In this document: in pieces, positions 1-64,000 of the stretch
How the letters are laid out: the number at the start of each line of letters is the position of its first letter
Position numbering within the stretch: position 1 is the first letter of the stretch
Source of the DNA: Haloterrigena alkaliphila
GTDB lineage: Archaea > Halobacteriota > Halobacteria > Halobacteriales > Natrialbaceae
Direction of reading: 5' to 3'
DNA: 64,000 bases
Assembly (NCBI RefSeq): GCF_017352155.2
Contig: NZ_CP071462.1
Coordinates: 2,914,001-2,978,000, forward strand
Program-made: the position numbers and the translations under genes
Notes under the pieces: generated by a model
Databases searched by the model: none
Told to the model about the DNA's origin: nothing
Seen by the model: only the letters and a program-made list of their open reading frames with translations

Positions 1-240
1 CGCCGCGACGACGGCGCGTACTTTCGCGACGAGATGGTCTACGGCCCGTTCGAGCGCTGGGAACACACCCACGCCTTCTCCGCGGACGGCGAGCGGACGG
101 TCCTCCGGGACCGCGTCGTCTACGAACTCCCGGTCCTCGGCCGCGGCCCGCTCGCCGAGGTCACGACGCCGTTCTCGCAGGCCGGCTTCGAGGCGATGTT
201 TCGCGGCCGCCACCGGGCGACGAAGGCGCGCCTCGAGTGA
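1..240 (+). CDS. SRPBCC-family protein, 3' part (gene cut by window edge)
   Basis: The frame is open from base 1 to the TGA at 238-240, giving the last 79 residues of a protein that starts before the window. The stretch DEMVYGPFERWEHTH followed by a charged strand, DRVVYELP, and an ending with F..M...RH resembles the C-terminal half of START/polyketide-cyclase-like (SRPBCC) ligand-binding proteins, common as stand-alone domains in haloarchaea. The fold bears a hydrophobic cavity; the ligand is not known. The family call is from pattern only, and the catalytic or binding role cannot be judged from this fragment. Confidence 0.6.
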   Translation, partial: RRDDGAYFRDEMVYGPFERWEHTHAFSADGERTVLRDRVVYELPVLGRGPLAEVTTPFSQAGFEAMFRGRHRATKARLE

Positions 241-322
241 GGGATCCGGCGCGTCGATCCGTTTCGTCGCGTTAGACGATCGAACCACGTCCGTTTTGGC
301 CGTCGAAGCGGTAGTGACCGCC

Positions 323-934
323 ATGATTGGCCCCGCGGGTCGCTCGTTCGGTCGACGCCGACTGCTCGCTACCGTCGGCGCGGGAACCGCGGTGGCCGTC
401 GCCGGCTGTCTGGGCGGCGAGGAGGACGCTGGTGACGAGGACGGAGATGGCGGTAACGAGGAACATCCGTACGCGACGGAGCTCTCCCATCCCGGCGACG
501 AACCGATCGAGTTCGGCGACGAGGATCGATGCCCGGTCTGTAACATGATCGCCGCGGACTACCCCGACTGGCAGGCCCAGATCGCCCACGCCGACGGGGT
601 CGGTGCAGTCTTCGACACGCCGGGCTGTCTGTTCGCGTACGCGGCCGCCCCGCCGACGGACGAGGCGGTCGTCGGCGCCTGGGTCACCGACTTCGAGACG
701 GGACGGCTCGTCGAGGCGAGCGACGCCTTCTTCGTCCTCGTCACGGACGCGGACGCCGTCCCGACGGAGACGATGAAGATCAATCCCCGCCCGTTCGCGT
801 CGTACGACGACGCGGTCGCCTACCTCGAGGAGTGGGGCGCGGAGGACCTCACGGAGGACGACATCGTCGAATTCGAGGCCGTCGACCGCGATATCGCGGC
901 GATCTATCGCGGGAACCGCCTTCCGGACGAGTGA
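323..934 (+). CDS. NosL-like Tat lipoprotein (copper-binding accessory protein)
   Basis: A 203-residue protein. The N-terminus has a twin-arginine signal (RRRLLATVGA) ending in a lipobox with Cys29, so it should be exported folded and lipid-anchored. An acidic linker leads to CPVCNM (Cys70, Cys73, Met75), the hallmark of NosL, the copper-binding accessory protein of nitrous oxide reductase maturation. No nosZ, nosD or nosF lies nearby, so a general copper or redox role is equally possible. The reading frame extends upstream to a TTG at 296, but the ATG at 323 puts the Arg pair where a Tat signal needs it. Confidence 0.85.
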   Translation: MIGPAGRSFGRRRLLATVGAGTAVAVAGCLGGEEDAGDEDGDGGNEEHPYATELSHPGDEPIEFGDEDRCPVCNMIAADYPDWQAQIAHADGVGAVFDTPGCLFAYAAAPPTDEAVVGAWVTDFETGRLVEASDAFFVLVTDADAVPTETMKINPRPFASYDDAVAYLEEWGAEDLTEDDIVEFEAVDRDIAAIYRGNRLPDE

Positions 935-1052
935 CTGCCTCCGGGGAGGCTGCCACCGTCCCGTCGCGACCGGCGAAATCCACGGTCCTGCCTCGAGTTG
1001 CTCACGCGGCGTTTCGGAACCGGTTTGGGCACCCGTTCGAATCCCCTACGAC

Positions 1053-1958
1053 GTGCGCAGGTCGGACCTCGAGGTGACGCCGATGGTCGCCCTCGCGTTC
1101 GCGGTGTTCGCCGCGAGCACCAGCGCCGTGCTGGTCCGCTGGAGCGCGGCGCCGAGTTCGGTCGCGGCATTCTACCGGGTGCTGTTCACCACGGCACTGG
1201 TCGCGCCCGTCGCGCTCGTGCGGAATCGGGCGGACTTTTCGCGACTCTCGAGGCGCGATCTGGCCGCGGCCGTCGTCGCCGGCGTCGCGCTCGCGATCCA
1301 CTTCGCGGCGTGGTTCGAGAGCCTGAACCACACGAGCGTCGCGGCGAGCGTCACCATCGTCCAGAGCCAGCCGATCGTCGTCGCGCTGGCGGCAGGACTC
1401 GTGCTCGGCGAGCGGATCACCCGCGAGACCGTCGCGGGGATCGCCGTCGCCGTCGTCGGCGCCGCCGCGATGTCGCTGGGCGACGCGGGCGAGGCGCCAC
1501 TCTCCGACGCGACGCTGTACGGAAACGCGCTCGCGTTGCTGGGCGCCGTCACCGTCGCGGGCTACGTGCTCGCGGGCCGGTCGATCCGCCAGCGGGTCTC
1601 CCTCTTTCCCTACGTCACCGTCGTCTACGCCGCCTGCGCGCTGACGCTGGGCGCTCTCGTCGCCGCGCAGGGCCACGACTACGTCGCCTATCCGGCCCGC
1701 GAGTGGCTGCTCTTCCTCGGGATGGCCGTCGGCCCCGGCGTCTTCGGGCACACCGTGGTCAACTGGACGCTGAAACACCTCGAGTCGGTCGTGGTGAGCG
1801 TCGCCTGGCTGGGCGAACCCGTCGGCGCGACGCTGCTGGCGGTCGTTCTGCTGGCCGAAGTCCCCGACGCGGTGACGGTGGCCGGCGGGGCGGTCGTCCT
1901 CGCGGGCATCGCCGTGACGACGCTCGAGCGCGAGCGACGGGACGGCTCGGGGACGTGA
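1053..1958 (+). CDS. EamA/DMT-family transporter
   Basis: About 300 residues with ten predicted hydrophobic segments arranged as two repeated EamA halves, as in drug/metabolite transporters of the RhaT/YdcZ superfamily. Typical pieces are the early STSAVLVRWS helix and a second-half LVNWTLKHLES-like segment (seen as VVNWTLKHLES). It is a membrane exporter or permease whose substrate cannot be read from sequence. The start may be the GTG at 1053 or the ATG at 1083, which removes ten polar residues; both keep all helices. It stands alone, downstream of the NosL-like gene. Confidence 0.85.
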   Translation: MRRSDLEVTPMVALAFAVFAASTSAVLVRWSAAPSSVAAFYRVLFTTALVAPVALVRNRADFSRLSRRDLAAAVVAGVALAIHFAAWFESLNHTSVAASVTIVQSQPIVVALAAGLVLGERITRETVAGIAVAVVGAAAMSLGDAGEAPLSDATLYGNALALLGAVTVAGYVLAGRSIRQRVSLFPYVTVVYAACALTLGALVAAQGHDYVAYPAREWLLFLGMAVGPGVFGHTVVNWTLKHLESVVVSVAWLGEPVGATLLAVVLLAEVPDAVTVAGGAVVLAGIAVTTLERERRDGSGT

Positions 1959-1971
1959 ACGATGGCACGGA

Positions 1972-2211
1972 GTGACGGTTCCGGTCGACGCGGTTCGAGG
2001 GCGAGGAGCGATCGGTGGATCACTGCAATCGGGGGTGTTGCCCCTACTCGGCATCGTGGCGGCCGGCGCCGTCCTCGTCCTCGCGACGGGGACGGGCGCC
2101 GTCGTTGTGGCGACGAAGACGGGCGCCCTCGATGGCGTCGAGCAGCAGGCGGCGGAAGAACAGTCTACCCTGACGATGGACGTCGTTCCCAGCGGCGTCG
2201 AGGACGCCTGA
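1972..2211 (+). CDS. small single-helix membrane protein, unknown
   Basis: A possible 79-residue protein with GTG start. Residues about 20-48 form a strongly hydrophobic segment (GVLPLLGIVAAGAVLVLAT), followed by an acidic polar tail ending in VVPSGVEDA. It begins 13 bases after the EamA gene, so it could be co-transcribed. I do not recognise a family. The composition fits a haloarchaeal small membrane protein, but the start is uncertain and the gene could be spurious. Confidence 0.45.
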   Translation: MTVPVDAVRGRGAIGGSLQSGVLPLLGIVAAGAVLVLATGTGAVVVATKTGALDGVEQQAAEEQSTLTMDVVPSGVEDA

Positions 2212-2270
2212 CGGGCGAATGAATCCGACGACTGACGGGCCCGGATCGCGGGAGTAGGTCCCGTCGCTCG

Positions 2271-2486
2271 CTACTCGGAGACCGTCTCGAGGTACTGTCG
2301 GCCGTCCTCGGTGATGGTGTAGACGCCCCCGGAAATCTGTCGAATGTGGCCGTCGGACTGGAGATCGTGACACTCCTTCGTAACCGTCACCGGGTGGACC
2401 TCGAGCGCCGAGGCCAGCGACCCGACCTCGGCCGGCCCCCGCTCGTCGAGAACGTCCAGAAGTCCTCGACTCGAACAGTTGGTCAT
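2271..2486 (-). CDS. small winged-helix DNA-binding protein
   Basis: A 71-residue protein from the ATG at 2486. The order helix, helix-turn-helix (GSLASALEVHPVTVTKECHDL), then a beta wing (GHIRQISGGVYTITEDG) is that of the small PhiH/MarR-like winged-helix regulators abundant in haloarchaea. A longer frame starts at 2519, but the 2486 start follows an AT-rich stretch (2488-2520) that can hold the TATA box. Its target is unknown; it may regulate itself or the beta-keto acid cleavage gene next to it, which runs the same way. Confidence 0.75.
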   Translation of the reverse strand: MTNCSSRGLLDVLDERGPAEVGSLASALEVHPVTVTKECHDLQSDGHIRQISGGVYTITEDGRQYLETVSE

Positions 2487-2612
2487 TGTATAACCATATA
2501 TCACGGCAAAATATGACATAGATGTTTCGGTGGCCTGTCGATCTGAGAGAAAGTCGGTTCCACAGACGTAGCGACGAGTCGATAGCAGGTTCCTGGACGG
2601 GTTGGAGAGCGC

Positions 2613-3455
2613 TCAGAGCCCGAGGATTTCTCTGGCCTGATCGGGCGTCGCGACCGGTCGACCCAGTTCCTCGGCGACGCGAACGACGCGTTCGACCAGT
2701 TGCGCGTTGCTCTCGGCGAGTTCGCCCCGCCGGTAGTAGACGTTGTCCTCGAGGCCGACGCGGACGTGGCCGCCGAAGAGCAGCCCCATCGTCGCGAACG
2801 GAAGCTGATTCTGGCCGAACCCGAGCGTGTTGAACAGCGCGCCTTCGGGCAAATTATCGATCGCGTTCAGGAAGTTCCGCGGCCGCGGACGGGCCAGCGT
2901 GCCGGGGCCGAAGATCAGCGTCGCGTACACCGGATCGGCGAGGTCGCGGCGCTCGAGTAGCCCGTGGACCTCGTTCAGGTGGCCGTCGTTGAATACCTCG
3001 AGTTCGGGCTTGATGCCGCGGTCGACCATCTCCTCGTGGAGCGAGTCGACCAGTCCGCGCGTGTTCTCGCTGGTGAGGTGGTCGTACCGGTTCAGCGGCC
3101 CCATGTCGAGCGAGGCCATCTCCGGCGGCGGGTCGGTTCGCAGCGGGCGGTGGCGGTCCGCGTCCGGCGCCCCGGTGCCGCCGGTCGAGTGCTGGATGAT
3201 CACGTCGTCGGCGTACCGGCGGATCGCGTCGTCGATCTCCTGGAAGCGCTCCGTCTCGAACGTGCGTTCCCCGTTGGGACGGCGCGCGTGAACGTGGACG
3301 ACCGAGGCGCCGGCCGCCTCGACTGCGGCCGCCGCCTTCCCGATCTCCTCGGGCGTCTCGGGGAGGTTCGGCGTCGTCTCCTTGCCGTGGACGCCGCCGG
3401 TCAGGGCCGCCGTGACGATCGCCGGCTCGCCCCGGAGGAAGTCGCCGTAGCTCAT
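2613..3455 (-). CDS. beta-keto acid cleavage enzyme (BKACE, DUF849 family)
   Basis: A 280-residue enzyme. BKACE proteins use a zinc ion and acetyl-CoA to split a beta-keto acid, swapping its acyl part; the founding member is 3-keto-5-aminohexanoate cleavage enzyme (Kce) of lysine fermentation. Seen here are the metal-binding VVHVHAR strand (His54, His56), the early TAALTGGVHG motif, GGTGAPD, and the late GFGQNQLP and VRVGLEDN motifs expected for the family. The specific substrate is not determined by these motifs. It overlaps the upstream gene by four bases, so the two form an operon. Confidence 0.9.
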   Translation of the reverse strand: MSYGDFLRGEPAIVTAALTGGVHGKETTPNLPETPEEIGKAAAAVEAAGASVVHVHARRPNGERTFETERFQEIDDAIRRYADDVIIQHSTGGTGAPDADRHRPLRTDPPPEMASLDMGPLNRYDHLTSENTRGLVDSLHEEMVDRGIKPELEVFNDGHLNEVHGLLERRDLADPVYATLIFGPGTLARPRPRNFLNAIDNLPEGALFNTLGFGQNQLPFATMGLLFGGHVRVGLEDNVYYRRGELAESNAQLVERVVRVAEELGRPVATPDQAREILGL

Positions 3456-3727
3456 CGCTCGCCTCCGTCGTCGACCTCGCTTTCGGTTCGGCCTCCGGAA
3501 CCGGCACCGGCGTTCACAGCCTCGTCGTCGGACCGGCCTGCGCCGTCGCTATCGGCGTGCTCGAGGTAGATCTCGCAGTGCCGATCGTGTGCGTGGTCGT
3601 AGCGGTCGTTGCAGACGTCGGCGCGCATCGGCTGGACGAAGCGATCGGCCGCGGTGCAGTAGGCGCGGGCCTCGTCGAAGCGCGTCCCGTCGGATTCGTC
3701 TCGATACTCGAGGTGAGGACAGGTCAT
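3452..3727 (-). CDS. small Cys/His-containing protein, unknown
   Basis: 91 residues. The first 55 carry spaced cysteines and histidines (MTCPHLEYRD, AYCTAAD, ADVCNDRYDHAHDRHCEIY) that could hold a metal or disulfides; the rest is an acidic, low-complexity tail. I do not recognise a named family, though the N-terminal pattern looks like a conserved haloarchaeal small protein. The ATGA overlap with the beta-keto acid cleavage gene indicates translational coupling. It might be a small partner of that enzyme, but this is only positional inference. Confidence 0.7.
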   Translation of the reverse strand: MTCPHLEYRDESDGTRFDEARAYCTAADRFVQPMRADVCNDRYDHAHDRHCEIYLEHADSDGAGRSDDEAVNAGAGSGGRTESEVDDGGER

Positions 3728-3816
3728 ACGTCCAGTTTCGGCTGTGGCATGTTAACGATTCGTGGGACGGAATCGGTGGTCTCGATCGGGTCCTCGGGTC
3801 AAGCGCGGTCCCGCGG

Positions 3817-4467
3817 TCACTCGCCCAACTTGGGGTAGGACTGCGTGCCGCCGTGCGTGTTCCGCGCGACCAGCGTCGCGATCGCCGCGGTCCCGCCCGC
3901 GACGGGCCGGCGCCGCTCCGCGTAGGAGAGGATCGTCAGGTCGAGCGCCGCCCGCAGGAGGTCGTTCGACCGATACCGGAAGCGCTCGCTCGAGGGGCCG
4001 ATCTCGAGGGCGTCGCTCGAGCGCAGGTGGTGCTCGTAGACGAGGACGCCGCCCGGCGCCAGCGCCGTCTTGAGATCGGGCAGGTTCTCGAGCGCCGCGA
4101 AGAAGCTCACCGTGATCACGTCGTAGGCGTCCGCCTCGAGGTCGAACTCGCCCAGATCGGCTCGGACCCAGTTCACGTCGACGTCCCGCTCGTCCGCTCT
4201 GCGGCGGGCGGTCTCGATCGCCGCGTCCGAGACGTCGACCGCGTCGACGTCGTAGCCGCGCTCGGCGAGGAAGAGCGCGTTGCGGCCGGTGCCGGTCGCC
4301 ACGTCGAGCGCCCGGCCCTCGGGCAGCGTCGCGACGCGGCGCTCGAGTTCGGGAATCGGCTCGTCGGGCAACTCGAAGTCGACGTCGCTGTACCGCTCGT
4401 TCCACCGCTCGCGTTCGTCCGTCACGAGCGCACCGACGGGCGCGACCCAGTTGGAAGTTCGCCCCAT
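3817..4467 (-). CDS. class I SAM-dependent methyltransferase (TehB-like)
   Basis: 216 residues with a Rossmann methyltransferase core: motif I ALDVATGTGRNALFLAERGY, motif II VDAVDVSDAAIE, then NWVRADLGEFDLE and the VLVYEHHL strand. This order matches TehB/tellurite-resistance-type and thiopurine-like methyltransferases. The early WNERYSD motif is also typical of that group. The methyl acceptor cannot be deduced. A start further in (a GTG before TDERERWNERY) is possible. It is monocistronic and divergent from the thioredoxin-like gene. Confidence 0.88.
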   Translation of the reverse strand: MGRTSNWVAPVGALVTDERERWNERYSDVDFELPDEPIPELERRVATLPEGRALDVATGTGRNALFLAERGYDVDAVDVSDAAIETARRRADERDVDVNWVRADLGEFDLEADAYDVITVSFFAALENLPDLKTALAPGGVLVYEHHLRSSDALEIGPSSERFRYRSNDLLRAALDLTILSYAERRRPVAGGTAAIATLVARNTHGGTQSYPKLGE

Positions 4468-4520
4468 CGTTCCACGATCGAACCAGTGATTCCTTTGGTG
4501 GCCGGCCCGTAGTAACGGAC

Positions 4521-5084
4521 ATGCAGCGACGCGAGTTCGTCGCCGGCGTCGGCAGCGTCGGGGTCATCGCCAGCGCGGGCGGCATCCTCTGGCGCGGCCT
4601 CCCGTCGTTCGGCGACGGCGCTCCGGCGCCGTCCGGCGACGAGGACGGCGACCCGCTCGAGGTCGAGACCGTCGACGCGAAGGGGAGCACCGCCGGGACG
4701 TTCGACGTTCGCGGCGGGGACGACGGAGCCGAGGCCACGGCGATCATGTTCTTCACCACGGGCTGTGGCCAGTGTCAGGCCCAGATTCCCCGCCTCGCCG
4801 AGGCCCGCGAACGGCTCGCCACTCGCCACGGCGACGCGGTCCGGTTCCTCTCGGTCACCTACCAGTCGCCCGAGCGACTGCCGTCGGAGACGCTCCGGGA
4901 GTGGTGGACCGACCACTCCGGCGAGTGGGCCGTCGGGTACGAGGACGGACTCGCCGCCGCCTACGGCGTCGTCGGCTTCCCCGTCACGATCGTCGTCGAC
5001 TCCGAGGGCGAGAAGGACTGGGAGGAAAACGGCGTTCTGAGCCCCCGCAGGGTCGTCGGTGGCGTCGAATCCGTCATCGAGTGA
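4521..5084 (+). CDS. TlpA-like exported thioredoxin-fold protein
   Basis: 187 residues. The N-terminus (MQRREFVAGVGSVGVIASAGG) is a Tat-type signal or membrane anchor. The thioredoxin fold follows, with active-site Cys82 and Cys85 in FTTGCGQCQAQIP and the cis-proline in GFPVTIVVD. Such proteins reduce or isomerise disulfides outside the membrane, often in cytochrome c or copper-centre maturation. It starts 54 bases from the divergent methyltransferase. The NosL-like and halocyanin genes elsewhere in the window are possible clients, but no operon links them. Confidence 0.88.
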   Translation: MQRREFVAGVGSVGVIASAGGILWRGLPSFGDGAPAPSGDEDGDPLEVETVDAKGSTAGTFDVRGGDDGAEATAIMFFTTGCGQCQAQIPRLAEARERLATRHGDAVRFLSVTYQSPERLPSETLREWWTDHSGEWAVGYEDGLAAAYGVVGFPVTIVVDSEGEKDWEENGVLSPRRVVGGVESVIE

Positions 5085-5181
5085 TCGTCGGCGAAATCGA
5101 GGTCCGCGGCCGAGAGACCCGCCTCGAGTCGATTGATTCCGACGGTAAAAACGAGCGGGCTGCGAACGGGTCGCGGCTCGG

Positions 5182-7674
5182 TCAGGCCTTCGCCTGCCAG
5201 CTGCGGAGCCGATCGGCGCTGACGCCCTCGACGTCCTCGGCGACGACGTCCGGATCGGCGTCGGTCAGATCGTCGATGCTCTCGATGCCCGCGTCGGCGA
5301 GTTTCTCGACCGTCTTGGCGCCGACGCCCTCGAGCGCCTCGAGGTCGGAGCCGGTCTCGCTCTCGCGGGCCTGAAACTCCTGGTAGTTGCAGATCGGACA
5401 GCCCAGTTCCCAGGGCTCGTCGCCGCTGTGGACGACGAGTTCGGGCAGCTCGTGCTCGTCGCAGTACTCGTCGGTGACCTCGATATCGCCGCGTCGCGGG
5501 AGGGGTAAGGAGTACTCGCAGTCGGGGTAGCGCGTGCAGCCGACCAGTCGGGAGCCGCTCTGGAGCGTCTTGACCGCTAACTCGCCGTCGTGTTCGTCAC
5601 CGCATTCGGGACAGACACCCAGAACGGGTCCCTCGCCGGCGTCTTCGGCCTTGCAGAGCGGGCAGCCGTGGACGAACGTCTGCCGGCCGGCGAGCATCTT
5701 GACCTCGTTGAGGCCGTGCTCCTCGCACTCGTTTTCCATGATCAGCGGCTTGCCCGTCGAGGGCAGCGGGAGCGTGTTCTCGCAGTCGGGGTAGCCGTCG
5801 CAGCCGATGAAGTACGAGCCGTGGCGGCTCCGCCGGACGAGCAGGTCCTCGCCGCACTCCGGACAGGGGCCGAGTCGCTTGTCGTCCTTCAGCGATTTGC
5901 GGAGCTGATCGCCGATCTCCTCGCGCGAGTCCGCGAGGTTCTCGAAGATCCCCTCGAGCATCTCCCGGGACTCGTCGGTGACGTCCTCGAGCGTCGCGTC
6001 GCCGTTCGCGATGGCGTCCATGTCGGCCTCGAGTTGGGCGGTCATCTCCTCGCTGACGACCCGGTCGGCGTAGTCCTCGGCCGCGTCGACGACGGCCATC
6101 GCGAGCCGCGTCGGTCGCGGCGGGTCGCTCTCGATGTAGCCGCGGTCGTAGAGCTTCTCCAGGGTGTTGTGGCGGGTCGACTTCGTCCCGATCCCCAGGT
6201 CCTCCATGGTCTCGATGAGTCGCGACTGGCCGTACCTGCGCGGGGGCTGGGTCTCCTTCTCCTCGAGTTCGACCTCGGAGAGGGCGAGTTCTTCGCCCTC
6301 GTCGACGTCCGGGACGTAGTTCTCGCTGGTGTTGAAGTACGGGTAGACGTCGTGGTAGCCGGCCTCGACGAGTCGTTTGCCGTTGGACTTGAGCCGGTAG
6401 TCGTCGACCTCGGTGACGACCTTGAGGTGTTCCCAGATCGCCGCCTCGGCGACGGTGGCGTAGAACCGGCGCACCACGAGTTCGTACACCTCCCACTCGT
6501 CGTCGCTCACGTCGCCCCCGCGCGAGGGAATCTCGCCGGTTGGGTGGATGGGCGGGTGGTCGGTCGTCTCCTCGTCGCCTTCCGTCGGAACGATCTCGTC
6601 GGCCTCGAGCAGCGACTCGGCGGATTCGCCGAGCGTGGGGTGGCCGACGAAGTCGTCGAGCAGTTCCTCGGGGTCCAGATCGTCCGGGTAGACGGTGTTG
6701 TCGGTCCGCGGATACGTGATGTAGCCGGCGGTGTAGAGGTCTTCGGCGATCGACATCGCCCGCTTGGCCGAGTAACCGATGGCGCTGGCCGCGCGGATGA
6801 ACTGGGTGGTGTTGAACGGCTCCGGGGGCGTGTCCGTGCGCGTCCGGCGGTTGACGTCGACGACCGTCGCGGCGTCGCGCTCGGCGAGGGTCTCGTAGAC
6901 CTCCTCGGCGACGGCCTCCTCCCAGACGCGCTCGGCCTCGTTGTCGTCCTCGTCGCGGTAGTAGTACTGCGCGTCGAAGGTGGTCGAATCGCCCTCGTGT
7001 TTCGCGAGGTCGGCGAACAGTTCCCAGTAGGTCTCGGGGGCGAACGCCTCGATCTCGCGCTCGCGATCGACGATCAGTTTCAGCGTCGGCGACTGGACGC
7101 GGCCGACCGAAATGAAGTCGTTGCCGAGTTGGCCGGCCGACAGGGAGAGGAACCGCGTCAGCGCGGCGCCCCAGACGAGGTCGATGATCTGGCGGGCCTC
7201 GCCCGCGGCCGCCAGATCGAAGTCCAGTTCGTCGGGTTCGTCGAAGGCGCTTTGCACCTCGTTTTCCGTGATCGACGAGAAGCGAACCCGCCGGATGGGG
7301 ACGTCCTCGTCGACGTCGCGCACGATGTCGTAGGCCTCCTTCCCGATGAGTTCGCCCTCGCGGTCGTAGTCGGTCGCGATGGTGACGCGGGAGGCCTTGC
7401 GCGCCAGAATGCGCAGCGTCGCGACGATGTTCTCCTTCGTGGCGGTCTTCTCGACGCTCGCGTCGATGAGTTCGACGGGTTCGACGTCCCGCCAGTCCGA
7501 ATATTCGGCGGGGAAGTCGACGCCGACGACGTGACCCGACAGCCCCACGCAGCGCTTACCGCCCCACTCGTAGACGTTGACGCCGTTCTCGCGACTCGAG
7601 TCGTAGGTGCCGCCGCTCAGGATGTCGGCGATCCGTCGCGCGGCGTTGTCCTTCTCCGTGATTATCAGTTCCAC
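5182..7674 (-). CDS. topA: DNA topoisomerase I (type IA)
   Basis: 830 residues. The N-terminal Toprim domain has Glu7 (IITEKDNAARRI) and the acidic cluster ATDYDREGE (about 100-107). The catalytic tyrosine is Tyr321 in YITYPRTDN. The cleavage domain runs to about residue 600, followed by several four-cysteine zinc ribbons (CPECGEDLL, CDGYPDCENT and similar) and a C-terminal helix-hairpin-helix (LEGVGAKTVEKLADAGI). The enzyme relaxes negative supercoils through a 5'-phosphotyrosine link. Length and domain order are those of archaeal TopA. It is a single gene with its promoter in the GC-rich spacer after 7674. Confidence 0.97.
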   Translation of the reverse strand: MELIITEKDNAARRIADILSGGTYDSSRENGVNVYEWGGKRCVGLSGHVVGVDFPAEYSDWRDVEPVELIDASVEKTATKENIVATLRILARKASRVTIATDYDREGELIGKEAYDIVRDVDEDVPIRRVRFSSITENEVQSAFDEPDELDFDLAAAGEARQIIDLVWGAALTRFLSLSAGQLGNDFISVGRVQSPTLKLIVDREREIEAFAPETYWELFADLAKHEGDSTTFDAQYYYRDEDDNEAERVWEEAVAEEVYETLAERDAATVVDVNRRTRTDTPPEPFNTTQFIRAASAIGYSAKRAMSIAEDLYTAGYITYPRTDNTVYPDDLDPEELLDDFVGHPTLGESAESLLEADEIVPTEGDEETTDHPPIHPTGEIPSRGGDVSDDEWEVYELVVRRFYATVAEAAIWEHLKVVTEVDDYRLKSNGKRLVEAGYHDVYPYFNTSENYVPDVDEGEELALSEVELEEKETQPPRRYGQSRLIETMEDLGIGTKSTRHNTLEKLYDRGYIESDPPRPTRLAMAVVDAAEDYADRVVSEEMTAQLEADMDAIANGDATLEDVTDESREMLEGIFENLADSREEIGDQLRKSLKDDKRLGPCPECGEDLLVRRSRHGSYFIGCDGYPDCENTLPLPSTGKPLIMENECEEHGLNEVKMLAGRQTFVHGCPLCKAEDAGEGPVLGVCPECGDEHDGELAVKTLQSGSRLVGCTRYPDCEYSLPLPRRGDIEVTDEYCDEHELPELVVHSGDEPWELGCPICNYQEFQARESETGSDLEALEGVGAKTVEKLADAGIESIDDLTDADPDVVAEDVEGVSADRLRSWQAKA

Positions 7675-8046
7675 GACGGCTCACCTCCGCGAGCGGTCGG
7701 TTCCGGAACGTGCGGGCGAGTGTCCTGCATCGTCGCTCGCTACGAGTGAGGGTTTGATAACGTTTTCGCCGGAAACCGGGGGATAGCGCGGGTGTGCGTG
7801 CGTTGTGCGGGCGGCCGCGGTCGCGTGTGCGTGAAGGTCGGTTGCTGGTAGGTCGCCGACGCATCCCATATTCGAACCGACGCGGTCGGCGAACTATCGG
7901 GTTCGTCTCTCGAGGCGACCGGCCGGCGGGCTCCGGGCCCGCGCCAACCGACGGCGCTCGAAGCCGGTCCTCCCGAAAACGGCACGCCGCTACCGGGAGC
8001 CGAGTCCTTTTCACGTCGCCGGGCGAGAGTCGGACGGAGGGGACAC
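7675..8046. other. 372-base spacer between divergent topA and MATE genes
   Basis: No reading frame here shows haloarchaeal acidic coding character; the frames that stay open are Arg- and Ser-rich shadows. It should hold the promoters of both neighbours. On the minus strand an AT-rich CGTTATCAAAC stretch near 7755-7765 could be the topA TATA element. No tRNA, repeat or strong hairpin was seen. Confidence 0.5.
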
Positions 8047-9531
8047 GTGGCAGAATCGCAACCCGAGCGCAAGCGCGTCGACATGACGACGGGAGCGATC
8101 CCGCCGAAACTGCTGCACCTCGCGTGGCCGCTCGTGCTGGGTAACCTGCTCCAGACCGTTTACAACCTCGCGGATATGTTCTGGGTCGGCCGCGTGAGCA
8201 GCGAGGCGGTCGCCGCGGTCTCGCTGATGTTTCCCCTTTCCTGGATGTTCGTCTCGACGGCGATGGGAATTACCGCGGCGACCATCGCACTCGTCTCCCA
8301 GTACGTCGGCTCCGGCGACGATCGAATGGCCGATAGGGTCGTCGCCCAGACGATTTTGCTCACGCTCGCCGTCTCGGGCGTCCTCGCGGCGGTCGGCTTG
8401 GTCTTCCGGCGCCAGCTGCTCACCCTAATCGGCGCGCGCGATCAGGTGTTCGTCGAGGCGCTGGCCTACGTCGAGATCATCTTCCTGGCGCTGCCGCTGA
8501 CCTTCCTCTTCTTCGCCTTTCGCTCCTCGCTTCAGGGCGCCGGCGACACGAAGACGGCGATGTGGCTCGTCTTCGTCTCCGCGGGGATCAACGTCGTCCT
8601 CGATCCGTTCCTCATCCTCGGCTGGGGGCCGTTCCCCGCGATGGGCACTCGCGGCGCCGCCGTGGCGACGTTCGTCTCCCGCGGGCTCGCCGCCGTCGCC
8701 GGCGTCTCCATCCTGCTCGACGGCCGATTCGGGGTTCGACTCCGGCTCGAGGATCTCACACCCGACGTGACCGTCCTGAAACAGCTGGTCGACGTCGGCT
8801 ACCCGTCGACGATCGACGGCTGGGCGCGCAGTTTCGCGTCGGTCGCGATGGCCGGGTTCGTCGCCCGCTTCGGTGCGAACCCGACGGCGGCCTACGGCAT
8901 CGGCGTCCGCCTGATGTCGGTCACGTGGTCGGTCGCCGGCGCCGTCGGGAACGCGACGGCGACCGGCGTCGGGCAGAATCTGGGTGCGAAGACCCCCGAC
9001 CGAGCGGCGGCAGTCGCGCGAACGGCGACCGCGGGGACGATGGTACTGATCGGTGCCGTGGCGGCGGTGTTGATCGCGTTCCCCGCACAGGCCATGCGAA
9101 TCTTCGTCGGCGATCCGGACGTGATCGCCGAGGGAGTCGTCTACCTGCGGATCATGGCCCCCTTCTGGGCGCTGTTCGCCGGCGTGATGGTCATCCAGGG
9201 CGCGTTCCGCGGCGCCGGTAACACCCGCGAGGCGATGGTGCTTTCCTTCCTCTCGCGGTGGATCTTCCGCGTCCCAGTCGCGCTCGTCCTCGCCTTCGGC
9301 TGGACGGTGACGGTTCCCGGCGTCGGCCTCGAGATCAGCGGCCTCGAGTGGGGCGTCGAGGGGATCTGGTGGGCCTACTCGTTTGGAATGGTCGCCTCGT
9401 TCGTCGTTGCCGTCGCCTGGTTCCGGCTGGGAACGTGGACGGAGGGCGTCATCGACGGCAACGAGGACGGAACCGACCCGCGGACGGACCGTCCGGCGGG
9501 CGACCGGGATCCGGAGTCGGTCGACGACTGA
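8047..9531 (+). CDS. MATE-family multidrug/sodium antiporter
   Basis: 494 residues with twelve hydrophobic segments in two homologous halves. PLVLGNLLQTVYNLADMFWV and the later DVGYPSTIDGWARSF-type segment mark the starts of the two MATE lobes, and SLQGAGDTKT / FRGAGNTREA are the paired loop motifs of the NorM/DinF branch. It should export cationic organic compounds in exchange for Na+ or H+. The C-terminal 35 residues are an acidic hydrophilic tail. The GTG start at 8047 gives a short polar leader before the first helix; a nearby ATG at 8083 is the alternative. Confidence 0.93.
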   Translation: MAESQPERKRVDMTTGAIPPKLLHLAWPLVLGNLLQTVYNLADMFWVGRVSSEAVAAVSLMFPLSWMFVSTAMGITAATIALVSQYVGSGDDRMADRVVAQTILLTLAVSGVLAAVGLVFRRQLLTLIGARDQVFVEALAYVEIIFLALPLTFLFFAFRSSLQGAGDTKTAMWLVFVSAGINVVLDPFLILGWGPFPAMGTRGAAVATFVSRGLAAVAGVSILLDGRFGVRLRLEDLTPDVTVLKQLVDVGYPSTIDGWARSFASVAMAGFVARFGANPTAAYGIGVRLMSVTWSVAGAVGNATATGVGQNLGAKTPDRAAAVARTATAGTMVLIGAVAAVLIAFPAQAMRIFVGDPDVIAEGVVYLRIMAPFWALFAGVMVIQGAFRGAGNTREAMVLSFLSRWIFRVPVALVLAFGWTVTVPGVGLEISGLEWGVEGIWWAYSFGMVASFVVAVAWFRLGTWTEGVIDGNEDGTDPRTDRPAGDRDPESVDD

Positions 9532-9587
9532 CGGCCGACGGCGTTCCCGAACCGCACGATCGATCACGAGGAATGTCGATCTATTCG

Positions 9588-9599
9588 CCCGTATACGGG
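9588..9599. promoter_or_regulatory. perfect 12-base palindrome upstream of thi4
   Basis: CCCGTATACGGG is a perfect palindrome 71-82 bases before the thi4 start. It is a candidate operator or part of the upstream promoter region. The thiamine regulator ThiR is encoded 5 kb away in this window, so ThiR binding is one hypothesis, but no binding consensus for this lineage is known to me. Confidence 0.4.
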
Positions 9600-9638
9600 T
9601 CCGAAAATTGATTTCTCGGGATGTTCGTCACGATAGAC

Positions 9639-9669
9639 TTTTCACCATCCGATACTACCACTAGGTTGT
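9639..9669 (+). promoter_or_regulatory. thi4 core promoter/leader with shared ACTAGGTTGTAT motif
   Basis: TTTTCACC lies at 9639-9646 and ACTAGGTTGTAT runs straight into the start codon (its AT is part of the ATG). The same two blocks, with almost the same spacing, precede the gene at 12326. The layout suits a leaderless transcript or a very short leader. Confidence 0.45.
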
Positions 9670-10602
9670 ATGAGCGACTTCGAGCAGTTCAGTCAGGTCG
9701 GCGAAGCGGACGTCACTCGAGCGATCGGACAGGAGTGGACCGAGGAGTTCATGGACTTCTCGGACTCGGACGTGATCATCGTGGGCGGGGGTCCCTCGGG
9801 GCTGACGGCCGCGAAGGAGCTCTCCGAGCGCGGCGTCAAGACGATGGTCGTCGAGAAGAACAACTACCTCGGCGGCGGGTTCTGGCTCGGCGGCTTCCTG
9901 ATGAACAAGGTCACCGTCCGCGACCCGGCCCAACAGATCCTCGACGAACTCGACGTCTCGCACAAGCAGTCCGCGGACAGCGAGGGGCTCTACGTCGCCA
10001 ACGGCCCCGAGGCCTGTTCGGGTCTCATCAAGGCCGCCTGCGATGCGGGCGCGAAAATGCAGAACATGACCGAGTTCACGGACATCGTCATCCGCGAGGA
10101 TCACAAGGTCTCGGGTATCGTGATGAACTGGACGCCGGTCCACGCCCTGCCCCGCGAGATCACCTGCGTCGACCCCATCGCCGTCGAGGCCGATCTGGTC
10201 ATCGACGCCACCGGCCACGACGCGATGGCCGTCAAGAAACTCGACGAGCGGGGCGTCCTCGACGCGCCCGGTATCGGCGACGCCGAGGCCAACGCGACCG
10301 GCATGGACCAGACCGGCGACGACAGCTACGGCGCTCCCGGCCACGACTCGCCCGGCCACGACTCGATGTGGGTCGGCAAGTCCGAGGACGCCGTCGTCGA
10401 ACACACGGGCCTCGTCCACGACGGTCTGATCGCGACCGGGATGGCGACGGCAACCACCTACGGCCTCCCGCGGATGGGTCCAACCTTCGGCGCCATGCTC
10501 GTCTCGGGTAAGCGCGCCGCACAGGTCGCGCTCGACGAACTCGAGGTCGACGCCGACCCGGTCGACATCACCTCGCGCGCGGCATCGCCGGCGGACGACT
10601 GA
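9670..10602 (+). CDS. thi4: thiazole synthase Thi4 (thiamine biosynthesis)
   Basis: 310 residues. Thi4 makes the ADP-thiazole precursor of thiamine from NAD+ and glycine. The FAD/NAD-binding Rossmann motif is [17 protein letters not shown] (about 35-51), followed by the [19 protein letters not shown] segment. Cys166, in [16 protein letters not shown], aligns with the active-site cysteine that yeast and Haloferax volcanii Thi4 (Cys165) use as sulfur source, rather than the histidine of sulfide-using methanococcal enzymes. Residues about 195-250 contain a loop rich in Gly, His and Asp ([11 protein letters not shown]). It is a single gene, probably controlled by thiamine level. Confidence 0.95.
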
Positions 10603-10644
10603 GCGGGTCCCGGACGCCGCCGTTTTCGGTGACTCGAGGCGCCG

Positions 10645-10770
10645 TCAGTCGTTGATCCACCCGTAGTCCGGCGCCTCGTCGGCGGACGGTTCGTCCTCGT
10701 CGGTGAGCGATTCGTCGCAGTACCCGCACGCGTCGGCGTCCGCCGGAACGCGGGCCCACACGAGAGACAT
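10645..10770 (-). CDS. 41-residue protein with one CxxC pair, unknown
   Basis: An ATG at 10770 opens a 41-residue frame with typical acidic haloarchaeal composition: MSLVWARVPADADACGYCDE, then an acidic middle, ending PDYGWIND. The single CGYC pair could bind zinc as a dimer or with a partner. Codon third positions are strongly G/C, as in neighbouring genes. It is too short for most gene finders. It converges on thi4, whose stop is 42 bases from its own. No family recognised. Confidence 0.55.
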   Translation of the reverse strand: MSLVWARVPADADACGYCDESLTDEDEPSADEAPDYGWIND

Positions 10771-10784
10771 TTGTTCTTCGACTC

Positions 10785-10955
10785 CTACGAAGCCGTGTCG
10801 TCACCGTAGATCTCGTGTATGTGCTCGAACTGAAGCACAATCCGCACGAAGACTATCACTCCGAACGCGGCGAGCAGGACGTACCGACCGACCGAAGATG
10901 CGACATCGATCGTCGACGCGATCTGGAGGGCATTTCCGGCCAGCGGAATGTACAT
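10785..10955 (-). CDS. 56-residue single-helix membrane protein, unknown
   Basis: Starting at the ATG at 10955, the protein reads MYIPLAGNALQIASTI, then a hydrophobic span (YVLLAAFGVIVFVRIVL) and a polar end HEIYGDDTAS. The longer frame upstream of this ATG has non-coding composition, so the short start is preferred. It lies 14 bases upstream of the 41-residue gene on the same strand, so the two may form a tiny operon. Function unknown. Confidence 0.55.
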   Translation of the reverse strand: MYIPLAGNALQIASTIDVASSVGRYVLLAAFGVIVFVRIVLQFEHIHEIYGDDTAS

Positions 10956-11095
10956 CGCTATCGAGTCGTCTTTTGAGAAAGGTAACTCTGTTGACGGTAC
11001 GTACACCTGCGATTCGCGACGAGCGATCCTTCGTCGAGTAATGGCACGCATTGACGCCGGCGGCTGCGGAACGGGACTCGAGTCGCGCTTTCCGC

Positions 11096-11278
11096 TCAGC
11101 CGTCGACCGAATCGATACCGATCGAGGCGCTGGTCGCCCGTTCGAGGAGATCTTCGGCGTCGGACTGGAGGAGGTGGCCGCGCTCGACGGCGTCGTCGGT
11201 CGCGGTCTCGAGTTGGGCGACGTAGTCGTCGTCGGAATCGTACAGCGCGGCGAGCGTGGCATCCTCGAGACGGAATCC
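11096..11278 (-). pseudogene. C-terminal stub of an alpha/beta-hydrolase-domain (Abhydrolase_10-like) protein
   Basis: Read from 11278 down to the TGA at 11096 the frame gives a coherent acidic sequence: GFRLEDATLAALYDSDDDYV, then QLETATDDAVERGHLLQSDA and EDLLERATSASIGIDSVDG. This pattern (YGS..AYV..V..ATD..V..G.LL..DA..L..RA) is how Abhydrolase_10-type esterase-like proteins end. Upstream of 11278 the frame turns into Arg/Trp-rich non-coding sequence with no start codon, so only the last 60 or so codons remain. It is a decayed remnant, next to the intact epimerase gene. Confidence 0.6.
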
Positions 11279-11319
11279 GAATCCACACCGTTTTCGCGGC
11301 GGGCGAGCAGCCTTCGACC

Positions 11320-12210
11320 ATGCAACTCGTCGTGACCGGTGCGACCGGCGGAGTCGGAAGCTGGGCCGTCGATCACTTCGCGGGCGAGGGCCACGAGATC
11401 GTCGGGATCGACCTCGAGCGACCGCCGCGAGAGCGCGAGAACGTCACGTTCCTCGCGGCCGATCTCACCGAACAGGGGCCGGCGTGGGAGGCGATCCTCG
11501 AGCGCGAGCCCGACGCGGTGATCCACTGCGCCGGGATTCCGCGGATGGACCTCGCGCCCGAGACCGAGACGTTCCTGACCAACGTCTCGTCGGCCTATCA
11601 CGTCTTCGAGGCCGCGGGTCGAGTCGGCGCGGACGTGGTCTGGACCTCGAGCGAGAGCCTCTACGGGATGCCCTTTGCCGACGAGCCGTTCCTGCCGGAC
11701 GCCCTGCCGATCGACGAATCGCACCCGCAGCGGCCCGAAGACGGCTACGGGGCGTCGAAGCTCGTCGGCGAAGAACTCGCGGCGAAGGCGGTCCGGAAGC
11801 ACGGGGTCTCGGTCGCCTCGATCCGTCCGTCGTGGGTCCAGTACCCCGGCGAGTACCGGTGTGGCGACGTCCGGGACGGCTTCGACCCCGACTCGGCCGA
11901 GCCCAGCGGCAACTTCTGGTCGTACGTCGACGTGCGCGACGTCGTCTCGATCGTCGAGGCTGCCCTCGCGGCCGACGTCGACGGCCACGAGCCGTACCAC
12001 GCGATGGCCGCCGAGAACTACCTCGGCCGCCCGACCGCGGACGCGATCGAGGCCGTCTTCGGCGACCTCCCAGCCGACTGCGACCTCGAGGGCGAGCAGT
12101 CGGCGTTCTCGACGGCGAAAGCGCGCCGGGAACTGGGGTGGGAGCCCACACACTCGTGGCGCGAGGCCGAGTCCGAGCGCGTGGAGAGGCCGGCGTTTCT
12201 CGACGAATGA
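11320..12210 (+). CDS. NAD-dependent epimerase/dehydratase (extended SDR)
   Basis: 296 residues from the ATG at 11320. The NAD-binding motif is VVTGATGGVGSWAV at the N-terminus, an acidic residue follows the second strand (VGIDLERP), and the catalytic Tyr-x-x-x-Lys is YGASK, preceded by a serine-rich strand WTSSESLYG. These features place it in the extended short-chain dehydrogenase family with sugar-nucleotide epimerases and related reductases. The later RPSWVQYPGEY segment is the substrate side. The substrate is not known. It does not belong to a visible sugar cluster. Confidence 0.9.
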   Translation: MQLVVTGATGGVGSWAVDHFAGEGHEIVGIDLERPPRERENVTFLAADLTEQGPAWEAILEREPDAVIHCAGIPRMDLAPETETFLTNVSSAYHVFEAAGRVGADVVWTSSESLYGMPFADEPFLPDALPIDESHPQRPEDGYGASKLVGEELAAKAVRKHGVSVASIRPSWVQYPGEYRCGDVRDGFDPDSAEPSGNFWSYVDVRDVVSIVEAALAADVDGHEPYHAMAAENYLGRPTADAIEAVFGDLPADCDLEGEQSAFSTAKARRELGWEPTHSWREAESERVERPAFLDE

Positions 12211-12296
12211 CAGTCTGTCGGTCCGTCGTCGAACCCGCGAATCCGACGTTCAGTGTTCGTCCCGTCCCACCGCGGACCGACCGGTGACCGCAAGCG

Positions 12297-12325
12297 TTTC
12301 ACCGAGTGGTACGACTAGGTTGTAT
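12297..12325 (+). promoter_or_regulatory. promoter/leader with the same motif pair as thi4
   Basis: TTTCACC at 12297-12303 and ACTAGGTTGTAT at 12314-12325 sit just before the ATG at 12326. The distance from TTTCACC to the start codon is within one base of that at thi4 (9670). Two unrelated genes sharing both blocks suggests a common core promoter or common control. Confidence 0.45.
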
Positions 12326-13090
12326 ATGGTCGACGAAGTCATCTGCTATCGCGCGCCCTCGACCGTCGTCAACGCCGACACCGTCGCCGACTGGCTCGCG
12401 GACCGAATCGACGCGTCGGTGACGGTTCGCGATCGGTTTCTGGACGTCCACCGAACGGACGACCTCCCCGAGCGGTTCGCCGAGGGGCGGGTCCCCTCGC
12501 CCTACGAACGCGAGACGGGCAACACGATGCTCGGGACGATCCGGTACGAGGAGCGCGCGCTCGAGCACCCCGAACGCGAGGGCGGAGTGCTCTACGACGG
12601 CGTGGCCGTCCAGCGGGCGCTCAACGCCGCGCTCCCGGAAGCCGAGCGCGGCCTCGAGACGCTCCACGTGGCGATCCTCGACCGCGCGATCGGAACGTGG
12701 GGAGACCACGACGGTCGCTGGCACAAGCGCGTGACCGTCCTCGGACAACCCGCGCTGGTCTCGGTGCCCGGGCTCTACGAGGCCCCCGCTAAGCCGGAGG
12801 CCTATTACGAGGCAAAGCAGCGCCACGCGCTGCTCTCTGGTGACGCGCCGCCCCGGGAGGTCCTCGAGAATCGGGTCGAGGGCGAGTTCCTGATCGAGGA
12901 CGACCCCCGGACGACCGACGCCCTGAAGGGGTACGTTCTGCAGGCGTACCACTACCTCGAGACGGGCGAGACCTTCTGCGACAGCGAGGCGTGTCGCCTC
13001 TATAACGCGCACTACCACGAGGACCTGATCGAGGCCCAGTTGCGCGACCCCGAGTTCTGCAGTGACCACGCTCGGCTGTACGAGGGCTGA
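12326..13090 (+). CDS. DUF6775-type putative metallopeptidase
   Basis: 254 residues from the ATG at 12326; the frame is open far upstream but with shadow composition. The opening VICYRAPSTVVNADTVADWL and the C-terminal block with spaced Cys and His (FCDSEACRLYNAHYHEDLIE and PEFCSDHARLY) match my memory of the archaeal DUF6775 family, described as archaemetzincin-like putative metallopeptidases. The Cys-x4-Cys and His-rich region is a likely zinc site. Its promoter resembles that of thi4. Role unknown; the family name is recalled, not searched. Confidence 0.7.
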   Translation: MVDEVICYRAPSTVVNADTVADWLADRIDASVTVRDRFLDVHRTDDLPERFAEGRVPSPYERETGNTMLGTIRYEERALEHPEREGGVLYDGVAVQRALNAALPEAERGLETLHVAILDRAIGTWGDHDGRWHKRVTVLGQPALVSVPGLYEAPAKPEAYYEAKQRHALLSGDAPPREVLENRVEGEFLIEDDPRTTDALKGYVLQAYHYLETGETFCDSEACRLYNAHYHEDLIEAQLRDPEFCSDHARLYEG

Positions 13091-13106
13091 CCGCACCGGC
13101 GACGGA

Positions 13107-13145
13107 CGAATCCCCGCTCCGGCAGCGATCGACTCCCCGCTCCGG
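13107..13145. repeat. two-copy imperfect tandem repeat, period 23
   Basis: CGAATCCCCGCTCCGG (13107-13122) recurs as CGACTCCCCGCTCCGG (13130-13145), one mismatch in 16, inside a period of 23 bases. It lies between the DUF6775-type gene and the thioesterase gene, outside any coding sequence. Confidence 0.7.
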
Positions 13146-13197
13146 GATTGCCAGAACCGCAGCCCTCTTTTGTCACAGCCGGCATCTTCAACACACA

Positions 13198-13608
13198 ATG
13201 AGTGAACCGTTTACCGTCTCTATCCCCGTCCGCTACCGCGATCTCGATCCGCTGAACCACGTCAACCACGCCGTCTACGCGAGCTACCTCGAGGTCGCCC
13301 GCACCGACTTCCTCGAGGAGGTCGTCGGCGTCGCCCCCGAGGACATCTCCTTCGTCATCGCCAACCTCGAGATCGACTACCGACGACCGGTCGTCAAGGG
13401 CGACGACCCGGAGGTCGCCCTCCGGATCGGTCGACTTGGCGAGTCCAGTTGCACGATGGAGTACGAGATCCGGGTCGGCGACGACGTGGCCGCGACCGCC
13501 GAGACGACCATCGTCCACATCGACCCCGAGTCGAAGCGACCGTCGCCGCTGCCCGACGAGCTCCGCGACCCGATCGCGAAATATAAAGGAATCGAGGCGC
13601 CGGCGTAG
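13198..13608 (+). CDS. acyl-CoA thioesterase, 4HBT/YbgC-FadM type
   Basis: 136 residues forming a single hotdog domain. The motif YRDLDPLNHVNHAVYASYLE carries the conserved aspartate of the 4-hydroxybenzoyl-CoA thioesterase group, and the length matches YbgC/FadM proteins. The substrate is probably a short or medium acyl-CoA. The ATG at 13198 follows an AC-rich stretch without a Shine-Dalgarno element, suggesting a leaderless transcript. It stands alone and convergent with the methyltransferase gene downstream. Confidence 0.9.
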   Translation: MSEPFTVSIPVRYRDLDPLNHVNHAVYASYLEVARTDFLEEVVGVAPEDISFVIANLEIDYRRPVVKGDDPEVALRIGRLGESSCTMEYEIRVGDDVAATAETTIVHIDPESKRPSPLPDELRDPIAKYKGIEAPA

Positions 13609-13635
13609 GCGACCCTCGTGGATGCATCGACTTCG

Positions 13636-13704
13636 GATCACCGTTTTTCTCTGCCGATCACGCCAGTCCGCCGGCGATCACGGCAGTTTGCCGCCGCCGA
13701 TCAC
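13636..13704. repeat. four GATCAC boxes spaced 20, 20 and 23 bases
   Basis: GATCAC occurs at 13636, 13656, 13676 and 13699, within an imperfect repeat of the type GCCGATCACGCCAGTCCGCC. The last copy overlaps the end of the methyltransferase gene at 13701. The array sits between two convergent genes. Confidence 0.65.
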
Positions 13705-14510
13705 TCCAGCCGACCACCGGTCAGCCGAACGACGCCGAAGACGTGGGATTCGTCGGCGACGGCGGTCGACCGCTCGCGGAGGCGCGCGTGGGCGTCGGTG
13801 ATCTTCTCGTCCAGCCGACGGTGCGGATCGCGCTCGTAGCGCAGTTTCGTCGTCGGCGGCGTCGAGAGGACGACGATCGCCCGGAAGAGAGCGTTGACCG
13901 GCGGCGCGTACCACTCGCGGCTCGAGGCGGCGTCGGCGAGGACGACGTGGCCGCCGGGGCCGACGAGGTCACACCAGTCGTCGACCGCGCCGGCGGGGTC
14001 CTCGAGCATGCCGACGACGAACGTCGCCAGGAGGGCGTCGACGGCCGCTTCGTCGGCTGGCACCCCGTCAGCTGGCGCGTCCTCGGCATCAGGGTCGTCC
14101 TCGAGCGCGCCCAGCGGCGGCCGCGTCGCGTCGCCCCGGACGACGTGCACGTTGTCGTACTCGGCCGTCAGTTCCCGCGCCCGCTCGAGCACCGGTCCGG
14201 TGAAGTCGATTCCGATGACGGTCCCCTCCGGACCGACCCGCTCGCGCAGGTACGGCAGGTTCGCGCCGGTGCCACAGCCCATCTCGACGACGGTGTCGCC
14301 GGGCTCGAGGCGGCAGGCGGCCGCCGCTCGGCGTCGCAGCGCCGGGATTCCGGGCGTGCGGCGCGCGACGAGATCGTAGAGGCGCGCCCAGCGGCCGTAG
14401 AACTCCTGGGCGGTCTCAGACGCCGCGTTCGTTCTCGTTCCAGTGGCCGGTCCCGATTCCGAATCTCGGCGCGGATCGAGCGCTCGGAGTCTCGAGGGGA
14501 GGCCCGCCAT
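13701..14510 (-). CDS. class I SAM-dependent methyltransferase (UbiE-like)
   Basis: 269 residues. After a 30-residue polar N-terminus the UbiE-type opening FYGRWARLYDLVARRTPG appears, then motif I VVEMGCGTGANLPYLRERVG, the acidic VIGIDFTG, VVRGDATRPP and a GPGGHVVLADAASS strand. An acidic insert at about 135-155 (LEDDPDAEDAPADG) is unusual and probably a surface loop. The acceptor is unknown. It begins one base after the thiR stop, so it is co-transcribed with the thiamine regulator, although UbiE-like enzymes have no known thiamine role. Confidence 0.9.
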   Translation of the reverse strand: MAGLPSRLRALDPRRDSESGPATGTRTNAASETAQEFYGRWARLYDLVARRTPGIPALRRRAAAACRLEPGDTVVEMGCGTGANLPYLRERVGPEGTVIGIDFTGPVLERARELTAEYDNVHVVRGDATRPPLGALEDDPDAEDAPADGVPADEAAVDALLATFVVGMLEDPAGAVDDWCDLVGPGGHVVLADAASSREWYAPPVNALFRAIVVLSTPPTTKLRYERDPHRRLDEKITDAHARLRERSTAVADESHVFGVVRLTGGRLE

Positions 14511-14511
14511 C

Positions 14512-15411
14512 TCAGATCAGCGATCGGACCGCGTCCGCGACCGATTCCGCGTCCGGTCCCAGCACGTAGATCAGCGGCTCGATCCCCATCCCGCCGGTCT
14601 GGTAGAGCACCGTCGCCTCCGGATCGTCCTCGATCGCGGCGCCGACGCTCGAGGCGACGTCGCTCGACTCGTCGAACTCGGCCGTCGTGTGACCCTGTTC
14701 GGTCAGTTCCGCGAGCAGGTTCTTGTCGTACCGGACGTTGATCGCCGCCGAGGCGTCCGCGCCGTGGTCGCGCGCGGCGAGGAGGACGGTCGCGACGTGT
14801 TCGGAGACCCCGAACTCGGGACCCGACGGCACCGTGGTCTGGCCCTTGACGTCGAAGATGCGGCCGGGAACCCCGGCGACGTCGTCGACGTCCGCGGCGT
14901 CGGGCGTACAGGCGACCAGGTTCGAGCCGACCGCCGGGATCAGGGTCGAGAAGCCGCTGGCGTTCTCGAGGATGCGCAGGCCGCGCCGGAGCGACGACAG
15001 CACGCGCTCGCTGGTCCGCAGGTCGTTTTCGGGGTCGTGCACCCGAAAGCTCGCGCCGTGGTCGGCGAGGTCGGGAACCGCCTCCTCGTGGAGTTGTGCC
15101 AGCAGGTCGCCGCCCGTCTCGAGGTCGCGAACGAGGACTTCGATCTCGATCAGCGCCTGGACGGGCGTGACGTCGCCGGCCGCCAGCCCGTCGGCGAGTT
15201 CGCCGACGAGCCCCTCGACGCGCTCGTCGTCGGCGATGCGCTCGTTGGTGGTGACGTCGCCGTGGGCGTACTTCGAGACGGCGCTCTGACTGATCCCGAG
15301 GACCTCCGCGACCTCGCTCTGAGTGAGTCCGCGCTCGCGGAGTTCCCCGGCCAGCAGCGACCGGACCGTCGGGAGGAACTCGTCCACGACGATTTCTTCG
15401 ACGAATTGCAT
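14512..15411 (-). CDS. thiR: thiamine-responsive transcriptional regulator (HTH + ThiN domain)
   Basis: 299 residues. Residues about 10-55 are a Cro/XRE-like helix-turn-helix (LTQSEVAEVLGISQSAVSKY). A linker with coiled-coil character leads to a ThiN (thiamine-phosphate synthase type) domain from about 125 to 299, with RRGLRILENASGF, GRIFDVKGQT and the late GGMGIEPLIYVLG segments. In archaea this architecture is ThiR, a repressor of thiamine genes that senses thiamine phosphates through a ThiN domain. Here thi4 lies 5 kb upstream and is a likely target. An inverted repeat just before its start suggests self-regulation. Confidence 0.92.
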   Translation of the reverse strand: MQFVEEIVVDEFLPTVRSLLAGELRERGLTQSEVAEVLGISQSAVSKYAHGDVTTNERIADDERVEGLVGELADGLAAGDVTPVQALIEIEVLVRDLETGGDLLAQLHEEAVPDLADHGASFRVHDPENDLRTSERVLSSLRRGLRILENASGFSTLIPAVGSNLVACTPDAADVDDVAGVPGRIFDVKGQTTVPSGPEFGVSEHVATVLLAARDHGADASAAINVRYDKNLLAELTEQGHTTAEFDESSDVASSVGAAIEDDPEATVLYQTGGMGIEPLIYVLGPDAESVADAVRSLI

Positions 15412-15415
15412 TTGT

Positions 15416-15429
15416 CGGACCTACGTCCG
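15416..15429. promoter_or_regulatory. inverted repeat before thiR (possible operator)
   Basis: CGGAC-CTAC-GTCCG is a 5-base inverted repeat with a 4-base spacer, only five bases ahead of the thiR ATG and downstream of an AT-richer box (CAAGTTATTCC on the minus strand). A protein bound here would block initiation, as expected for an autorepressor. Confidence 0.4.
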
Positions 15430-15511
15430 CGCGCGGAATAACTTGTGGGATCGGTGGGTCCCGGGATCGGAATCGAGCGCTCGAGGAGGGATGCTGAGCG
15501 ACGGGTTCGTT

Positions 15512-15658
15512 CGCCACCGTTTCGGTGGCGCGCGCTGCGTCGCGGCGAGTGAACAACGAGCCGCGATGCGACATCGTGCGAGGGATGAGCGAGGGAACGT
15601 CGTGACCGAGCGAATCGGCTGGGGAGGGTGTGGCCATCCTAGTTGCCACGATAGCAGC
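15512..15658. repeat. dispersed repeat element, copy A
   Basis: This shares several blocks, in the same order, with 47828-47944: CGGTGGCGCGCGCTG, GCGAGGGATGAGCGA, GAGCGAATCGG-TGGGGAGGG, and TTGCCACGATAGCAG. Between the first two blocks is an imperfect hairpin made of GTCGCGGC and GCCGCGATGCGAC. A second small hairpin, CCACCG-TTT-CGGTGG, lies at 15514-15528. No protein is encoded. It occupies most of the 326-base space between thiR and dcd. Confidence 0.8.
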
Positions 15659-15737
15659 GTGTTCCGCGCACCCGTTCCCGCACTCGAGGAACGGCTGTGA
15701 TCGCCCCCGAAAGCGATACTGCTGAAAGAAGTATCGA

Positions 15738-16337
15738 CTAGTCGCGCTCGAGTTGATCCCCGCCGAACTCGTCGTCGCTCTGGATTCGCGAGGCCTGCGG
15801 CCCGGCCTGATCTTGGTACTTCGAGCCGCGCTCGCTGCCGTAGGGACGCTTTGCTTCGGTCTTGAGTTCGGTGAAGGTCAACTGCGAGATCCGCATGCCG
15901 GGCGTGAGCGCGACCGGCGCGGTGCCGAGATTCGATAGCTCGAGGGTGATCTGGCCGCGATACCCCGGATCGCAGAGTCCCGCTGTGGCATGGACTACCA
16001 CGGCAAGGCGACCCAGAGAGGAGCGGCCCTCGACGTGGGCGATCAGATCGGCCGGGATCTCGACGCGCTCGTGGGTCGTTCCCAGCACGAAGTCCCCCGG
16101 GTGCAGGATGAAGTCGTCGCCGTCCTCGACGACGGTCTCCGTGACGTACTCGTCGACCTCCTGTTCGGAGTTGGGGTGAATGCAGGGAATGTTCGTCCGC
16201 TGGAACTCGAGGAACTCCTGGCCGAGCCGGAGGTCGATGCTGGCGGGCTGGATCTGCAACTCGGGGTCGTCTAGCGGTTCGACGACGAGGTCGCCGGCCT
16301 CGAGGCGCTCGAGGATGTCCGCGTCGGAGAGGATCAT
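15738..16337 (-). CDS. dcd: dCTP deaminase
   Basis: 199 residues from the ATG at 16337. The enzyme turns dCTP into dUTP, the first step to dTMP. The trimeric dUTPase-like fold is marked by [11 protein letters not shown], the nucleotide-binding [20 protein letters not shown] (about 101-120) and the catalytic glutamate in QITLELSN (Glu133). Length and motifs match plain dCTP deaminase; I see no evidence for or against the bifunctional deaminase-dUTPase form. A longer frame reaches 16505, but the conserved ILSDADI opening fixes the start. Confidence 0.95.
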
Positions 16338-16479
16338 ACCGAGTCGGTGCGAACCACGAGGCCCTAAATCACCCGATCCGTTGTGGGGGTGCGTGAACGG
16401 CAGCCGAATATTCTTCGATGGTTCACTTTCCAACTCGTGGCCCGAATCGATTAGTAAGTGGTACCCCGAATGGATTCTC

Positions 16480-17295
16480 ATGGAGGGGCAACAGGAGCGG
16501 TTCAACGGCGATGCGGGGGTGTTACATCAGCGATCTGTCAGAATCCCGCTTCCCGACGAGGAGGCCGAGCGGGTCTTCCACGAGAACATGATGACTATCG
16601 CGGACGCCGAGGAGCGGAAGGCGGACTTGCTGGCGGATCCGGACGTCCCGTTGCTCACCGCCTACGAGGAGGGGTTCGATTACGCCGCGGAGAGCTTCCA
16701 GCGACGACTGCAGCGGATCGCGGGCGAGGACTACGAGGAGGTCGCGATGGCGTACTTTCGGGGCGACCGCGACGACCGGATCGCAGAGATCACCGCGTAC
16801 TTCTTCGAGGGCGTCTGGCGGGTTCAGCAGTGGCCCACGGTGACGGAGATGGTGTACGCGCCGCTGCTCCTCCGCTATCCGGACGGGTTCACGCTGAACA
16901 TTCGCTTCGCCAGCGACTGCACCGCGCCGGAGGCGATCCACTACGAGTCGCCGGAACACTGCTCCGAGGAGCTAGCCCGCGAGCACGCCGAGACGTACTA
17001 CGAGGAGAGCCAGTACTCCCAGCGGCGGGCGGCGGAGTACGTCAGAGAGGGCGCCGACATGATCCGCGAGGAGTTCCCCGACCCGGACGAGACCACCTTC
17101 GAGGAGCGCAAGTACGGCGGGATCGTCTCGGCGTCGGGCCGGCGCGGCTCGGTTTTCTCGTCGGTGGTCAAACGCGTCGACCCGGATCCCGAACGGTTCT
17201 CGGGGCCGGCCGCCGAACCGAGCCTCGTCGAAGCGGGGCCCGAGGCGCGGCGAACCGAACGCGAACTCGGCCTCGAGGGCGAGATCGTTCGCTGA
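16480..17295 (+). CDS. conserved hypothetical protein, unknown
   Basis: 271 residues from the ATG at 16480, highly acidic and soluble. I do not recognise a domain. The N-terminal half has the conserved-looking [18 protein letters not shown] and [16 protein letters not shown] stretches; the middle has [19 protein letters not shown] and [11 protein letters not shown]; the C-terminus is rich in Glu and Pro. No signal peptide or membrane helix. It is divergent from dcd and upstream of pth2 in the same direction with a 74-base gap. Confidence 0.75.
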
Positions 17296-17369
17296 CCGCT
17301 TCGGGGCGCTCTTCGGTCACAGCTGCGGAAATAGTCACTGCTAAAGGCGTCCCCCGTCTTCTCTCGGCC

Positions 17370-17708
17370 ATGAAGCAGGCCATCGTCGCCCGCACCGACA
17401 TCGGGATGGGGCAGGGCAAACTCGCCGCGCAGGTCGCCCACGCGTCGCTGTCGGCCTACGAGAAGGCGGACAGCCAACTCCGGAGCCAGTGGAAACAGAG
17501 CGGCCAGAAGAAGGTCGTCCTGAAAGGCGAGAGCGAACGCCAGCTACACGAACTCGCCGCCATCGCCGACAGCGAGGGCCTCCCGAACGCGGTCGTCAGG
17601 GACGCCGGTCACACGCAACTCGAGCCCGGAACCGTCACGACGCTGGCCGTCGGCCCCGCGGGCGACGACCGCGTCGACAGCGTCACCGGCGACCTCTCCC
17701 TGTTCTGA
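17370..17708 (+). CDS. pth2: peptidyl-tRNA hydrolase 2
   Basis: 112 residues from the ATG at 17370. Pth2 releases peptides from tRNA that dropped off the ribosome. The whole protein is the Pth2 domain: [20 protein letters not shown] with the catalytic-site Lys, [25 protein letters not shown], and the late [20 protein letters not shown] and [18 protein letters not shown]. Length is normal for archaea. The frame open upstream is a shadow of the preceding gene. It converges on a small gene at 17727 with an 18-base gap. Confidence 0.96.
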
Positions 17709-17726
17709 GACGGCTCGAGAGCGCTG

Positions 17727-17939
17727 TTACGGGCCGTTCGTCGTCGATTCCTCCGGCTCGCGTTCACCGTCGTCCACGAGCTGAAGCGATGGCTCCGCAC
17801 AGGTGCACACCCCCTGCGGACTGATCGGATCCACTCGCCCGTCGCTTCTCACCCAGACCGAGACGACCGATTCGCAGCCGTCGCAGACGGCGACTCCCTT
17901 CGATTTCTCCGCGTTCGGCGACTCCCGTTTCCCACCCAT
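17727..17939 (-). CDS. small Cys-containing protein, unknown
   Basis: 70 residues from the ATG at 17939. It contains VAVCDGCESVVSVWVRSDGR and GVCTCAEPSLQLV, four cysteines in two pairs that fit a small zinc ribbon. The rest is acidic and polar. The start codon is immediately preceded by a perfect palindrome (17944-17955). It may be a transcription-associated or redox protein; nothing more can be said. Confidence 0.65.
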   Translation of the reverse strand: MGGKRESPNAEKSKGVAVCDGCESVVSVWVRSDGRVDPISPQGVCTCAEPSLQLVDDGEREPEESTTNGP

Positions 17940-17943
17940 AGAC

Positions 17944-17955
17944 GTTGTTAACAAC
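17944..17955. promoter_or_regulatory. perfect palindrome GTTGTTAACAAC next to a start codon
   Basis: This 12-base palindrome lies four bases before the ATG at 17939 (minus strand). In a GC-rich genome an AT-rich perfect palindrome at this position is a plausible operator site. Confidence 0.45.
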
Positions 17956-18030
17956 TGATAGGACCAAAAGTGTCGGGGTCGCTCCGGCCCCGGTGCGACG
18001 GCGCTCGAGAGGGGAGCAACCGTCACACCG

Positions 18031-18273
18031 TCACAGCAGCCACAGCGCCGCAGCGAGAAGCCCGCCGGCCACGACGGTCGCGCCGATTCGGGCCGTCCGC
18101 ACCTCGAGCGGGCCGTCGAGTTGCGCGAGCGCCACGAAGAAGACCGGAACGAGCGCGATACCGAGCGCGAATCCGAGGCCGGGTCAGTCGCCCGTCGCGA
18201 GCGTCACCAGTCCGATACCGACCGCCAGCCCGACCGACGACTCGAGCGGGTCTCGCAGACCGGTCGCGTCCAT
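18031..18273 (-). pseudogene. small membrane protein gene with an in-frame stop at codon 30
   Basis: From the ATG at 18273 to the TGA at 18031 the frame has 81 codons and reads as a two-helix membrane protein: [28 protein letters not shown], stop, [20 protein letters not shown], and [19 protein letters not shown] at the end. The only interruption is TGA at 18184-18186. Coding character is equally good on both sides, so this looks like a recent nonsense change or a sequencing error. Haloarchaea are not known to decode UGA. Family not recognised. Confidence 0.65.
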
Positions 18274-18407
18274 ACGGCCACCGTCGACCGCCCCGGCCGA
18301 TAATCGGTTCGGTCAGCGCGCGAGGGTCGGCCGACGGACGAACGATCCGGCGAGCGACGCGAGAACGAACCGATTTATCCCCGGCCGCCCAAGCGCCGAC
18401 AATCAGC

Positions 18408-19781
18408 ATGCGTCCGGCACATCCAACGGAGCGGGCCGTCGGCATGGAGTACTACGTCACCGACAGCGACGGCGTCGGGGGCCGCCTGCGCGAGGCCGAC
18501 GACCACTTCCGCGTGCGCGAACTCGAGCGGTTCTCGACCGAGCCGGTCGACGCCGACGCGGACGCCTACCCGCACCTCGTTGTTCGCGCGAGGCTGTCGG
18601 GCTGGGACACCAACGACTTCGCCTCGCGACTCTCCGACGCGCTGGGCGTCTCCCGCGAGCGGGTCAACTGGGCCGGGACGAAGGACAAGTACGCGGTCAC
18701 CACGCAGCTGTTTTCGATCTACGGGGCGGACCCGACGAACCTCCCGGACGTAAACGGCGCCGACCTCGAGGTGCTGGGGCGGGCCGGCCGAAACCTCGAG
18801 TTCGGCGACCTCGCGGGCAACGCGTTCGAACTGGTCGTCAGCGACGCGGAGCACCCCGAGAACGCGACCGAAATCGCGGACGAACTGCACGCCTTCGGCG
18901 GCCTCGAGGACGGCGGTGCCGACGCGACCGACGGCGACGACGGCTCGAGCGTCTCCGTCGGCGTCCCCAACTTCTTCGGCCAGCAGCGCTTCGGCAGTCG
19001 TCGGCCGGTCACCCACGCGGTCGGCCTCGAGATCGTCCGTGGCGACTGGGCGGGCGCGGTGATGGCCTACCTCGGGAACCCGACCGACGCGGAACCCGAG
19101 TCCACGCAGGAGGCCCGCGCCTTCGTCCAGGAGACCCGCGACTGGCAGGCAGCCCTCGAGCGCTTCCCCCACCGCCTCCGGTACGAGCGCTCGCTCTGTC
19201 ACGGGCTGGCCGAGGTCGACGGCGAGCCCGGACCCGAGGATTTCCGGGCCGCCCTCGAGCGGCTCCCCTCGAATCTCCAGCGGCTGTTCGTCCACGCCGC
19301 GCAGTCCTATGCGTTCAACCTGATGCTCTCCGAGCGCCTCGAGCGCGGCCTGCCGTTCGACGAACCCGTCGCGGGCGACGTGGCCTGCTTCGCCGACACC
19401 GACGCCCCCGCGGGCCTCGAGCTGCCCGACACCGATCGCCTCCAGCGGGTCGACGAGCGCCGCGTGCGCTCGGTGCGGCGCCACTGCGAGCGCGGACGCG
19501 CGTTCGTCACCGCGCCGCTCGTGGGCACCGAGACGGAACTCGCCGACGGCGAGCAAGGGGAGATCGAACGGAGCGTCCTCGACGAACTGAACCTCGAGCC
19601 CGCGGACTTCGATCTGCCCGGCGAATTTCACTCGACTGGCACCCGGCGAGCGATCCTCGTCCGGACGGCTCTCTCCCTCGAGACCGATCCGCTTACGCTC
19701 TCGTTCGCGCTGCCGAAGGGGTCGTACGCGACGGTCCTCTGCCGGGAGTTCCTGAAGGTCGATCCGCTCGAGCTAGGGTGA
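18408..19781 (+). CDS. truD: tRNA pseudouridine(13) synthase TruD
   Basis: 457 residues from the ATG at 18408, with a TTTAT box about 30 bases upstream. TruD makes pseudouridine at position 13 of tRNA. The N-terminal motif DHFRVRELE and the catalytic loop [14 protein letters not shown] with Asp93 are diagnostic; [20 protein letters not shown] and [19 protein letters not shown] follow in the expected order, and the TRUD insertion domain fills about 160-330. The frame is open upstream without coding sense. No operon partner. Confidence 0.95.
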
Positions 19782-19810
19782 CGGCGACCGTCGCCGACCA
19801 CCGATACGGC

Positions 19811-19867
19811 AGCCGAACGCCTCTCGGACGGTAGCCGACCGCCTCACGGCCCGCCAGCCGAACGCCT
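19811..19867. repeat. three-copy imperfect repeat, periods 22 and 23
   Basis: AGCCGAACGCCT at 19811, AGCCGACCGCCT at 19833 and AGCCGAACGCCT at 19856 lie between truD and the next gene. The last copy runs into CCTTTTGTGG, which may serve the promoter at 19896. Confidence 0.7.
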
Positions 19868-19895
19868 TTTGTGGAGTTGTTGCGACCGTGGCAGT

Positions 19896-20201
19896 ATGAT
19901 CGGCGAGAACGAGGACCGCGAGATCGTCGACTGGCACCGGGACGTGGTCGACGGGACGACGGTGTACGAAATCGAGTACAGCGATCCGGTCCCGGAGCTG
20001 CAGGGCGGACCGCCGGAACCGACCTCGTTCGGCGCGGGCAGCGGTGGCACGGTCCCGATCGACGATCAGGAGATTCAGTTGCCCGGCGGCGAGCGGATCG
20101 CCGCGCGGGAGGCGACGTTCGAGAGCGAGGGGACCACGCTGCGCGTCCGCTGTGAGAAACCGTCGCTTCTGTCCCGCGTCCGCCGCCTGCTCCCGTGGTG
20201 A
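19896..20201 (+). CDS. small hypothetical protein
   Basis: 101 residues from the ATG at 19896. The composition is acidic at the start (MIGENEDREIVDWHRDVVDG) and basic at the end (SLLSRVRRLLPW), suggesting a protein that could contact the membrane or nucleic acid through its C-terminus. A Pro/Gly-rich middle (QGGPPEPTSFGAGSGG) probably links two parts. No family recognised. An upstream GTG at 19869 would extend it by nine residues without gain in coding character. Confidence 0.65.
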   Translation: MIGENEDREIVDWHRDVVDGTTVYEIEYSDPVPELQGGPPEPTSFGAGSGGTVPIDDQEIQLPGGERIAAREATFESEGTTLRVRCEKPSLLSRVRRLLPW

Positions 20202-20252
20202 CCGAGTGGCTGGCGCCCGATTCCACAGCGTCGGAGCGACTGCTCCCGCGAC

Positions 20253-20774
20253 TCAGCCGAGCGCGTTCCGGAGGACGACGCCGAAGCCGACCGCGCCGAC
20301 GCAGATCGAAACGAGGCCGCCGACCCCGGTCAGCGCGAGCGCGCCGTTTATCGCGGCGGCGAGGAGCAACGGCTGCAGCCAGCCGTACGCGCGACCGACC
20401 AGTCGGTCGGCGATGGCGAGGTAGCCGACGGTGGCGCCGACCGCCCACACCAGATAGGCGACGAGCACGAGCGGAAGCGCGACGAAGATCCCGACGATGG
20501 TGACGACCAGCAGGACGGTCAGGAGCGCGAGCGCGAGCAGCGAGACGATGCCGTAGAGGAAGGCCCCGACGGGGTCCTCGAGCGCGTCTGCCATCATCCG
20601 CTCCGTGTACGCGGGGGCGATCGCGACCATGATGGCGCCGACCACCAGGGTCGTCAGGAAGGCGCTGACGGCGCCGCCGACGAGCCCCTCGGTGGCGCCG
20701 ATATCGACGTCGATTCCGGGATTCGCCTGCGCGAGCAGCGCGGTCGTCGCGACGGACTGTGCGAGTTCGATCAT
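20253..20774 (-). CDS. multi-span membrane protein (bactofilin-associated type)
   Basis: 173 residues with four or five hydrophobic segments. The N-terminus (ALLAQANPGIDVDIGATEG) is followed by VSAFLTTLVVGAIMVAIAP, then the EDPVGAFLYGIVSLLALALL turn typical of membrane domains found in haloarchaeal and bacterial polymer-forming or bactofilin-associated proteins. Two Gly-rich helices close the protein. It may organise the envelope; this is recalled family context, not demonstrated here. Single gene. Confidence 0.75.
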   Translation of the reverse strand: MIELAQSVATTALLAQANPGIDVDIGATEGLVGGAVSAFLTTLVVGAIMVAIAPAYTERMMADALEDPVGAFLYGIVSLLALALLTVLLVVTIVGIFVALPLVLVAYLVWAVGATVGYLAIADRLVGRAYGWLQPLLLAAAINGALALTGVGGLVSICVGAVGFGVVLRNALG

Positions 20775-20961
20775 GCCTCCCTAGAGGACTCGAGAAACGA
20801 TACGTTCACGCATTTGACCCCTGCGTCCGCGATTCCCTTGACGAGCCCGAACAGGACGTTCGTTGCTGTCCCCCGCCCACTCGAGCAAGGCGGACCGAGG
20901 GCGGAACTGCACGAGCGATGGGCGCTGACAGGCTTTTGGCCGCTCGAGTTCTAGACCGGGT

Positions 20962-21390
20962 ATGCACAGCAAACGGCTCCAGCGGGAGATCGACGACCTG
21001 ATCGCGCAGGGGTGGACCATCGACGAGGAAGCGCCGGACCACGTCGTCATGGTCGACCGGGAGTTCGGATCGCTGCTCTCGCACCTGCTGGTCGCCCTCC
21101 TGACCTTCTGGTTCTCGATGGGGGTCGGGAACGTCGTCTGGGGGGCGTACAACTACGTCTCGAACTCCCGGCGGCGCGTTCTCTGGGAGGAGCGCGACTG
21201 TCCGAACTGCGGCGCAGCCGTCTCGTCGGCGGCCAGATACTGCCCGGACTGCGGCGAGGACCTCGCGACCGCGCGCGACCAGGAGCGGACCGTCGCGTGC
21301 CCCGACTGCGAGGCGATGGTCGCCGAGGGATCGCGGTACTGTCCGAACTGCGGGACGACCCTCGCGGACGCGGGTGGGACCGACTCGTAG
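20962..21390 (+). CDS. membrane-linked double zinc-ribbon protein
   Basis: 142 residues. The N-terminus is a short alpha/beta segment (LQREIDDLIAQGWTIDEEAP), followed by a hydrophobic span at about 38-60 (LLSHLLVALLTFWFSMGVGN). Two zinc ribbons come after it: CPNCGAAV...CPDCGEDL and CPDCEAMV...CPNCGTTL, eight cysteines in all, as in rubredoxin-like DZR domains. The protein is probably a membrane-anchored adaptor. Related haloarchaeal proteins are common; partner unknown. Confidence 0.82.
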   Translation: MHSKRLQREIDDLIAQGWTIDEEAPDHVVMVDREFGSLLSHLLVALLTFWFSMGVGNVVWGAYNYVSNSRRRVLWEERDCPNCGAAVSSAARYCPDCGEDLATARDQERTVACPDCEAMVAEGSRYCPNCGTTLADAGGTDS

Positions 21391-21447
21391 CGTCGGCCGA
21401 GAACCGAACCCATAGGTAGCTCGCCGCGCATCTCACGGGTACGACAC

Positions 21448-22284
21448 ATGGACCCCGATTCACCGCCACACGTCCTCCTGACGAACGACGATGGGATCGA
21501 CGCGCCCGGTATCCGGGCGCTGTACGACGCGCTCACCGAGGTCGCGTCGGTCACCGTGATCGCTCCCGACCGCAACCAGAGCGCCGTCGGCCGATCGCTG
21601 TCGTACGGCCGGACGAGTTCCGACACGGACGACTTCGCGCTGGACCTCGAGGCCGACGCGTTCACCTCGCCGGTCCCCCACACCGAGCACGAACTCGGCT
21701 ACGCCGTCGACGGTACGCCCTGCGACTGCGCCATCGTCGGTGTCAACGCCATCGAGCCCGAACCCGACCTGCTCGTCTCGGGCTGTAACTCCGGCGCGAA
21801 CCTCGGCGCCTACGTCTTCTCGCGGTCGGGCACCGTCAGCGCCGCCATGGAGGCCGCCTTCCTCGAGACGCCGTCGATCGCCGTCTCGATGGACACGCTG
21901 GGGATGGACGGCGAGGAGGTGCCCGCGGACTTCGAACACGCGGGCGAGGTCGCCGCCGCGCTCGTCGAGGGGACGCCCGGGACCGGGCTGTTCGACCGCG
22001 TCGACTACCTGAACGTCAACGTCCCGCGGCCCGACGTCGAGAGCGACGAGTTCGCGCTGACCCGGCCGACCGAGGTCTACGAGATGGACGCCGCCATGGA
22101 GAACGGCCGGTTTCAGCTGACGAATCGCCTCTGGCAGCAGATGGCCAACCGGGACATCCCCGACCCCGAGGACACCGATCGACACGCGCTGCTCGAGGGG
22201 CAGATCTCGATTTCTCCGATACGGGTCCCCTACGACGTCGTGCAGACCGAGGCCGTTCGGAACATACTCGACGACATTCTGTAG
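21448..22284 (+). CDS. surE: 5'/3'-nucleotidase SurE
   Basis: 278 residues. SurE is a metal-dependent nucleoside monophosphatase linked to survival under stress. The metal site is HVLLTNDDGIDAPG (Asp14, Asp15), and VIAPDRNQSAVGRSLSYGR, DGTPCDCAIVGVN and SGCNSGANLGAYVFSRSGTV are the remaining family signatures. The protein is slightly longer than bacterial SurE because of an acidic stretch around 55-75. Stand-alone gene, followed by the pilus deletion scar. Confidence 0.95.
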   Translation: MDPDSPPHVLLTNDDGIDAPGIRALYDALTEVASVTVIAPDRNQSAVGRSLSYGRTSSDTDDFALDLEADAFTSPVPHTEHELGYAVDGTPCDCAIVGVNAIEPEPDLLVSGCNSGANLGAYVFSRSGTVSAAMEAAFLETPSIAVSMDTLGMDGEEVPADFEHAGEVAAALVEGTPGTGLFDRVDYLNVNVPRPDVESDEFALTRPTEVYEMDAAMENGRFQLTNRLWQQMANRDIPDPEDTDRHALLEGQISISPIRVPYDVVQTEAVRNILDDIL

Positions 22285-22358
22285 CGGTCACCGCGCTCAC
22301 ATTCTCACCAGCCGATACGATTTAGAGGGTCGCCTCACACGGGGTAGCAGATCGATCG

Positions 22359-22859
22359 ATGCCGGACGGCAACCAGCCGGGCGACGACGAAACCCGCGGG
22401 AAGATCCCGTCGAACCCGCCACGCGACATCGGTCCCGCGTCCGGGACCGAACGCGACGTCGACCCCGTCGCCCCGCAGAACGACGAGCGCCGGAGCGGTG
22501 CCGACGGCCCGACGGAATCCGACGCCGACGAGACGGCGACGACCTCGGCGATCGCGCCGTCCGGCACGCAGTCGACCCGACAGGTGCGAGCCGCCGTCCT
22601 CGAGGACGTGCGGGACTCATTCGACGACCGGCCCGACGACGCCTTTCCCGGTCGGCCGTCCGATGCGTTCATCGAGACGGAGTTCTTCGATTTCGGCTAC
22701 CTCGAGGCCTACGAGGAAGTCGATCGCTACTGGGTGAACCGACCGTACGCGTACGTGACGATCCTCTACGATGAGGCGACCAACACGAACCGGTATCACG
22801 TCGTCGAGCCCGACCTGGACGAGTTCGAGGACGGTTCGACAACCCCGTCAGCGGCGTGA
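22359..22859 (+). pseudogene. N-terminal fragment of a type II/IV secretion (PilB-like) ATPase
   Basis: The frame gives 166 residues. After about 90 low-complexity acidic residues it shows DAFIETEFFDFGYLEAYEEV, DRYWVNRPYAYVTILYDEAT and NTNRYHVVEPDLDEFE, the N-terminal domain found before the ATPase core in haloarchaeal pilus ATPases. At about 22830 the similarity ends and the frame runs into DGSTTPSAA and a stop. There is no Walker A, Walker B or His box, so the ATPase is lost. The remainder has been deleted and joined, out of frame, to the fragment that follows. Confidence 0.8.
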
Positions 22860-23407
22860 CGATGACGGGAACGGCCGGCGGCGACGGGCGCGTTCGAGCC
22901 GTCGATCCCGTCACCGACGCAGAGGACCGCGCGACGTTCGTCTACGACGCGCCCGCGAACGTCGACGCGAGCCGGGACGTCGAGGCGACGCTCCGCTTCG
23001 GCGACGGAGCGCCCCGAGCGGTCACGTACGACATCCGCGTGATGGATCGCGACGGTGGGGGAACGGACGGCGATGGAAATTCCGACTCGGGCCCGGCGCC
23101 GACCGCGACGATCACCGACGTGAGTGCGAACACCGGGGGCAGTCAGGACCGGTACGACGTCTCCCTCGAGGCGACCGACGCCGACGGGAATCTGGACGAG
23201 GTCGAGTTCGAACTCCGGAATCCCGACACCGGTGACGTCGTCGACGCGGCGACGGCGACCCTCGACGGCGACCGCGACGCCGCGACCGAGCGGCTCCGCG
23301 CTCGAGGATCCCAGCGACTCGCCGAGTATCGAATCGTCGCTACCGTCGCCGACGCGGACGGACAGACGGGACGCGACGACGCGACCGTCGCCGGAAGCGG
23401 GTCGTAG
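22832..23407 (+). pseudogene. C-terminal fragment of a secreted pilus-locus (pilin-like) protein
   Basis: The frame ending at 23407 has coding character that already begins upstream of its first usable start: RFDNPVSGV is read before the GTG at 22856. It continues [32 protein letters not shown], and then a Gly/Asp-rich and Ig-like tail (EVEFELRNPDTGDVVD). Extracellular beta-rich proteins of this kind end haloarchaeal pilB-pilC-pilin operons. There is no signal peptide or pilin N-terminus. It is best read as the other side of the deletion whose left side is the ATPase fragment. A short protein starting at 22856 could still be made. Confidence 0.65.
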
Positions 23408-23467
23408 GACGACACCGGTCGAAAACCCGCCTGTTTTACATCCGACCGGCCAATGATGGGGTAGTCT

Positions 23468-24223
23468 ATGGAGTGTCGCCACTGCGCATCGCCGCTCGAG
23501 AAACCCGGCGATTTCTGTCTCGTCTGCCGGGAGACGAACACGGAAGCGATCGTTCTCGAGGCGGGGCGCGAGCGGGCGACGCTCACGATGCTTGCAGGCG
23601 ATGGCGACGAAGCCACGGCGGCGGGACGCGGAACTGACGATCCGGTACTGGGTGAGACGACGATCACCACGACCCCCGAAGCGGGCGAGAACGAGGTCGT
23701 CGAACTCCGGAACTTCGCGGGGCTGATCGGCGACGAGATCAGGCGCAAGCGGCCCGAGGAGGTCTACGCGGGCGGCGAGCGGGCGGTGATTCAGGCCGTC
23801 CGCGAGGACATCCACCACGCGTTCTACCGCGTCGAGGACGACGACCCCGTCGCGGCGGTCGTGGACCGGCGAGGGAATCGCGCGCTGGACGTGGTCGAGA
23901 CGCCGCCCGCGGAGAAGATCGGCGGCAGCCACTCGACGCTCATCGGCGGGCGGACCGGAATGCGAGCCATCCGGGCCGTCGCGGGCCACCCCCACGTCAA
24001 GAAGGTCATCCCCGGACCGATCGACGCCGGCGGCAAGGGCTCGCAGTCCGGGCTTCGCGCGAAAGTCACCCGCGCCGACCACGGCGGCAACGTTCGCATG
24101 CTCCTCCGGGACGGCTCGAGCGTCCAGGAGAACCGCGTCGTGACGACGGCCCGCGACCGGGAGATGGGCGAACGGATCCGCGAGGACTTAAACGAGGTGC
24201 TGGACGACGCGGAGTTCCAGTGA
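23468..24223 (+). CDS. DUF2103 protein (archaeal metal-binding, COG4031-like)
   Basis: 251 residues. The N-terminus is a small zinc ribbon, CRHC...CLVC (residues 3-20), followed by an acidic loop. The main domain carries RNFAGLIGDEIRRKRPEEVY, ERAVIQAVREDIHHAFYRVE, and the strongly conserved GGSHSTLIGGRTGMRAIRAV and HPHVKKVIPGPIDAGGKGSQ blocks, ending with LLLRDGSSVQENRVVTTA-type sequence. This pattern is the archaeal DUF2103 family, suspected to bind metal and perhaps RNA. No experimental role is known to me. Single gene next to the pilus scar. Confidence 0.85.
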   Translation: MECRHCASPLEKPGDFCLVCRETNTEAIVLEAGRERATLTMLAGDGDEATAAGRGTDDPVLGETTITTTPEAGENEVVELRNFAGLIGDEIRRKRPEEVYAGGERAVIQAVREDIHHAFYRVEDDDPVAAVVDRRGNRALDVVETPPAEKIGGSHSTLIGGRTGMRAIRAVAGHPHVKKVIPGPIDAGGKGSQSGLRAKVTRADHGGNVRMLLRDGSSVQENRVVTTARDREMGERIREDLNEVLDDAEFQ

Positions 24224-24371
24224 GGACGGCCCTCACGGCACTGCGAGTCCGCCGACGGCCGGCGAGAGCGTCGACGTCCAACTCGCAAGTATTGTCCGCA
24301 CCTGATGGAAGAGACACTGTCTGCTGGTTGTCGGCCCCTTATCCGGATGGCGTAATTAGATATAATTAGCC

Positions 24372-24575
24372 ATGATCGAGCGTCCCGACGCCGTCTTGGC
24401 TGCGATTCCGCTGCTCGCGGTGAGTGGACTCGCCCTGCGAACGGCCATCGCACTGACGGGCGTCGCGACCGGACTCCTGGCCGCCCCGCTCGCTCCCGTC
24501 GGCCCGCTCGCCGCACTCGCGCTGGTCTTCGGGGAGTTGTTGACCGGTCCCGTCGCCGAGCGGGCGACGAACTGA
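24372..24575 (+). CDS. small two-helix membrane protein, unknown
   Basis: 67 residues, almost all hydrophobic: VLAAIPLLAVSGLALRTAIA and AAPLAPVGPLAALALVFGEL form two likely membrane hairpins, with a polar end (GPVAERATN). The ATG follows an AT-rich stretch (24352-24369, TTAGATATAATTAG), a clear TATA region for a short-leader transcript. Family not recognised; similar tiny membrane proteins are widespread in haloarchaea. Confidence 0.7.
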   Translation: MIERPDAVLAAIPLLAVSGLALRTAIALTGVATGLLAAPLAPVGPLAALALVFGELLTGPVAERATN

Positions 24576-24697
24576 TCACCCCCCGGGCGGATCGGCCCGA
24601 CGGTCGCTCTCGTCGCTGACCGTCGCTGGCGTCGGCGGATTCGCATCCGCCCTAACTCAACAGGTTTAAGAATCCGCTGGCGATAGCTAGTCCTACT

Positions 24698-24973
24698 ATG
24701 GCCAAGAAAGGAAGCGTGGGTAGCGCGGGCCGTTTCGGCGCCCGCTACGGTCGCGTCGCCCGCCGTCGCGTCAGCGAGATCGAAGACGATATGGAACACG
24801 CCCAGGTCGACGGCGACGACGTCACGCGCGTCGGCACCGGCATCTGGAAGAACGAGGAGACCGGCGAGGTCTTCACCGGCGGCGCCTACCGTCCGGAAAC
24901 GCCAGCGGGCCGCACGGTCACGCGCTCGATCCGCGCGGCGCTGGCCGAAGACGAAGACGAAGACGACGAATAA
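24698..24973 (+). CDS. rpl37ae: ribosomal protein L37Ae (eL43) without zinc-finger cysteines
   Basis: 91 residues. The ends are typical of eL43: [20 protein letters not shown] at the start, and [20 protein letters not shown] followed by [17 protein letters not shown] at the end. The four cysteines that bind zinc in eL43 of Haloarcula and other archaea are all absent; the positions read HAQVDGDDV and KNEETG. The protein therefore should fold without zinc. It heads the conserved cluster rpl37ae-rpoP-pcc1, with a TTTAAG box about 35 bases upstream. Confidence 0.92.
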
Positions 24974-24993
24974 CCCTCGAGTTACGATTCACT

Positions 24994-25128
24994 ATGAGTT
25001 ACAAGTGTTCTCGCTGTAAACGCGACGTCCAGCTCGACGAGTACGGTGGCGTCCGCTGTCCCTACTGTGGCCACCGCGTGCTGCTGAAAGAGCGCAGTCG
25101 CGACGTCAAGGAAGTCGACGTCGTCTAG
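24994..25128 (+). CDS. rpoP: RNA polymerase subunit P (Rpo12)
   Basis: 44 residues: [34 protein letters not shown], then a short acidic end. The four cysteines (CSRC, CPYC) form the zinc ribbon that docks Rpo12 to Rpo3 in the assembly platform of archaeal RNA polymerase, as Rpb12 does in eukaryotes. It starts 20 bases after rpl37ae and ends one base before pcc1, a conserved archaeal order. It is too short for usual gene-length cut-offs. Confidence 0.97.
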
Positions 25129-25129
25129 C

Positions 25130-25393
25130 GTGTCCACCCACGACGCGACGCTCGAGTTCGACTACGAGACGCCGTCTCGCGCACGCATCGTCGCCGAAAG
25201 CGTCGCCCGCGAGGTCGGCGAAATCGACGACGCACGCTCGCGGACGAGCATCGAACGCGATGGATCGATCGTCCGGATCGATATCGACGCTGCGGACGTG
25301 ATCGCCCTGCGGGCCGCGTTGAACACCTGGTTTACGTTGATCGACGTCGCCGAACGGACGGCCGATTCTGGGACGGCGGTCCTCGAGTCGTAG
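25130..25393 (+). CDS. pcc1: KEOPS complex subunit Pcc1
   Basis: 87 residues with GTG start. Pcc1 is the small dimerising subunit of KEOPS, which adds threonylcarbamoyl to A37 of tRNA. The motifs LEFDYETPSRARIVAESVAR, REVGEIDDARSRTSIERDGS and LRAALNTWFTLIDVAERT match the Pcc1 alpha/beta fold. The gene starts one base after the rpoP stop, so it is co-transcribed and perhaps translationally coupled. The other KEOPS genes are not in this window. Confidence 0.93.
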   Translation: MSTHDATLEFDYETPSRARIVAESVAREVGEIDDARSRTSIERDGSIVRIDIDAADVIALRAALNTWFTLIDVAERTADSGTAVLES

Positions 25394-25497
25394 TCGGCCG
25401 GGATCGAGAACGGTACGAGACCGGCGGTCCCGCGAACGCGTTTGCGCGTAGCAGGTGCCGGTTCTCGATTTTTGTCCGTCGCCGCCGAAGCGTCGGT

Positions 25498-25998
25498 ATG
25501 GCGTCACGAGACAGCCTGCGACGGCGGCTCCTGCTCGCGGGCGGTACGGCCGGATTCGGAATGGGGGCCGTCGTCGACACCGTGATCTTCCACCTCACGT
25601 TGCAGACCCATCACCTTCTGTCGGGCTACTACGATCCGTACAGCCTCGACGGCTACCGGACGAACGTGATGTTCGACGGCCTGTTCCTGATCGCCACGCT
25701 CACCGTCGCGTTCGTCGGACTCGGGCTTCTCTGGCGGCTGGTCAACGGGACGGACCGACGCTTCTCGACGACGTATCTCGTCGGGTCGATCCTCGTCGGC
25801 GCCGGCGTGTTCAACGTCTTCGACGGCATCGTCGACCACTACGTGCTCGACCTGCACAACGTCGTCCACGGGACGGAGGCGTGGAACCCCCACTGGGTCG
25901 TCGTCAGCGTCGTCATGCTCGCGCTCGGAGTGGCCCTCCTGCAGACGGTCGACAGGGCCGTCCACCCCGCCACCGCTGCCGCCAGTCGGACCGAATGA
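25498..25998 (+). CDS. DUF2243 membrane protein
   Basis: 166 residues with four membrane segments. The signature GGTAGFGMGAVVDTVIFHLT, QTHHLLSGYYDP, VMFDGLFLIATLTVAFVG, and FNVFDGIVDHYVLDLHNVVH are those of DUF2243, a family with conserved Asp and His in the membrane, sometimes next to CtaG-like cytochrome oxidase assembly proteins. A metal or proton role is plausible but unproven. Together with the next gene it separates pcc1 from pfdB, which are usually adjacent in archaea. Confidence 0.88.
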   Translation: MASRDSLRRRLLLAGGTAGFGMGAVVDTVIFHLTLQTHHLLSGYYDPYSLDGYRTNVMFDGLFLIATLTVAFVGLGLLWRLVNGTDRRFSTTYLVGSILVGAGVFNVFDGIVDHYVLDLHNVVHGTEAWNPHWVVVSVVMLALGVALLQTVDRAVHPATAAASRTE

Positions 25999-26004
25999 GA
26001 CGGT

Positions 26005-27102
26005 TCACGGTGCGCTCGAGCGCCCTCGATACCGATTCGTCCTCGAGAACGTCACCGAACGCTCCTCGAGAAACGCAGTCTCGTACCCCTCGTGGCGCGC
26101 CACCTGCGGCGGCGTCTCGAGGTCGATCGTCAGTTCGTCGCCGCGCTCGAGGATAGCCGGATCGACGGCCGTCCCGTAGCAGTGGCCGAGTCGGGCGTCG
26201 AGGGTCTCCCGGAGCGGCGCGCTCGCGATCCGCTCGCCGTCTCGAGCGACCGACGCGGCGAGGCCGGCGAAGGGGAGCGGAAACGAGTTGTACGCCGTTC
26301 GGGGTGTCACCGCGAGGATCGGCGCGTCGATTCCGCTCCGATCGGTATCGTCGAGGAGCGTCGCGGTGTACTCGATGTCGCCGCTCGTCGCGGCGCCGAG
26401 TTCCGCGCCCGGGTCGCGGCTGGGCCCGACGTCACCCCTCACGGCGTGATCCATCGGCTCGAGCGCGCCGGCCTCGCCGCGGCCCTCGGCCTCGTCGATC
26501 AACCGGCGCTCGAGGCCCTCGATTTCGTTGGTGTCGAACGCGAACTCGGCCTCGACGCTCGTCTCGCGCTCGAGGACGTCCGCGCGCCTACCGGTCGCGT
26601 TCGCGGTCGTCGCGCCGACGCGGATCGTCGCCACGTAGGAACCGTCGCCGGCGAGCGGGACGTTGTCCCCGTAGTGGGCACCCATCCGCTGGGAGAGCAT
26701 CGGCCAGAGGGATCGCCGGTCGATCGGCTCGTCGGTGTCGGCCCCGCGAGCGCGGATCGTCGTCGTCACCGGCGCCGGGACGAACGCCCCCGTTTCGGCG
26801 TCCCGGACGGTCGCCATCAGGTGGAGATCGTGTCGCGAGCGGACGTCGGCCCGATTGCGCTCGGCGTCTGCGACGACCCAGAACGAGTGGGGACGCGACG
26901 CCAGCAGCGAAATCTCCCGGCCGACCGCGGTCGCCGTCCCGTAGCGCACCATCTCGTCGGCGTGTGGCGGCACGTAGACCCCCTCGGGCGGGTCGACGAC
27001 CAGTTCGCGCCACGCGTCGTCCCGACGGAGCGCCTCGAGACAGCCAGCGGACAGTACCGCGAGTACCGATCCGCCGGCTGCCAGCGCCTCGCGCCGTCGC
27101 AT
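26005..27102 (-). CDS. Tat lipoprotein of P19/DUF7350 type (iron or copper uptake related)
   Basis: 365 residues from the ATG at 27102. The N-terminus [21 protein letters not shown] is a Tat lipobox. The repeat [20 protein letters not shown] and the [20 protein letters not shown] segment resemble the P19/Tp34 periplasmic iron-binding proteins, where Met, His and Glu hold copper or iron; HADEM, HSFWVV and HLMA supply such residues. A second domain (about 220-365) has [14 protein letters not shown]. The name DUF7350 is from memory. It is convergent with DUF2243 (6-base gap) and divergent from pfdB. Confidence 0.78.
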
Positions 27103-27207
27103 ATCGATCACCACACCGTCGACCCGAAAAGCGCCCCGGGCTGCCGACGCCGGCCCTCGCAGCGGACAAAGCTTGGCTTTATCAGTCCGGAGGGCGACCG
27201 TCGAGAT

Positions 27208-27606
27208 ATGCAGGGTAATCTGCCGCCGGAAGCGCAGGAGAAAATCGAACAGCTTCAGGACCTTCAGGAGACCGCTCAGCAGGTCGCCGTCCAGAAACAG
27301 GAGGCCGAATCGAGCCTCACCGAGGCCGAGAACGCCCTCGAGGAACTCGAGGAGATCGACGGCGACACCAAGATGTACCGCAAGGTCGGCGAACTGCTCG
27401 TCGAGACGGAGTACGACGAGGCCGAGGACGACCTCGAGGACAAAGTCGACTCCCTCGAGATCCGCCTCGAGACCCTCGAGAAACAGGAAGAGCGCGTCCA
27501 GGATCAGTTCGAGGGCCTGCAGGACGAGCTCGAGGAACTGCTCGGCGGCGGTGGCGGCATGGGCGGCCCGGCCGGTCCGGGCGGTCCGGGTGCGGGCGGC
27601 GCATAA
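27208..27606 (+). CDS. pfdB: prefoldin beta subunit
   Basis: 132 residues from the ATG at 27208, with TTTATC about 30 bases upstream. Prefoldin beta forms the six-armed chaperone that hands unfolded proteins to the thermosome. Two long coiled-coil helices ([20 protein letters not shown] and the late [20 protein letters not shown]) flank the beta hairpin ([18 protein letters not shown]). The C-terminal Gly-rich tail ([19 protein letters not shown]) is usual for haloarchaea. The stop abuts the next gene's start. Confidence 0.95.
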
Positions 27607-27867
27607 ATGCCAGCCGACGAGCCGACGGACGAGGCGGTCGTCCAGACGGCCTCCGACGCCGCGGAGGGGCTGATCTTCTCGCGGTACAAGCAGTCCAACG
27701 TGCGCGACTGTGACGTCACCGTCGCCTTCGAGGACGGCGTCCTCGAGGTCGACGTCTATCTCAACGTCCCCGGTGCCGAGGAGGGACCGGGTCCCGGCCC
27801 CGATCAGGTGGCCGACGCCGCAGCGCGCGCCGCACGGGACGCGGTCGACGACCTGTTCGAGGCGTAG
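27607..27867 (+). CDS. DUF3194 protein, prefoldin neighbour
   Basis: 86 residues starting at the base after the pfdB stop. AAEGLIFSRYKQSNVRDCDV and FEDGVLEVDVYLNVP, then DQVADAAARAARDAVDDLFE, are the DUF3194 pattern. In many archaea this small protein follows pfdB, so a chaperone- or translation-related function is inferred from position only. It is acidic, with no signal or membrane segment. Confidence 0.85.
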   Translation: MPADEPTDEAVVQTASDAAEGLIFSRYKQSNVRDCDVTVAFEDGVLEVDVYLNVPGAEEGPGPGPDQVADAAARAARDAVDDLFEA

Positions 27868-27991
27868 CGGACCCGATTCGCGGTCGCGGCACCTCGGCGG
27901 TCGTCGACCCGCCGATTCTTCTTCCACCTCGAGCGGTGCGTGTCGACGTCCCGATTCGAATCCCGTTCTCCCCGAGCGGTCGGGTTGGTCG

Positions 27992-28436
27992 CTACCGGTC
28001 CAGAGAACCGCTCCCGACGTACGCGAGGCCGACGACACCGACGAACAGCAGGACGCTCGCTACGGTGTCGGAGACGTACCCGAACGTATCGCCGACGTAA
28101 CCCACCGCGACGAGCGTCGCCGCGACGGTCGCCGGGACCGGCTGTGCGATCAGTTGCTCGGCGAAAACCCGAATTCGCCAGTAGACCATCTCGAGTTCCG
28201 CCGTCACGGCGGTCCCGAGCGGGGCGGTTCCCGTCCGGATCGTCGGCCGGCTCGAACGCCTCGAGGGTAGTGGCGTCGACCGTGACGACCTCCCCGGTGT
28301 TGATCCGCCGGCCGTCGGCGTCGCCGACCCGAAGCAAGGTGACGGTGGCCTCGCCAGTGCCGACGACGCGGTAGATTCCCGGCGGGTAGTCGCCGTCGGT
28401 CGATCTGAGGTGATCGCGCACGCTGAGCGAACCCAT
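27992..28436 (-). pseudogene. small membrane protein gene broken by a one-base frameshift
   Basis: From the ATG at 28436 the first frame reads MGSLSVRDHLRSTDGDYPPG, YRVVGTGEATVTLLRVGDA and VTVDATTLEAFEPADDPDGN, then turns into Arg-rich nonsense. A second frame takes over with LGTAVTAELEMVYWRIRVFA and two membrane helices (PATVAATLVAVGYVG, VASVLLFVGVVGLAYVGSG), ending at 27992. Dropping one G just after CGCCCC (near 28222) joins both into one protein of about 147 residues. The total length is 3n+1. Read alternatively, the second part could start at the GTG at 28207. Confidence 0.65.
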
Positions 28437-28502
28437 TACCGACGTAAATTCACCGATCCGACATAAGCGTGGAGGGTCGAGAACGCCGCGAGTCGGTGGG
28501 TA

Positions 28503-29801
28503 TCACTCCACGGTTCCACACCAGTCGACGGCCGTCAGCGCGAGCGTTTGTGCCGTTTCGACTAACGAATCGATTTCCACGTACTCGTCGGCACCGTGGA
28601 TGTTGTCGCCGCGCGGACCGACCGACGGACAGGGGATATCGTAGTACCGGTTGTAGAACCGTTCGTCGTTGCCGGCGGCGCCGCCACCGAAGGTCGTCTC
28701 CTCGCCGGTGACCGTCTCCGCGTTCTCCCGCGCGAGTCGGACGATCTCCGCGTCGGTGTCGAGTTCGTGCGGCGCGGCGTTCCAGCCGAACCACTCGAGT
28801 GCTGGCGGGTGGTCGGACAGCCACTCGTCGTCCTCGGCGACGTCTCGCACGGCCGCTTCGATTTCGGCCCGGACTTCCTCGCGCGTTTCGCCGGGGGGCC
28901 AGCCGATCCGCCCCTCCAGTACTGCTTCGGAGGGGACCGTCGAGGGCCAGTCGCCGCCGTCGATACTGCCCACGTTCAGGTTCGTCTCGTGGCCGTCGAG
29001 TTTCGGGTTCTGACGGACGGCCGGTTCGTAGGAGATGCGCGACTTCCGTTCCTGATCCAGTTCGTCGAGCGCCCGATAGAGCGTCGTCGCCTTCCCGATG
29101 GCGTTCACGCCCGCGTAGCCCTGCGCGGCGTGTGCCGATTTCCCGGGCACGCGAACGCGGAAGTACATGACACCGCCGCTCGCCATCCCGATATCCGGGA
29201 GCCCGGAGGGTTCGGTGATGATCGCCGCGTCGGGCCGATAGCCGCGCTCGAGCGCGGAGAGGACGCCGCCGGGGCCGCCGTCCTCCTCTTCGATGGTCGT
29301 CTGGATCGTGAGGTCGCCGGCCAGTTCGACGTCGAGGTCGTCGAGCGCCTCGAAGGCGACGAGGATGGTCGCGACGCCGCCGAGCATGTCGTTGCTGCCG
29401 CGGCCGTAGAGGCGCCCGTCTTCGACGGTGGCGTCCCACGGGTCGTAGCGCCACTCGTCTTCGTCGACCGGAACGACGTCGACGTGTCCGCTCAGGGTCA
29501 GCGACCGCCCGTTTCCGGCGCCGTCACACGTCGCTGCGACGTTCGGGCGGTCGTCGTATCCGTACTCCGCGTAGGACGACGTCTCGAAGAAGCCGGGATG
29601 GTCCCGCAGGTCGTCGGCGTCGGGTTCCCACGTATCGACCTCGAGACCGTGGGATTCCAGCCGAGACACGACAACCTCCTGTGCGGGCTTTTCGTTGCCG
29701 GTCACGGACTCCCGGGCGATGAGTTCACTGAGGAGATCGACGAGCTCCTCGCGCCTGTCTTCGATCCGCTCGCGGAGAACGCTCCTGTCTATTGCAGACA
29801 T
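28503..29801 (-). CDS. M20-family peptidase / ArgE-DapE-type deacylase
   Basis: 432 residues from the ATG at 29801. Metal ligands appear in SLTLSGHVDVVPVD (His, Asp), LYGRGSNDMLGG (Asp) and TTIEEEDGGPGG (catalytic and bridging Glu); a dimerisation domain lies between about 200 and 320 and the last His is in GDNIHGADEYV. The family removes acyl or amino-acid groups from amines (ArgE, DapE, succinyl-diaminopimelate, carboxypeptidases). The exact substrate is unclear. A frame start at 29825 adds eight residues of poor quality. Confidence 0.92.
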   Translation of the reverse strand: MSAIDRSVLRERIEDRREELVDLLSELIARESVTGNEKPAQEVVVSRLESHGLEVDTWEPDADDLRDHPGFFETSSYAEYGYDDRPNVAATCDGAGNGRSLTLSGHVDVVPVDEDEWRYDPWDATVEDGRLYGRGSNDMLGGVATILVAFEALDDLDVELAGDLTIQTTIEEEDGGPGGVLSALERGYRPDAAIITEPSGLPDIGMASGGVMYFRVRVPGKSAHAAQGYAGVNAIGKATTLYRALDELDQERKSRISYEPAVRQNPKLDGHETNLNVGSIDGGDWPSTVPSEAVLEGRIGWPPGETREEVRAEIEAAVRDVAEDDEWLSDHPPALEWFGWNAAPHELDTDAEIVRLARENAETVTGEETTFGGGAAGNDERFYNRYYDIPCPSVGPRGDNIHGADEYVEIDSLVETAQTLALTAVDWCGTVE

Positions 29802-30043
29802 ATACCACGGTACGATACAGCACACTGCGTACTTACGCCTTTCCCCCGCTGCTCGCCCGTATCGGCCGCCGGAACCCGACAGTCCATCCCCCCGTCGTTA
29901 CAGGGGAGAGGCCTACTACCCAACAGCGGCGTCACCGACAGCGACGTGAGGGGAACCGTCGGTACTCCTATTCCTGTAGAAGATATATCGGAGAGCGGCG
30001 AAGTCGACGAGTCGAACCGGCGGTCGAGACGACTCGGGAAGCC

Positions 30044-30598
30044 TTACCGCGACTCGCAGATCTCGAGGAAGTTCTCGAAGATCTCGTCGCCCTCTTCGGT
30101 GTGGGCGACCTCGGGGTGCCACTGGACGCCGTAGAGGTCGCGGTCGGTGTCGCTCATCGCCTCGACGTCGCAGACGTCGCTGCGGGCGGTCAGTTCGAAG
30201 CCGTCGGGCAGTTCCGTGACCTCGTCGGCGTGGCTCGCCCAGACGCGCGTTTCGGGGTGAAGCGACCCCGTCAGCGGATCGGCGTCGTCGACGATATCGA
30301 CGGTTACGTCCGCGTAGCCGCCGTACTCGCCGCTTCCGACGCTCCCGCCGAGTTCCTCGGCGATCAGTTGCATTCCCAGACAGATTCCCAGCACCGGGAC
30401 GTCGGCGGTGAGGTAGTCCGCCGAACGGCCGACCCGATCCATGTCGGGGCCGCCCGAGAGGACGACGCCGTCGGCGTCGACGTCCTCGGGCGGCGTCTCG
30501 TTGTCGATCAGCTCCGTGTCGACGCCGAGGTCGCGTAGCGCCCGGCGCTCGAGGTGGGTGAACTGTCCGTGGTTGTCCACCACGACGATCTTCGTCAT
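30044..30598 (-). CDS. guaAA: GMP synthase glutamine amidotransferase subunit (subunit A)
   Basis: 184 residues forming one class I glutaminase domain. The nucleophile is Cys73 in VLGICLGMQLIAEELGG, and the His-Glu pair is His161/Glu163 in YGVQWHPEVAHTEEG. LSGGPDMDRVG is the oxyanion strand. Archaea split GMP synthase in two; this subunit supplies ammonia to the ATP pyrophosphatase subunit GuaAB, which is not in the window. The start opens MTKIVVVDNHGQFTHLERRA, as usual for the family. Confidence 0.94.
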   Translation of the reverse strand: MTKIVVVDNHGQFTHLERRALRDLGVDTELIDNETPPEDVDADGVVLSGGPDMDRVGRSADYLTADVPVLGICLGMQLIAEELGGSVGSGEYGGYADVTVDIVDDADPLTGSLHPETRVWASHADEVTELPDGFELTARSDVCDVEAMSDTDRDLYGVQWHPEVAHTEEGDEIFENFLEICESR

Positions 30599-30879
30599 TG
30601 GGGGTGGCTAGCCGGGCAGCCGGTAAAAACGGTCCGGAAACCGATTTCGAATCGTCGCGGACCGCAACGGTGGGCGGGCCGCGGCGCGTTTCGCACCGCG
30701 GTGGACCGGCTCGCACTGCCGGTTGCGCCCGGGCGGCACGAAGGGGTTTTCTTCTTATCTCCCACTCCTATCGGCACTAGAACCAAACTATGGAAAAAGA
30801 GCTCGATAACACCAAGTGTTCAACCACTGTTTCGAGATATACCAAAACATTCATACAGGCGCCGAGAGTATCGTTGGAT

Positions 30880-31053
30880 ATGACACCTGAGGGCGAAGCG
30901 GTCGGGAATCAGTCGTCGGACGACGAAACCGTCGTCTCCGCGATCGACGAGATCGAGGATCGCCCACACCTCGTTATCGCCGATATCGGTCGGGACGACG
31001 CCTGGCTCTCGATGACGGAGCGAGACGCGGTTTCGCTCGACGCCTGGCGATAA
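30880..31053 (+). CDS. small haloarchaeal protein (DUF7556-like)
   Basis: 57 residues from the ATG at 30880, acidic, with VVSAIDEIEDRPHLVIADIG and RDDAWLSMTERDAVSLDAWR. I recall this pattern as a conserved haloarchaeal small family (DUF7556); function unknown. The frame opens 90 bases earlier, but that part is Thr/Lys/Ser-rich and lies in the promoter region (GATATACC, ATTCATAC). The 281-base space before it holds no other gene that I can support. Confidence 0.75.
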   Translation: MTPEGEAVGNQSSDDETVVSAIDEIEDRPHLVIADIGRDDAWLSMTERDAVSLDAWR

Positions 31054-31149
31054 CGCCGTCATTCGACGCGCCGCCGGGCGGGAGCGGGAATCGACTCGAG
31101 CCGTGATAGCGGTCAACCCAACCGACACCGGTGGCGGGGACCGACCGGC

Positions 31150-31195
31150 GCGGATGACAGCGAGCGTTCGATGCGGATGACAGCGAACGACAGGG
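31150..31195. repeat. two-copy tandem repeat, period 23
   Basis: GCGGATGACAGCGAGCGTTC begins at 31150 and recurs as GCGGATGACAGCGAACGACA at 31173. The first 14 bases are identical. It lies between two small genes, about 20 bases before the TATA box of the gene at 31243. Confidence 0.75.
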
Positions 31196-31242
31196 CCGCT
31201 CGTTCCGGTACGTTTATACTCGTCTCACCGGACGGTACCGAT

Positions 31243-31380
31243 ATGGCAGTCGATCTCAGCGAATTCGATCATCCGGCGTGGCTCACCGCAGCGGGAACGG
31301 GACTCGGATACGCACTGATCCTCGCCGTCCTGACGGTCGCCCTGTTCGTCGTGCCGTGGCTGGTCTTCATGGCGCTGTGA
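31243..31380 (+). CDS. 45-residue membrane protein, unknown
   Basis: From the ATG at 31243: MAVDLSEFDHPAWLTAAGTG, then one hydrophobic helix LGYALILAVLTVALFVVPWL. A TTTATA box at 31212-31217 stands 26-31 bases upstream, the standard distance for a leaderless haloarchaeal gene, which supports this start over the ATG at 31171. Family not recognised. Confidence 0.72.
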   Translation: MAVDLSEFDHPAWLTAAGTGLGYALILAVLTVALFVVPWLVFMAL

Positions 31381-31522
31381 CGCAGTAGGGACTGCGAGAC
31401 ACACATCGGGGAGCGGACGGTTCGATCCCCGCTCGAACTCGTGCGGCGTCGCGACGCCTGCGGTTGTGGCCGATAGCGCGTCGGTCACCTGTTGTCCGTG
31501 TCGATGTGTCGAGAGCGACAGC

Positions 31523-31566
31523 GATCGGAGCGGAATCGACGACGGATCGAAGCGGAATCGTCGATT
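31523..31566. repeat. two-copy imperfect tandem repeat, period 22
   Basis: GATCGGAGCGGAATCGACGA at 31523 recurs as GATCGAAGCGGAATCGTCGA at 31545, two mismatches in 20 bases. It lies in the 286-base space between the 45-residue gene and the convergent PAN gene, where no coding frame was found. Confidence 0.7.
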
Positions 31567-31666
31567 GATTGGATCGATCGGACGGCAGCTGGAACTCGAG
31601 AAGGGAGCGTCGCTCTCGAGTGAAAACGGCAAAAACGGAGAGTGAGAGAGGGGAGAAACCGAACGC

Positions 31667-32884
31667 TCAGGCGAAGGTCTTCGAGACGTCCTCGGTGGTG
31701 TCGGAGTCGGCCTGCACCTTGTCCCAGGCGCTGCGGAAGTCCTCCGTCCGGATCTCGGTCCGGTCGTCGCGGATGGCGAACATCCCGGCCTCGGTACAGA
31801 TGGCCTTGATGTCGGCGCCGGAGGCCTCCTCGGCCTCGGCGGCGAGTTCCGCGAAGTCGACCTCGTCGGAGACGTTCATGCCGCGGGTGTGGATCTCGAA
31901 GATGATCTCGCGACCCTCGGCGTTGGGCTTGGGCACCTCGATGAGGCGGTCGAACCGGCCGGGGCGGAGGATGGCCCGATCGAGCATGTCGAAGCGGTTC
32001 GTGGCGGCGATGATTCGGATCTCGCCGCGCTCCTCGAAGCCGTCCATCTCCGAGAGGAGCTGCATCATCGTGCGCTGGACCTCGGCGTCGCCGGAGGTCT
32101 TGGACTCCGTTCGCTTGGCCGCGATCGCGTCGATCTCGTCGATGAAGATGACGGCGGGTTCGTGTTCGCGGGCGACGTCGAACAGGTCCCGGACGAGTTT
32201 GGCGCCCTCGCCGATGAACTTGTGTACGAGTTCCGAGCCGGCCATCTTGATGAAGGTGGCGTCGGTCTCGTTGGCGACGGCCTTGGCGAGCATCGTCTTC
32301 CCCGTCCCCGGCGGCCCGTAGAGCAGGACGCCGCTCGGGGGTTCGATCCCGACGTCGTCGAACATCTCGGGTTTCTCGAGGGGCATCTCGACGGTCTCGC
32401 GGACCTCCTGCATCTGTTCCTCGAGGCCGCCGATGTCGGCGTAGCTGACCTCGGGGCTCTCGGTGACTTCCATCACGCGAGCGCGAACGTCCGTCTCGTT
32501 AGAGAGGGTCTTGACGATCGAGAGAGAGTTGTTGACCGCGACCCGGTCGTCGGGTTGGAGATCCTCGCGCATCTCCTCGGTGACTTCCGTCAGCGCCTCC
32601 TGGTTGTTTCCGTGCTGCTTGATGATGACGCCCTCGTCCGTGATCTCCTGGACGGTGGCGACGAACAGCGGCGACTGCTTGAGCTTCTTGTTCTCGTGGG
32701 TCAGTCGCTCGAGTTTCTGCTGGTACTTGTTGTTCTCGGCGTTGGCATCGAGGAGTTTGTCACGCATCTCCTCGTTTTGCGCCTCGAGGACCTCCAGCCG
32801 TTCCTCGAGTGCCTGAATCTTCTCCTGTTGGGACGCCTCGTCCTCGTCGTACGGGAGGTCGACGTCGTCCACAGTGTCGCTCAT
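31667..32884 (-). CDS. pan: proteasome-activating nucleotidase (PAN)
   Basis: 405 residues from the ATG at 32884 (a GTG stands just before it). PAN is the hexameric AAA+ ATPase that unfolds substrates for the 20S proteasome. Order: N-terminal coiled coil (about 16-70), OB domain (70-135), Walker A GPPGTGKT at 190-197, Walker B VIFIDEIDAIAAKR, the sensor ATNRFDMLD, and RPGRFDRLI arginine fingers. The last residues are K-T-F-A, in place of the hydrophobic-Tyr-X ending by which PAN docks into the proteasome. Divergent from the regulator at 33004. Confidence 0.95.
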   Translation of the reverse strand: MSDTVDDVDLPYDEDEASQQEKIQALEERLEVLEAQNEEMRDKLLDANAENNKYQQKLERLTHENKKLKQSPLFVATVQEITDEGVIIKQHGNNQEALTEVTEEMREDLQPDDRVAVNNSLSIVKTLSNETDVRARVMEVTESPEVSYADIGGLEEQMQEVRETVEMPLEKPEMFDDVGIEPPSGVLLYGPPGTGKTMLAKAVANETDATFIKMAGSELVHKFIGEGAKLVRDLFDVAREHEPAVIFIDEIDAIAAKRTESKTSGDAEVQRTMMQLLSEMDGFEERGEIRIIAATNRFDMLDRAILRPGRFDRLIEVPKPNAEGREIIFEIHTRGMNVSDEVDFAELAAEAEEASGADIKAICTEAGMFAIRDDRTEIRTEDFRSAWDKVQADSDTTEDVSKTFA

Positions 32885-33003
32885 CACCCGACCTTTGGGT
32901 GTTGGTTCTTAAGAGGCTTCGGGTAAGTACACCCGTCTTGAATATGACTGCTGCGCATTTTTCGAAACAGAAAATATTATCAGCCTGTATTCTGAATGGG
33001 GAG

Positions 33004-33276
33004 ATGATGAGTGCTTCAGAGTCGCTACGACAGGAGCCCGACCAGCGGGGGACGTGGGACGACGTCAGGGAGCTACCGCCCAGCGCCAAACTCGTCGCGA
33101 AGGTCCTCGAGTACAACGAGACGATGACCCAGCAACAGATCGCCGACGAGACGCTGCTGCCCTCCCGAACGGTCCGCTACGCCCTCAACCGCCTCGACGA
33201 GGAGAACGTGATCGACTCCCGTTTTTCGTTCTCGGACGCTCGCAAACGGCTGTACAGTCTCGATATCGAAGCGTAA
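33004..33276 (+). CDS. winged-helix regulator divergent from pan
   Basis: 90 residues from the ATG at 33004 (another ATG follows at once). TWDDVRELPPSAKLVAKVLE, then the helix-turn-helix NETMTQQQIADETLLPSRTV and RYALNRLDEENVIDSRFSFS, plus a wing ending KRLYSLDIEA: a MarR/TrmB-like DNA-binding domain with no effector domain. The protein resembles a conserved haloarchaeal regulator often described next to pan. The 119-base AT-rich intergenic region holds both promoters, so control of pan is possible. Confidence 0.82.
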   Translation: MMSASESLRQEPDQRGTWDDVRELPPSAKLVAKVLEYNETMTQQQIADETLLPSRTVRYALNRLDEENVIDSRFSFSDARKRLYSLDIEA

Positions 33277-33327
33277 CGGCTTCGAACGGAGCGTCAGGAC
33301 GACCGACCGAAAGCCGGCCAAGACACG

Positions 33328-33347
33328 GATACGTTCGTTTTCGTATC
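33328..33347. promoter_or_regulatory. inverted repeat upstream of the DUF433 gene
   Basis: GATACG-TTCGTTTT-CGTATC: 6-base arms with an 8-base spacer, about 10 bases before an AT-rich CTTTAAGAA box (33357-33365) and 41 bases before the ATG at 33388. It is placed where antitoxin autorepression sites are usual. Confidence 0.45.
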
Positions 33348-33387
33348 GTCCCACGACTTTAAGAACGATCGAAAGCTATCTTGTTCC

Positions 33388-33612
33388 ATGAGCATCGTTC
33401 GGGATCCGGATCACAGCGACGGAGCGCCCACGATCGAGGGAACGGGAATTCGAGTGAAAGACATCGCTTCGGCGTACGAACACAGCGGGTACGAACCCGA
33501 CGAGATCACGCAACTGTACCCCGACCTCTCGCTCGGTGACGTCCACCGCGCTCTCGCGTACTACTACGACCACATCGACGACTTCCGGTCCGCGGAGTCC
33601 GCTCGAGCATGA
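33388..33612 (+). CDS. DUF433 (VapB-type) antitoxin
   Basis: 74 residues. The DUF433 domain forms a winged helix-turn-helix found in antitoxins of type II modules: TIEGTGIRVKDIASAYEHSG, then YEPDEITQLYPDLSLGDVHR and ALAYYYDHIDDF. The gene overlaps the following toxin-like gene by four bases (ATGA), as normal for such pairs. An inverted repeat upstream suggests autoregulation. The antitoxin itself appears intact, whereas its partner is broken. Confidence 0.88.
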   Translation: MSIVRDPDHSDGAPTIEGTGIRVKDIASAYEHSGYEPDEITQLYPDLSLGDVHRALAYYYDHIDDFRSAESARA

Positions 33613-33931
33613 GGCCGCTCTACTGCGACGAAAGTATCTGGATCCCGGTAGCCGATGGCTTACGCCGTCGAGGCTGGTCCGTCAAAACCGTTCGAGAGGA
33701 GATGAAACTGGGGAACCCGACCGCGAACACCTCTCGTACGCCCTCGAGAACGACTGGATTCTGGTGACGTTCGGCGACGACTTTCTGTCGCTCGTCGAGG
33801 GATCGAACCTCGATCACGCGGGAATCATCTACGTTCAGCAGGCGAACCGTGATATCGGCGACGTCGTTAAGGCGATCGATTCGCATCTCGAAGATCGGTC
33901 GGAAGACGACCGCGAAATCCACTACTGTTGA
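33609..33931 (+). pseudogene. DUF5615-like PIN toxin gene with a one-base frameshift
   Basis: From the ATG at 33609 the first frame reads MRPLYCDESIWIPVADGLRR, RGWSVKTVREEMKLG, then goes wrong and stops at about residue 52. A second frame continues with DREHLSYALENDWILVTFGD, DFLSLVEGSNLDHAGIIYVQ and a C-terminus at 33931. Adding one G to the run of four at 33710-33713 joins them as MKLGEPDREHLSYALEND, the layout of DUF5615 PIN-like proteins (Asp near the start, TFGDDF later). The change may be real, a slippage site, or a sequencing error. Confidence 0.8.
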
Positions 33932-34052
33932 TAGATTTGACTTCTACGCCTCGAGGATCTCCTTACTGCCCGTTCGGCAGTCTCGAACCGTTCGCTTCAC
34001 TTTCACGTCGGTCACGGAATGCCTTTAGGGAGCGCCTCCTAACGAGGTGACA

Positions 34053-35468
34053 ATGACGCGGCTTATCCATACGGGCGATACCCACATCGGGTATCAGCAA
34101 TACAACTCTCCACAGCGACGCGAGGACTTCCTCGAGGCCTTCCGCTCCGTCGTCGAGGACGCCGTCGCCGACGACGTCGACGCCGTGGTCCACGCCGGGG
34201 ACCTCTTTCACGACCGCCGTCCCGGGCTGGTCGATCTGCAGGGCACCGTCGAAATTCTCCGAACGCTCGCCGACGCCGACATTCCCTTTCTGGCCGTCGT
34301 CGGCAACCACGAGTCGAAGCGCGACGCCCAGTGGCTCGATCTCTTCGCCGATCTCGGACTCGCGACGCGACTCGGCGCCGACCCCGAAGTCGTCGACGAT
34401 GTCGCTCTCTACGGACTCGATTTCGTCCCCCGACCGCGGCGCGATGACCTCGAGTACGCGTTCGAACCGCTCCCCGACGACGCCGAGCACGCCACGCTGG
34501 TAACTCACGGCCTCTTCGAACCCTTCGCCCACGCCGACTGGGACACCGAGGAGCTGCTCGAGGAGTCCGCGGTCGAGTTCGACGCCGTCCTGCTGGGCGA
34601 CAACCACAAACCCGACACCGCCGAGGTGGCCGATACGTGGGTCACCTACTGCGGGTCGACCGAGCGCGCCAGCGCGAGCGAACGCGAGGATCGGGGCTAC
34701 AACCTCGTGGACTTCCCCGACGGCGAGGACGCCGAGGTGGCGATCAGCAGGCGCGGACTGACCGACACCCGCGAGTTCGTCTTCGTCGACGTCGACCTCG
34801 AGGCCGGCGAGGGCGTCGATCGAGTGCAAGAACGGGTCCGCCAGTACGACCTCGAGGACGCGGTCGTCATCGTCACGGTCGAGGGCGACGGCAAGCCGAT
34901 CGCCCCCGCGACGGTCGAGGAGGCGGCCATCGACCGCGGGGCGCTGGTCGCCAGGGTCAACGACCGGCGAGAGATCGCCGACGAGGACGAGGCGGTTTCG
35001 GTCAGTTTCGCCGATCCCGACGCCGCCGTCCGCGAGCGCGTCCGGGAACTGGGACTCAGCGACGCCGCCCGCACCATCGACGAGACCGTCCGGAACGACG
35101 ACCTGGCCGATTCGAACGTCCGCGAGACCGTCGAAGGGCGAGTTCGCGACCTGCTCGAGGACGACGAAGCCGCGTTCGCTCCTGCGCCGGAACGCGCGCC
35201 GGAGGACGAAGACGTGACGACCGTCGCGGACGAACTCGCTGACGACGAGACCGGTGCCGAGACGGACGACGTTGCCGAGACGGAGGATGCGATAGCGACC
35301 GACACTGACACGGACGATATCGAGGCGACGACCGACGACGAGGCTGTGGCGACATCCGACGAGACCGAAGTGAGGGCCGACGACGAGACGCCCCCAGCCG
35401 ACGACGAATCGGTCGAGAGCGAGGAAGCGGCTGACGCCGACACCGCCTCGCTGGGTGATTTCGCGTGA
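34053..35468 (+). CDS. mre11: DNA repair nuclease Mre11
   Basis: 471 residues from the ATG at 34053 (a GTG lies six bases earlier). The calcineurin-type nuclease uses two Mn ions: Asp9 and His11 in HTGDTHIGY, Asp50 in HAGDLFHD, Asn85-His86 in VVGNHES, and later THG and a GDNHKP-type His motif. Residues from about 370 are a long acidic Asp/Glu/Thr tail, in keeping with haloarchaeal adaptation and with the Rad50-binding region just before it. The gene overlaps rad50 by four bases. Mre11-Rad50 processes DNA ends and in Haloferax slows homologous repair. Confidence 0.96.
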   Translation: MTRLIHTGDTHIGYQQYNSPQRREDFLEAFRSVVEDAVADDVDAVVHAGDLFHDRRPGLVDLQGTVEILRTLADADIPFLAVVGNHESKRDAQWLDLFADLGLATRLGADPEVVDDVALYGLDFVPRPRRDDLEYAFEPLPDDAEHATLVTHGLFEPFAHADWDTEELLEESAVEFDAVLLGDNHKPDTAEVADTWVTYCGSTERASASEREDRGYNLVDFPDGEDAEVAISRRGLTDTREFVFVDVDLEAGEGVDRVQERVRQYDLEDAVVIVTVEGDGKPIAPATVEEAAIDRGALVARVNDRREIADEDEAVSVSFADPDAAVRERVRELGLSDAARTIDETVRNDDLADSNVRETVEGRVRDLLEDDEAAFAPAPERAPEDEDVTTVADELADDETGAETDDVAETEDAIATDTDTDDIEATTDDEAVATSDETEVRADDETPPADDESVESEEAADADTASLGDFA

Positions 35469-38155
35469 GGGTCGACCGCGTTCGCCTGATGAACTTCAAG
35501 TGTTACGGCGAGGCTGATCTCGGCCTCGAGCGCGGGGTAACCGTCGTCCACGGCGTCAACGGCAGCGGGAAGTCGACGCTGCTCGAGGCCGTCTTCTTCG
35601 CGCTGTACGGCTCGAAAGCGCTGGACGAGCGCACCTTAGACGACGTGATCACGACCGGCGAGGAGGACGCGGAGGTCGAACTCTGGTTCGCTCACGACGG
35701 CCGCGAATACCGCGTCGAGCGCCGACTCAAACTCCGCGGCGATCGGGCGACGACGACGAAGTGCGTCCTCGAGACGCCGACGGAGACGATCGAGGGCGCC
35801 CGCGACGTGCGCCGGGAAGTGACCGAACTCCTGCGGATGGACGCCGAGGCGTTCGTCAACTGCGCGTACGTCCGGCAGGGCGAGGTCAACAAGCTGATCC
35901 ACGCCTCGCCGGGCGATCGACAGGACATGATCGACGACCTCCTGCAACTCGGGGCGCTCGAGGAGTACCGCGAGCGCGCCAGCGACGCCCGGCTGGGCGT
36001 CAAGACCGTCCTCGACGGCCAGCGGGAGGTCCTCGAGGACCTCCGCAAACAGGTCGAGCAGAAGGAGGAGAAGGACCTCCACGAGCGCCTCAACGAACTG
36101 GAGTCGCGCCGAGCCGACGTCAACGAGGAGATCGACCGCTTCGAGGATCAGCGCGAACAGGCCCGAAATACGCTCGAGACCGCCGAGGACGTCCTCGAGC
36201 GCCACGAGGAGACGCGCGAGGAGATCGACTCGCTCGACGAGGAGATCGAGGACCTGCGCTCGAAGATCTCCGAGACCGAACGCGAGCGTGAGGCCGCAAA
36301 AGAGGAGATCCGGAACCTCGAGGAGAGACGCGACGACCTCGAGGCAGAGCGCGAGGAGTTACTGGCCGAGGTCGACCTCGAGGGCGCGGACGCCACCGAC
36401 GCCGAGGACGTCGACGACCGGATCGAGACCCTCGAGGCCCGCGACGAGGACCTCCGGGACGACCTGGAGAACGTTCGCGTCGCGATCACCGAGACCAACG
36501 GCGAGATCGAACGCCTCCGCGAGGAGGCCGACGACCTCGAGGAACAGGCCGAGCAGGCGCGGGCCGACGCCGCGGACCTCGAGTCGAAACTCGAGACCGA
36601 CGAGGAGGCCATTGACGACCGCGAGGAGAGCATCGAGGAACTCGACGAGCAGATCGAGACGGCACGCGAGCGGTTCGACGGGGCGCCTATCGCGTTCGGC
36701 GACGCGGCCGACCACCTCGCAGACCTCGAGTCCGAGCGCGAGGAACTGACGGACGAGATCGGCGACGTTACCGCCGACGTCAGGACCGTCGAGAACGCCA
36801 TCGAGGAGGGCGAACGCTTGTTGGAGGAGGGGAAGTGCCCCGAGTGCGGGCAGCCGGTCGAGGACTCGCCGCACGTCGACGTCCTCGACGAGAAACGGGC
36901 GGAACTCGCGGAGCTCGAGGAACGACTCGAGGAACTGGAGGCCGACCGCGACGACCTCGCGGAGCGGATCGACCGCGCCGAGGAACTCCGCGAGGCCGAG
37001 CGGCAGGTCGCGCAACTCGAGGAGAACCGCGAGAACGTCGAGCAGTTGCTCGCGGAGAAACGCGAGACGCTCGACGAGCGCCGCGACCAGCGCGAGCGCT
37101 TGCTCGAGGAGGCCGACGAGTACGAGGCGGAAGCCGCGACCAAACGCGAGGAGGCCGACGACCTCGAGGACGAGGTCGACGATCACCGGGCCGAACTCGG
37201 CGAGATCAACACCGAGCGCGGCGAGATCAAGGAGGGTCTCGAGTCGTTACGCCGGATCGCCGAAATCGACGACGAGCGCGCGGACCTCGCCGGCGAGATC
37301 GAGACCCGTCGCGAGCGCCGCCGAGACTGGCAGACGATGAACGACGAGCGCCGCGAGACGCTCTCGAGCAAACGCGAGCGCAAGCGCGACCTCGAGTCGG
37401 AGTTCGACGAGGAGCGCGTCGAGACCGCCCGGAACGACAAGCAGAACGCCGAGGACTACCTCGAGAAGGTCGACGCGAAACTCGAGGAACTCGAGGAAAA
37501 ACGCACCGAGATCCAGAACGACATCGGCGCTGCCGAACGGGAGCTCGAGGAACTCGAGGAACTCCGAGACCGACTCGACGAACTCGAGGAGCGCTGCGAG
37601 CGCCTCGAGTCGCTGTACGACGAGGCCGAGACGCTGCAGGCGACCTACGCGGACCTGCGGGCGGAACTGCGCCAGCGCAACGTCGAGACCCTCGAACGGC
37701 TGCTCAACGAGACGTTCGATCTGGTCTATCAGAACGACTCCTACGCGGGGATCGATCTAGACGGCGAGTACCGGTTGACGGTCTACCAGAAGGACGGCGA
37801 AGCCCTCGAACCGGAACAGCTCTCGGGCGGCGAGCGGGCGCTGTTCAACCTCAGCCTGCGCTGTGCGATCTACCGGCTGCTCGCCGAGGGCGTCGAGGGA
37901 TCGGCCCCGATGCCGCCGCTGATCCTCGACGAGCCGACGGTCTTCCTCGACTCCGGACACGTCACGCAACTCGTCTCGCTGATCCAATCGATGCGCAACG
38001 ACTTCGGCGTCGAACAGATCGTCGTCGTCAGCCACGACGAGGAGCTCGTCGGTGCGGCCGACTCGCTGATCCGCGTCGAAAAAGACGCCACGTCGAATCG
38101 CTCCCGCCTCGAGCGCGGGGAGCCGCTCGAGGCCGAACTGGTCGTTTCCGACTGA
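35465..38155 (+). CDS. rad50: DNA double-strand break repair ATPase Rad50
   Basis: 896 residues with GTG start overlapping the mre11 stop. Walker A is GVNGSGKST at 30-38. Two very long coiled coils of Glu/Arg heptads (about 150-450 and 480-750) flank the zinc hook CPECGQPV with Cys458 and Cys461, which dimerises the complex. The C-terminal half carries the signature QLSGGERALFNLSLR, Walker B PPLILDEPTVFLD, and a VVVSHDEELVGAADSLIRVE His switch. Length and architecture are standard. Operon partner of mre11. Confidence 0.97.
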   Translation: MRVDRVRLMNFKCYGEADLGLERGVTVVHGVNGSGKSTLLEAVFFALYGSKALDERTLDDVITTGEEDAEVELWFAHDGREYRVERRLKLRGDRATTTKCVLETPTETIEGARDVRREVTELLRMDAEAFVNCAYVRQGEVNKLIHASPGDRQDMIDDLLQLGALEEYRERASDARLGVKTVLDGQREVLEDLRKQVEQKEEKDLHERLNELESRRADVNEEIDRFEDQREQARNTLETAEDVLERHEETREEIDSLDEEIEDLRSKISETEREREAAKEEIRNLEERRDDLEAEREELLAEVDLEGADATDAEDVDDRIETLEARDEDLRDDLENVRVAITETNGEIERLREEADDLEEQAEQARADAADLESKLETDEEAIDDREESIEELDEQIETARERFDGAPIAFGDAADHLADLESEREELTDEIGDVTADVRTVENAIEEGERLLEEGKCPECGQPVEDSPHVDVLDEKRAELAELEERLEELEADRDDLAERIDRAEELREAERQVAQLEENRENVEQLLAEKRETLDERRDQRERLLEEADEYEAEAATKREEADDLEDEVDDHRAELGEINTERGEIKEGLESLRRIAEIDDERADLAGEIETRRERRRDWQTMNDERRETLSSKRERKRDLESEFDEERVETARNDKQNAEDYLEKVDAKLEELEEKRTEIQNDIGAAERELEELEELRDRLDELEERCERLESLYDEAETLQATYADLRAELRQRNVETLERLLNETFDLVYQNDSYAGIDLDGEYRLTVYQKDGEALEPEQLSGGERALFNLSLRCAIYRLLAEGVEGSAPMPPLILDEPTVFLDSGHVTQLVSLIQSMRNDFGVEQIVVVSHDEELVGAADSLIRVEKDATSNRSRLERGEPLEAELVVSD

Positions 38156-38224
38156 CAACAGTGCCGTCCGGCTGACTGAACCACTGGCCGACGAGAACCA
38201 CGAGAACCGGCTCGGATGCCGTCC

Positions 38225-38716
38225 TTACGAGGCGCTGTCGGGCCCACCGCTCGACGCGGTGCCCGACGATTCGACGGGGCCCTCCGAATCGGCGTCGGCG
38301 GATCGGATTCCCTCGAGCGCCCGTTCACACTTGTCGGTGATCCGATAGCCGCGCTCACCGGCGACCTCGGTCTCCGCGAGGAGGCCGGCGGCCGTCAGGA
38401 CCGTGAGTCGGCCGTGGAGATCGCTCTCGCAGAAGTCGTAGGCGTCGAGGACCGTCCGGACGCCCAGCGGCCCTCGTTCGGCGAGTTCGATCAGTAGCCC
38501 GAGGGTCGCCTCGTCGTGGACGGCGGTCAGGAGCGTCCGAACCGGATCGTCGACGGTCCGGGCGGACGTCTCGAGAGGCGACTCGTCGAGGTCCTCGAGG
38601 CGGTCGTTCTGGACGTAACACTCGTTGCCGTTCCGCGGATCACGGACCAGACTCGCGTGTTCGGACCGCTTGAGAAGCAGGTATCGTTTGCCGGTGTCGT
38701 CTTGGACGGATTTCAT
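38225..38716 (-). CDS. haloarchaeal winged-helix protein (DUF7346-like)
   Basis: 163 residues. The N-terminal 40 residues form a beta-rich stretch (KSVQDDTGKRYLLLKRSEHA and LVRDPRNGNECYVQNDRLED). From about residue 60, LLTAVHDEATLGLLIELAER, GVRTVLDAYDFCESDLHGRL and VLTAAGLLAETEVAGERGYR look like a winged helix-turn-helix, with a Ser-rich acidic tail. I recall such proteins next to rad50 in haloarchaea, listed as DUF7346. It converges on rad50. A DNA-linked role is likely but unproven. Confidence 0.78.
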   Translation of the reverse strand: MKSVQDDTGKRYLLLKRSEHASLVRDPRNGNECYVQNDRLEDLDESPLETSARTVDDPVRTLLTAVHDEATLGLLIELAERGPLGVRTVLDAYDFCESDLHGRLTVLTAAGLLAETEVAGERGYRITDKCERALEGIRSADADSEGPVESSGTASSGGPDSAS

Positions 38717-38800
38717 GATCGGTCGGGATCGTCCGGTGGCTGGTGTTGCGAGAGCACTCCTGAAGTAGTTTCGGCTGTCTGCAAGGGTGGTAAGAGCTGA

Positions 38801-39283
38801 TTACGAAGTCTCCTCATCCCCGTCGACCTCCTCGTCCTGGTCGGCGGGAGGGGCTGTCGAGGGTTCTGGCGTCGAATCCGCGTCGGGACTGGCGTCGTCG
38901 CGCCGCTGGTAGTTCCGATACCGGCGCACGGCGAAGCCGGTGAGCACGAGGCCGACGACGAGGAGAACGCCGCTGACTCGCGACACGCCCTCGAAGACGA
39001 GGAACAGGACGCCGAGCGACAGCGTCAGGAGCGCGCCGTTGATGACGAGGACCAGCGCCCAGAATGTCTCGAGAAGTTCCGGCGGAACGTCCGTCTCGTC
39101 GGTCGGGATCAACGGCTCCGAGGCCCGGTCCTCCTCGATGTCGGCTCGAATCTCCGACCGGAGTCCGTCGCCCGCGTCCTCGGTCGAGACCGACGGAATC
39201 GTGAGGGAGTCACTCTCGGGATCGCGAAACTCCTCCTCGGGGTCGTACTCCTCGGGTTCGTGCTCGTTCCGGTCGGATCCCAC
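38801..39283 (-). CDS. two-helix membrane protein with acidic ends (DUF7322-like)
   Basis: 160 residues. The first 60 and last 35 residues are Asp/Glu-rich and disordered-looking. Between them is LETFWALVLVINGALLTLSL, then LGVLFLVFEGVS and VSGVLLVVGLVLTGFAVRRY, giving two or three membrane segments. It resembles a conserved haloarchaeal family I recall as DUF7322. Function unknown. It lies 84 bases downstream of the gene that ends at 39366 and upstream of the winged-helix gene on the same strand. Confidence 0.75.
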   Translation of the reverse strand: MGSDRNEHEPEEYDPEEEFRDPESDSLTIPSVSTEDAGDGLRSEIRADIEEDRASEPLIPTDETDVPPELLETFWALVLVINGALLTLSLGVLFLVFEGVSRVSGVLLVVGLVLTGFAVRRYRNYQRRDDASPDADSTPEPSTAPPADQDEEVDGDEETS

Positions 39284-39365
39284 ACTGGAACGGTGGAGCA
39301 GCCAGCAAAAAAGCGTTCGCGTTCGATGTGGCAGCGGGGAGGAAACGGGGCGGCCGAATCGGCCT

Positions 39366-39548
39366 TCAGGCCAGTTCCGTTAGCGTGAGCGTCCGAGAGG
39401 TCTCAACCCACGCGAGCGGATTTTCGGCGTCGTAGAAGACGACACCGTCCTCGGTCTCGTAGGACTCGATCGTCGCGGTGCCCTGGTGGTCGCTACGCGG
39501 CTCGCTTCGATCCGTCGTGTCGTCAGCGTTAGTGGACACTTCGATCAC
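39366..39548 (-). CDS. small haloarchaeal protein (DUF7331-like)
   Basis: 60 residues, acidic: a polar N-terminus, then TATIESYETEDGVVFYDAEN and PLAWVETSRTLTLTELA. This ending, DAENPLAWV, is one I know from a widespread haloarchaeal small family (DUF7331). Function unknown. Its upstream region (39549-39600) is AT-rich with GGTATGTGTTACC, a small inverted repeat TGGTA-TGTGT-TACCA that could be an operator. Confidence 0.75.
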   Translation of the reverse strand: MIEVSTNADDTTDRSEPRSDHQGTATIESYETEDGVVFYDAENPLAWVETSRTLTLTELA

Positions 39549-39875
39549 CTGACTCTATGGTATGTGTTACCACAGTATATGTCTTGTTGCTACTGCAAGT
39601 AACCGGACCCGTCCGCCCCCTACGTGATATCACTCTCTCGGGACCGACTACCGACGGCTGAGGGGTACGAGTCGACCGTTCGGAACGCTCCGGCGAACTC
39701 GCCGAGCGGATGCTCGGGAGATATCCAGCCGGTGCCTCCGAGATGCCGACGGCCGCGCTCGCCGAGGTAACGACTCATGCTCCCTTCCTGTGGCGATCGG
39801 CTGGTCGCGCGCTGAATCGACGACGGACCGGTCCCGGGACGGACTCACCGCCATCCAGCCCGGTCCACGAGGTCG
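39549..39875. other. space between two divergent genes, no gene seen
   Basis: About 330 bases between the 60-residue gene and polB. An open frame through it has no coding composition. It holds an inverted repeat TGGTA-TGTGT-TACCA near 39560 and an AT-rich stretch for the minus-strand promoter. Otherwise nothing was recognised. Confidence 0.5.
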
Positions 39876-39912
39876 CAGTCGGGGATTGCAGGGGTTTTTA
39901 TCCGCCGACTGC
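39875..39912 (+). promoter_or_regulatory. polB promoter: TATA box enclosed by an 8-base inverted repeat
   Basis: GCAGTCGG (39875-39882) and CCGACTGC (39905-39912) are exact inverted copies on either side of the TATA-like TTTTTAT at 39895-39901. The TATA box lies 25-31 bases before the ATG at 39926, as in leaderless haloarchaeal genes. A dimeric protein binding both arms would control access to the box. Confidence 0.5.
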
Positions 39913-39925
39913 AAATCTCGCCAGT

Positions 39926-42664
39926 ATGACTGAGGCGGGCCAATCCGGACTGACGGACTACGGCGGTGACTCCGACGAGACGGACGATCGGCCGGAGGAA
40001 GAGGCGGTCGCGGTCGCCGGCAACGGCGGATCCGACGCTGCGGAGGTGATCGACGTCATCGAGGAGACCCTGCCCGAACCGCGGGGCGAACTCGAGTTCG
40101 CGGTGATGCAGGTGGATTACACCATCGCGGGCTACGGCGACGAGGAGCGACCGATCATGCACGTCTTCGGGCGCACGCCCGACGGCGAGCTAGAGCACGT
40201 CCAGTTCGTCGGCTTCCGGCCGTACTTCTACGCGCCGACGGACAGCCTCGAGCGGCCGCCCGAGGAGCAGTACGACCGACTAACGGGCAGCCGGGAGGTC
40301 GGCGAGGACGGCGAGCCCTACGAGAGCATCCGGGGCGAGAAGCTCACCAAGATCTTCGGTCAGACGCCTCGAGACGTCGGGCAGATCCGCGACGACTTCC
40401 AGCACTTCGAGGCCGACATCCTCTTCCCGAACCGATTTCTCATCGACAAGGACATCCGCAGCGGAATCCGCGTTCCGGAGCGACGCGCCGAGGACGACTC
40501 GCTGGTCGTCCCCCACGACGAGGCCGAGGCCGTCGACGTCGACGCCGAACCGCGCGTCAACACGTTCGACATCGAGGTCGACGACCGGTCGGGATTCCCC
40601 GAGGACGGCGAGGAGCCGATCGTCTGTCTCACCAGCCACGATTCGTACGACGACGAGTACATCATGTGGCTCTACGAGGCGCCCGTCGGCGACGGCTCGA
40701 TCCCGACCGAGATCGACGACTACGACCCGATCGAAGGCGAGATCGACCACGAGGTCCGCGCCTTCGAGGACGAGGAGGCGATGCTCGAGGCCTTCATCGA
40801 GTACGTCGAGAAGACCGATCCCGACATCCTCACGGGCTGGAACTTCGAGGATTTCGACGCGCCGTACTTCCTCGACCGCCTCGAGGAACTCGAGGGGCCA
40901 CACCACGACTACGACCTCTCGATCGATCGCCTCTCGCGGGTCGACGAGGTCTGGCGCAGCAACTGGGGCGGCCCGGACATCAAGGGTCGGGTCGTCTTCG
41001 ACCTGCTCTACGGCTACCAGCGGATGGTCTTCTCCGAGTTGGACTCGTACCGACTCGACGCGGTCGGCGAAGCCGAGTTAGGCGTCGGCAAGGAGCGGTA
41101 CGCCGGCGACATCGGCGACCTCTGGGAGGACGACCCGACGAAACTGCTCGAGTACAACCTCCGGGACGTCGAACTCTGCGTCGAACTCGACCGCCAGCAG
41201 GAGATCATCCCGTTCTGGGACGAGGTGCGCTCCTTCGTGGGGTGTAAACTCGAGGACGCCCCCACGCCCGGGGACGCGGTCGACATGTACGTCCTCCACG
41301 AGGCCTACGGCCGGTTCGCGTTGCCCTCGAAGGGCCAGCAGGAGGCCGGCGAGGAGTACGAGGGCGGCGCCGTATTCGACCCGATCACGGGCGTCAAGGA
41401 GAACGTCACCGTGCTCGACCTGAAGTCGCTGTACCCGATGTGCATGACGACGATCAACGCCTCGCCCGAGACGAAGGTCGACCCCGACGAGTACGACGGG
41501 GAGACCTACGTCGCACCGACAAAACCCGAGCCGATCCACTTCCGGAAGGAGCCCGACGGCGTCATGCGCGAGATGATCACCGAGTTGCTCGCCGAGCGCG
41601 AGGAGAAGAAGGAACTGCGCAACGAGCACGAACCCGGGAGCCTCGAGTACGAACAGTACGACCGCCAGCAGGGCGCGGTGAAGGTCATCATGAACTCGCT
41701 GTACGGGGTGTCGGGCTGGGAGCAGTTCCGGCTGTACGACAAGGAGGCCGCGTCGGCGATCACGGCGACAGGCCGCGAGGTCATCGAGTTCACGGAGACC
41801 GCCGCGAACGAACTGGATTATCAGGTAACGTACGGCGACACCGACAGCGTCATGCTCGATCTCGGGCCCGAGATTTCGAAAGACGAAGCCATCGATCAGT
41901 CGTTCGAGATAGAGGAGCACATCAACGGCCGCTACGACGACTTCGCGCGCGAGGACCTGAACGCCGACGCCCACCGCTTTCAGATCGAGTTCGAGAAACT
42001 CTACCGCCGGTTCTTCCAGGCGGGCAAGAAGAAACGCTACGCCGGCCACATCGTCTGGAAAGAGGGGAAGGACGTCGACGATATCGACATCGTCGGCTTC
42101 GAGTACCAGCGCTCGGACATCGCGCCGATCACTAAGGAGGTCCAGCATCGGGTCATCGAGATGATCGTCCGCGAGGGCGACGTCGAGGGCGCCAAGGAGT
42201 ACCTCAACGAGATCATCGAGGACGTTCGGACGGGCGACATCTCCCTCGAGCAGATCGCCATCCCGGGCGGCATCGGCAAGCGACTGGGTAACTACGACAC
42301 CGACACGGCGCAGGTCCGGGGCGCGAAGTACGCGAACCTGCTACTCGGCACCAACTTCCAGCGGGGGAGCAAGCCGAAGCGACTCTACCTCGACCGGGTC
42401 GACCCCGCCTTCTTCCGCCGGATGGAGACCGAAGAGGGATTCGACCCCCAGACCGATCCGCTCTACGGGGCGTTCAAACGCGATCCCGACGTCATCTGCT
42501 TCGAGTACGACGACCAGATCCCCCCGGAGTTCGAGGTCGACTACGACAAGATGCTCGAGAAGACGCTGCAGGGCCCGATCGAGCGTATCCTCGAGGCGCT
42601 GGGCGTCTCGTGGAACGAAGTGAAAAGCGGTCAGGAGCAGAAAGGTTTAGACAGCTTTATGTGA
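39926..42664 (+). CDS. polB: DNA polymerase B (family B replicative polymerase)
   Basis: 912 residues from the ATG at 39926; 72 earlier in-frame codons lack coding character. An acidic 60-residue N-terminal tail precedes the polymerase. Exonuclease motif I is NTFDIEVDD (Asp215, Glu217) and motif II is LTGWNFEDFDAPY. Polymerase motif A is DLKSLYPM, motif B KVIMNSLYGVSG, motif C YGDTDSVM (Asp638, Asp640). No intein interrupts these motifs, unlike in several haloarchaeal polB genes. The C-terminal QKGLDSFM ending resembles a PCNA-binding peptide (QxxLxxFx). Confidence 0.96.
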   Translation: MTEAGQSGLTDYGGDSDETDDRPEEEAVAVAGNGGSDAAEVIDVIEETLPEPRGELEFAVMQVDYTIAGYGDEERPIMHVFGRTPDGELEHVQFVGFRPYFYAPTDSLERPPEEQYDRLTGSREVGEDGEPYESIRGEKLTKIFGQTPRDVGQIRDDFQHFEADILFPNRFLIDKDIRSGIRVPERRAEDDSLVVPHDEAEAVDVDAEPRVNTFDIEVDDRSGFPEDGEEPIVCLTSHDSYDDEYIMWLYEAPVGDGSIPTEIDDYDPIEGEIDHEVRAFEDEEAMLEAFIEYVEKTDPDILTGWNFEDFDAPYFLDRLEELEGPHHDYDLSIDRLSRVDEVWRSNWGGPDIKGRVVFDLLYGYQRMVFSELDSYRLDAVGEAELGVGKERYAGDIGDLWEDDPTKLLEYNLRDVELCVELDRQQEIIPFWDEVRSFVGCKLEDAPTPGDAVDMYVLHEAYGRFALPSKGQQEAGEEYEGGAVFDPITGVKENVTVLDLKSLYPMCMTTINASPETKVDPDEYDGETYVAPTKPEPIHFRKEPDGVMREMITELLAEREEKKELRNEHEPGSLEYEQYDRQQGAVKVIMNSLYGVSGWEQFRLYDKEAASAITATGREVIEFTETAANELDYQVTYGDTDSVMLDLGPEISKDEAIDQSFEIEEHINGRYDDFAREDLNADAHRFQIEFEKLYRRFFQAGKKKRYAGHIVWKEGKDVDDIDIVGFEYQRSDIAPITKEVQHRVIEMIVREGDVEGAKEYLNEIIEDVRTGDISLEQIAIPGGIGKRLGNYDTDTAQVRGAKYANLLLGTNFQRGSKPKRLYLDRVDPAFFRRMETEEGFDPQTDPLYGAFKRDPDVICFEYDDQIPPEFEVDYDKMLEKTLQGPIERILEALGVSWNEVKSGQEQKGLDSFM

Positions 42665-42797
42665 GGTTTCGGAGCCTCTCAGGCCTTCAGTTCGCTCGAG
42701 CATTCGCCGCGTGAACGGACGAACCCCGCGACCACGAGTTCCATTCAGCCATAACAGCAGTTTCCCTTTCAGGAAATTATTTTGCTAATGTGGGACA

Positions 42798-42813
42798 GTA
42801 TCCAGTTGGATAC
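42798..42813. promoter_or_regulatory. palindrome upstream of the suf operon
   Basis: GTATCC-AGTT-GGATAC: perfect 6-base arms with a 4-base spacer, 48-63 bases before the sufC start and just ahead of CGAAACCGTTATCAG, which looks like a BRE/TATA pair. The position fits an operator for an activator or an iron-sulfur or iron regulator. A DtxR/SirR-type gene lies 4.5 kb downstream. Confidence 0.5.
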
Positions 42814-42860
42814 GAAACCGTTATCAGTCATACGACCCACCGTTCAAACGAGCAAGTACT

Positions 42861-43766
42861 ATGGCACGTCTCGAACTAAACAATCTGCACGCGGAAGTAG
42901 CGGAGGGCGACGAGAAGATTCTCGAGGGTGTCGATCTCGAGGTTCAGTCGGGCGAGATTCACGCCCTGATGGGACCGAACGGTTCCGGCAAGTCGACGAC
43001 CGCGAAGGTCATCGCCGGCCACCCGGCCTACGAGGTCACCGACGGCGAGGTCCTGCTCCACATCGAGGAGGACGAGTTCGGCGAGGACATCGAGATCGAC
43101 GAGGACCAGCGCACCTGGAACCTGCTGGAATTAGAGCCCAACGAGCGCGCCGCGCTCGGCATCTTCCTGGGCTTCCAGTATCCCGCCGAGATCGAGGGCG
43201 TCACGATGACGAACTTCCTCCGAACGGCGCTGAACGCCAAGATCGAGGAGCGCGCGGAGCTCTTCGAGGACGAGGACGGTGAGGAGGAGGAAGCAGACGA
43301 AGGCTTCGAGACCTCGCCGATGGAGGGAGACGTCGACGAGGGCGAAGTCGGCGTCGCCGAGTTCCAGCAGATCCTTCAGGAGAAGATGGAACAGCTGGAG
43401 ATGGACGAGAAGTTCGCCCAGCGCTACCTCAACGCCGGCTTCTCCGGCGGCGAGAAGAAGCAGAACGAAGTGCTGCAGGCGGCCATCCTCGAGCCGTCGA
43501 TCGCGGTCCTCGACGAGATCGACTCGGGACTCGACATCGACCGGCTGCAGGACGTCTCCAACGGGATCAACGCGCTGCGCGACGAGCAGGGCACCGGGAT
43601 CCTCCAGATCACCCACTACCAGCGCATCCTCGACTACGTCGAGCCCGATCACGTCCACGTGATGCTCGACGGACAGATCGCCAAGAGCGGCGGTCCCGAA
43701 CTCGCCGAGCAACTCGAGGACAAGGGGTACGACTGGGTCCGCGAAGAGGTCTACGGCACCGCGTAA
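42861..43766 (+). CDS. sufC: Fe-S cluster assembly ATPase SufC
   Basis: 301 residues. SufC is the ABC ATPase that drives SufBCD iron-sulfur scaffold changes. Walker A is MGPNGSGKSTTAKVIAGHP; the signature is AGFSGGEKKQNEVLQAAIL; Walker B is IAVLDEIDSGLDIDRL; the His switch is ILQITHYQRIL. Compared with bacterial SufC (about 250 residues) it carries an acidic insert at about 130-165 (EDEDGEEEEADEGFETSP), a haloarchaeal feature. First gene of the suf operon. Confidence 0.97.
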   Translation: MARLELNNLHAEVAEGDEKILEGVDLEVQSGEIHALMGPNGSGKSTTAKVIAGHPAYEVTDGEVLLHIEEDEFGEDIEIDEDQRTWNLLELEPNERAALGIFLGFQYPAEIEGVTMTNFLRTALNAKIEERAELFEDEDGEEEEADEGFETSPMEGDVDEGEVGVAEFQQILQEKMEQLEMDEKFAQRYLNAGFSGGEKKQNEVLQAAILEPSIAVLDEIDSGLDIDRLQDVSNGINALRDEQGTGILQITHYQRILDYVEPDHVHVMLDGQIAKSGGPELAEQLEDKGYDWVREEVYGTA

Positions 43767-43827
43767 CCGGATTCGACTAGAACAACCGTAATAACGCTAC
43801 AGCCGTAACCATAAATCACATCAACCA

Positions 43828-45258
43828 ATGAGTTCCGATCAAGACCACCTAAAAGAGACAGATACTGAGGCCCGGTTCGAGTTCAAGAAAGAGGAGAACT
43901 CCGCAGTCAGATCCGGCAAAGGCCTGACCGAGGAGGTCATCCGCATGATCTCCGAGGACAAGGACGAGCCCGACTGGATGCTCGAGCGCCGGCTGCGCGC
44001 GCTCAAGCAGTACCAGAACATGCCGATGCCGACAGACTGGCCCGGCATGCCCGACCTCTCCGAACTCGACATCGAAGAGATCGTTCCCTACATCCGTCCC
44101 GACGTCGACAAACGCGAGGGCGTCGACGACTGGGAAGAACTGCCGGAGGACATCAAGGACACCTTCGACAAGCTGGGCATTCCGGAGGCCGAGAAGAACG
44201 CGCTCTCGGGCGTCGGCGCCCAGTACGAGTCCGAGGTCGTCTACCAGAACATGCAGGAGCAGTGGGAGGAGAAGGGTGTCATCTTCATGAACATGGACGA
44301 GGCCGTCCGCGAACACCCTGAACTCGTCAAGGAGCACTTCATGACGAGCTGCGTGCCGCCGAGCGACAACAAGTTCGCCGCGCTCCACGGCGCCGTCTGG
44401 TCCGGCGGCTCGTTCGTCTACGTCCCCGAGGACGTCACCGTCGAGATGCCCGTCCAGGCCTACTTCCGGATGAACTCGGAGGGGATGGGCCAGTTCGAGC
44501 ACACGCTCATCATCGCCGAGGAAGGCTCCGAGGTTCACTATATCGAGGGCTGTTCGGCCCCGAAGTACGGCACCCACAACCTCCACTCGGGCGGCGTCGA
44601 GGTCTTCGTCGGCGAAGACGCACACGTCCAGTACTCGACCGTCCAGAACTGGTCGAAGAACACGTTCAACCTGAACACCAAGCGCGCCATCGTCGAGGCA
44701 AACGGGACGATGGAGTGGGTCTCGGGCAGCATGGGGTCGAAAGCGACCATGCTCTACCCGTGTACGATCCTCAAGGGTCGCGGCGCGACCGACACCCACA
44801 TCACCATCGCCTTCGCGGGCGAGGGCCAGGACATCGACACCGGCGCGAAGGTCTACCACAACGCGCCCGAGACGAGTTCGACCATCGAGTCGAAGTCGAT
44901 CTCCAAGGACGGCGGCCGCACCAACTACCGCGGGCTCGTCCACATCGCCGACGGCGCCGAGAACTCGAGCACCGCCGTCGAGTGCGACGCGCTGATGTTC
45001 GACAACGAGTCGACGTCGGACACCATGCCGTACATGGAGATCGAGGAGTCGAAGGTCGACGTCGCCCACGAGGCGACCGTCGGCAAGATCGGCGACGAGG
45101 ACATCTTTTACCTCCAGTCGCGCGGTCTGGACGACGACGACGCCAAGAAGATGATCGTCGCCGGCTTCATCGAGCCGATCACGGAGGAACTGCCGATCGA
45201 GTACGCGGTCGAACTCAACCGCCTCATCGAACTCGAGATGGAGGGGAGCCTCGGATAA
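43828..45258 (+). CDS. sufB: Fe-S cluster assembly scaffold SufB
   Basis: 476 residues. SufB holds the nascent cluster on a right-handed beta-helix. The N-terminal helical part carries LERRLRALKQYQNMPMPTDW and YQNMQEQWEEKGVIFMNMDE; the beta-helix follows from about residue 160 (VPPSDNKFAALHGAVWSGGS, FRMNSEGMGQFEHTLIIAEE, VHYIEGCSAPKYGTHNLHSG). The late DTMPYMEIEESKVDVAHEAT and GFIEPITEELPIEYAVELNR are diagnostic for SufB over SufD. 61 bases after sufC and one base before sufD. Confidence 0.97.
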   Translation: MSSDQDHLKETDTEARFEFKKEENSAVRSGKGLTEEVIRMISEDKDEPDWMLERRLRALKQYQNMPMPTDWPGMPDLSELDIEEIVPYIRPDVDKREGVDDWEELPEDIKDTFDKLGIPEAEKNALSGVGAQYESEVVYQNMQEQWEEKGVIFMNMDEAVREHPELVKEHFMTSCVPPSDNKFAALHGAVWSGGSFVYVPEDVTVEMPVQAYFRMNSEGMGQFEHTLIIAEEGSEVHYIEGCSAPKYGTHNLHSGGVEVFVGEDAHVQYSTVQNWSKNTFNLNTKRAIVEANGTMEWVSGSMGSKATMLYPCTILKGRGATDTHITIAFAGEGQDIDTGAKVYHNAPETSSTIESKSISKDGGRTNYRGLVHIADGAENSSTAVECDALMFDNESTSDTMPYMEIEESKVDVAHEATVGKIGDEDIFYLQSRGLDDDDAKKMIVAGFIEPITEELPIEYAVELNRLIELEMEGSLG

Positions 45259-45259
45259 T

Positions 45260-46480
45260 ATGAGCGCAGGAACACAGGTCCACGCCAATCTGACCGAAGA
45301 ACAGGTACGCGAAATTTCGGGCGACCTCGACGAGCCCGAGTGGCTCCTCGAGACCCGTCTCGAGGCCCTCGAGGCGCTCGAGGACCTCGACATGCCGGAC
45401 GTCATCCGGACGCCGGGTCGCGACTGGACGAACCTCCACGAGCTCGACTTCGAGTCGCTCGTGGATCCGCTGAACGCGGCGGAGAACAAGGATCAGGTCG
45501 GGCCCGACGAGGTCGAGGTCCTCCCCTGGAGCGAGGCCGTCGCGGAGCACGAGGGCCTCCTGCAGGAGCACTTCGGGAGCATCATCGATCCCCAGGAGAA
45601 CTACCTGACGGCGCTCTCCACTGCGCTGTTTAGCACCGGGACGGTCGTCTACGTCCCCGAGGGCGTCGACGCGGAGGACGTGACGATCCGGACCGAGCAG
45701 AACTCCCGCTCGCTGTTCAACTACACGCTCGTCGTCGCCGAGGAGTCGAGTTCGGTGACGATCCTCGAGCGCCAGTCTACCGGCGCCGAACAGGACGAGC
45801 AGTACTACAGCGGTATCGTCGAAGTCGCCGCGGGCGAGAACAGCAACGTCCAGTACGGCAGCCTCCAGAATCTCTCGGAGGAGGCCTACAACTTCGCGCT
45901 CAAGCGCGGCGACGCCGACACCTACGCGACGATCGACTGGATCGAGGTCAACCTCGGGACCCAGTTGACGAAGTCCGGCGTCTCGACGGAGCTCAACGGC
46001 GACTCCTCGGAGACGCAGATCGTCGGCGCCTTCTACGGCCACAACGACCAGCACTTCGATCTGGACGCGAAGGTCTGGCACCGTGCGGAGCACACGACCG
46101 CGGACCTAGTGACTCGGGGCGTCACCGACGACGTCGCCCGCTCGGTCTACGAGGGCGTCCAGGACGTCGGCAAGGACGCGTGGGACACCAGCTCCTACCA
46201 GCGCGAGAACACGCTGATGCTCAGCGACGAGTCCGAGGCCGACGCCTCCCCGAAGCTGATCATCAAGAACCACGACACCGAGGCATCCCACAGCGCGACG
46301 GTCGGCCAGATCGACCAGGAGGACCTGCTCTACATGACCTCCCGCGGCGTCGACCCGCGTTCGGCCCGTAACATGCTCGTCGAGGGCTTCTTCGTGCCCG
46401 TCCTCGAGGAGATCGCCGTCGACGAACTCCGCGAGGACCTCGAGGAACTGATCGGGGCGCGTCTTAGCAAGCGAGAGTAA
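45260..46480 (+). CDS. sufD: Fe-S cluster assembly protein SufD
   Basis: 406 residues. SufD is the paralogue of SufB in the SufBC2D complex and helps iron entry. The beta-helix core shows STALFSTGTVVYVPEGVDAE, LVVAEESSSVTILERQSTG, VQYGSLQNLSEEAYNFALKR and GAFYGHNDQHFDLDAKVWHR; near the C-terminus SHSATVGQIDQEDLLYMTSR and VEGFFVPVLEEIAVDELRED place it with SufD. ATG one base after the sufB stop. A short T-rich stretch (46500-46510) after the stop may end transcription. Confidence 0.96.
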   Translation: MSAGTQVHANLTEEQVREISGDLDEPEWLLETRLEALEALEDLDMPDVIRTPGRDWTNLHELDFESLVDPLNAAENKDQVGPDEVEVLPWSEAVAEHEGLLQEHFGSIIDPQENYLTALSTALFSTGTVVYVPEGVDAEDVTIRTEQNSRSLFNYTLVVAEESSSVTILERQSTGAEQDEQYYSGIVEVAAGENSNVQYGSLQNLSEEAYNFALKRGDADTYATIDWIEVNLGTQLTKSGVSTELNGDSSETQIVGAFYGHNDQHFDLDAKVWHRAEHTTADLVTRGVTDDVARSVYEGVQDVGKDAWDTSSYQRENTLMLSDESEADASPKLIIKNHDTEASHSATVGQIDQEDLLYMTSRGVDPRSARNMLVEGFFVPVLEEIAVDELREDLEELIGARLSKRE

Positions 46481-46752
46481 GCGAGACTGGTCGATCCGGC
46501 TTTTCTTTCGCTGCGTTTTCCGCGTGTGGACCGTTCGTCCGAGAGCGACAGGAGCAATCGGTTCCAGTCTCGTCCGCGTACGAGAGGGGCGACGGCCGAT
46601 GGCGCTGTCTCGAGGCGGGGCACAAACAGGTCGACGTGGTCGACGGCAGGGTGCAGACACACGGCTGGCGGTATCGTACTTGATCGCAACGGCGACTGAA
46701 ACCCGACCGCTCAGTAGGGACGGTTAAGTATCAGCGGCCCAGACCACGTGGT

Positions 46753-47247
46753 ATGAGTCTGGGACAGCGCGTCTCGAGCGACCACCAGTTGGCCCGATTG
46801 CTCCAGATCGGGGTCGTGCTGGAGGAGGTCGTCGAGTCACGCGCCGCCCACCACCTCGATTCGCTGGCGCCCGCGGAGCGGGCGGCGATCGACGAGGAGG
46901 TGCGGGAGTTGCTCGAGGAGGCCGCCGCCGAGTCGGCCGACCACCGCGAGCGGCTCGAGGCGCTGGTCGACGAGCTCGAGGCCGAAACCGTCGCGTACGA
47001 GGAGATCAACGCTCTGGTCGACGCCCAGTACGGGCCGCCCGAGGACACCGACGGCGTCCTCTACGACCAGCTGGCGAACGAGGAGACGGCCTACAAATTC
47101 TACGACGACCTGATCGACGCGATCGAGGCCTCCGAGAGCGAGTTCGCGATCGACCGCGAGCGACTCCTCGAGACCCTCTACGAGATCCGCGAGGAGGAGA
47201 AGGAGGGCGTCGAAGAGGTGGCCGAGATCATGGAGCACAGAGCATGA
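46753..47247 (+). CDS. ferritin-like/rubrerythrin-like helical protein
   Basis: 164 residues, nearly all helical and acidic. VVLEEVVESRAAHHLDSLA, ESADHRERLEALVDELEAET and QLANEETAYKFYDDLIDAIE place Glu and His residues as in four-helix ferritin-like domains; the Glu-x-x-His spacing appears in ESADHRE. A di-iron site is plausible but not certain. It lies 133 bases before the DtxR-family regulator, in the same direction, which fits a role in iron handling. Promoter: GGTTAAGTATC at about 46724. Confidence 0.75.
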   Translation: MSLGQRVSSDHQLARLLQIGVVLEEVVESRAAHHLDSLAPAERAAIDEEVRELLEEAAAESADHRERLEALVDELEAETVAYEEINALVDAQYGPPEDTDGVLYDQLANEETAYKFYDDLIDAIEASESEFAIDRERLLETLYEIREEEKEGVEEVAEIMEHRA

Positions 47248-47380
47248 TCGGGGCGACGCCGACCGCGGCACCTGCGCGTGGGGTCGTCGGCGGGACGCCG
47301 TCCCCCCGCAACGAGGCCCGGGCCTGGTTGTGCCGGCGAGCAAGTGACGCGACACCCAACAACACCGACGGAGGGACGCA

Positions 47381-47812
47381 ATGAACACCGCGGATCAGTA
47401 TCTCAAGGCGATCTATCTGGCGCAACGCATCGAGGACGGCCCCGCATCGACCGGCACGCTCGCGGACTTGCTCGAGGTCAGTCCCGCCAGCGTCAACGAG
47501 ATGATCGGCAAACTCGAGGGCCGCGAACTCGTCGAACACGAGAAGTACAAGGGGGCGAGCCTGACCGACGAGGGACTCGAGCGCGCCCACGACGCCCTCC
47601 AGACCTACTGCATCATCGAACGCTTCCTCGCGAACGTCCTCGAGGTCGAGGAGTACCGCGAGGAGGCCCGCGCCCTCGAGAGCGTTATCGACGACACCGT
47701 CGCTGAACGCCTCGATACGATCATCGACCGCCCCGCCGAGTGTCCCGACTGTTTCGACCCCGAACGAGACGTCTGCGAGCGACTCGAGGCTGGCGACGGC
47801 TGTGCGGACTGA
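47381..47812 (+). CDS. sirR: DtxR/SirR-family metal-dependent regulator
   Basis: 143 residues. Winged helix MNTADQYLKAIYLAQRIEDG and GTLADLLEVSPASVNEMIGK for DNA binding, followed by the metal-binding and dimerisation domain with HEKYKGASLTDEGLERAHDA, CIIERFLANVLEVEEYREEA, and a Cys-rich end CPDCFDPERDVCERLEAGDG. Haloarchaea use several such regulators (SirR, Idr1, Idr2) to control iron and manganese genes. The C-terminal SH3-like domain of long DtxR proteins is missing, as in SirR/TroR types. The suf operon and ferritin-like gene next to it are likely targets. Confidence 0.9.
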   Translation: MNTADQYLKAIYLAQRIEDGPASTGTLADLLEVSPASVNEMIGKLEGRELVEHEKYKGASLTDEGLERAHDALQTYCIIERFLANVLEVEEYREEARALESVIDDTVAERLDTIIDRPAECPDCFDPERDVCERLEAGDGCAD

Positions 47813-47827
47813 GGCGTTTTTCTCTCT

Positions 47828-47944
47828 GCGGTGGCGCGCGCTGTGCCGCGCGAAGCGCGGCACGACTATGCGCGAGGGATGAGCGACTGAAAGGAGCGAA
47901 TCGGTTGGGGAGGGTGTGGCTACTCCCTGTTGCCACGATAGCAG
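47828..47944. repeat. dispersed repeat element, copy B
   Basis: It shares ordered blocks with 15512-15658: CGGTGGCGCGCGCTG, GCGAGGGATGAGCGA, GAGCGAATCGG-TGGGGAGGG and TTGCCACGATAGCAG. Its hairpin is perfect, GTGCCGCGC-GAA-GCGCGGCAC at about 47842-47862, and differs in sequence from that of copy A. It fills the space between sirR and the PLD-domain gene. No transposase, no coding frame. Confidence 0.8.
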
Positions 47945-48018
47945 GACGCTCGTGTATTCCAGTTCGGAGAGATCAATCACTGCAGAAGCCCGTTAGTACG
48001 AAGAGACGAACGAGCCCT

Positions 48019-49875
48019 CTATTGGCGTTCTTCCGCAACATCGCCGAACCGAACGTACCGACGGCCGACCAGTGCCGCGAGCGCCAGCGCCGCGATGACG
48101 GTGAGAACTACCCCCACCGTGAGCGACCACGGGCCGTCGTCGCCCTCCCAGTCGTCCTCGAAAACGGCCGCGTAGTAGCTCGCGATCGCCTCGCCGTGCA
48201 GCGCCAGTAGCACCTCCCGATTGTTCCGGAAGGAGTTCTCGTTCCAGTTGGCGCTGCCGACGACGGCGACCTCGCGGTCGATCACGACCCCCTTGGCGTG
48301 GATCTTTTCGAAGTCGTCGGTCTCCGCGACCAGTCTGACCTCGAGCGGCAGCGACTCCTCGGCCGCCAGCGCCTCGAGATCGGCCGCCAGCGCTTCGTTC
48401 TCGTCTTCGTGGTACCACGTCGAATCGAGCAAAATCCGTACTGAGACGCCCCGACGGGCGGCGTCGATCGTCGCCTCCAGGACGGCGGCGTCCCGATCGA
48501 TGCTGGCCTGCTTGACGAGAATTTCGTCGTCCGCGTCGGCGAGGAGAGTCGTCACGCGCGCCTCGGCGTTGTCCGGCGCGAGGAGCAGTTCGGCTGACTC
48601 GAGGGGGACGGTCGCCGGTTCGTGCTCGGTCGAAAACGCCCGCGATGACGGATCCGTCTGCGAGATTGCGTCCCCGCCCTCGCCGTCGACGAACGAGGCG
48701 TTCGCGCGGAACGCCGCTCCCGATTCGGTGTCCCAGCCCCCGTGATCGGCCCGGAACACGGCCGCGAGGTCGGCCGCGATACTCGCGTTCGCCAGCCGAA
48801 CGCCCCAGCCGCGACTCGAGGCGCCGCCGATGCCCGAGGGCTTCCAGTTCTCGCTGGTGACCAGCACGCGGTCGTCGGCGACGGCGTACTTCGCGTGGTG
48901 ATACCGGTAGCGGGCACCATCGCCGCCCGTGACGCGGACGTCGACGCCGGCCGCCGCGAGTCGCTCGAGGACCGAGTCGGTGGCCCGCGGCGTCCCGCCG
49001 ACTGGACCCGACTCGAGGAGGACCGCGACGTCGACACCGCGGTCGGCCGCGGCGACGAGTTCGTCGGCGACGGCAGTGGACGTGAACGTGTAGCCGGCCA
49101 GCAGCAGCCGCTCGTCGGCCTCGCGGATCGTCTCGAGGGGGAGTTCCGGCGCGTCGGGGAGGACGAACGCCGTCGCCGCCGCGGCGTCGGCCGTCGAGAC
49201 GGGGAGACAGGTCGCCCCTCGAGGGTGCCAACTGCCGGCAGCCGGATCGACCGTCGCGTTCGCGCCACCCTCGCTGCGGTACCACCGGCGCGCCGTCGGC
49301 GCGCGGTCGTAGGAGACGGTATCGACCGTCGTCGTCCCGTTCCGGAGCTCCAGGTGGTCGCCGTCCGCGGCGAGTCGTAGGTGACCCTCGAGTTCGAGCA
49401 CCGGGGCGTCGGTCAGTCCCCGCGTGACGGTCGGCGCCGTGCTCAGCGCGACGCGACCGGAGACGGTCTCGTTCGGGAGCCCGGCGGTGGTGTGGCCGTC
49501 GGTGAGCGTCCAGTCGCCGAGTCGCGTCTCCGGCGGCGTCTCGAGGACGAGGTACTCGCCGACGTTGTCGGGGATCGTCGGATTCGGGTAGAGTTCGACG
49601 ATTCGCGGCGCACGGGTGCCGGTGCTCTCGTTCGGGGTCGTCACCTCGATTCTGCTGGTATCGCCTCTGGTCCCCGGAATAGCAGGTGCGTTCGGGACGC
49701 GCGCTGGACAGGATCCGATGGTTTCGATGGGGGCGCCCCCTCGAGCGATAGTCGATGCATACCCCGCCGCCGCTGTCTCGGTCGCGGTATCGTCGCTCAC
49801 GCCGAGCGCCAGGGCTGCACCGGCGAGAACGCCGAACGCGACGAGCGCGATGAGGACGGCTCGACGGCGATTCAT
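48019..49875 (-). CDS. exported phospholipase D-like protein with lamin-tail domain
   Basis: 618 residues. A signal or anchor helix (RAVLIALVAFGVLAGAALAL) is followed by a lamin-tail-like beta domain at about 85-200 (RIVELYPNPTIPDNVGEYLV, GDWTLTDGHTTAGLP). Two PLD domains come next: the first HxK is His327/Lys329 in YRYHHAKYAVADDRVLVTSE, the second begins at His526 in FEKIHAKGVVIDREVAVVG, each with an SENW or SANW ending. A C-terminal helix at about 585-605 anchors it. It is probably an extracellular phosphodiesterase or nuclease. Substrate unknown. Confidence 0.9.
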   Translation of the reverse strand: MNRRRAVLIALVAFGVLAGAALALGVSDDTATETAAAGYASTIARGGAPIETIGSCPARVPNAPAIPGTRGDTSRIEVTTPNESTGTRAPRIVELYPNPTIPDNVGEYLVLETPPETRLGDWTLTDGHTTAGLPNETVSGRVALSTAPTVTRGLTDAPVLELEGHLRLAADGDHLELRNGTTTVDTVSYDRAPTARRWYRSEGGANATVDPAAGSWHPRGATCLPVSTADAAAATAFVLPDAPELPLETIREADERLLLAGYTFTSTAVADELVAAADRGVDVAVLLESGPVGGTPRATDSVLERLAAAGVDVRVTGGDGARYRYHHAKYAVADDRVLVTSENWKPSGIGGASSRGWGVRLANASIAADLAAVFRADHGGWDTESGAAFRANASFVDGEGGDAISQTDPSSRAFSTEHEPATVPLESAELLLAPDNAEARVTTLLADADDEILVKQASIDRDAAVLEATIDAARRGVSVRILLDSTWYHEDENEALAADLEALAAEESLPLEVRLVAETDDFEKIHAKGVVIDREVAVVGSANWNENSFRNNREVLLALHGEAIASYYAAVFEDDWEGDDGPWSLTVGVVLTVIAALALAALVGRRYVRFGDVAEERQ

Positions 49876-49941
49876 CGGGCGGTCTGGCCGCGCCTTCGGA
49901 TATAAACTGCAGGTCGGAAAACGGATCGTGGCGACGGGTGT

Positions 49942-49999
49942 TCAGAACGGGCGTGTCGTAAAGTGGTCAGAACGGCGTGTCGAGGCGCGGTCAGAACGG
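49942..49999. repeat. three-copy imperfect repeat, periods 25 and 24
   Basis: TCAGAACGG stands at 49942, 49967 and 49991, the first two followed by (G)GCGTGTCG. It lies between the divergent promoter side of the PLD gene and the end of the HEAT-repeat gene, outside coding sequence. Confidence 0.65.
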
Positions 50000-50016
50000 A
50001 TCGCGCTGGGGGGTGA

Positions 50017-51369
50017 TTAGGCCGCCGGCTCGAGACCCGTCTTCTCGGCTTCGGCCTGCACGAGGTACGCGCGGTCGTCGTCGTACTCGGCGACGATCTC
50101 GAGGGCTTCTTCCGTAGCGATCTGGTTGAGCGCCCACGCGGCGCTGGCGCGGACGCGGTCTTCCTCGTCGTCGGCGAGAACGTCCGCGAGCGGGTCGATG
50201 GCGCGGGTGTCGCCGATCAGACCGAGCGCGCGGGCGGCCCAGCTCCGGACGTCAGGTTCGTCCGCGACCAGTTGCTGGGCGATGGGCTCGACGGCGTCTT
50301 CGGCGCCAATCTCGCCGAGCGCGCGGAAGGCGGGCCGCTGGAGGTTCGGGTTGGAGTCGACGTAGTCGACCAGCGTCTCGACGACCTCCTCGTCCGCGAC
50401 GCCGATCTTGCCGAGGACGCGCATCGCCGCCTGATCGCGGCGGTTGGCCTTCTGGAGCATCGAGTCCGTGGCCTCCTCGGGGCCCATTCGCTCGAGGGCC
50501 TCCATGCAGTGGTCTTCCATGAAGTCCGAGTCGAACGTCTCGAGGGCCAGTAAGATCTGGTCGACGTTGCCGCGCTTCTCGTGGACCTTGATCGCGTGCC
50601 ACTCAGGCGGGAAGTCCTTGACGTGGTCGAGCACGTCGTAGAACCCCTCCCGGCGCAGTTGCTCGCGGATCTCGAGGTCGGTCCACGCGGTAGCGTCGTC
50701 GACGTCGGACTCGAGGTCGTCAGTGGCCTCGAGCAGGGCGGCGATCGTCTCGGCGTCGTCGTCCGCGTCGAGGGCGGCGTCTTCGACGGCCGCGGCGGCC
50801 GAATCGAGGGTTGCGTCGAGCTGGTCGGGGACGTCGTCGCCCTGATTGACCAGCGTGACCGAACTGCCCAGCAGGTCGTTCGGGTCGTCGAGGAAGTCGT
50901 CGACGGCCTCGATCAGTTCGGCGTTGCCCTCCTCGGTCCAGCGGGTGCCCGTGATCGTTCCGCTGACGCCGTTGATCTCGCTGACGACGTCCTCGCCGTA
51001 GGGACCGCGCTGGTCCTCGAGATCGGACTCCAGATCCGAAATATCGCTCTCGATCTCGTCGTAGCGCTCCTGGAGTTCTTCCTCGGGGGTGATCTCCTCC
51101 TCCTCCTCCTCGTCGCCGTCGCCCTCGTCTTCGGTCTCCGGCGGGTCGGGAATTTCGACTTCCTCGAGGTCCGCGCGAAGCGATTCGATGTCGGCCTCGA
51201 CGACGTCGAGGTCGTCCTCGGTCTCGGCGGCCTCGAGGTCGCTCTCGAGGGAGTCGACGTCGTCTTCGAAGGCCTCGAGGGCCTCGCGAATCGCCTCGAG
51301 GTCGACCGGTTCCGCCCCTTCGTCGGCCGGCTCGTCCGCGCCGTCCTCGGCTGCCTCGTCATCGCTCAT
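50017..51369 (-). CDS. HEAT-repeat protein with acidic coiled-coil N-terminus
   Basis: 450 residues from the ATG at 51369. Residues 1-130 are highly acidic with coiled-coil heptads (EAFEDDVDSLESDLEAAETE). A middle domain (about 150-270) has VSEINGVSGTITGTRWTEEG. The C-terminal third is a set of HEAT or PBS-lyase-like repeats: LEALERMGPEEATDSML-like, FRALGEIGAEDAVEPIAQQL, WAARALGLIGDTRAIDPLAD, and ASAAWALNQIATEEALEIVA. Such repeats bind proteins. Similar haloarchaeal proteins are common but uncharacterised. Single gene upstream of a pssA gene on the same strand, read after it. Confidence 0.85.
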   Translation of the reverse strand: MSDDEAAEDGADEPADEGAEPVDLEAIREALEAFEDDVDSLESDLEAAETEDDLDVVEADIESLRADLEEVEIPDPPETEDEGDGDEEEEEEITPEEELQERYDEIESDISDLESDLEDQRGPYGEDVVSEINGVSGTITGTRWTEEGNAELIEAVDDFLDDPNDLLGSSVTLVNQGDDVPDQLDATLDSAAAAVEDAALDADDDAETIAALLEATDDLESDVDDATAWTDLEIREQLRREGFYDVLDHVKDFPPEWHAIKVHEKRGNVDQILLALETFDSDFMEDHCMEALERMGPEEATDSMLQKANRRDQAAMRVLGKIGVADEEVVETLVDYVDSNPNLQRPAFRALGEIGAEDAVEPIAQQLVADEPDVRSWAARALGLIGDTRAIDPLADVLADDEEDRVRASAAWALNQIATEEALEIVAEYDDDRAYLVQAEAEKTGLEPAA

Positions 51370-51447
51370 GGTACCACCCGGCGCTGAATCCGGGGATATC
51401 GCCGACGCGTGGCAGTGTACATACGCCACAGTCGTTCCAGCAGCGCC

Positions 51448-52173
51448 CTAAGCGTTTCCATGCACCTCGGGCTCCGTGCGGCGCTCGCGGTCGCCCCAGT
51501 AGAACCACGGGCTCAGGACCATGTACGCGATGCCGAGCGTCAACAGCGCGTACGGAAACGTGCGCCCGGCGAAATCGGGAATGAGGATCGCCAGCCCGTG
51601 GACGATCCCCATGATGCCGGCGTCGCGGGCGAGCAGATCGGGGTACTCGATCCGCGAGACCATCAGGTAACAGAACGCGCCCGTGACCGCCAGCACGAGC
51701 CACGGGTGGCTCTCGCCCGCGAGGATCGCGGCGCCGAGGATCGTCGCCGCGAGCGTCGTCTGAATCCCCTCCGTGTGGCTCCCGGCGACGTCGTAGGCGG
51801 TGTACATCCCAAGCCGGGTGACGGCCATCGCGACGAACAGCGAACAGACCGCCAGCACGAGGACCAACTCGCCGGAGACCGCGTCGAACCCGATCTCGAG
51901 GCCCCGGGTGACGACGACGAACGCGAGGACGGCGGGGGCGACGGCGAAGGAGGCGACGTCGGCCAGCGAATCGAGGTAGGGACCGGCGTCGGTCCCCCCG
52001 TACCGGCGCGCGAGGATCCCGTCCAGTCCGTCCGCGATGGCCGCCAGCAGAATGAGCCGCGCCGCCTGCGTGATGTCGACGAACGCGATGACGACCGCGA
52101 CGAACCCCAGCGCAGCGTTGGCGATCGTCACGGCGTCGGCGACGCCCAGACGCCCGACGAACCGGGGAAGCAT
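51448..52173 (-). CDS. pssA: archaetidylserine synthase PssA-type CDP-alcohol phosphatidyltransferase
   Basis: 241 residues, six or more membrane helices. The CDP-alcohol transferase motif D-x2-DG-x2-AR-x(n)-G-x3-D-x3-D is seen as Asp48, Asp51-Gly52, Ala55-Arg56, Gly64, Asp68 and Asp72. The length and N-terminal placement match archaetidylserine synthase; in Haloferax the PssA branch supports archaeosortase-dependent lipid anchoring of surface proteins. No archaeosortase or pssD is nearby. Start at the ATG at 52173, reading RFVGRLGVADAVTIANAALG. Confidence 0.9.
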   Translation of the reverse strand: MLPRFVGRLGVADAVTIANAALGFVAVVIAFVDITQAARLILLAAIADGLDGILARRYGGTDAGPYLDSLADVASFAVAPAVLAFVVVTRGLEIGFDAVSGELVLVLAVCSLFVAMAVTRLGMYTAYDVAGSHTEGIQTTLAATILGAAILAGESHPWLVLAVTGAFCYLMVSRIEYPDLLARDAGIMGIVHGLAILIPDFAGRTFPYALLTLGIAYMVLSPWFYWGDRERRTEPEVHGNA

Positions 52174-52226
52174 ACTCGCGGGTTCGTCGGGGAGTTACCT
52201 TACGTGTTTTCGTTTCAGGATGGCTT

Positions 52227-52270
52227 CTCCGGGTTTCGACTGTAACGGCTCCGGGTTTCGACCGTAACGG
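52227..52270. repeat. near-perfect tandem repeat, 2 x 22 bases
   Basis: CTCCGGGTTTCGACTGTAAC (52227) recurs exactly 22 bases later (52249) with one change in 22 positions (C for T). It lies between divergent pssA and halocyanin genes and could form part of either promoter. Confidence 0.85.
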
Positions 52271-52368
52271 CTCGGTCTCTGTCGGGACCGCTCGAGGCGG
52301 TACCAGTCGAGTCGGCTTTCGACGATCGAACCGAGGCGATTATACCGTGACTCTCCCAAATCAATCGT

Positions 52369-52803
52369 ATGAACCGGCGCGTCTACCTCGCTGCCGTCGG
52401 CTCCGCCGCCTCGACCGGGTTAGCGGGCTGTTCGGCCGTCAGCAGTGCGTTCAGTGAGGACGACGGCTGCGACGGCTGCGATATCGGGATGACCCGTAAC
52501 GCGTTCACGCCCGACGAGTACGAGGTCAGCGTCGGCGAGACGGTCGTCTGGAAGAACACCAGCGACGCCGATCACACCATCACCGCCCGCGAGAGCAGCC
52601 TTCCCGACGGCGCCGACTACTTCGCGACCGGCGGCTTCGAGGACGAAGCGACCGCCGTCGACGCCTGGCACGCGGAACGGGGCGGCCGACTCGGAATCCG
52701 CGAGACGTTCGAGCACACGTTCGACGTGGTCGGCACGTACCGGTACTTCTGTGAGCCCCACATCAACGCCGGCATGGCGGGCCGGATCGTCGTCTCCGAG
52801 TGA
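52369..52803 (+). CDS. halocyanin-like blue copper lipoprotein
   Basis: 144 residues. A signal with lipobox at Cys21 (STGLAGCSAV) anchors it outside the membrane. The plastocyanin-type copper site is His69 (DADHTITA), Cys128, His131 and Met136 (YFCEPHINAGM). Two extra cysteines, DDGCDGCDIG at 34-37, are unusual and might add a disulfide. It carries electrons between membrane complexes. Start ATG at 52369 follows GATTATACCGT, a TATA box about 30 bases upstream. Confidence 0.92.
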   Translation: MNRRVYLAAVGSAASTGLAGCSAVSSAFSEDDGCDGCDIGMTRNAFTPDEYEVSVGETVVWKNTSDADHTITARESSLPDGADYFATGGFEDEATAVDAWHAERGGRLGIRETFEHTFDVVGTYRYFCEPHINAGMAGRIVVSE

Positions 52804-52918
52804 GACCGGACTGCAGATCGAGCGCGACCGACGTCGCGTCGGGTACCCGGCGCAGAATTATTTTCGGATCGAGTCCTGTTTCTCTACGATCCCCCGGAAC
52901 TCTCTCGTATCAGATATT

Positions 52919-52934
52919 TACTCGAGATAGAGTG
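52919..52934. promoter_or_regulatory. TrmB-like site upstream of pckA (one mismatch)
   Basis: TACT-CGAGATA-GAGTG matches the Halobacterium TrmB motif TACT-N7/8-GAGTA in all but the last base. It starts 142 bases before the pckA ATG, well upstream of the TTTATA box at 53030. In Halobacterium, sites upstream of the core promoter go with activation of gluconeogenic genes. Confidence 0.5.
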
Positions 52935-53060
52935 ATCGAGCCGCTCACGGCTGCTAGCGGGAGGATACTGGGATATGCCACCCCGTCTCTGGGGAGGACG
53001 TGACACACTGCGATAAGGATCCTTCATGTTTATACATCACCGTGGTGGTGAATTACGTGT

Positions 53061-54572
53061 ATGTCCGAAACCGGGGCGGAGACCCGTCCGCTGGTCCGAC
53101 AGCTTCCCGATCCGACGAGCGCGTCGAACGTCCGGTACGAGCCGTCGCTCGAGGAGCTTCGCGACCTCGCGGCCGACGACGAGACGACGACCGAGTTCGG
53201 GTCGCCGTCGTACGTCAGCGAGTACCGATCGCGGAGCGCGGATCGGACGAAAAACGCCGTCGACGACGAGTTCGACGAGCGAGACGAGAAACTGGTCGAC
53301 GACGCGATCGGGCTCGCGAGCGACCGCGAGATGCTCTGCGTGGATCGCCTGATGGGTCGTCACTCGGACGCGACCTTCTGCTGTCGGCTCTTCGTTCCCG
53401 TCGAGCACGCCCGGATCGCGCTGGCGTGGGCGAACCTGTTCGAGCCGACCGACGGCCGCGAACCCGACCTGTACACGGTTCAGTGTCCCGACTACGACGA
53501 GACCGCGATCCGCGTCCTCCCCGACGAGGGCTTCACCGCGGTGCTGGGCAGCGACTACACCGGCGAGGCCAAGAAATCGTTCCTGCGCCTGTTCATGTAC
53601 CGAATCAAGGAACAGGGTGGTCTCGGACTCCACGCCGGCAGCAAACGCGTCCGCGTCCGCGACGCCGACGGCGACCTGCGCACCGTCGGGCAGGTGTTCA
53701 TGGGCCTCTCGGCGACCGGCAAGTCGACGCTGACCTCCCACGGCTGCTGGCTCGAGGACCCCGAAGACGCCTCCATGCTACAGGACGATGTCTGCGGGCT
53801 CCTGCCCGACGGCTCCGTCGCCGGCAGCGAAGGGGAGGGCCTGTTCATCAAGACCATCGGGCTGGACGCGGACGAGCAACCCGAACTGTACGCGGCCGCG
53901 ACCGACGAGTCGGCGATCCTCGAGAACGTCGCCGTCGACGACGACGGGACGGTTCACTTCGACGAGGACCGCTACACCTCGAACTCCCGGGCGATCGTCC
54001 AGCGCGAGGAACTCGAGAGCGCCGACGAGGAGATCGACCTCGATCGGATGGACCAGGTCTTCTTCATCACCCGGAACCCCCTGATGCCCCCGGTCGCGAA
54101 ACTCGACGACGAGCAGGCCGCCGTCGCCTTCATGCTCGGCGAGTCGATCGAGACCAGCGCCGGCGACCCCTCGCGGGCCGGCGAGTCGATCCGCGTCGTC
54201 GGCACGAACCCCTTCATCGTCGGTCCCGAGGGCGAGGAAGGAAACGTCTTCCAGGACCTCATCGAAACCCTCGACGTCGAGTGTTACGTCATCAACACGG
54301 GCTATCTCGGCGAGAAATCCATTGACGTCGGCGTCGAGGAGTCCGTGACGATCCTCACCGAAACCGCACGCGACCGGATCGAGTGGACCGACGACGACCG
54401 TACCGGACTGACCATCCCCGAGCGCGTGCCCGGACTGGACATCGAGGACTACTACGTCCCCGACCACGTCGACGACTACGACGCGGCCGTCGCCGACCTG
54501 CGGGCCGAACGACGCGACTACCTCGAGGAGTTCGACGAGCTCCGCGAGGAGATCAAGGACGCCGTCTACTGA
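53061..54572 (+). CDS. pckA: phosphoenolpyruvate carboxykinase (ATP)
   Basis: 503 residues. The enzyme turns oxaloacetate into PEP, the entry to gluconeogenesis. The kinase loop is GLSATGKST at 215-223; the acidic metal motif LQDDVCGLLPDGS follows, and RNPLMPPVAKL and the late VINTGYLGEKS-type segments complete the ATP-dependent family pattern. The N-terminus has a 60-residue acidic extension. A TTTATA box at 53030 lies 31 bases upstream, so the transcript is probably leaderless. TCACC-GTGGT-GGTGA lies between TATA and ATG and may be an additional operator. Confidence 0.95.
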   Translation: MSETGAETRPLVRQLPDPTSASNVRYEPSLEELRDLAADDETTTEFGSPSYVSEYRSRSADRTKNAVDDEFDERDEKLVDDAIGLASDREMLCVDRLMGRHSDATFCCRLFVPVEHARIALAWANLFEPTDGREPDLYTVQCPDYDETAIRVLPDEGFTAVLGSDYTGEAKKSFLRLFMYRIKEQGGLGLHAGSKRVRVRDADGDLRTVGQVFMGLSATGKSTLTSHGCWLEDPEDASMLQDDVCGLLPDGSVAGSEGEGLFIKTIGLDADEQPELYAAATDESAILENVAVDDDGTVHFDEDRYTSNSRAIVQREELESADEEIDLDRMDQVFFITRNPLMPPVAKLDDEQAAVAFMLGESIETSAGDPSRAGESIRVVGTNPFIVGPEGEEGNVFQDLIETLDVECYVINTGYLGEKSIDVGVEESVTILTETARDRIEWTDDDRTGLTIPERVPGLDIEDYYVPDHVDDYDAAVADLRAERRDYLEEFDELREEIKDAVY

Positions 54573-54802
54573 CCGGCTGATCCGGTCGGGGCTGTCAGCT
54601 CCTCGAACGCGTATTCCGTTCCTCGAGAGCCGACGGGCCGTGGAGTCGCCGTGTAATCGATCCGCGTTGCGCGCTCGCGAATCGCGGTCTTCCTCGTCGC
54701 CGAGGTCCTCACGCGTCCACGTATCGTGTCCTCGCCAGCGGATCGTGCATTCTCAGGCGTCGACGCGGTCGCGCTCCCGGCGATCAAATCGGCATTTATA
54801 TT
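54573..54802. other. 230-base space after pckA, no supported gene
   Basis: A minus-strand frame of 73 codons starting with TTG at 54787 ends near the pckA stop, but its composition is Arg/Thr-rich and not convincing. The right end holds the TATA element (TTTATATTT, about 54796-54804) for the gene at 54827. Confidence 0.5.
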
Positions 54803-54818
54803 TACTCAATAGCGAGTA
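54803..54818. promoter_or_regulatory. exact TrmB-type motif between TATA box and start codon
   Basis: TACT-CAATAGC-GAGTA fits the Halobacterium TrmB consensus TACT-N7/8-GAGTA exactly. It lies directly after TTTATATTT and ends nine bases before the ATG at 54827, a position that would block transcription when occupied. Confidence 0.6.
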
Positions 54819-54826
54819 TTTAGTGT

Positions 54827-55159
54827 ATGTCTTGGCAAGATCTCGTTTTCCTCTGTGGGAGCCTCCTGACGGTCGTCGCCTTGCTCCCGACGCTACGGAA
54901 CGCGAACGCGCGCATTCCGCTCGGCACGAGCGTCCCGAAACTGACCCTCGCGGTCGTCTATACCGCAACGTTCCACTCGCTGGGGATGACGTTTTCGGCA
55001 GTCGGTCTGCTCGGGACCGCCGTCGCGTGGTCGCTGGTCGCGTACTACCGCTCGCCGTCCGGTCGATTGTCGCTGCCCCGGTCCCGACCGTCGGGGCTCG
55101 AGGGTCCGGCCACCGTTGAGTCGAGCAGCGCACTCGGCCACGACGGCGATCGATTGTAG
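54827..55159 (+). CDS. three-helix membrane protein, SemiSWEET/PQ-loop-like
   Basis: 110 residues. Three hydrophobic segments (about 6-23, 36-54, 56-74) fit the three-helix unit of SemiSWEET sugar transporters; LLTVVALLPTLRNANARIPLG resembles the PQ-loop stretch (LP-Q-x3-K) with Pro kept and Gln changed to Thr. The C-terminal 30 residues are polar and Ser-rich. A perfect TrmB-type site in its promoter and its position after pckA suggest a link to sugar or gluconeogenic status. The SemiSWEET reading is an inference; the protein may instead be an uncharacterised haloarchaeal family. Confidence 0.6.
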   Translation: MSWQDLVFLCGSLLTVVALLPTLRNANARIPLGTSVPKLTLAVVYTATFHSLGMTFSAVGLLGTAVAWSLVAYYRSPSGRLSLPRSRPSGLEGPATVESSSALGHDGDRL

Positions 55160-55270
55160 CAATAGACCGTTATCGTTCCCGTGTTTAATGTACAATTATA
55201 CTGGACGAACGTCGGGCAGAAGTTGCCGCACACGGATACTGTTATATGCGTGCAGTTCTCACAGCCGGTA

Positions 55271-55462
55271 ATGAGCGCACAAGTACAAACACCGACCCTC
55301 CGCGTCTGCGAACGGTGTGGTCGATCCGAACGATGGGACGACAACCTCGAGGCCTGGCAGATCGCCCGCGAAGACGGTGAGAAGCAGATCGGAAGCCCCC
55401 ACTGCATTCACGAGTGGGACATCAACGGGACGTTCAACCCCGTCACCGGCCACGCCGACTGA
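55271..55462 (+). CDS. HEWD family protein
   Basis: 63 residues from the ATG at 55271. It shows VCERCGRSERWDDNLEAWQI and the signature SPHCIHEWDINGTFNPV that names the haloarchaeal HEWD family. Cysteines (CERC and Cys) and His could bind zinc. Function unknown. The frame is open 90 bases further upstream without coding sense; an AT-rich TGTTATATGCG at 55240 gives the promoter. Confidence 0.88.
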   Translation: MSAQVQTPTLRVCERCGRSERWDDNLEAWQIAREDGEKQIGSPHCIHEWDINGTFNPVTGHAD

Positions 55463-55541
55463 CGCCGGCCGCCGCGGATTTCTCTCTCCGTCGAGCCCCT
55501 GCGTCGGGGCCTTTTTGTCGCCTCGAGCGTAGCAGTAGCCG

Positions 55542-55880
55542 ATGCCGACCGTCTATATCACCGCGCCGCCGAGCGACGCGACCGACATCGCCGAGACGCT
55601 CGTCGAGGAGCGACTCGCGGCTTGTGTCAATCAGGTATCGACAGCGTCGACCTATCGCTGGGAGGGCGAGATTCACCGCGATGACGAAGTCATCTTGCTC
55701 GCGAAGACGACCGAAGCGGCTGCCGACGAACTGGTCGATCGGGTCGCGGAACTCCACCCCTACGGCGTGCCGTGTATCGAGCGGTTCGAGGAGCGAGCCG
55801 TCCTCGAGTCGTTCGCCCAGTGGCGCGCGGAAAGCGTCGAGAACGCTGCCAGTACCGAAACTGGCGAGAGCGACGAGTGA
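55542..55880 (+). CDS. cutA: divalent-cation tolerance protein CutA
   Basis: 112 residues. CutA forms a tight ferredoxin-like trimer linked to copper tolerance in bacteria, with a PII-like fold. Motifs: VYITAPPSDATDIAETLVEE, RLAACVNQVSTASTYRWEGE (the conserved Cys and Trp) and VAELHPYGVPCIERFE. The C-terminus adds a short acidic tail. Convergent with the PIN-domain gene, nine bases apart. Confidence 0.94.
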   Translation: MPTVYITAPPSDATDIAETLVEERLAACVNQVSTASTYRWEGEIHRDDEVILLAKTTEAAADELVDRVAELHPYGVPCIERFEERAVLESFAQWRAESVENAASTETGESDE

Positions 55881-55889
55881 ATTCCGCCG

Positions 55890-56246
55890 CTAGTCGGTCG
55901 TCGTCGATAACTCGTCGACCCGATCGAAGCGTCCGTCCCGGTTGACGAGTCGCGCGCCGTTGTGGCGACAAACGCCGGCGATCAACACGTCGCCGAGGTT
56001 GATCGGCGTTCCGCCCTCGAGTAGTTCGGCTTCGATCACCGCGGCCTCTCGAGCGGCCCCGTCGGTCAGCGCGAGCGGTTCGATCCACTCGAGTCCGGTC
56101 ACGATCCGATCGACGCCGTCTCGGCCGGCGGATTTCGCGGCCCCTCGGTACGCTTCGAAGAGGGCGAGCGACGGGGCGCAGAACGGTTTCCCCTCGTGAT
56201 TCTCGAGGAACGTCCGGGTCGCGGGCTCGCCGTCCAGACAGTCCAC
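55890..56246 (-). CDS. PIN-domain (VapC-like) toxin, start codon unclear
   Basis: 118 residues from the GTG at 56246. Core PIN pieces are present: FCAPSLALFEAYRGAAKS with the central Glu, and GDVLIAGVCRHNGARLVNRD with the later acids. The first catalytic Asp, however, lies upstream in the frame: codons 56247-56270 read I-A-F-D-T-T-F-L before V-D-C-L-D. The codon at the expected start is ATA (56268-56270), overlapping the antitoxin stop as ATAG. Starting at the GTG would lose this Asp. Either ATA is used, or the toxin is inactive. Confidence 0.75.
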   Translation of the reverse strand: MDCLDGEPATRTFLENHEGKPFCAPSLALFEAYRGAAKSAGRDGVDRIVTGLEWIEPLALTDGAAREAAVIEAELLEGGTPINLGDVLIAGVCRHNGARLVNRDGRFDRVDELSTTTD

Positions 56247-56266
56247 GAGAAACGTCGTATCGAACG

Positions 56267-56494
56267 CTATCGCCGACGCTCACGCTCTCGCAGATCGGCG
56301 TCTAATTCGCCGCGCGTCGAATCGACGGCATCGCGGATTCCGTCGGCGTCCCTCATCGCACCGAATCCCTTCATCACGTCTCGGTCGCGATCGGTGAGAC
56401 GGAGAATCGTCTCCGTGAAACTTTCGCCCTCTCGTTTGTGCTCTCTGAGGCGATCGTACGCTTCCTCGGTGATGGTGAGGCTCTTCGTCGCCAT
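56267..56494 (-). CDS. VapB-like antitoxin
   Basis: 75 residues from the ATG at 56494. MATKSLTITEEAYDRLREHK and REGESFTETILRLTDRDRDV are typical of haloarchaeal VapB-type antitoxins with a ribbon-helix-helix-like N-terminus; the basic C-terminus (LRERERRR) would wrap the toxin. It overlaps the PIN gene region by four bases. The AT-rich promoter just upstream (GAGATCTATATCT) contains the half-palindrome expected for autoregulation. Confidence 0.86.
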   Translation of the reverse strand: MATKSLTITEEAYDRLREHKREGESFTETILRLTDRDRDVMKGFGAMRDADGIRDAVDSTRGELDADLRERERRR

Positions 56495-56648
56495 GCGTGT
56501 AGATATAGATCTCCACGTATTTCGGTCCTTCCGGAGACGACTCGAGGATCGATCCAATCCGGTCCGTGTCGGGAGGTACGTCAGACCGTCACACTCTCGA
56601 CTGCCCGAAAAAGCAACCCTTAAAACTCGCGCGCGGGTTCTGTGGGAT

Positions 56649-57137
56649 ATGGCTGGAACCATCGAAGTGCTCGTTCCGGGTGGCCAGGCCAACCCTGGCC
56701 CACCGCTCGGTCCCGAGCTCGGACCGACCCCTGTCGACGTGCAGGCGGTCGTACAGGAGATCAACGACCAGACTGAAGCCTTCGACGGGACCGAAGTCCC
56801 CGTCACCGTCGAGTACGAGGACGACGGCTCCTTCGAGATCGAAGTCGGCGTGCCGCCGACGGCCGAACTGATCAAGGACGAGGCCGATTTCGACACCGGC
56901 AGCGGCGAACCCCAGAAGGATTTCGTCGCCGACCTCTCGGTCGAGCAGGTCAAGCAGATCGCCGAGCAGAAACACCCCGACCTCCTCGCGTACGACGTTC
57001 GAAACGCGGCGAAGGAAGTCGTCGGCACCTGCGCCTCGATGGGCGTCACCATCGAAGGCGACGACGCTCGAGAGTTCAAGGAGAAGGTCGACGGCGGCGA
57101 GTACGACGACATACTTGTGGACGAAGCGGCAGCGTAG
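56649..57137 (+). CDS. rpl11: ribosomal protein uL11
   Basis: 162 residues from the ATG at 56649. uL11 sits at the base of the ribosomal stalk on 23S rRNA. The proline-rich N-terminus IEVLVPGGQANPGPPLGPEL and the RNA-binding C-terminal domain (DLSVEQVKQIAEQKHPDLLA, EVVGTCASMGVTIEGDD) are standard. The frame is open upstream into shadow sequence. CCTTAAAACTCGC about 25-30 bases upstream is the promoter box. In haloarchaea uL11 is transcribed apart from uL1-uL10-P1, which agrees with the 1-kb gap here. Confidence 0.97.
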   Translation: MAGTIEVLVPGGQANPGPPLGPELGPTPVDVQAVVQEINDQTEAFDGTEVPVTVEYEDDGSFEIEVGVPPTAELIKDEADFDTGSGEPQKDFVADLSVEQVKQIAEQKHPDLLAYDVRNAAKEVVGTCASMGVTIEGDDAREFKEKVDGGEYDDILVDEAAA

Positions 57138-57307
57138 TCGACTCGAGTCCGACACCGCGCGGTTCCGTTTTGCGATAGTTCGACCCGATAGTCGACGGTA
57201 CCACTACGTCGGCGCTCGCGACGTGGCCGCCGCTGGTCACAGCGAGAAGGTGTGCGAACGAAAAATGGCGGCGGGGAGGGTCCCGGGCGATCGGTCGAGA
57301 CTCGAGT

Positions 57308-57916
57308 CTAGATCTTGTTCGCGGGCGGAACGGTGCGTTCGTCGGGGTTGCTCGCTCCGCCGGTGGCCATGATCACGCGGACGCCGGCACCGACCCCCAG
57401 CGCCCCCGCCAGACTGAAGACGACGAGGGAGGCCGCCAGGGAGAGGCCGGCGACGCCGGCGAGCAGGCTGGCGACGAGGACGCCGGTCCAGAGCCGGTCG
57501 CAGCCGAGTCGCGCCGCGATCGAACGGCCGGTCGCGACGAGTCCCAGCACCGTTAGCGTCGACAGCGCCGTGCCGCCGAGGACGACCAGCGGGATCCCGA
57601 AGAACGTCCCGAAGCTGGTACCGGTGATCAGGACGCCCGTACTCACGAGTCCGCCGAGGACGAACAGACTCGGCAGTCCGATACAGATCGAAATGACCGG
57701 GCTCCGGCGAGCCTTCGTGACCGTCCCCGGCCCGTATCGCTGGAGTAATCCGAGGACGACCGTCCCGGCGAGCAACACCGCCGCGAACTGGAGGCCGGCC
57801 CGTTCCAACTGGCTGAGCGCCTGATACGTTTCGAGACCGATGCCCGTGATCGCCAAGGGTGCGTTCGGCTCGAGTCCCCCGGGTCCACCGACCCCATATA
57901 AATCTACTGGCCGCAT
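57308..57916 (-). CDS. multi-span membrane protein, unknown
   Basis: 202 residues from the ATG at 57916, with five or six hydrophobic segments: LQFAAVLLAGTVVLGLLQRY, ISICIGLPSLFVLGGLVSTG, TSFGTFFGIPLVVLGGTALS and LVASLLAGVAGLSLAASLVV. A conserved-looking YGPGTVTKARRSPVI loop follows the first helix. I cannot name a family securely; similar haloarchaeal membrane proteins exist. The start at 57916 places an AT-rich box about 31 bases upstream; the ATG at 57934 would be too close to it. It separates rpl11 from the rpl1 operon. Confidence 0.75.
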   Translation of the reverse strand: MRPVDLYGVGGPGGLEPNAPLAITGIGLETYQALSQLERAGLQFAAVLLAGTVVLGLLQRYGPGTVTKARRSPVISICIGLPSLFVLGGLVSTGVLITGTSFGTFFGIPLVVLGGTALSTLTVLGLVATGRSIAARLGCDRLWTGVLVASLLAGVAGLSLAASLVVFSLAGALGVGAGVRVIMATGGASNPDERTVPPANKI

Positions 57917-58065
57917 ACGAGATAGATACAGCATTCCCTCACATAGTATTTTCGGTATTTATGAACATCATTACTACTGATATTTTTCGCGCGTGTGATT
58001 CGGGCGCATCGTCTACGCGTGGCTGTCGGCGTCGTGACCGGTGGAACTCCCGAGCGCAGCAGTTC

Positions 58066-58164
58066 GACGGGTTTAAGTTCGGCATGGCACTTCGTTCAAC
58101 GGAGACAGGCGTAGCCTGTTTCACTGACCCGTAGGAGCAGTCCTGCGTACTACGGAGGTGAACG
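58066..58164 (+). promoter_or_regulatory. promoter and structured leader of the rpl1-rpl10-rpl12 operon
   Basis: GGGTTTAAG at about 58068 is the TATA region. Transcription from about 58095 would give a leader of some 70 bases with a hairpin ACAGGC-GTA-GCCTGT (58105-58119) and a strong Shine-Dalgarno element GGAGGTGA (58154-58161), unusual among the leaderless genes here. In Halobacterium the corresponding leader carries an L1-binding site that mimics 23S rRNA and mediates autogenous control. Confidence 0.65.
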
Positions 58165-58797
58165 ATGGCAGATTCGGATATTGAAACAGCAGTCGCTCGC
58201 GCACTCGAGGAGTCGCCCGATCGGAACTTTACCGAGACGGTCGACCTCGCGATCAATCTGCGCGACTTAGACCTAAACGAACCGTCGAACCGTGTAGACG
58301 AGTCTATCGTCCTGCCGTCCGGAACCGGCCAGGAGACCCGCATCGTCGTTATCGCCGAGGGTGAAACCGCCGTCCGCGCCGAAGAGGCCGCGGACGAGGT
58401 GCTCTCGGAGAGCGACGTGGCCGATCTGGACGACGACGAGGCCAAAGATATGGCCGACGAGACGGACTTCTTCATCGCCGAAGAGGCGATGATGCAAGAC
58501 ATCGCCCGGCACCTGGGTACCGTTCTCGGTCCCCGAGGGAAGATGCCGGACCCGCTCTCGCCCGACGACGACGTCGTCGAGACCGTCAACAGACTGAAAA
58601 ATACCGTGCAGCTTCGCTCCGGCGACCGACGAACGTTCCACACGCTCGTCGGCGCCGAGGACATGGACGCCGAGGAGATCGCCGACAACATCGACGTCAT
58701 CCTGCGGCGCCTGCACGCCGACCTCGAGAAGGGACCCCAGAACATCGATGGCGTCTACGTGAAGACGACGATGGGGCCGTCTCAGGAGGTTGTCTAA
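58165..58797 (+). CDS. rpl1: ribosomal protein uL1
   Basis: 210 residues. uL1 binds the L1 stalk of 23S rRNA and, in archaea, its own m[23 protein letters not shown] at the start, [20 protein letters not shown] in the middle and [14 protein letters not shown] at the end are the conserved RNA-binding regions. The start is fixed by a GGAGGTGA element three bases upstream of the spacer to ATG. First gene of the stalk operon; followed by rpl10 after one base. Confidence 0.97.
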
Positions 58798-58798
58798 C

Positions 58799-59839
58799 AT
58801 GAGCGCACAGGCTGAACGCAAGACCGAGAACCTTCCCCAGTGGAAGCGAGAGGAGGTCGACGAGCTCGAGGAACTCATCGAGAGCTACGAGAGCGTCGGC
58901 ATCGTCGGCATCGCCGGCATTCCGAGCAAACAGCTCCAGGACATGCGCCGCGACCTGCACGGCACCGCAGAGTTGCGCGTCAGCCGCAACACGCTGCAGG
59001 TCCGCGCGCTGGAAGAGACCGGACTCAGCGACCTCGTCGAACACGTCGAGGGCCAGGTCGGTCTCGTCGGCACGAACGACAACCCGTTCACGCTGTACAA
59101 GGAACTCGAGGCGTCGAAGACGCCCGCGCCGATCAACGAGGGCGAGGTCGCCCCGAACGACATCGTCATCCCCGAGGGTGACACCGGGATCGATCCCGGT
59201 CCGTTCGTCGGCGAACTCCAGCAGATCGGTGCCAACGCGCGGATCGAAGAGGGTTCGATCCAGGTCATGGAGGACTCGACGGTCCTCGAGGCCGGCGAAT
59301 CCGTCTCTGCGGATCTGGCGAACGTGCTCAACGAACTCGGTATCGAGCCCAAGGAGGTCGGACTCGACCTTCGCGCCGTCGTCGCCGACGGCGTGCTCTT
59401 CGATCCCGAGGACCTCGACATCGACATCGAGGCCTACGAGAGCGACGTGTCGACCGCGGCCGCCCGAGCGCGGAATCTCGCGATCAACGCGAGCTATCCG
59501 ACCGCGGCGACGGCGCCGACGCTCATCGCCAAGGCCACGGGCGAGGCCAAGAGCCTCGGCCTGCAGGCCGCCATCGAGGACGAAGACCTCATGCCCGACC
59601 TCGTCACGAAGGCCGACGCACAACTGCGTGCGCTCGCGTCGCAGATCGACGACGAGGACGCCCTGCCCGAGGAACTACAGGGCGTCGAGGCCGCCCCCGA
59701 ACCGGCGGCCGACGAGGGCGAGGACGAATCGGACGACGAACAGGACACCGCCGAGGCCGAGGAAAGCCCCGACACCGACGATGACGACGACGAAGACGAC
59801 GGTGACGGCGCGGAAGGACTCGGTGAGATGTTCGGCTAA
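58799..59839 (+). CDS. rpl10: ribosomal protein uL10 (P0)
   Basis: 346 residues from the ATG at 58799. The N-terminal rRNA-binding domain shows [40 protein letters not shown] and [16 protein letters not shown]; an archaeal insertion domain (about 105-190) follows, then helices that bind P1 dimers ([34 protein letters not shown]). The very acidic tail ends in EGLGEMFG, nearly the same as the end of P1, as needed to recruit translation GTPases. TCTAAC separates it from the rpl1 end. Confidence 0.97.
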
Positions 59840-59857
59840 CCAACTGAGAACACTACA

Positions 59858-60211
59858 ATGGAATACGTATACGCTGCACTCATCCTGAACGAATCGGGCG
59901 AAGAGATCAACGAAGACAACCTGACGGACGTGCTCGACGCTGCCGGCGTCGACGTCGAAGAGTCCCGAGTCAAGGCGCTCGTCGCCGCACTCGAGGACGT
60001 CGACATCGACGAGGCAGTCTCGGAAGCCGCGGCCGTCCCCGCCGGCGGTGCCGCAGCGGGCGGCGCCGCTGCGGGCGGCGACGCCGGTGGCGACGAAGGT
60101 GGCGAGGAGGAAGAGGTCGAAGAGACCAGCGACGTCCCGGACACGACGGACGAGGACGACGACGAGGACGACGACGCCGGCGGCGAGGGCCTCGGCGAAC
60201 TCTTCGGCTAA
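59858..60211 (+). CDS. rpl12: ribosomal protein P1 (L12)
   Basis: 117 residues. [20 protein letters not shown] and [20 protein letters not shown] form the dimerising N-terminal helices, then an Ala/Gly-rich hinge ([18 protein letters not shown]), then an acidic tail ending EGLGELFG. P1 dimers on uL10 form the stalk that activates elongation factors. Third gene of the operon, 18 bases after rpl10. Confidence 0.97.
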
Positions 60212-60299
60212 GTCGCGACGCGACGATTCACGCAATCTCGAATTTTTCGACGCGACGAACGGACAGCTACTTCTCCGTGTGCTCCGAGACGGGCAACGC

Positions 60300-61013
60300 A
60301 TGACGACCGCCGTCTACTTTGACCTCGACGGGACGCTGTGTACCTACGCGGTCCCGTTCGCGGACCTGTTCGAGGCGACCGTCTCGCCGTACGGCGAGCC
60401 GACCGAGGCCGCCTACGAGGCGTACGTCGACCGCCTGCTCGCGGCGATCGAGCACTGCGAACCCGACCCCTACCGCGAGGCGTTCGACGCAGCCGCGGCC
60501 GAGACCACCCTCGACGCGAGGTCGGAGACGCTCGCCCGGGAGTACCGCGAGCGCGAACTCGAGGCAACGGTCGTGTCGAAGGCGACGAAGCGGATCGTCG
60601 AGCGAGTCGCGGAGACCTGTCCGACGGGCATTCTGACGAACGGCGCCGGGAAACACCAGCGGGCGAAAGTCGAGCGCCACGGACTCGACGAGGCGGTCGA
60701 CGAAATCGTCGTCTCGAGCGACGTCGGTGCGGGGAAACCCGATCGACGGATCTTCGATGCCGCGAGGGAGCGACTGCCGGCCGACGAGTACGTGTTCGTC
60801 GGCGACAGCTACGAGGCGGACGTCGTGGGCGCTCGGGACGCCGGGTACCGGACCGTCTACGTGATGGGGGATGAGGATCCCGAGAGCGACGCCCCTCCGG
60901 AGGCCGCCGACGCCGTCGTCTCGAGCGTCGACGCGTTGCTCGAGGCCGAGTCGCTTCCGATGGCGATTCGGGGTCCGTTCGAGTCGTCGTCGCGCCGAAC
61001 CGATCGCAGGTAG
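60300..61013 (+). CDS. HAD-superfamily hydrolase
   Basis: 237 residues from the ATG at 60300. The catalytic loop is VYFDLDGTLCTY (Asp nucleophile and Asp+2), a helical cap follows (about 17-95), motif II is GILTNGAGKHQR, motif III Lys is in GAGKPDRRIF, and motif IV is YVFVGDSYEADVVGARDAG. This is a class C1 HAD phosphatase or haloacid dehalogenase-type enzyme; likely a small phosphate ester is its substrate. The C-terminal 25 residues are polar. Follows the rpl12 gene after 88 bases. Confidence 0.9.
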   Translation: MTTAVYFDLDGTLCTYAVPFADLFEATVSPYGEPTEAAYEAYVDRLLAAIEHCEPDPYREAFDAAAAETTLDARSETLAREYRERELEATVVSKATKRIVERVAETCPTGILTNGAGKHQRAKVERHGLDEAVDEIVVSSDVGAGKPDRRIFDAARERLPADEYVFVGDSYEADVVGARDAGYRTVYVMGDEDPESDAPPEAADAVVSSVDALLEAESLPMAIRGPFESSSRRTDRR

Positions 61014-61117
61014 CTGACCGGTCGGGTGGCGTTCGATCGATCGCCGGCGATTTCCCCCTCGCAGCGCCGTTCGATTCACCCTCGAGTTTAACCGGGAGGC
61101 CGCGGCCAGAGGGAGCG

Positions 61118-62365
61118 ATGGCGGTCACACCAGCGGCAGTCGACCTCGTCGCCGAGCCGTCGCTGACGCTACAGGTGCTCGGCTGGACGCTGGTCGGTGC
61201 GCTGCTGGGGAGCTGTAGCGGCCTGATTCCCGGCCTCCACGCGAACAACTTCGCGCTCCTGCTCGCGGGCGTCGCGCCGTCGATACCGGGCGATCCGCTG
61301 TTCGTCGCCTGTGCGATGCTCTCGGCCGGCGTCGTCCACACGTTCGTCAACGCCGTCCCCGCGATGGCGCTGGGCGTGCCCGACGCGGAGATGGCCGTCA
61401 CCGCGCTGCCGGGCCACCGGCTGGTCCTCGAGGGCCGAGGGTACGAGGCGATCCGGCTCTCCGCGCTCGGCAGCCTCCTGGCGGTGGTCGCGGCGATACC
61501 GCTCGCCCTCCCGATCACGCGGGGCGTCACGGCAGCGTATCCCACGATTCGGGCCCACCTCTCGCTCCTGCTGGCGATGGTCGCCGTCGCGCTCGTCGCC
61601 GCCGAACGGACGTGGCGGGCCCGCTTCGGCGCCGTCTGCTCGTTTGGGCTCGCGGCCGCGCTGGGTGCCGCGACCATCGATCTCTCGCCGGACGCACCGC
61701 TCGAGGCCGGCGGCACCCTCGCGCCGCTGTTCGCCGGCCTGTTCGGCGCGCCGGTGTTGATCGACGCGATTCGCGGCGGCGGGATCCCCCCACAGCGTGG
61801 CGAGAGAATCGCGCTCTCCGGGCCGCTCGTCGGTGCCACCGCGCTGGCCGGCGCGCTCGCGGGCGCGGTCGTCGGCTACGTCCCCGGCGTCTCGGCCGCC
61901 ATCGCCGCCGTCGCCGCGCTGCTCGTCGTCCCCGGCCGGTCGGGCGACCGGGGCTACATCGTCGCGACCAGCGGCGTCGATACGGCGAACACGGTCTTCG
62001 CACTCTTCGCGCTCGTTGCGATCGGCCAGCCCCGGACCGGCGTGATGGTCGCCGTCGAGCAGGTGAACGCGCCACTCGACCTGCCGATCCTTCTGGCGGG
62101 CGTCGTCCTCGCGGGACTGTTCGGGTTCGTCCTCGTGCTGGTCGTCGGCGACGCCTACCTCGAGTTCGTCGGTCGATTACCCTACTGGCAGGTGTCGGCC
62201 GCCGTGCTGGGCCTGCTGGTGGTCCTCTCGGCGCTTTTCGCCGGGTTCCTCGGAATCGCCGTTCTGGCAGTGGCGGCCGGGATCGGCATGGTCCCGGTAC
62301 GATTTCGGGCGCGGCGCGTCCACCTGATGGGCGTGCTGATGGGGCCGCTGATCGTCGGCGTGTGA
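61118..62365 (+). CDS. TctA-family (tripartite tricarboxylate transporter-like) permease
   Basis: 415 residues with ten to twelve membrane segments. SCSGLIPGLHANNFALLLAG and the second-half GYVPGVSAAIAAVAALLVVP are the paired PG loops of the TctA/DUF112 family, and VVHTFVNAVPAMALGVPDAE with ALPGHRLVLEGRGYEAIRLS complete the archaeal TctA-like pattern. Bacterial TctA needs a TctB membrane partner and a TctC binding protein; neither is present here, so this is a stand-alone archaeal variant. Substrate unknown. TTTAACCG about 30 bases before the start serves as TATA region. Confidence 0.88.
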   Translation: MAVTPAAVDLVAEPSLTLQVLGWTLVGALLGSCSGLIPGLHANNFALLLAGVAPSIPGDPLFVACAMLSAGVVHTFVNAVPAMALGVPDAEMAVTALPGHRLVLEGRGYEAIRLSALGSLLAVVAAIPLALPITRGVTAAYPTIRAHLSLLLAMVAVALVAAERTWRARFGAVCSFGLAAALGAATIDLSPDAPLEAGGTLAPLFAGLFGAPVLIDAIRGGGIPPQRGERIALSGPLVGATALAGALAGAVVGYVPGVSAAIAAVAALLVVPGRSGDRGYIVATSGVDTANTVFALFALVAIGQPRTGVMVAVEQVNAPLDLPILLAGVVLAGLFGFVLVLVVGDAYLEFVGRLPYWQVSAAVLGLLVVLSALFAGFLGIAVLAVAAGIGMVPVRFRARRVHLMGVLMGPLIVGV

Positions 62366-62466
62366 TCCGTTGCCGAACAAAAGCGCTCGGCCGTCCCCCT
62401 GTGCGTGCGATGGTCACGCAAACGCTTTTGCGCGGAACTGATGTATCGTAGCGAGGTGTTACTTCA

Positions 62467-62667
62467 ATGGTAGACGCGACCGTCGATACCATCGATCGGA
62501 GCGGCCTCGAGTGCGACCGGATCTACCAGGCGCCCAGCTACGAGGCCGAGGAACCCCTCGAAGCCGGCGTCCTGCGGGGCAAGACCGAGTGGTTCGACAG
62601 CCTCCGGCGGATCGAGGAACTCGAGCGTCGCCACGACGCCGAGATTGAGGAGGGGCGGGGGCACTGA
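62467..62667 (+). CDS. small protein coupled to the transhydrogenase gene
   Basis: 66 residues, acidic: MVDATVDTIDRSGLECDRIY, then QAPSYEAEEPLEAGVLRGKT and a helix DSLRRIEELERRHDAEI. No family recognised. It overlaps the next gene by one base (TGATG), implying translational coupling with the hydroxyacid-oxoacid transhydrogenase. It may be a partner or a stabilising peptide of that enzyme. Promoter: AT-richer ATGTATCGTAGCG before 62467. Confidence 0.7.
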   Translation: MVDATVDTIDRSGLECDRIYQAPSYEAEEPLEAGVLRGKTEWFDSLRRIEELERRHDAEIEEGRGH

Positions 62668-63989
62668 TGGCGGGCTACGATCGCTCGGTCTCCGCGCCCG
62701 ACCACGACCTCGGTCCCGAGACCGTCTGGCACCTCCAGATGCCACAGATTCGGTTCGGTCGCGACGCCGTCAAGGAACTGGGCTTCCAACTGGCCGATCT
62801 CGGCGTCGACGCCGCGGACGACCCTCACGGCCTCGTGGTCACCGACGAGACCCTCGTCGACATCGGTCACGCCGACCGCGTCACGGCTCACCTCGAGGAC
62901 GCGGGCTACGACGTCACCGTCTGGGACGGCGCGGAACGCGAGCCGTCGATCGAGAACGTCGATCGCTGCATCGAGTTCGTCCGCGAGAACGAGGGGGAGT
63001 CGGGCTACGACTTCTACGTCGGCTTCGGCGGCGGGAGCTGCATCGACGTCGCGAAGGCGACCCGCGCGGTGATCGCCAACGGCGGGGAGGTGCTCGACTA
63101 CGTCGCGGCGCCGACGGGCGGCGGGGAGGCGCTGACCGAGTCGGGCCCGCCGCTGATCCTCATGCCGACGACGGCGGGCACGGGCGCCGAGATCTCGCCG
63201 GTCGCCATCCTCTCCGTCGAGGAGCAGGAGATCAAGGAGGGCATCTCGAGCAACCACATCCGGGCCGACGCGGCCGTCCTCGATCCGACGTTCACGACGA
63301 CGCTGCCCCCCGAGACGACCGGCAAGACCGCGATGGACGCGCTGGGTCACGCCATCGAAGGCTACACCACCCACCCCTTCGATGGTCTCCTGCGAGCCTC
63401 GGATCCGGGCGAACGACCCGTCTACGCCGGCCGGACGGAACTCACCGAGATGTTCTCCGAGAAAGCGATCCGGTTGCTCTCGAACAACGTCCGGACCGCC
63501 GTCCACAACGGCGACGACCTCGAGGCGCGGGCGGCGATGCTCAAGGGTGCCCTCTTCGGCGCCATCGCCGGACTCACCGCCGGCGCGAGCCTCTGCCACG
63601 CGATGGCCTACCCAGTCGGGAACCGGTATCACACCTACCACGGCGAGACCATCGCCGTCCTCACGCCCGCGAGCACGCTGGGGTACAACGTCGCCAGCGA
63701 CCCCGAGCGCTTCGTCCGCGTCGCCGAGATGCTGGGCGCGGAGACCGACGGACTGGGAACTCGCGAGGCGGCCGATCGCGCTCGAGCGGAGTACGTCCGC
63801 CTCCAGCAGGACCTGAACGTGATCCCCAGCGGCCTCAACGAACTCGCCGGGATCACCGAGGAGGACGTGGAATGGCTCGCGAACCAGACGGTCGAGACCC
63901 AACAGCGCCTGCTTCGCTGTAATCCGCGACCGGTGACGACCGACGACGCGGCCGACATCTTCCGGGACGCGCTGTACAACTGGGAGTAG
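62667..63989 (+). CDS. hydroxyacid-oxoacid transhydrogenase (iron-containing ADH family)
   Basis: 440 residues. The family (human ADHFE1) passes hydride between 4-hydroxybutyrate or similar and 2-oxoglutarate through bound NAD. It has the iron-containing alcohol dehydrogenase fold: QIRFGRDAVKELGFQLADLG, YDFYVGFGGGSCIDVAKATR (NAD), LILMPTTAGTGAEISPVAI, and metal ligands in DALGHAIEGYTTHPFDG and GASLCHAMAYPVGNRYHTYHG. The length and the long N-terminus fit the transhydrogenase branch. It may serve in 4-hydroxybutyrate or polyhydroxyalkanoate metabolism. Confidence 0.9.
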   Translation: MAGYDRSVSAPDHDLGPETVWHLQMPQIRFGRDAVKELGFQLADLGVDAADDPHGLVVTDETLVDIGHADRVTAHLEDAGYDVTVWDGAEREPSIENVDRCIEFVRENEGESGYDFYVGFGGGSCIDVAKATRAVIANGGEVLDYVAAPTGGGEALTESGPPLILMPTTAGTGAEISPVAILSVEEQEIKEGISSNHIRADAAVLDPTFTTTLPPETTGKTAMDALGHAIEGYTTHPFDGLLRASDPGERPVYAGRTELTEMFSEKAIRLLSNNVRTAVHNGDDLEARAAMLKGALFGAIAGLTAGASLCHAMAYPVGNRYHTYHGETIAVLTPASTLGYNVASDPERFVRVAEMLGAETDGLGTREAADRARAEYVRLQQDLNVIPSGLNELAGITEEDVEWLANQTVETQQRLLRCNPRPVTTDDAADIFRDALYNWE

Positions 63990-64000
63990 CGGACCGAGAG

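Follow-up and report, generated by a model that had tools for sequence, protein, structure and literature searches.

The closest described systems are the TrmB regulons of Halobacterium salinarum (regulator VNG1451C) and Haloarcula hispanica (HAH_1548). In Halobacterium, the TrmB motif is TACT-N7-8-GAGTA (PMC4158304, PMC3794607), and DNA binding by VNG1451C involves a Tyr-Asp pair (PMC4158304). In Haloarcula, ChIP-seq and RNA-seq identified gapII as a gene that TrmB binds and activates, and HAH_5129 of Haloarcula hispanica is repressed by TrmB (PMC10817205). The direction of control follows position: a TrmB site upstream of the TATA box activates, and one downstream of it represses (PMC4158304, PMC10817205). 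On the protein side, the family marks of the SemiSWEET half-transporters are the Pro-Gln of the PQ-loop in helix 1, Trp50, and Asn66 (PMC4309421). Within the literature collection searched, no paper linked TrmB with SWEET transporters and none linked SemiSWEET or PQ-loop proteins with haloarchaea.

We analyzed a 64-kb stretch of Haloterrigena alkaliphila DNA, referred to here as the window. Positions are those of the window, and the features of interest are the following.

52919..52934, no strand assigned: palindrome with one mismatch, upstream of pckA and probably not conserved.
53061..54572, plus strand: pckA, ATP-type phosphoenolpyruvate carboxykinase (PF01293, NF006821), a neighbor only.
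54795..54802, plus strand: TATA-like element TTTATATT, recognized from the sequence and directly adjoined by the operator.
54803..54818, no strand assigned: TrmB-type operator TACTCAATAGCGAGTA, palindrome TACTC-N6-GAGTA, between the TATA box and the start codon.
54827..55159, plus strand: 110-amino-acid (110-aa) three-helix membrane protein of a conserved family with a SemiSWEET-like predicted fold (AlphaFold model, fold matches).

A preliminary description of this DNA had placed an exact TACT-N7-GAGTA between the TATA box and the start codon of the 110-codon gene, and both points were borne out. The site at 54803-54818 matches the published TACT-N7-8-GAGTA motif exactly and is in fact a full TACTC-N6-GAGTA palindrome; it lies behind the TATA-like element and ends 8 nt upstream of the ATG at 54827. 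No other exact TACT-N7-GAGTA occurs in the window, where shuffling predicts 0.04. The TATA-like element ends 25 nt upstream of the ATG, so the transcript of the 110-codon gene is probably leaderless. Pattern searches of the whole genome listed 13 exact TACT-N7-GAGTA positions (20 strand hits), compared to 4 hits for the reversed control pattern, and several of these sites sit within coding sequence and look like chance occurrences.

The gene does follow pckA, as was first described, with a 254-bp gap between the two, but the weight given to this adjacency for function did not hold up. The pckA neighborhood was seen only in Haloterrigena, Natronolimnohabitans, and one Natronorubrum, and other members of the family lie beside unrelated genes. 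A link to pckA through its own promoter was also rejected: in the pckA promoters of 20 genomes, no site recurs at a constant position, and congeners lack the one-mismatch palindrome in theirs. We regard the pckA neighborhood as incidental. Directly downstream of the 110-codon gene lie a 63-aa HEWD-domain protein (PF20576; 55271-55462) and then CutA (55542-55880), followed on the minus strand by a two-gene pair (55890-56495) that, by eye, possibly encodes a PIN-type toxin and its antitoxin. No neighbor conserved across genera points to a substrate of the 110-aa protein.

Searches of Pfam, NCBIfam, and PDB sequences assigned no family to the 110-aa protein. A first AlphaFold model based on 29 sequences reached a mean pLDDT of 62.6, and a model based on 82 core sequences reached a pLDDT of 95.3 over residues 1 to 80 and a pTM of 0.83, with three helices. 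When this second model was compared to the PDB with Foldseek, the six best matches were all SemiSWEETs (TM scores of 0.71 to 0.76), a likeness to be read with caution, since the structure is a helical bundle and the Foldseek E-values exceed 1. In VIA-align, SemiSWEETs scored Z values of 8.0 to 8.9 over 78 to 79 residues, a plant SWEET scored 7.2, and the first unrelated chain scored 6.3. Sequence comparisons gave a different answer. PF03083 matched none of 29 members of the family and nothing in the genomes of 41 relatives, and a profile comparison with SemiSWEET sequences gave an hhalign probability of 0.4 percent. The helix 1 proline P21 never varies, but it is followed by T or A and not by the Q of the PQ-loop. 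The Trp and Asn of the SemiSWEET pocket were not recovered as a pair: W68 is invariant, which does not equate it with the pocket Trp, and none of the columns that are invariant or nearly so across the 82 sequences is an Asn. The family has a signature of its own, namely W-Q-D near the start, P21, P31, and W68, with neither the PQ glutamine nor the pocket asparagine. Thus, of the SemiSWEET-like character first proposed, the predicted fold stands, while sequence similarity, the PQ glutamine, and the conserved asparagine do not. On this model, the 110-aa protein resembles SemiSWEET in fold but is not filed as a member of that family.

These features leave considerable room for a reading in which control by TrmB is right but the protein is no transporter, for example a small regulator or an assembly factor of a membrane complex, and its likeness to SemiSWEET is due to chance. 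The missing sequence similarity, PQ glutamine, and conserved asparagine all favor such a protein, as do Z-scores that are middling for a helical bundle. It has to contend, however, with the fact that the six best matches are all SemiSWEETs, aligned over the full length and ahead of unrelated helical proteins, that the helix 1 proline is invariant, and that a carrier fits sugar-responsive control. We consider this reading quite possible, and transport by the 110-aa protein is an inference.

Homologues of the 110-aa protein were found in 110 of 125 genomes of the window's archaeal family and in 151 of 391 genomes sampled from its class. To compare their promoters, we collected 141 distinct gene copies and counted the palindrome at zero or one mismatch. 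It was present in 80 of 90 copies within the window's family and in 31 of 51 copies from other haloarchaeal families, against a rate of 2.3% in shuffled promoters. In the window's family, nearly all copies bearing the operator have it 24 to 35 nt before the ATG. In the other haloarchaeal families, it lies about 50 to 100 nt from the start codon and still adjoins an A/T-rich TATA-like block, a block that is also found beside the operator in every copy where the operator is close to the start codon. Since the operator stands next to the TATA-like block at either distance, it is tied to the promoter and not to the start codon. The window's genome encodes three paralogues, each preceded by an operator with zero or one mismatch, and genomes often hold multiple members of the family, every one of them behind a TrmB operator of its own. 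The site is thus conserved before orthologues and paralogues alike, as the preliminary description required, and the three operator-bearing paralogues suggest a function tied to carbohydrate supply. In the members read from two families, f2 and f7, the gene is present and the operator is absent; f7 has TrmB.

Outside the window's family, the gene is preceded by a mini-ORF (L119, L126, L127, L110, L118, and about 30 similar loci), mostly of 14 to 17 codons and of 25 codons in several f7 members. Its length is conserved, its peptide is not, and in most cases its TGA stop and the main start codon share bases in an ATGA. This overlap suggests translational coupling that was lost in the window's family.

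The gapII promoter offered a second view of the same palindrome. Of 29 gapII promoters in a first set, 23 had a palindrome of this type, which in nearly every case stood on the upstream side of a TATA-like element and at a single fixed distance from it. Across two sets of genomes of known TrmB status, 22 of the 29 TrmB-bearing genomes had it and none of the 23 TrmB-less ones did (Fisher, 8e-9). This value overstates the case because the genomes are related and not independent, although the trend itself is clear. When a weight matrix was derived solely from gapII sites, it recovered a site before the 110-aa gene in 67 of 70 promoters from the window's family. The palindrome lies upstream of the TATA element in gapII and downstream of it in the 110-aa gene and thus fits the position rule, under which a site of the first kind activates and one of the second kind represses.

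The window's genome encodes the TrmB orthologue that the preliminary description had called for (C1:3286227-3287288, minus strand; PF01978 and PF11495). It has the Tyr-Asp pair listed for VNG1451C, and its orthologues in the checked genomes bearing the operator share 60 to 92% identity. A second full-length homologue with both TrmB domains is encoded at C1:209594-210622, next to genes for a KDPG aldolase and a gluconate-dehydratase-like protein. The operator could be real but serve mainly another TrmB-family protein such as this one, which also has an exact TACT-N7-GAGTA site nearby. We consider this unlikely, because the second homologue carries Tyr-Ser in place of the DNA-binding Tyr-Asp of VNG1451C (PMC4158304), because the gapII site points to TrmB proper, and because several operator-bearing genomes have a single PF11495 protein, which in those examined again (G030, G036, G053, G079, G097, G122, and G191) is the orthologue of C1:3286227-3287288. 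The single-domain TrmB-family regulator OxsR was rejected as the user of the operator, since its published motif is CG-rich (PMC9426492). The genome-wide search returned further sites of note. One exact TACT-N7-GAGTA lies just before the gluconate-dehydratase-like gene (C1:208737-208752; PF13378, PF02746) and another just before a ROK-family kinase gene (C1:613212-613227; PF00480), and by their sites, both genes are plausible further targets of the TrmB type. The only perfect TTACTC-N6-GAGTAA palindrome of the genome (C1:1307874-1307891) overlaps the beginning of a short ORF, close to the gene for a 194-aa single-domain TrmB-like HTH protein.

We then asked how the operator relates to the presence of TrmB. 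Seven genomes carry the 110-aa gene and no TrmB orthologue (G028, G029, G031, G032, G127, G134, and G387), and none of their 9 gene copies has the operator, compared to 111 of 132 copies elsewhere. Genus g10 contains both states: four TrmB-less species retain the TATA element and the left half-site and have lost the right half, and G030, with a TrmB at 60% identity, has a perfect operator. That the palindrome is a core-promoter part of this gene family and no regulator's site is highly improbable, for although it directly adjoins the TATA box, a region under strong promoter constraint, the loss of the right half alone in g10 argues against it, the gapII palindrome lies on the opposite side of its TATA box, and families f2 and f7 manage without the palindrome. 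The dependence of the operator on TrmB has exceptions in f2, in f7, and in genus g24, which keeps TrmB and whose gapII site is intact, although its operators before the 110-aa gene family are degenerate. In addition, the TrmB homologue of G021 reaches only 45% identity and the gene copy read there lacks the operator, and G030 has TrmB and the operator but no gapII site. In G037, the coding sequence of the TrmB orthologue falls into two overlapping pieces that lie in different frames (G037:C2:8196-9255), through either a frameshift or a sequencing error, and the operator of the target gene (L186) is intact despite the split reading frame. Together, the gapII sites and the loss of the site where TrmB is absent strengthen a TrmB link that had been carried over from Halobacterium work, and control of the 110-aa gene by TrmB is well supported by comparative genomics. 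As the operator is found only in species possessing TrmB, the 110-aa protein is probably switched on by sugar.

Taken as a whole, the best explanation, and one we hold to be likely, is that 54803-54818 is a binding site through which TrmB represses a putative carrier of SemiSWEET-like fold until released by sugar. Without glucose or glycerol, TrmB would occupy the operator, between the TATA box and the point where a probably leaderless transcript begins, and block recruitment of the polymerase. Once sugar is available, TrmB would leave and the 110-aa gene would be expressed. The three-helix protein would then most likely pair, giving a carrier whose substrate is a sugar or a small polyol or acid that appears during life on carbohydrate. 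More tentatively, and with some doubt, the family could be a haloarchaeal SemiSWEET-fold transporter family that is induced by sugar and serves carbohydrate metabolism as a valve for efflux or uptake.

The regulator and the operator were already known; what is new is a widespread, unnamed membrane protein family as a likely target of TrmB, which would join the regulon and provides a directly testable candidate for small-metabolite transport when haloarchaea grow on sugar. Within a single genus, TrmB and half of an operator have been lost in parallel, which makes this genus a clean natural experiment in the coevolution of an archaeal regulator and its site. The family also poses the question of how much sequence divergence a SemiSWEET fold tolerates before it can no longer carry a substrate: it shares with SemiSWEET (PF03083, MtN3_slv; 4qnc, 4rng, 4x5m) three helices, a whole-domain likeness of the predicted fold, and an invariant proline in helix 1 but lacks sequence or profile similarity, a glutamine after the proline, and a conserved asparagine. 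Compared to the Haloarcula regulon, the 110-aa gene family is absent from the 15 ChIP-seq sites, and the TrmB site follows the TATA box, whereas it overlaps the BRE in TrmB-repressed Haloarcula genes (PMC10817205). HAH_5129, a sugar transporter of the MFS type, belongs to an unrelated protein family but resembles our gene in encoding a membrane protein and in having a TrmB site near its core promoter (PMC10817205). With the regulons of Halobacterium salinarum and Haloarcula hispanica, the locus has in common the operator, an orthologous regulator, the position rule, and the gapII palindrome.
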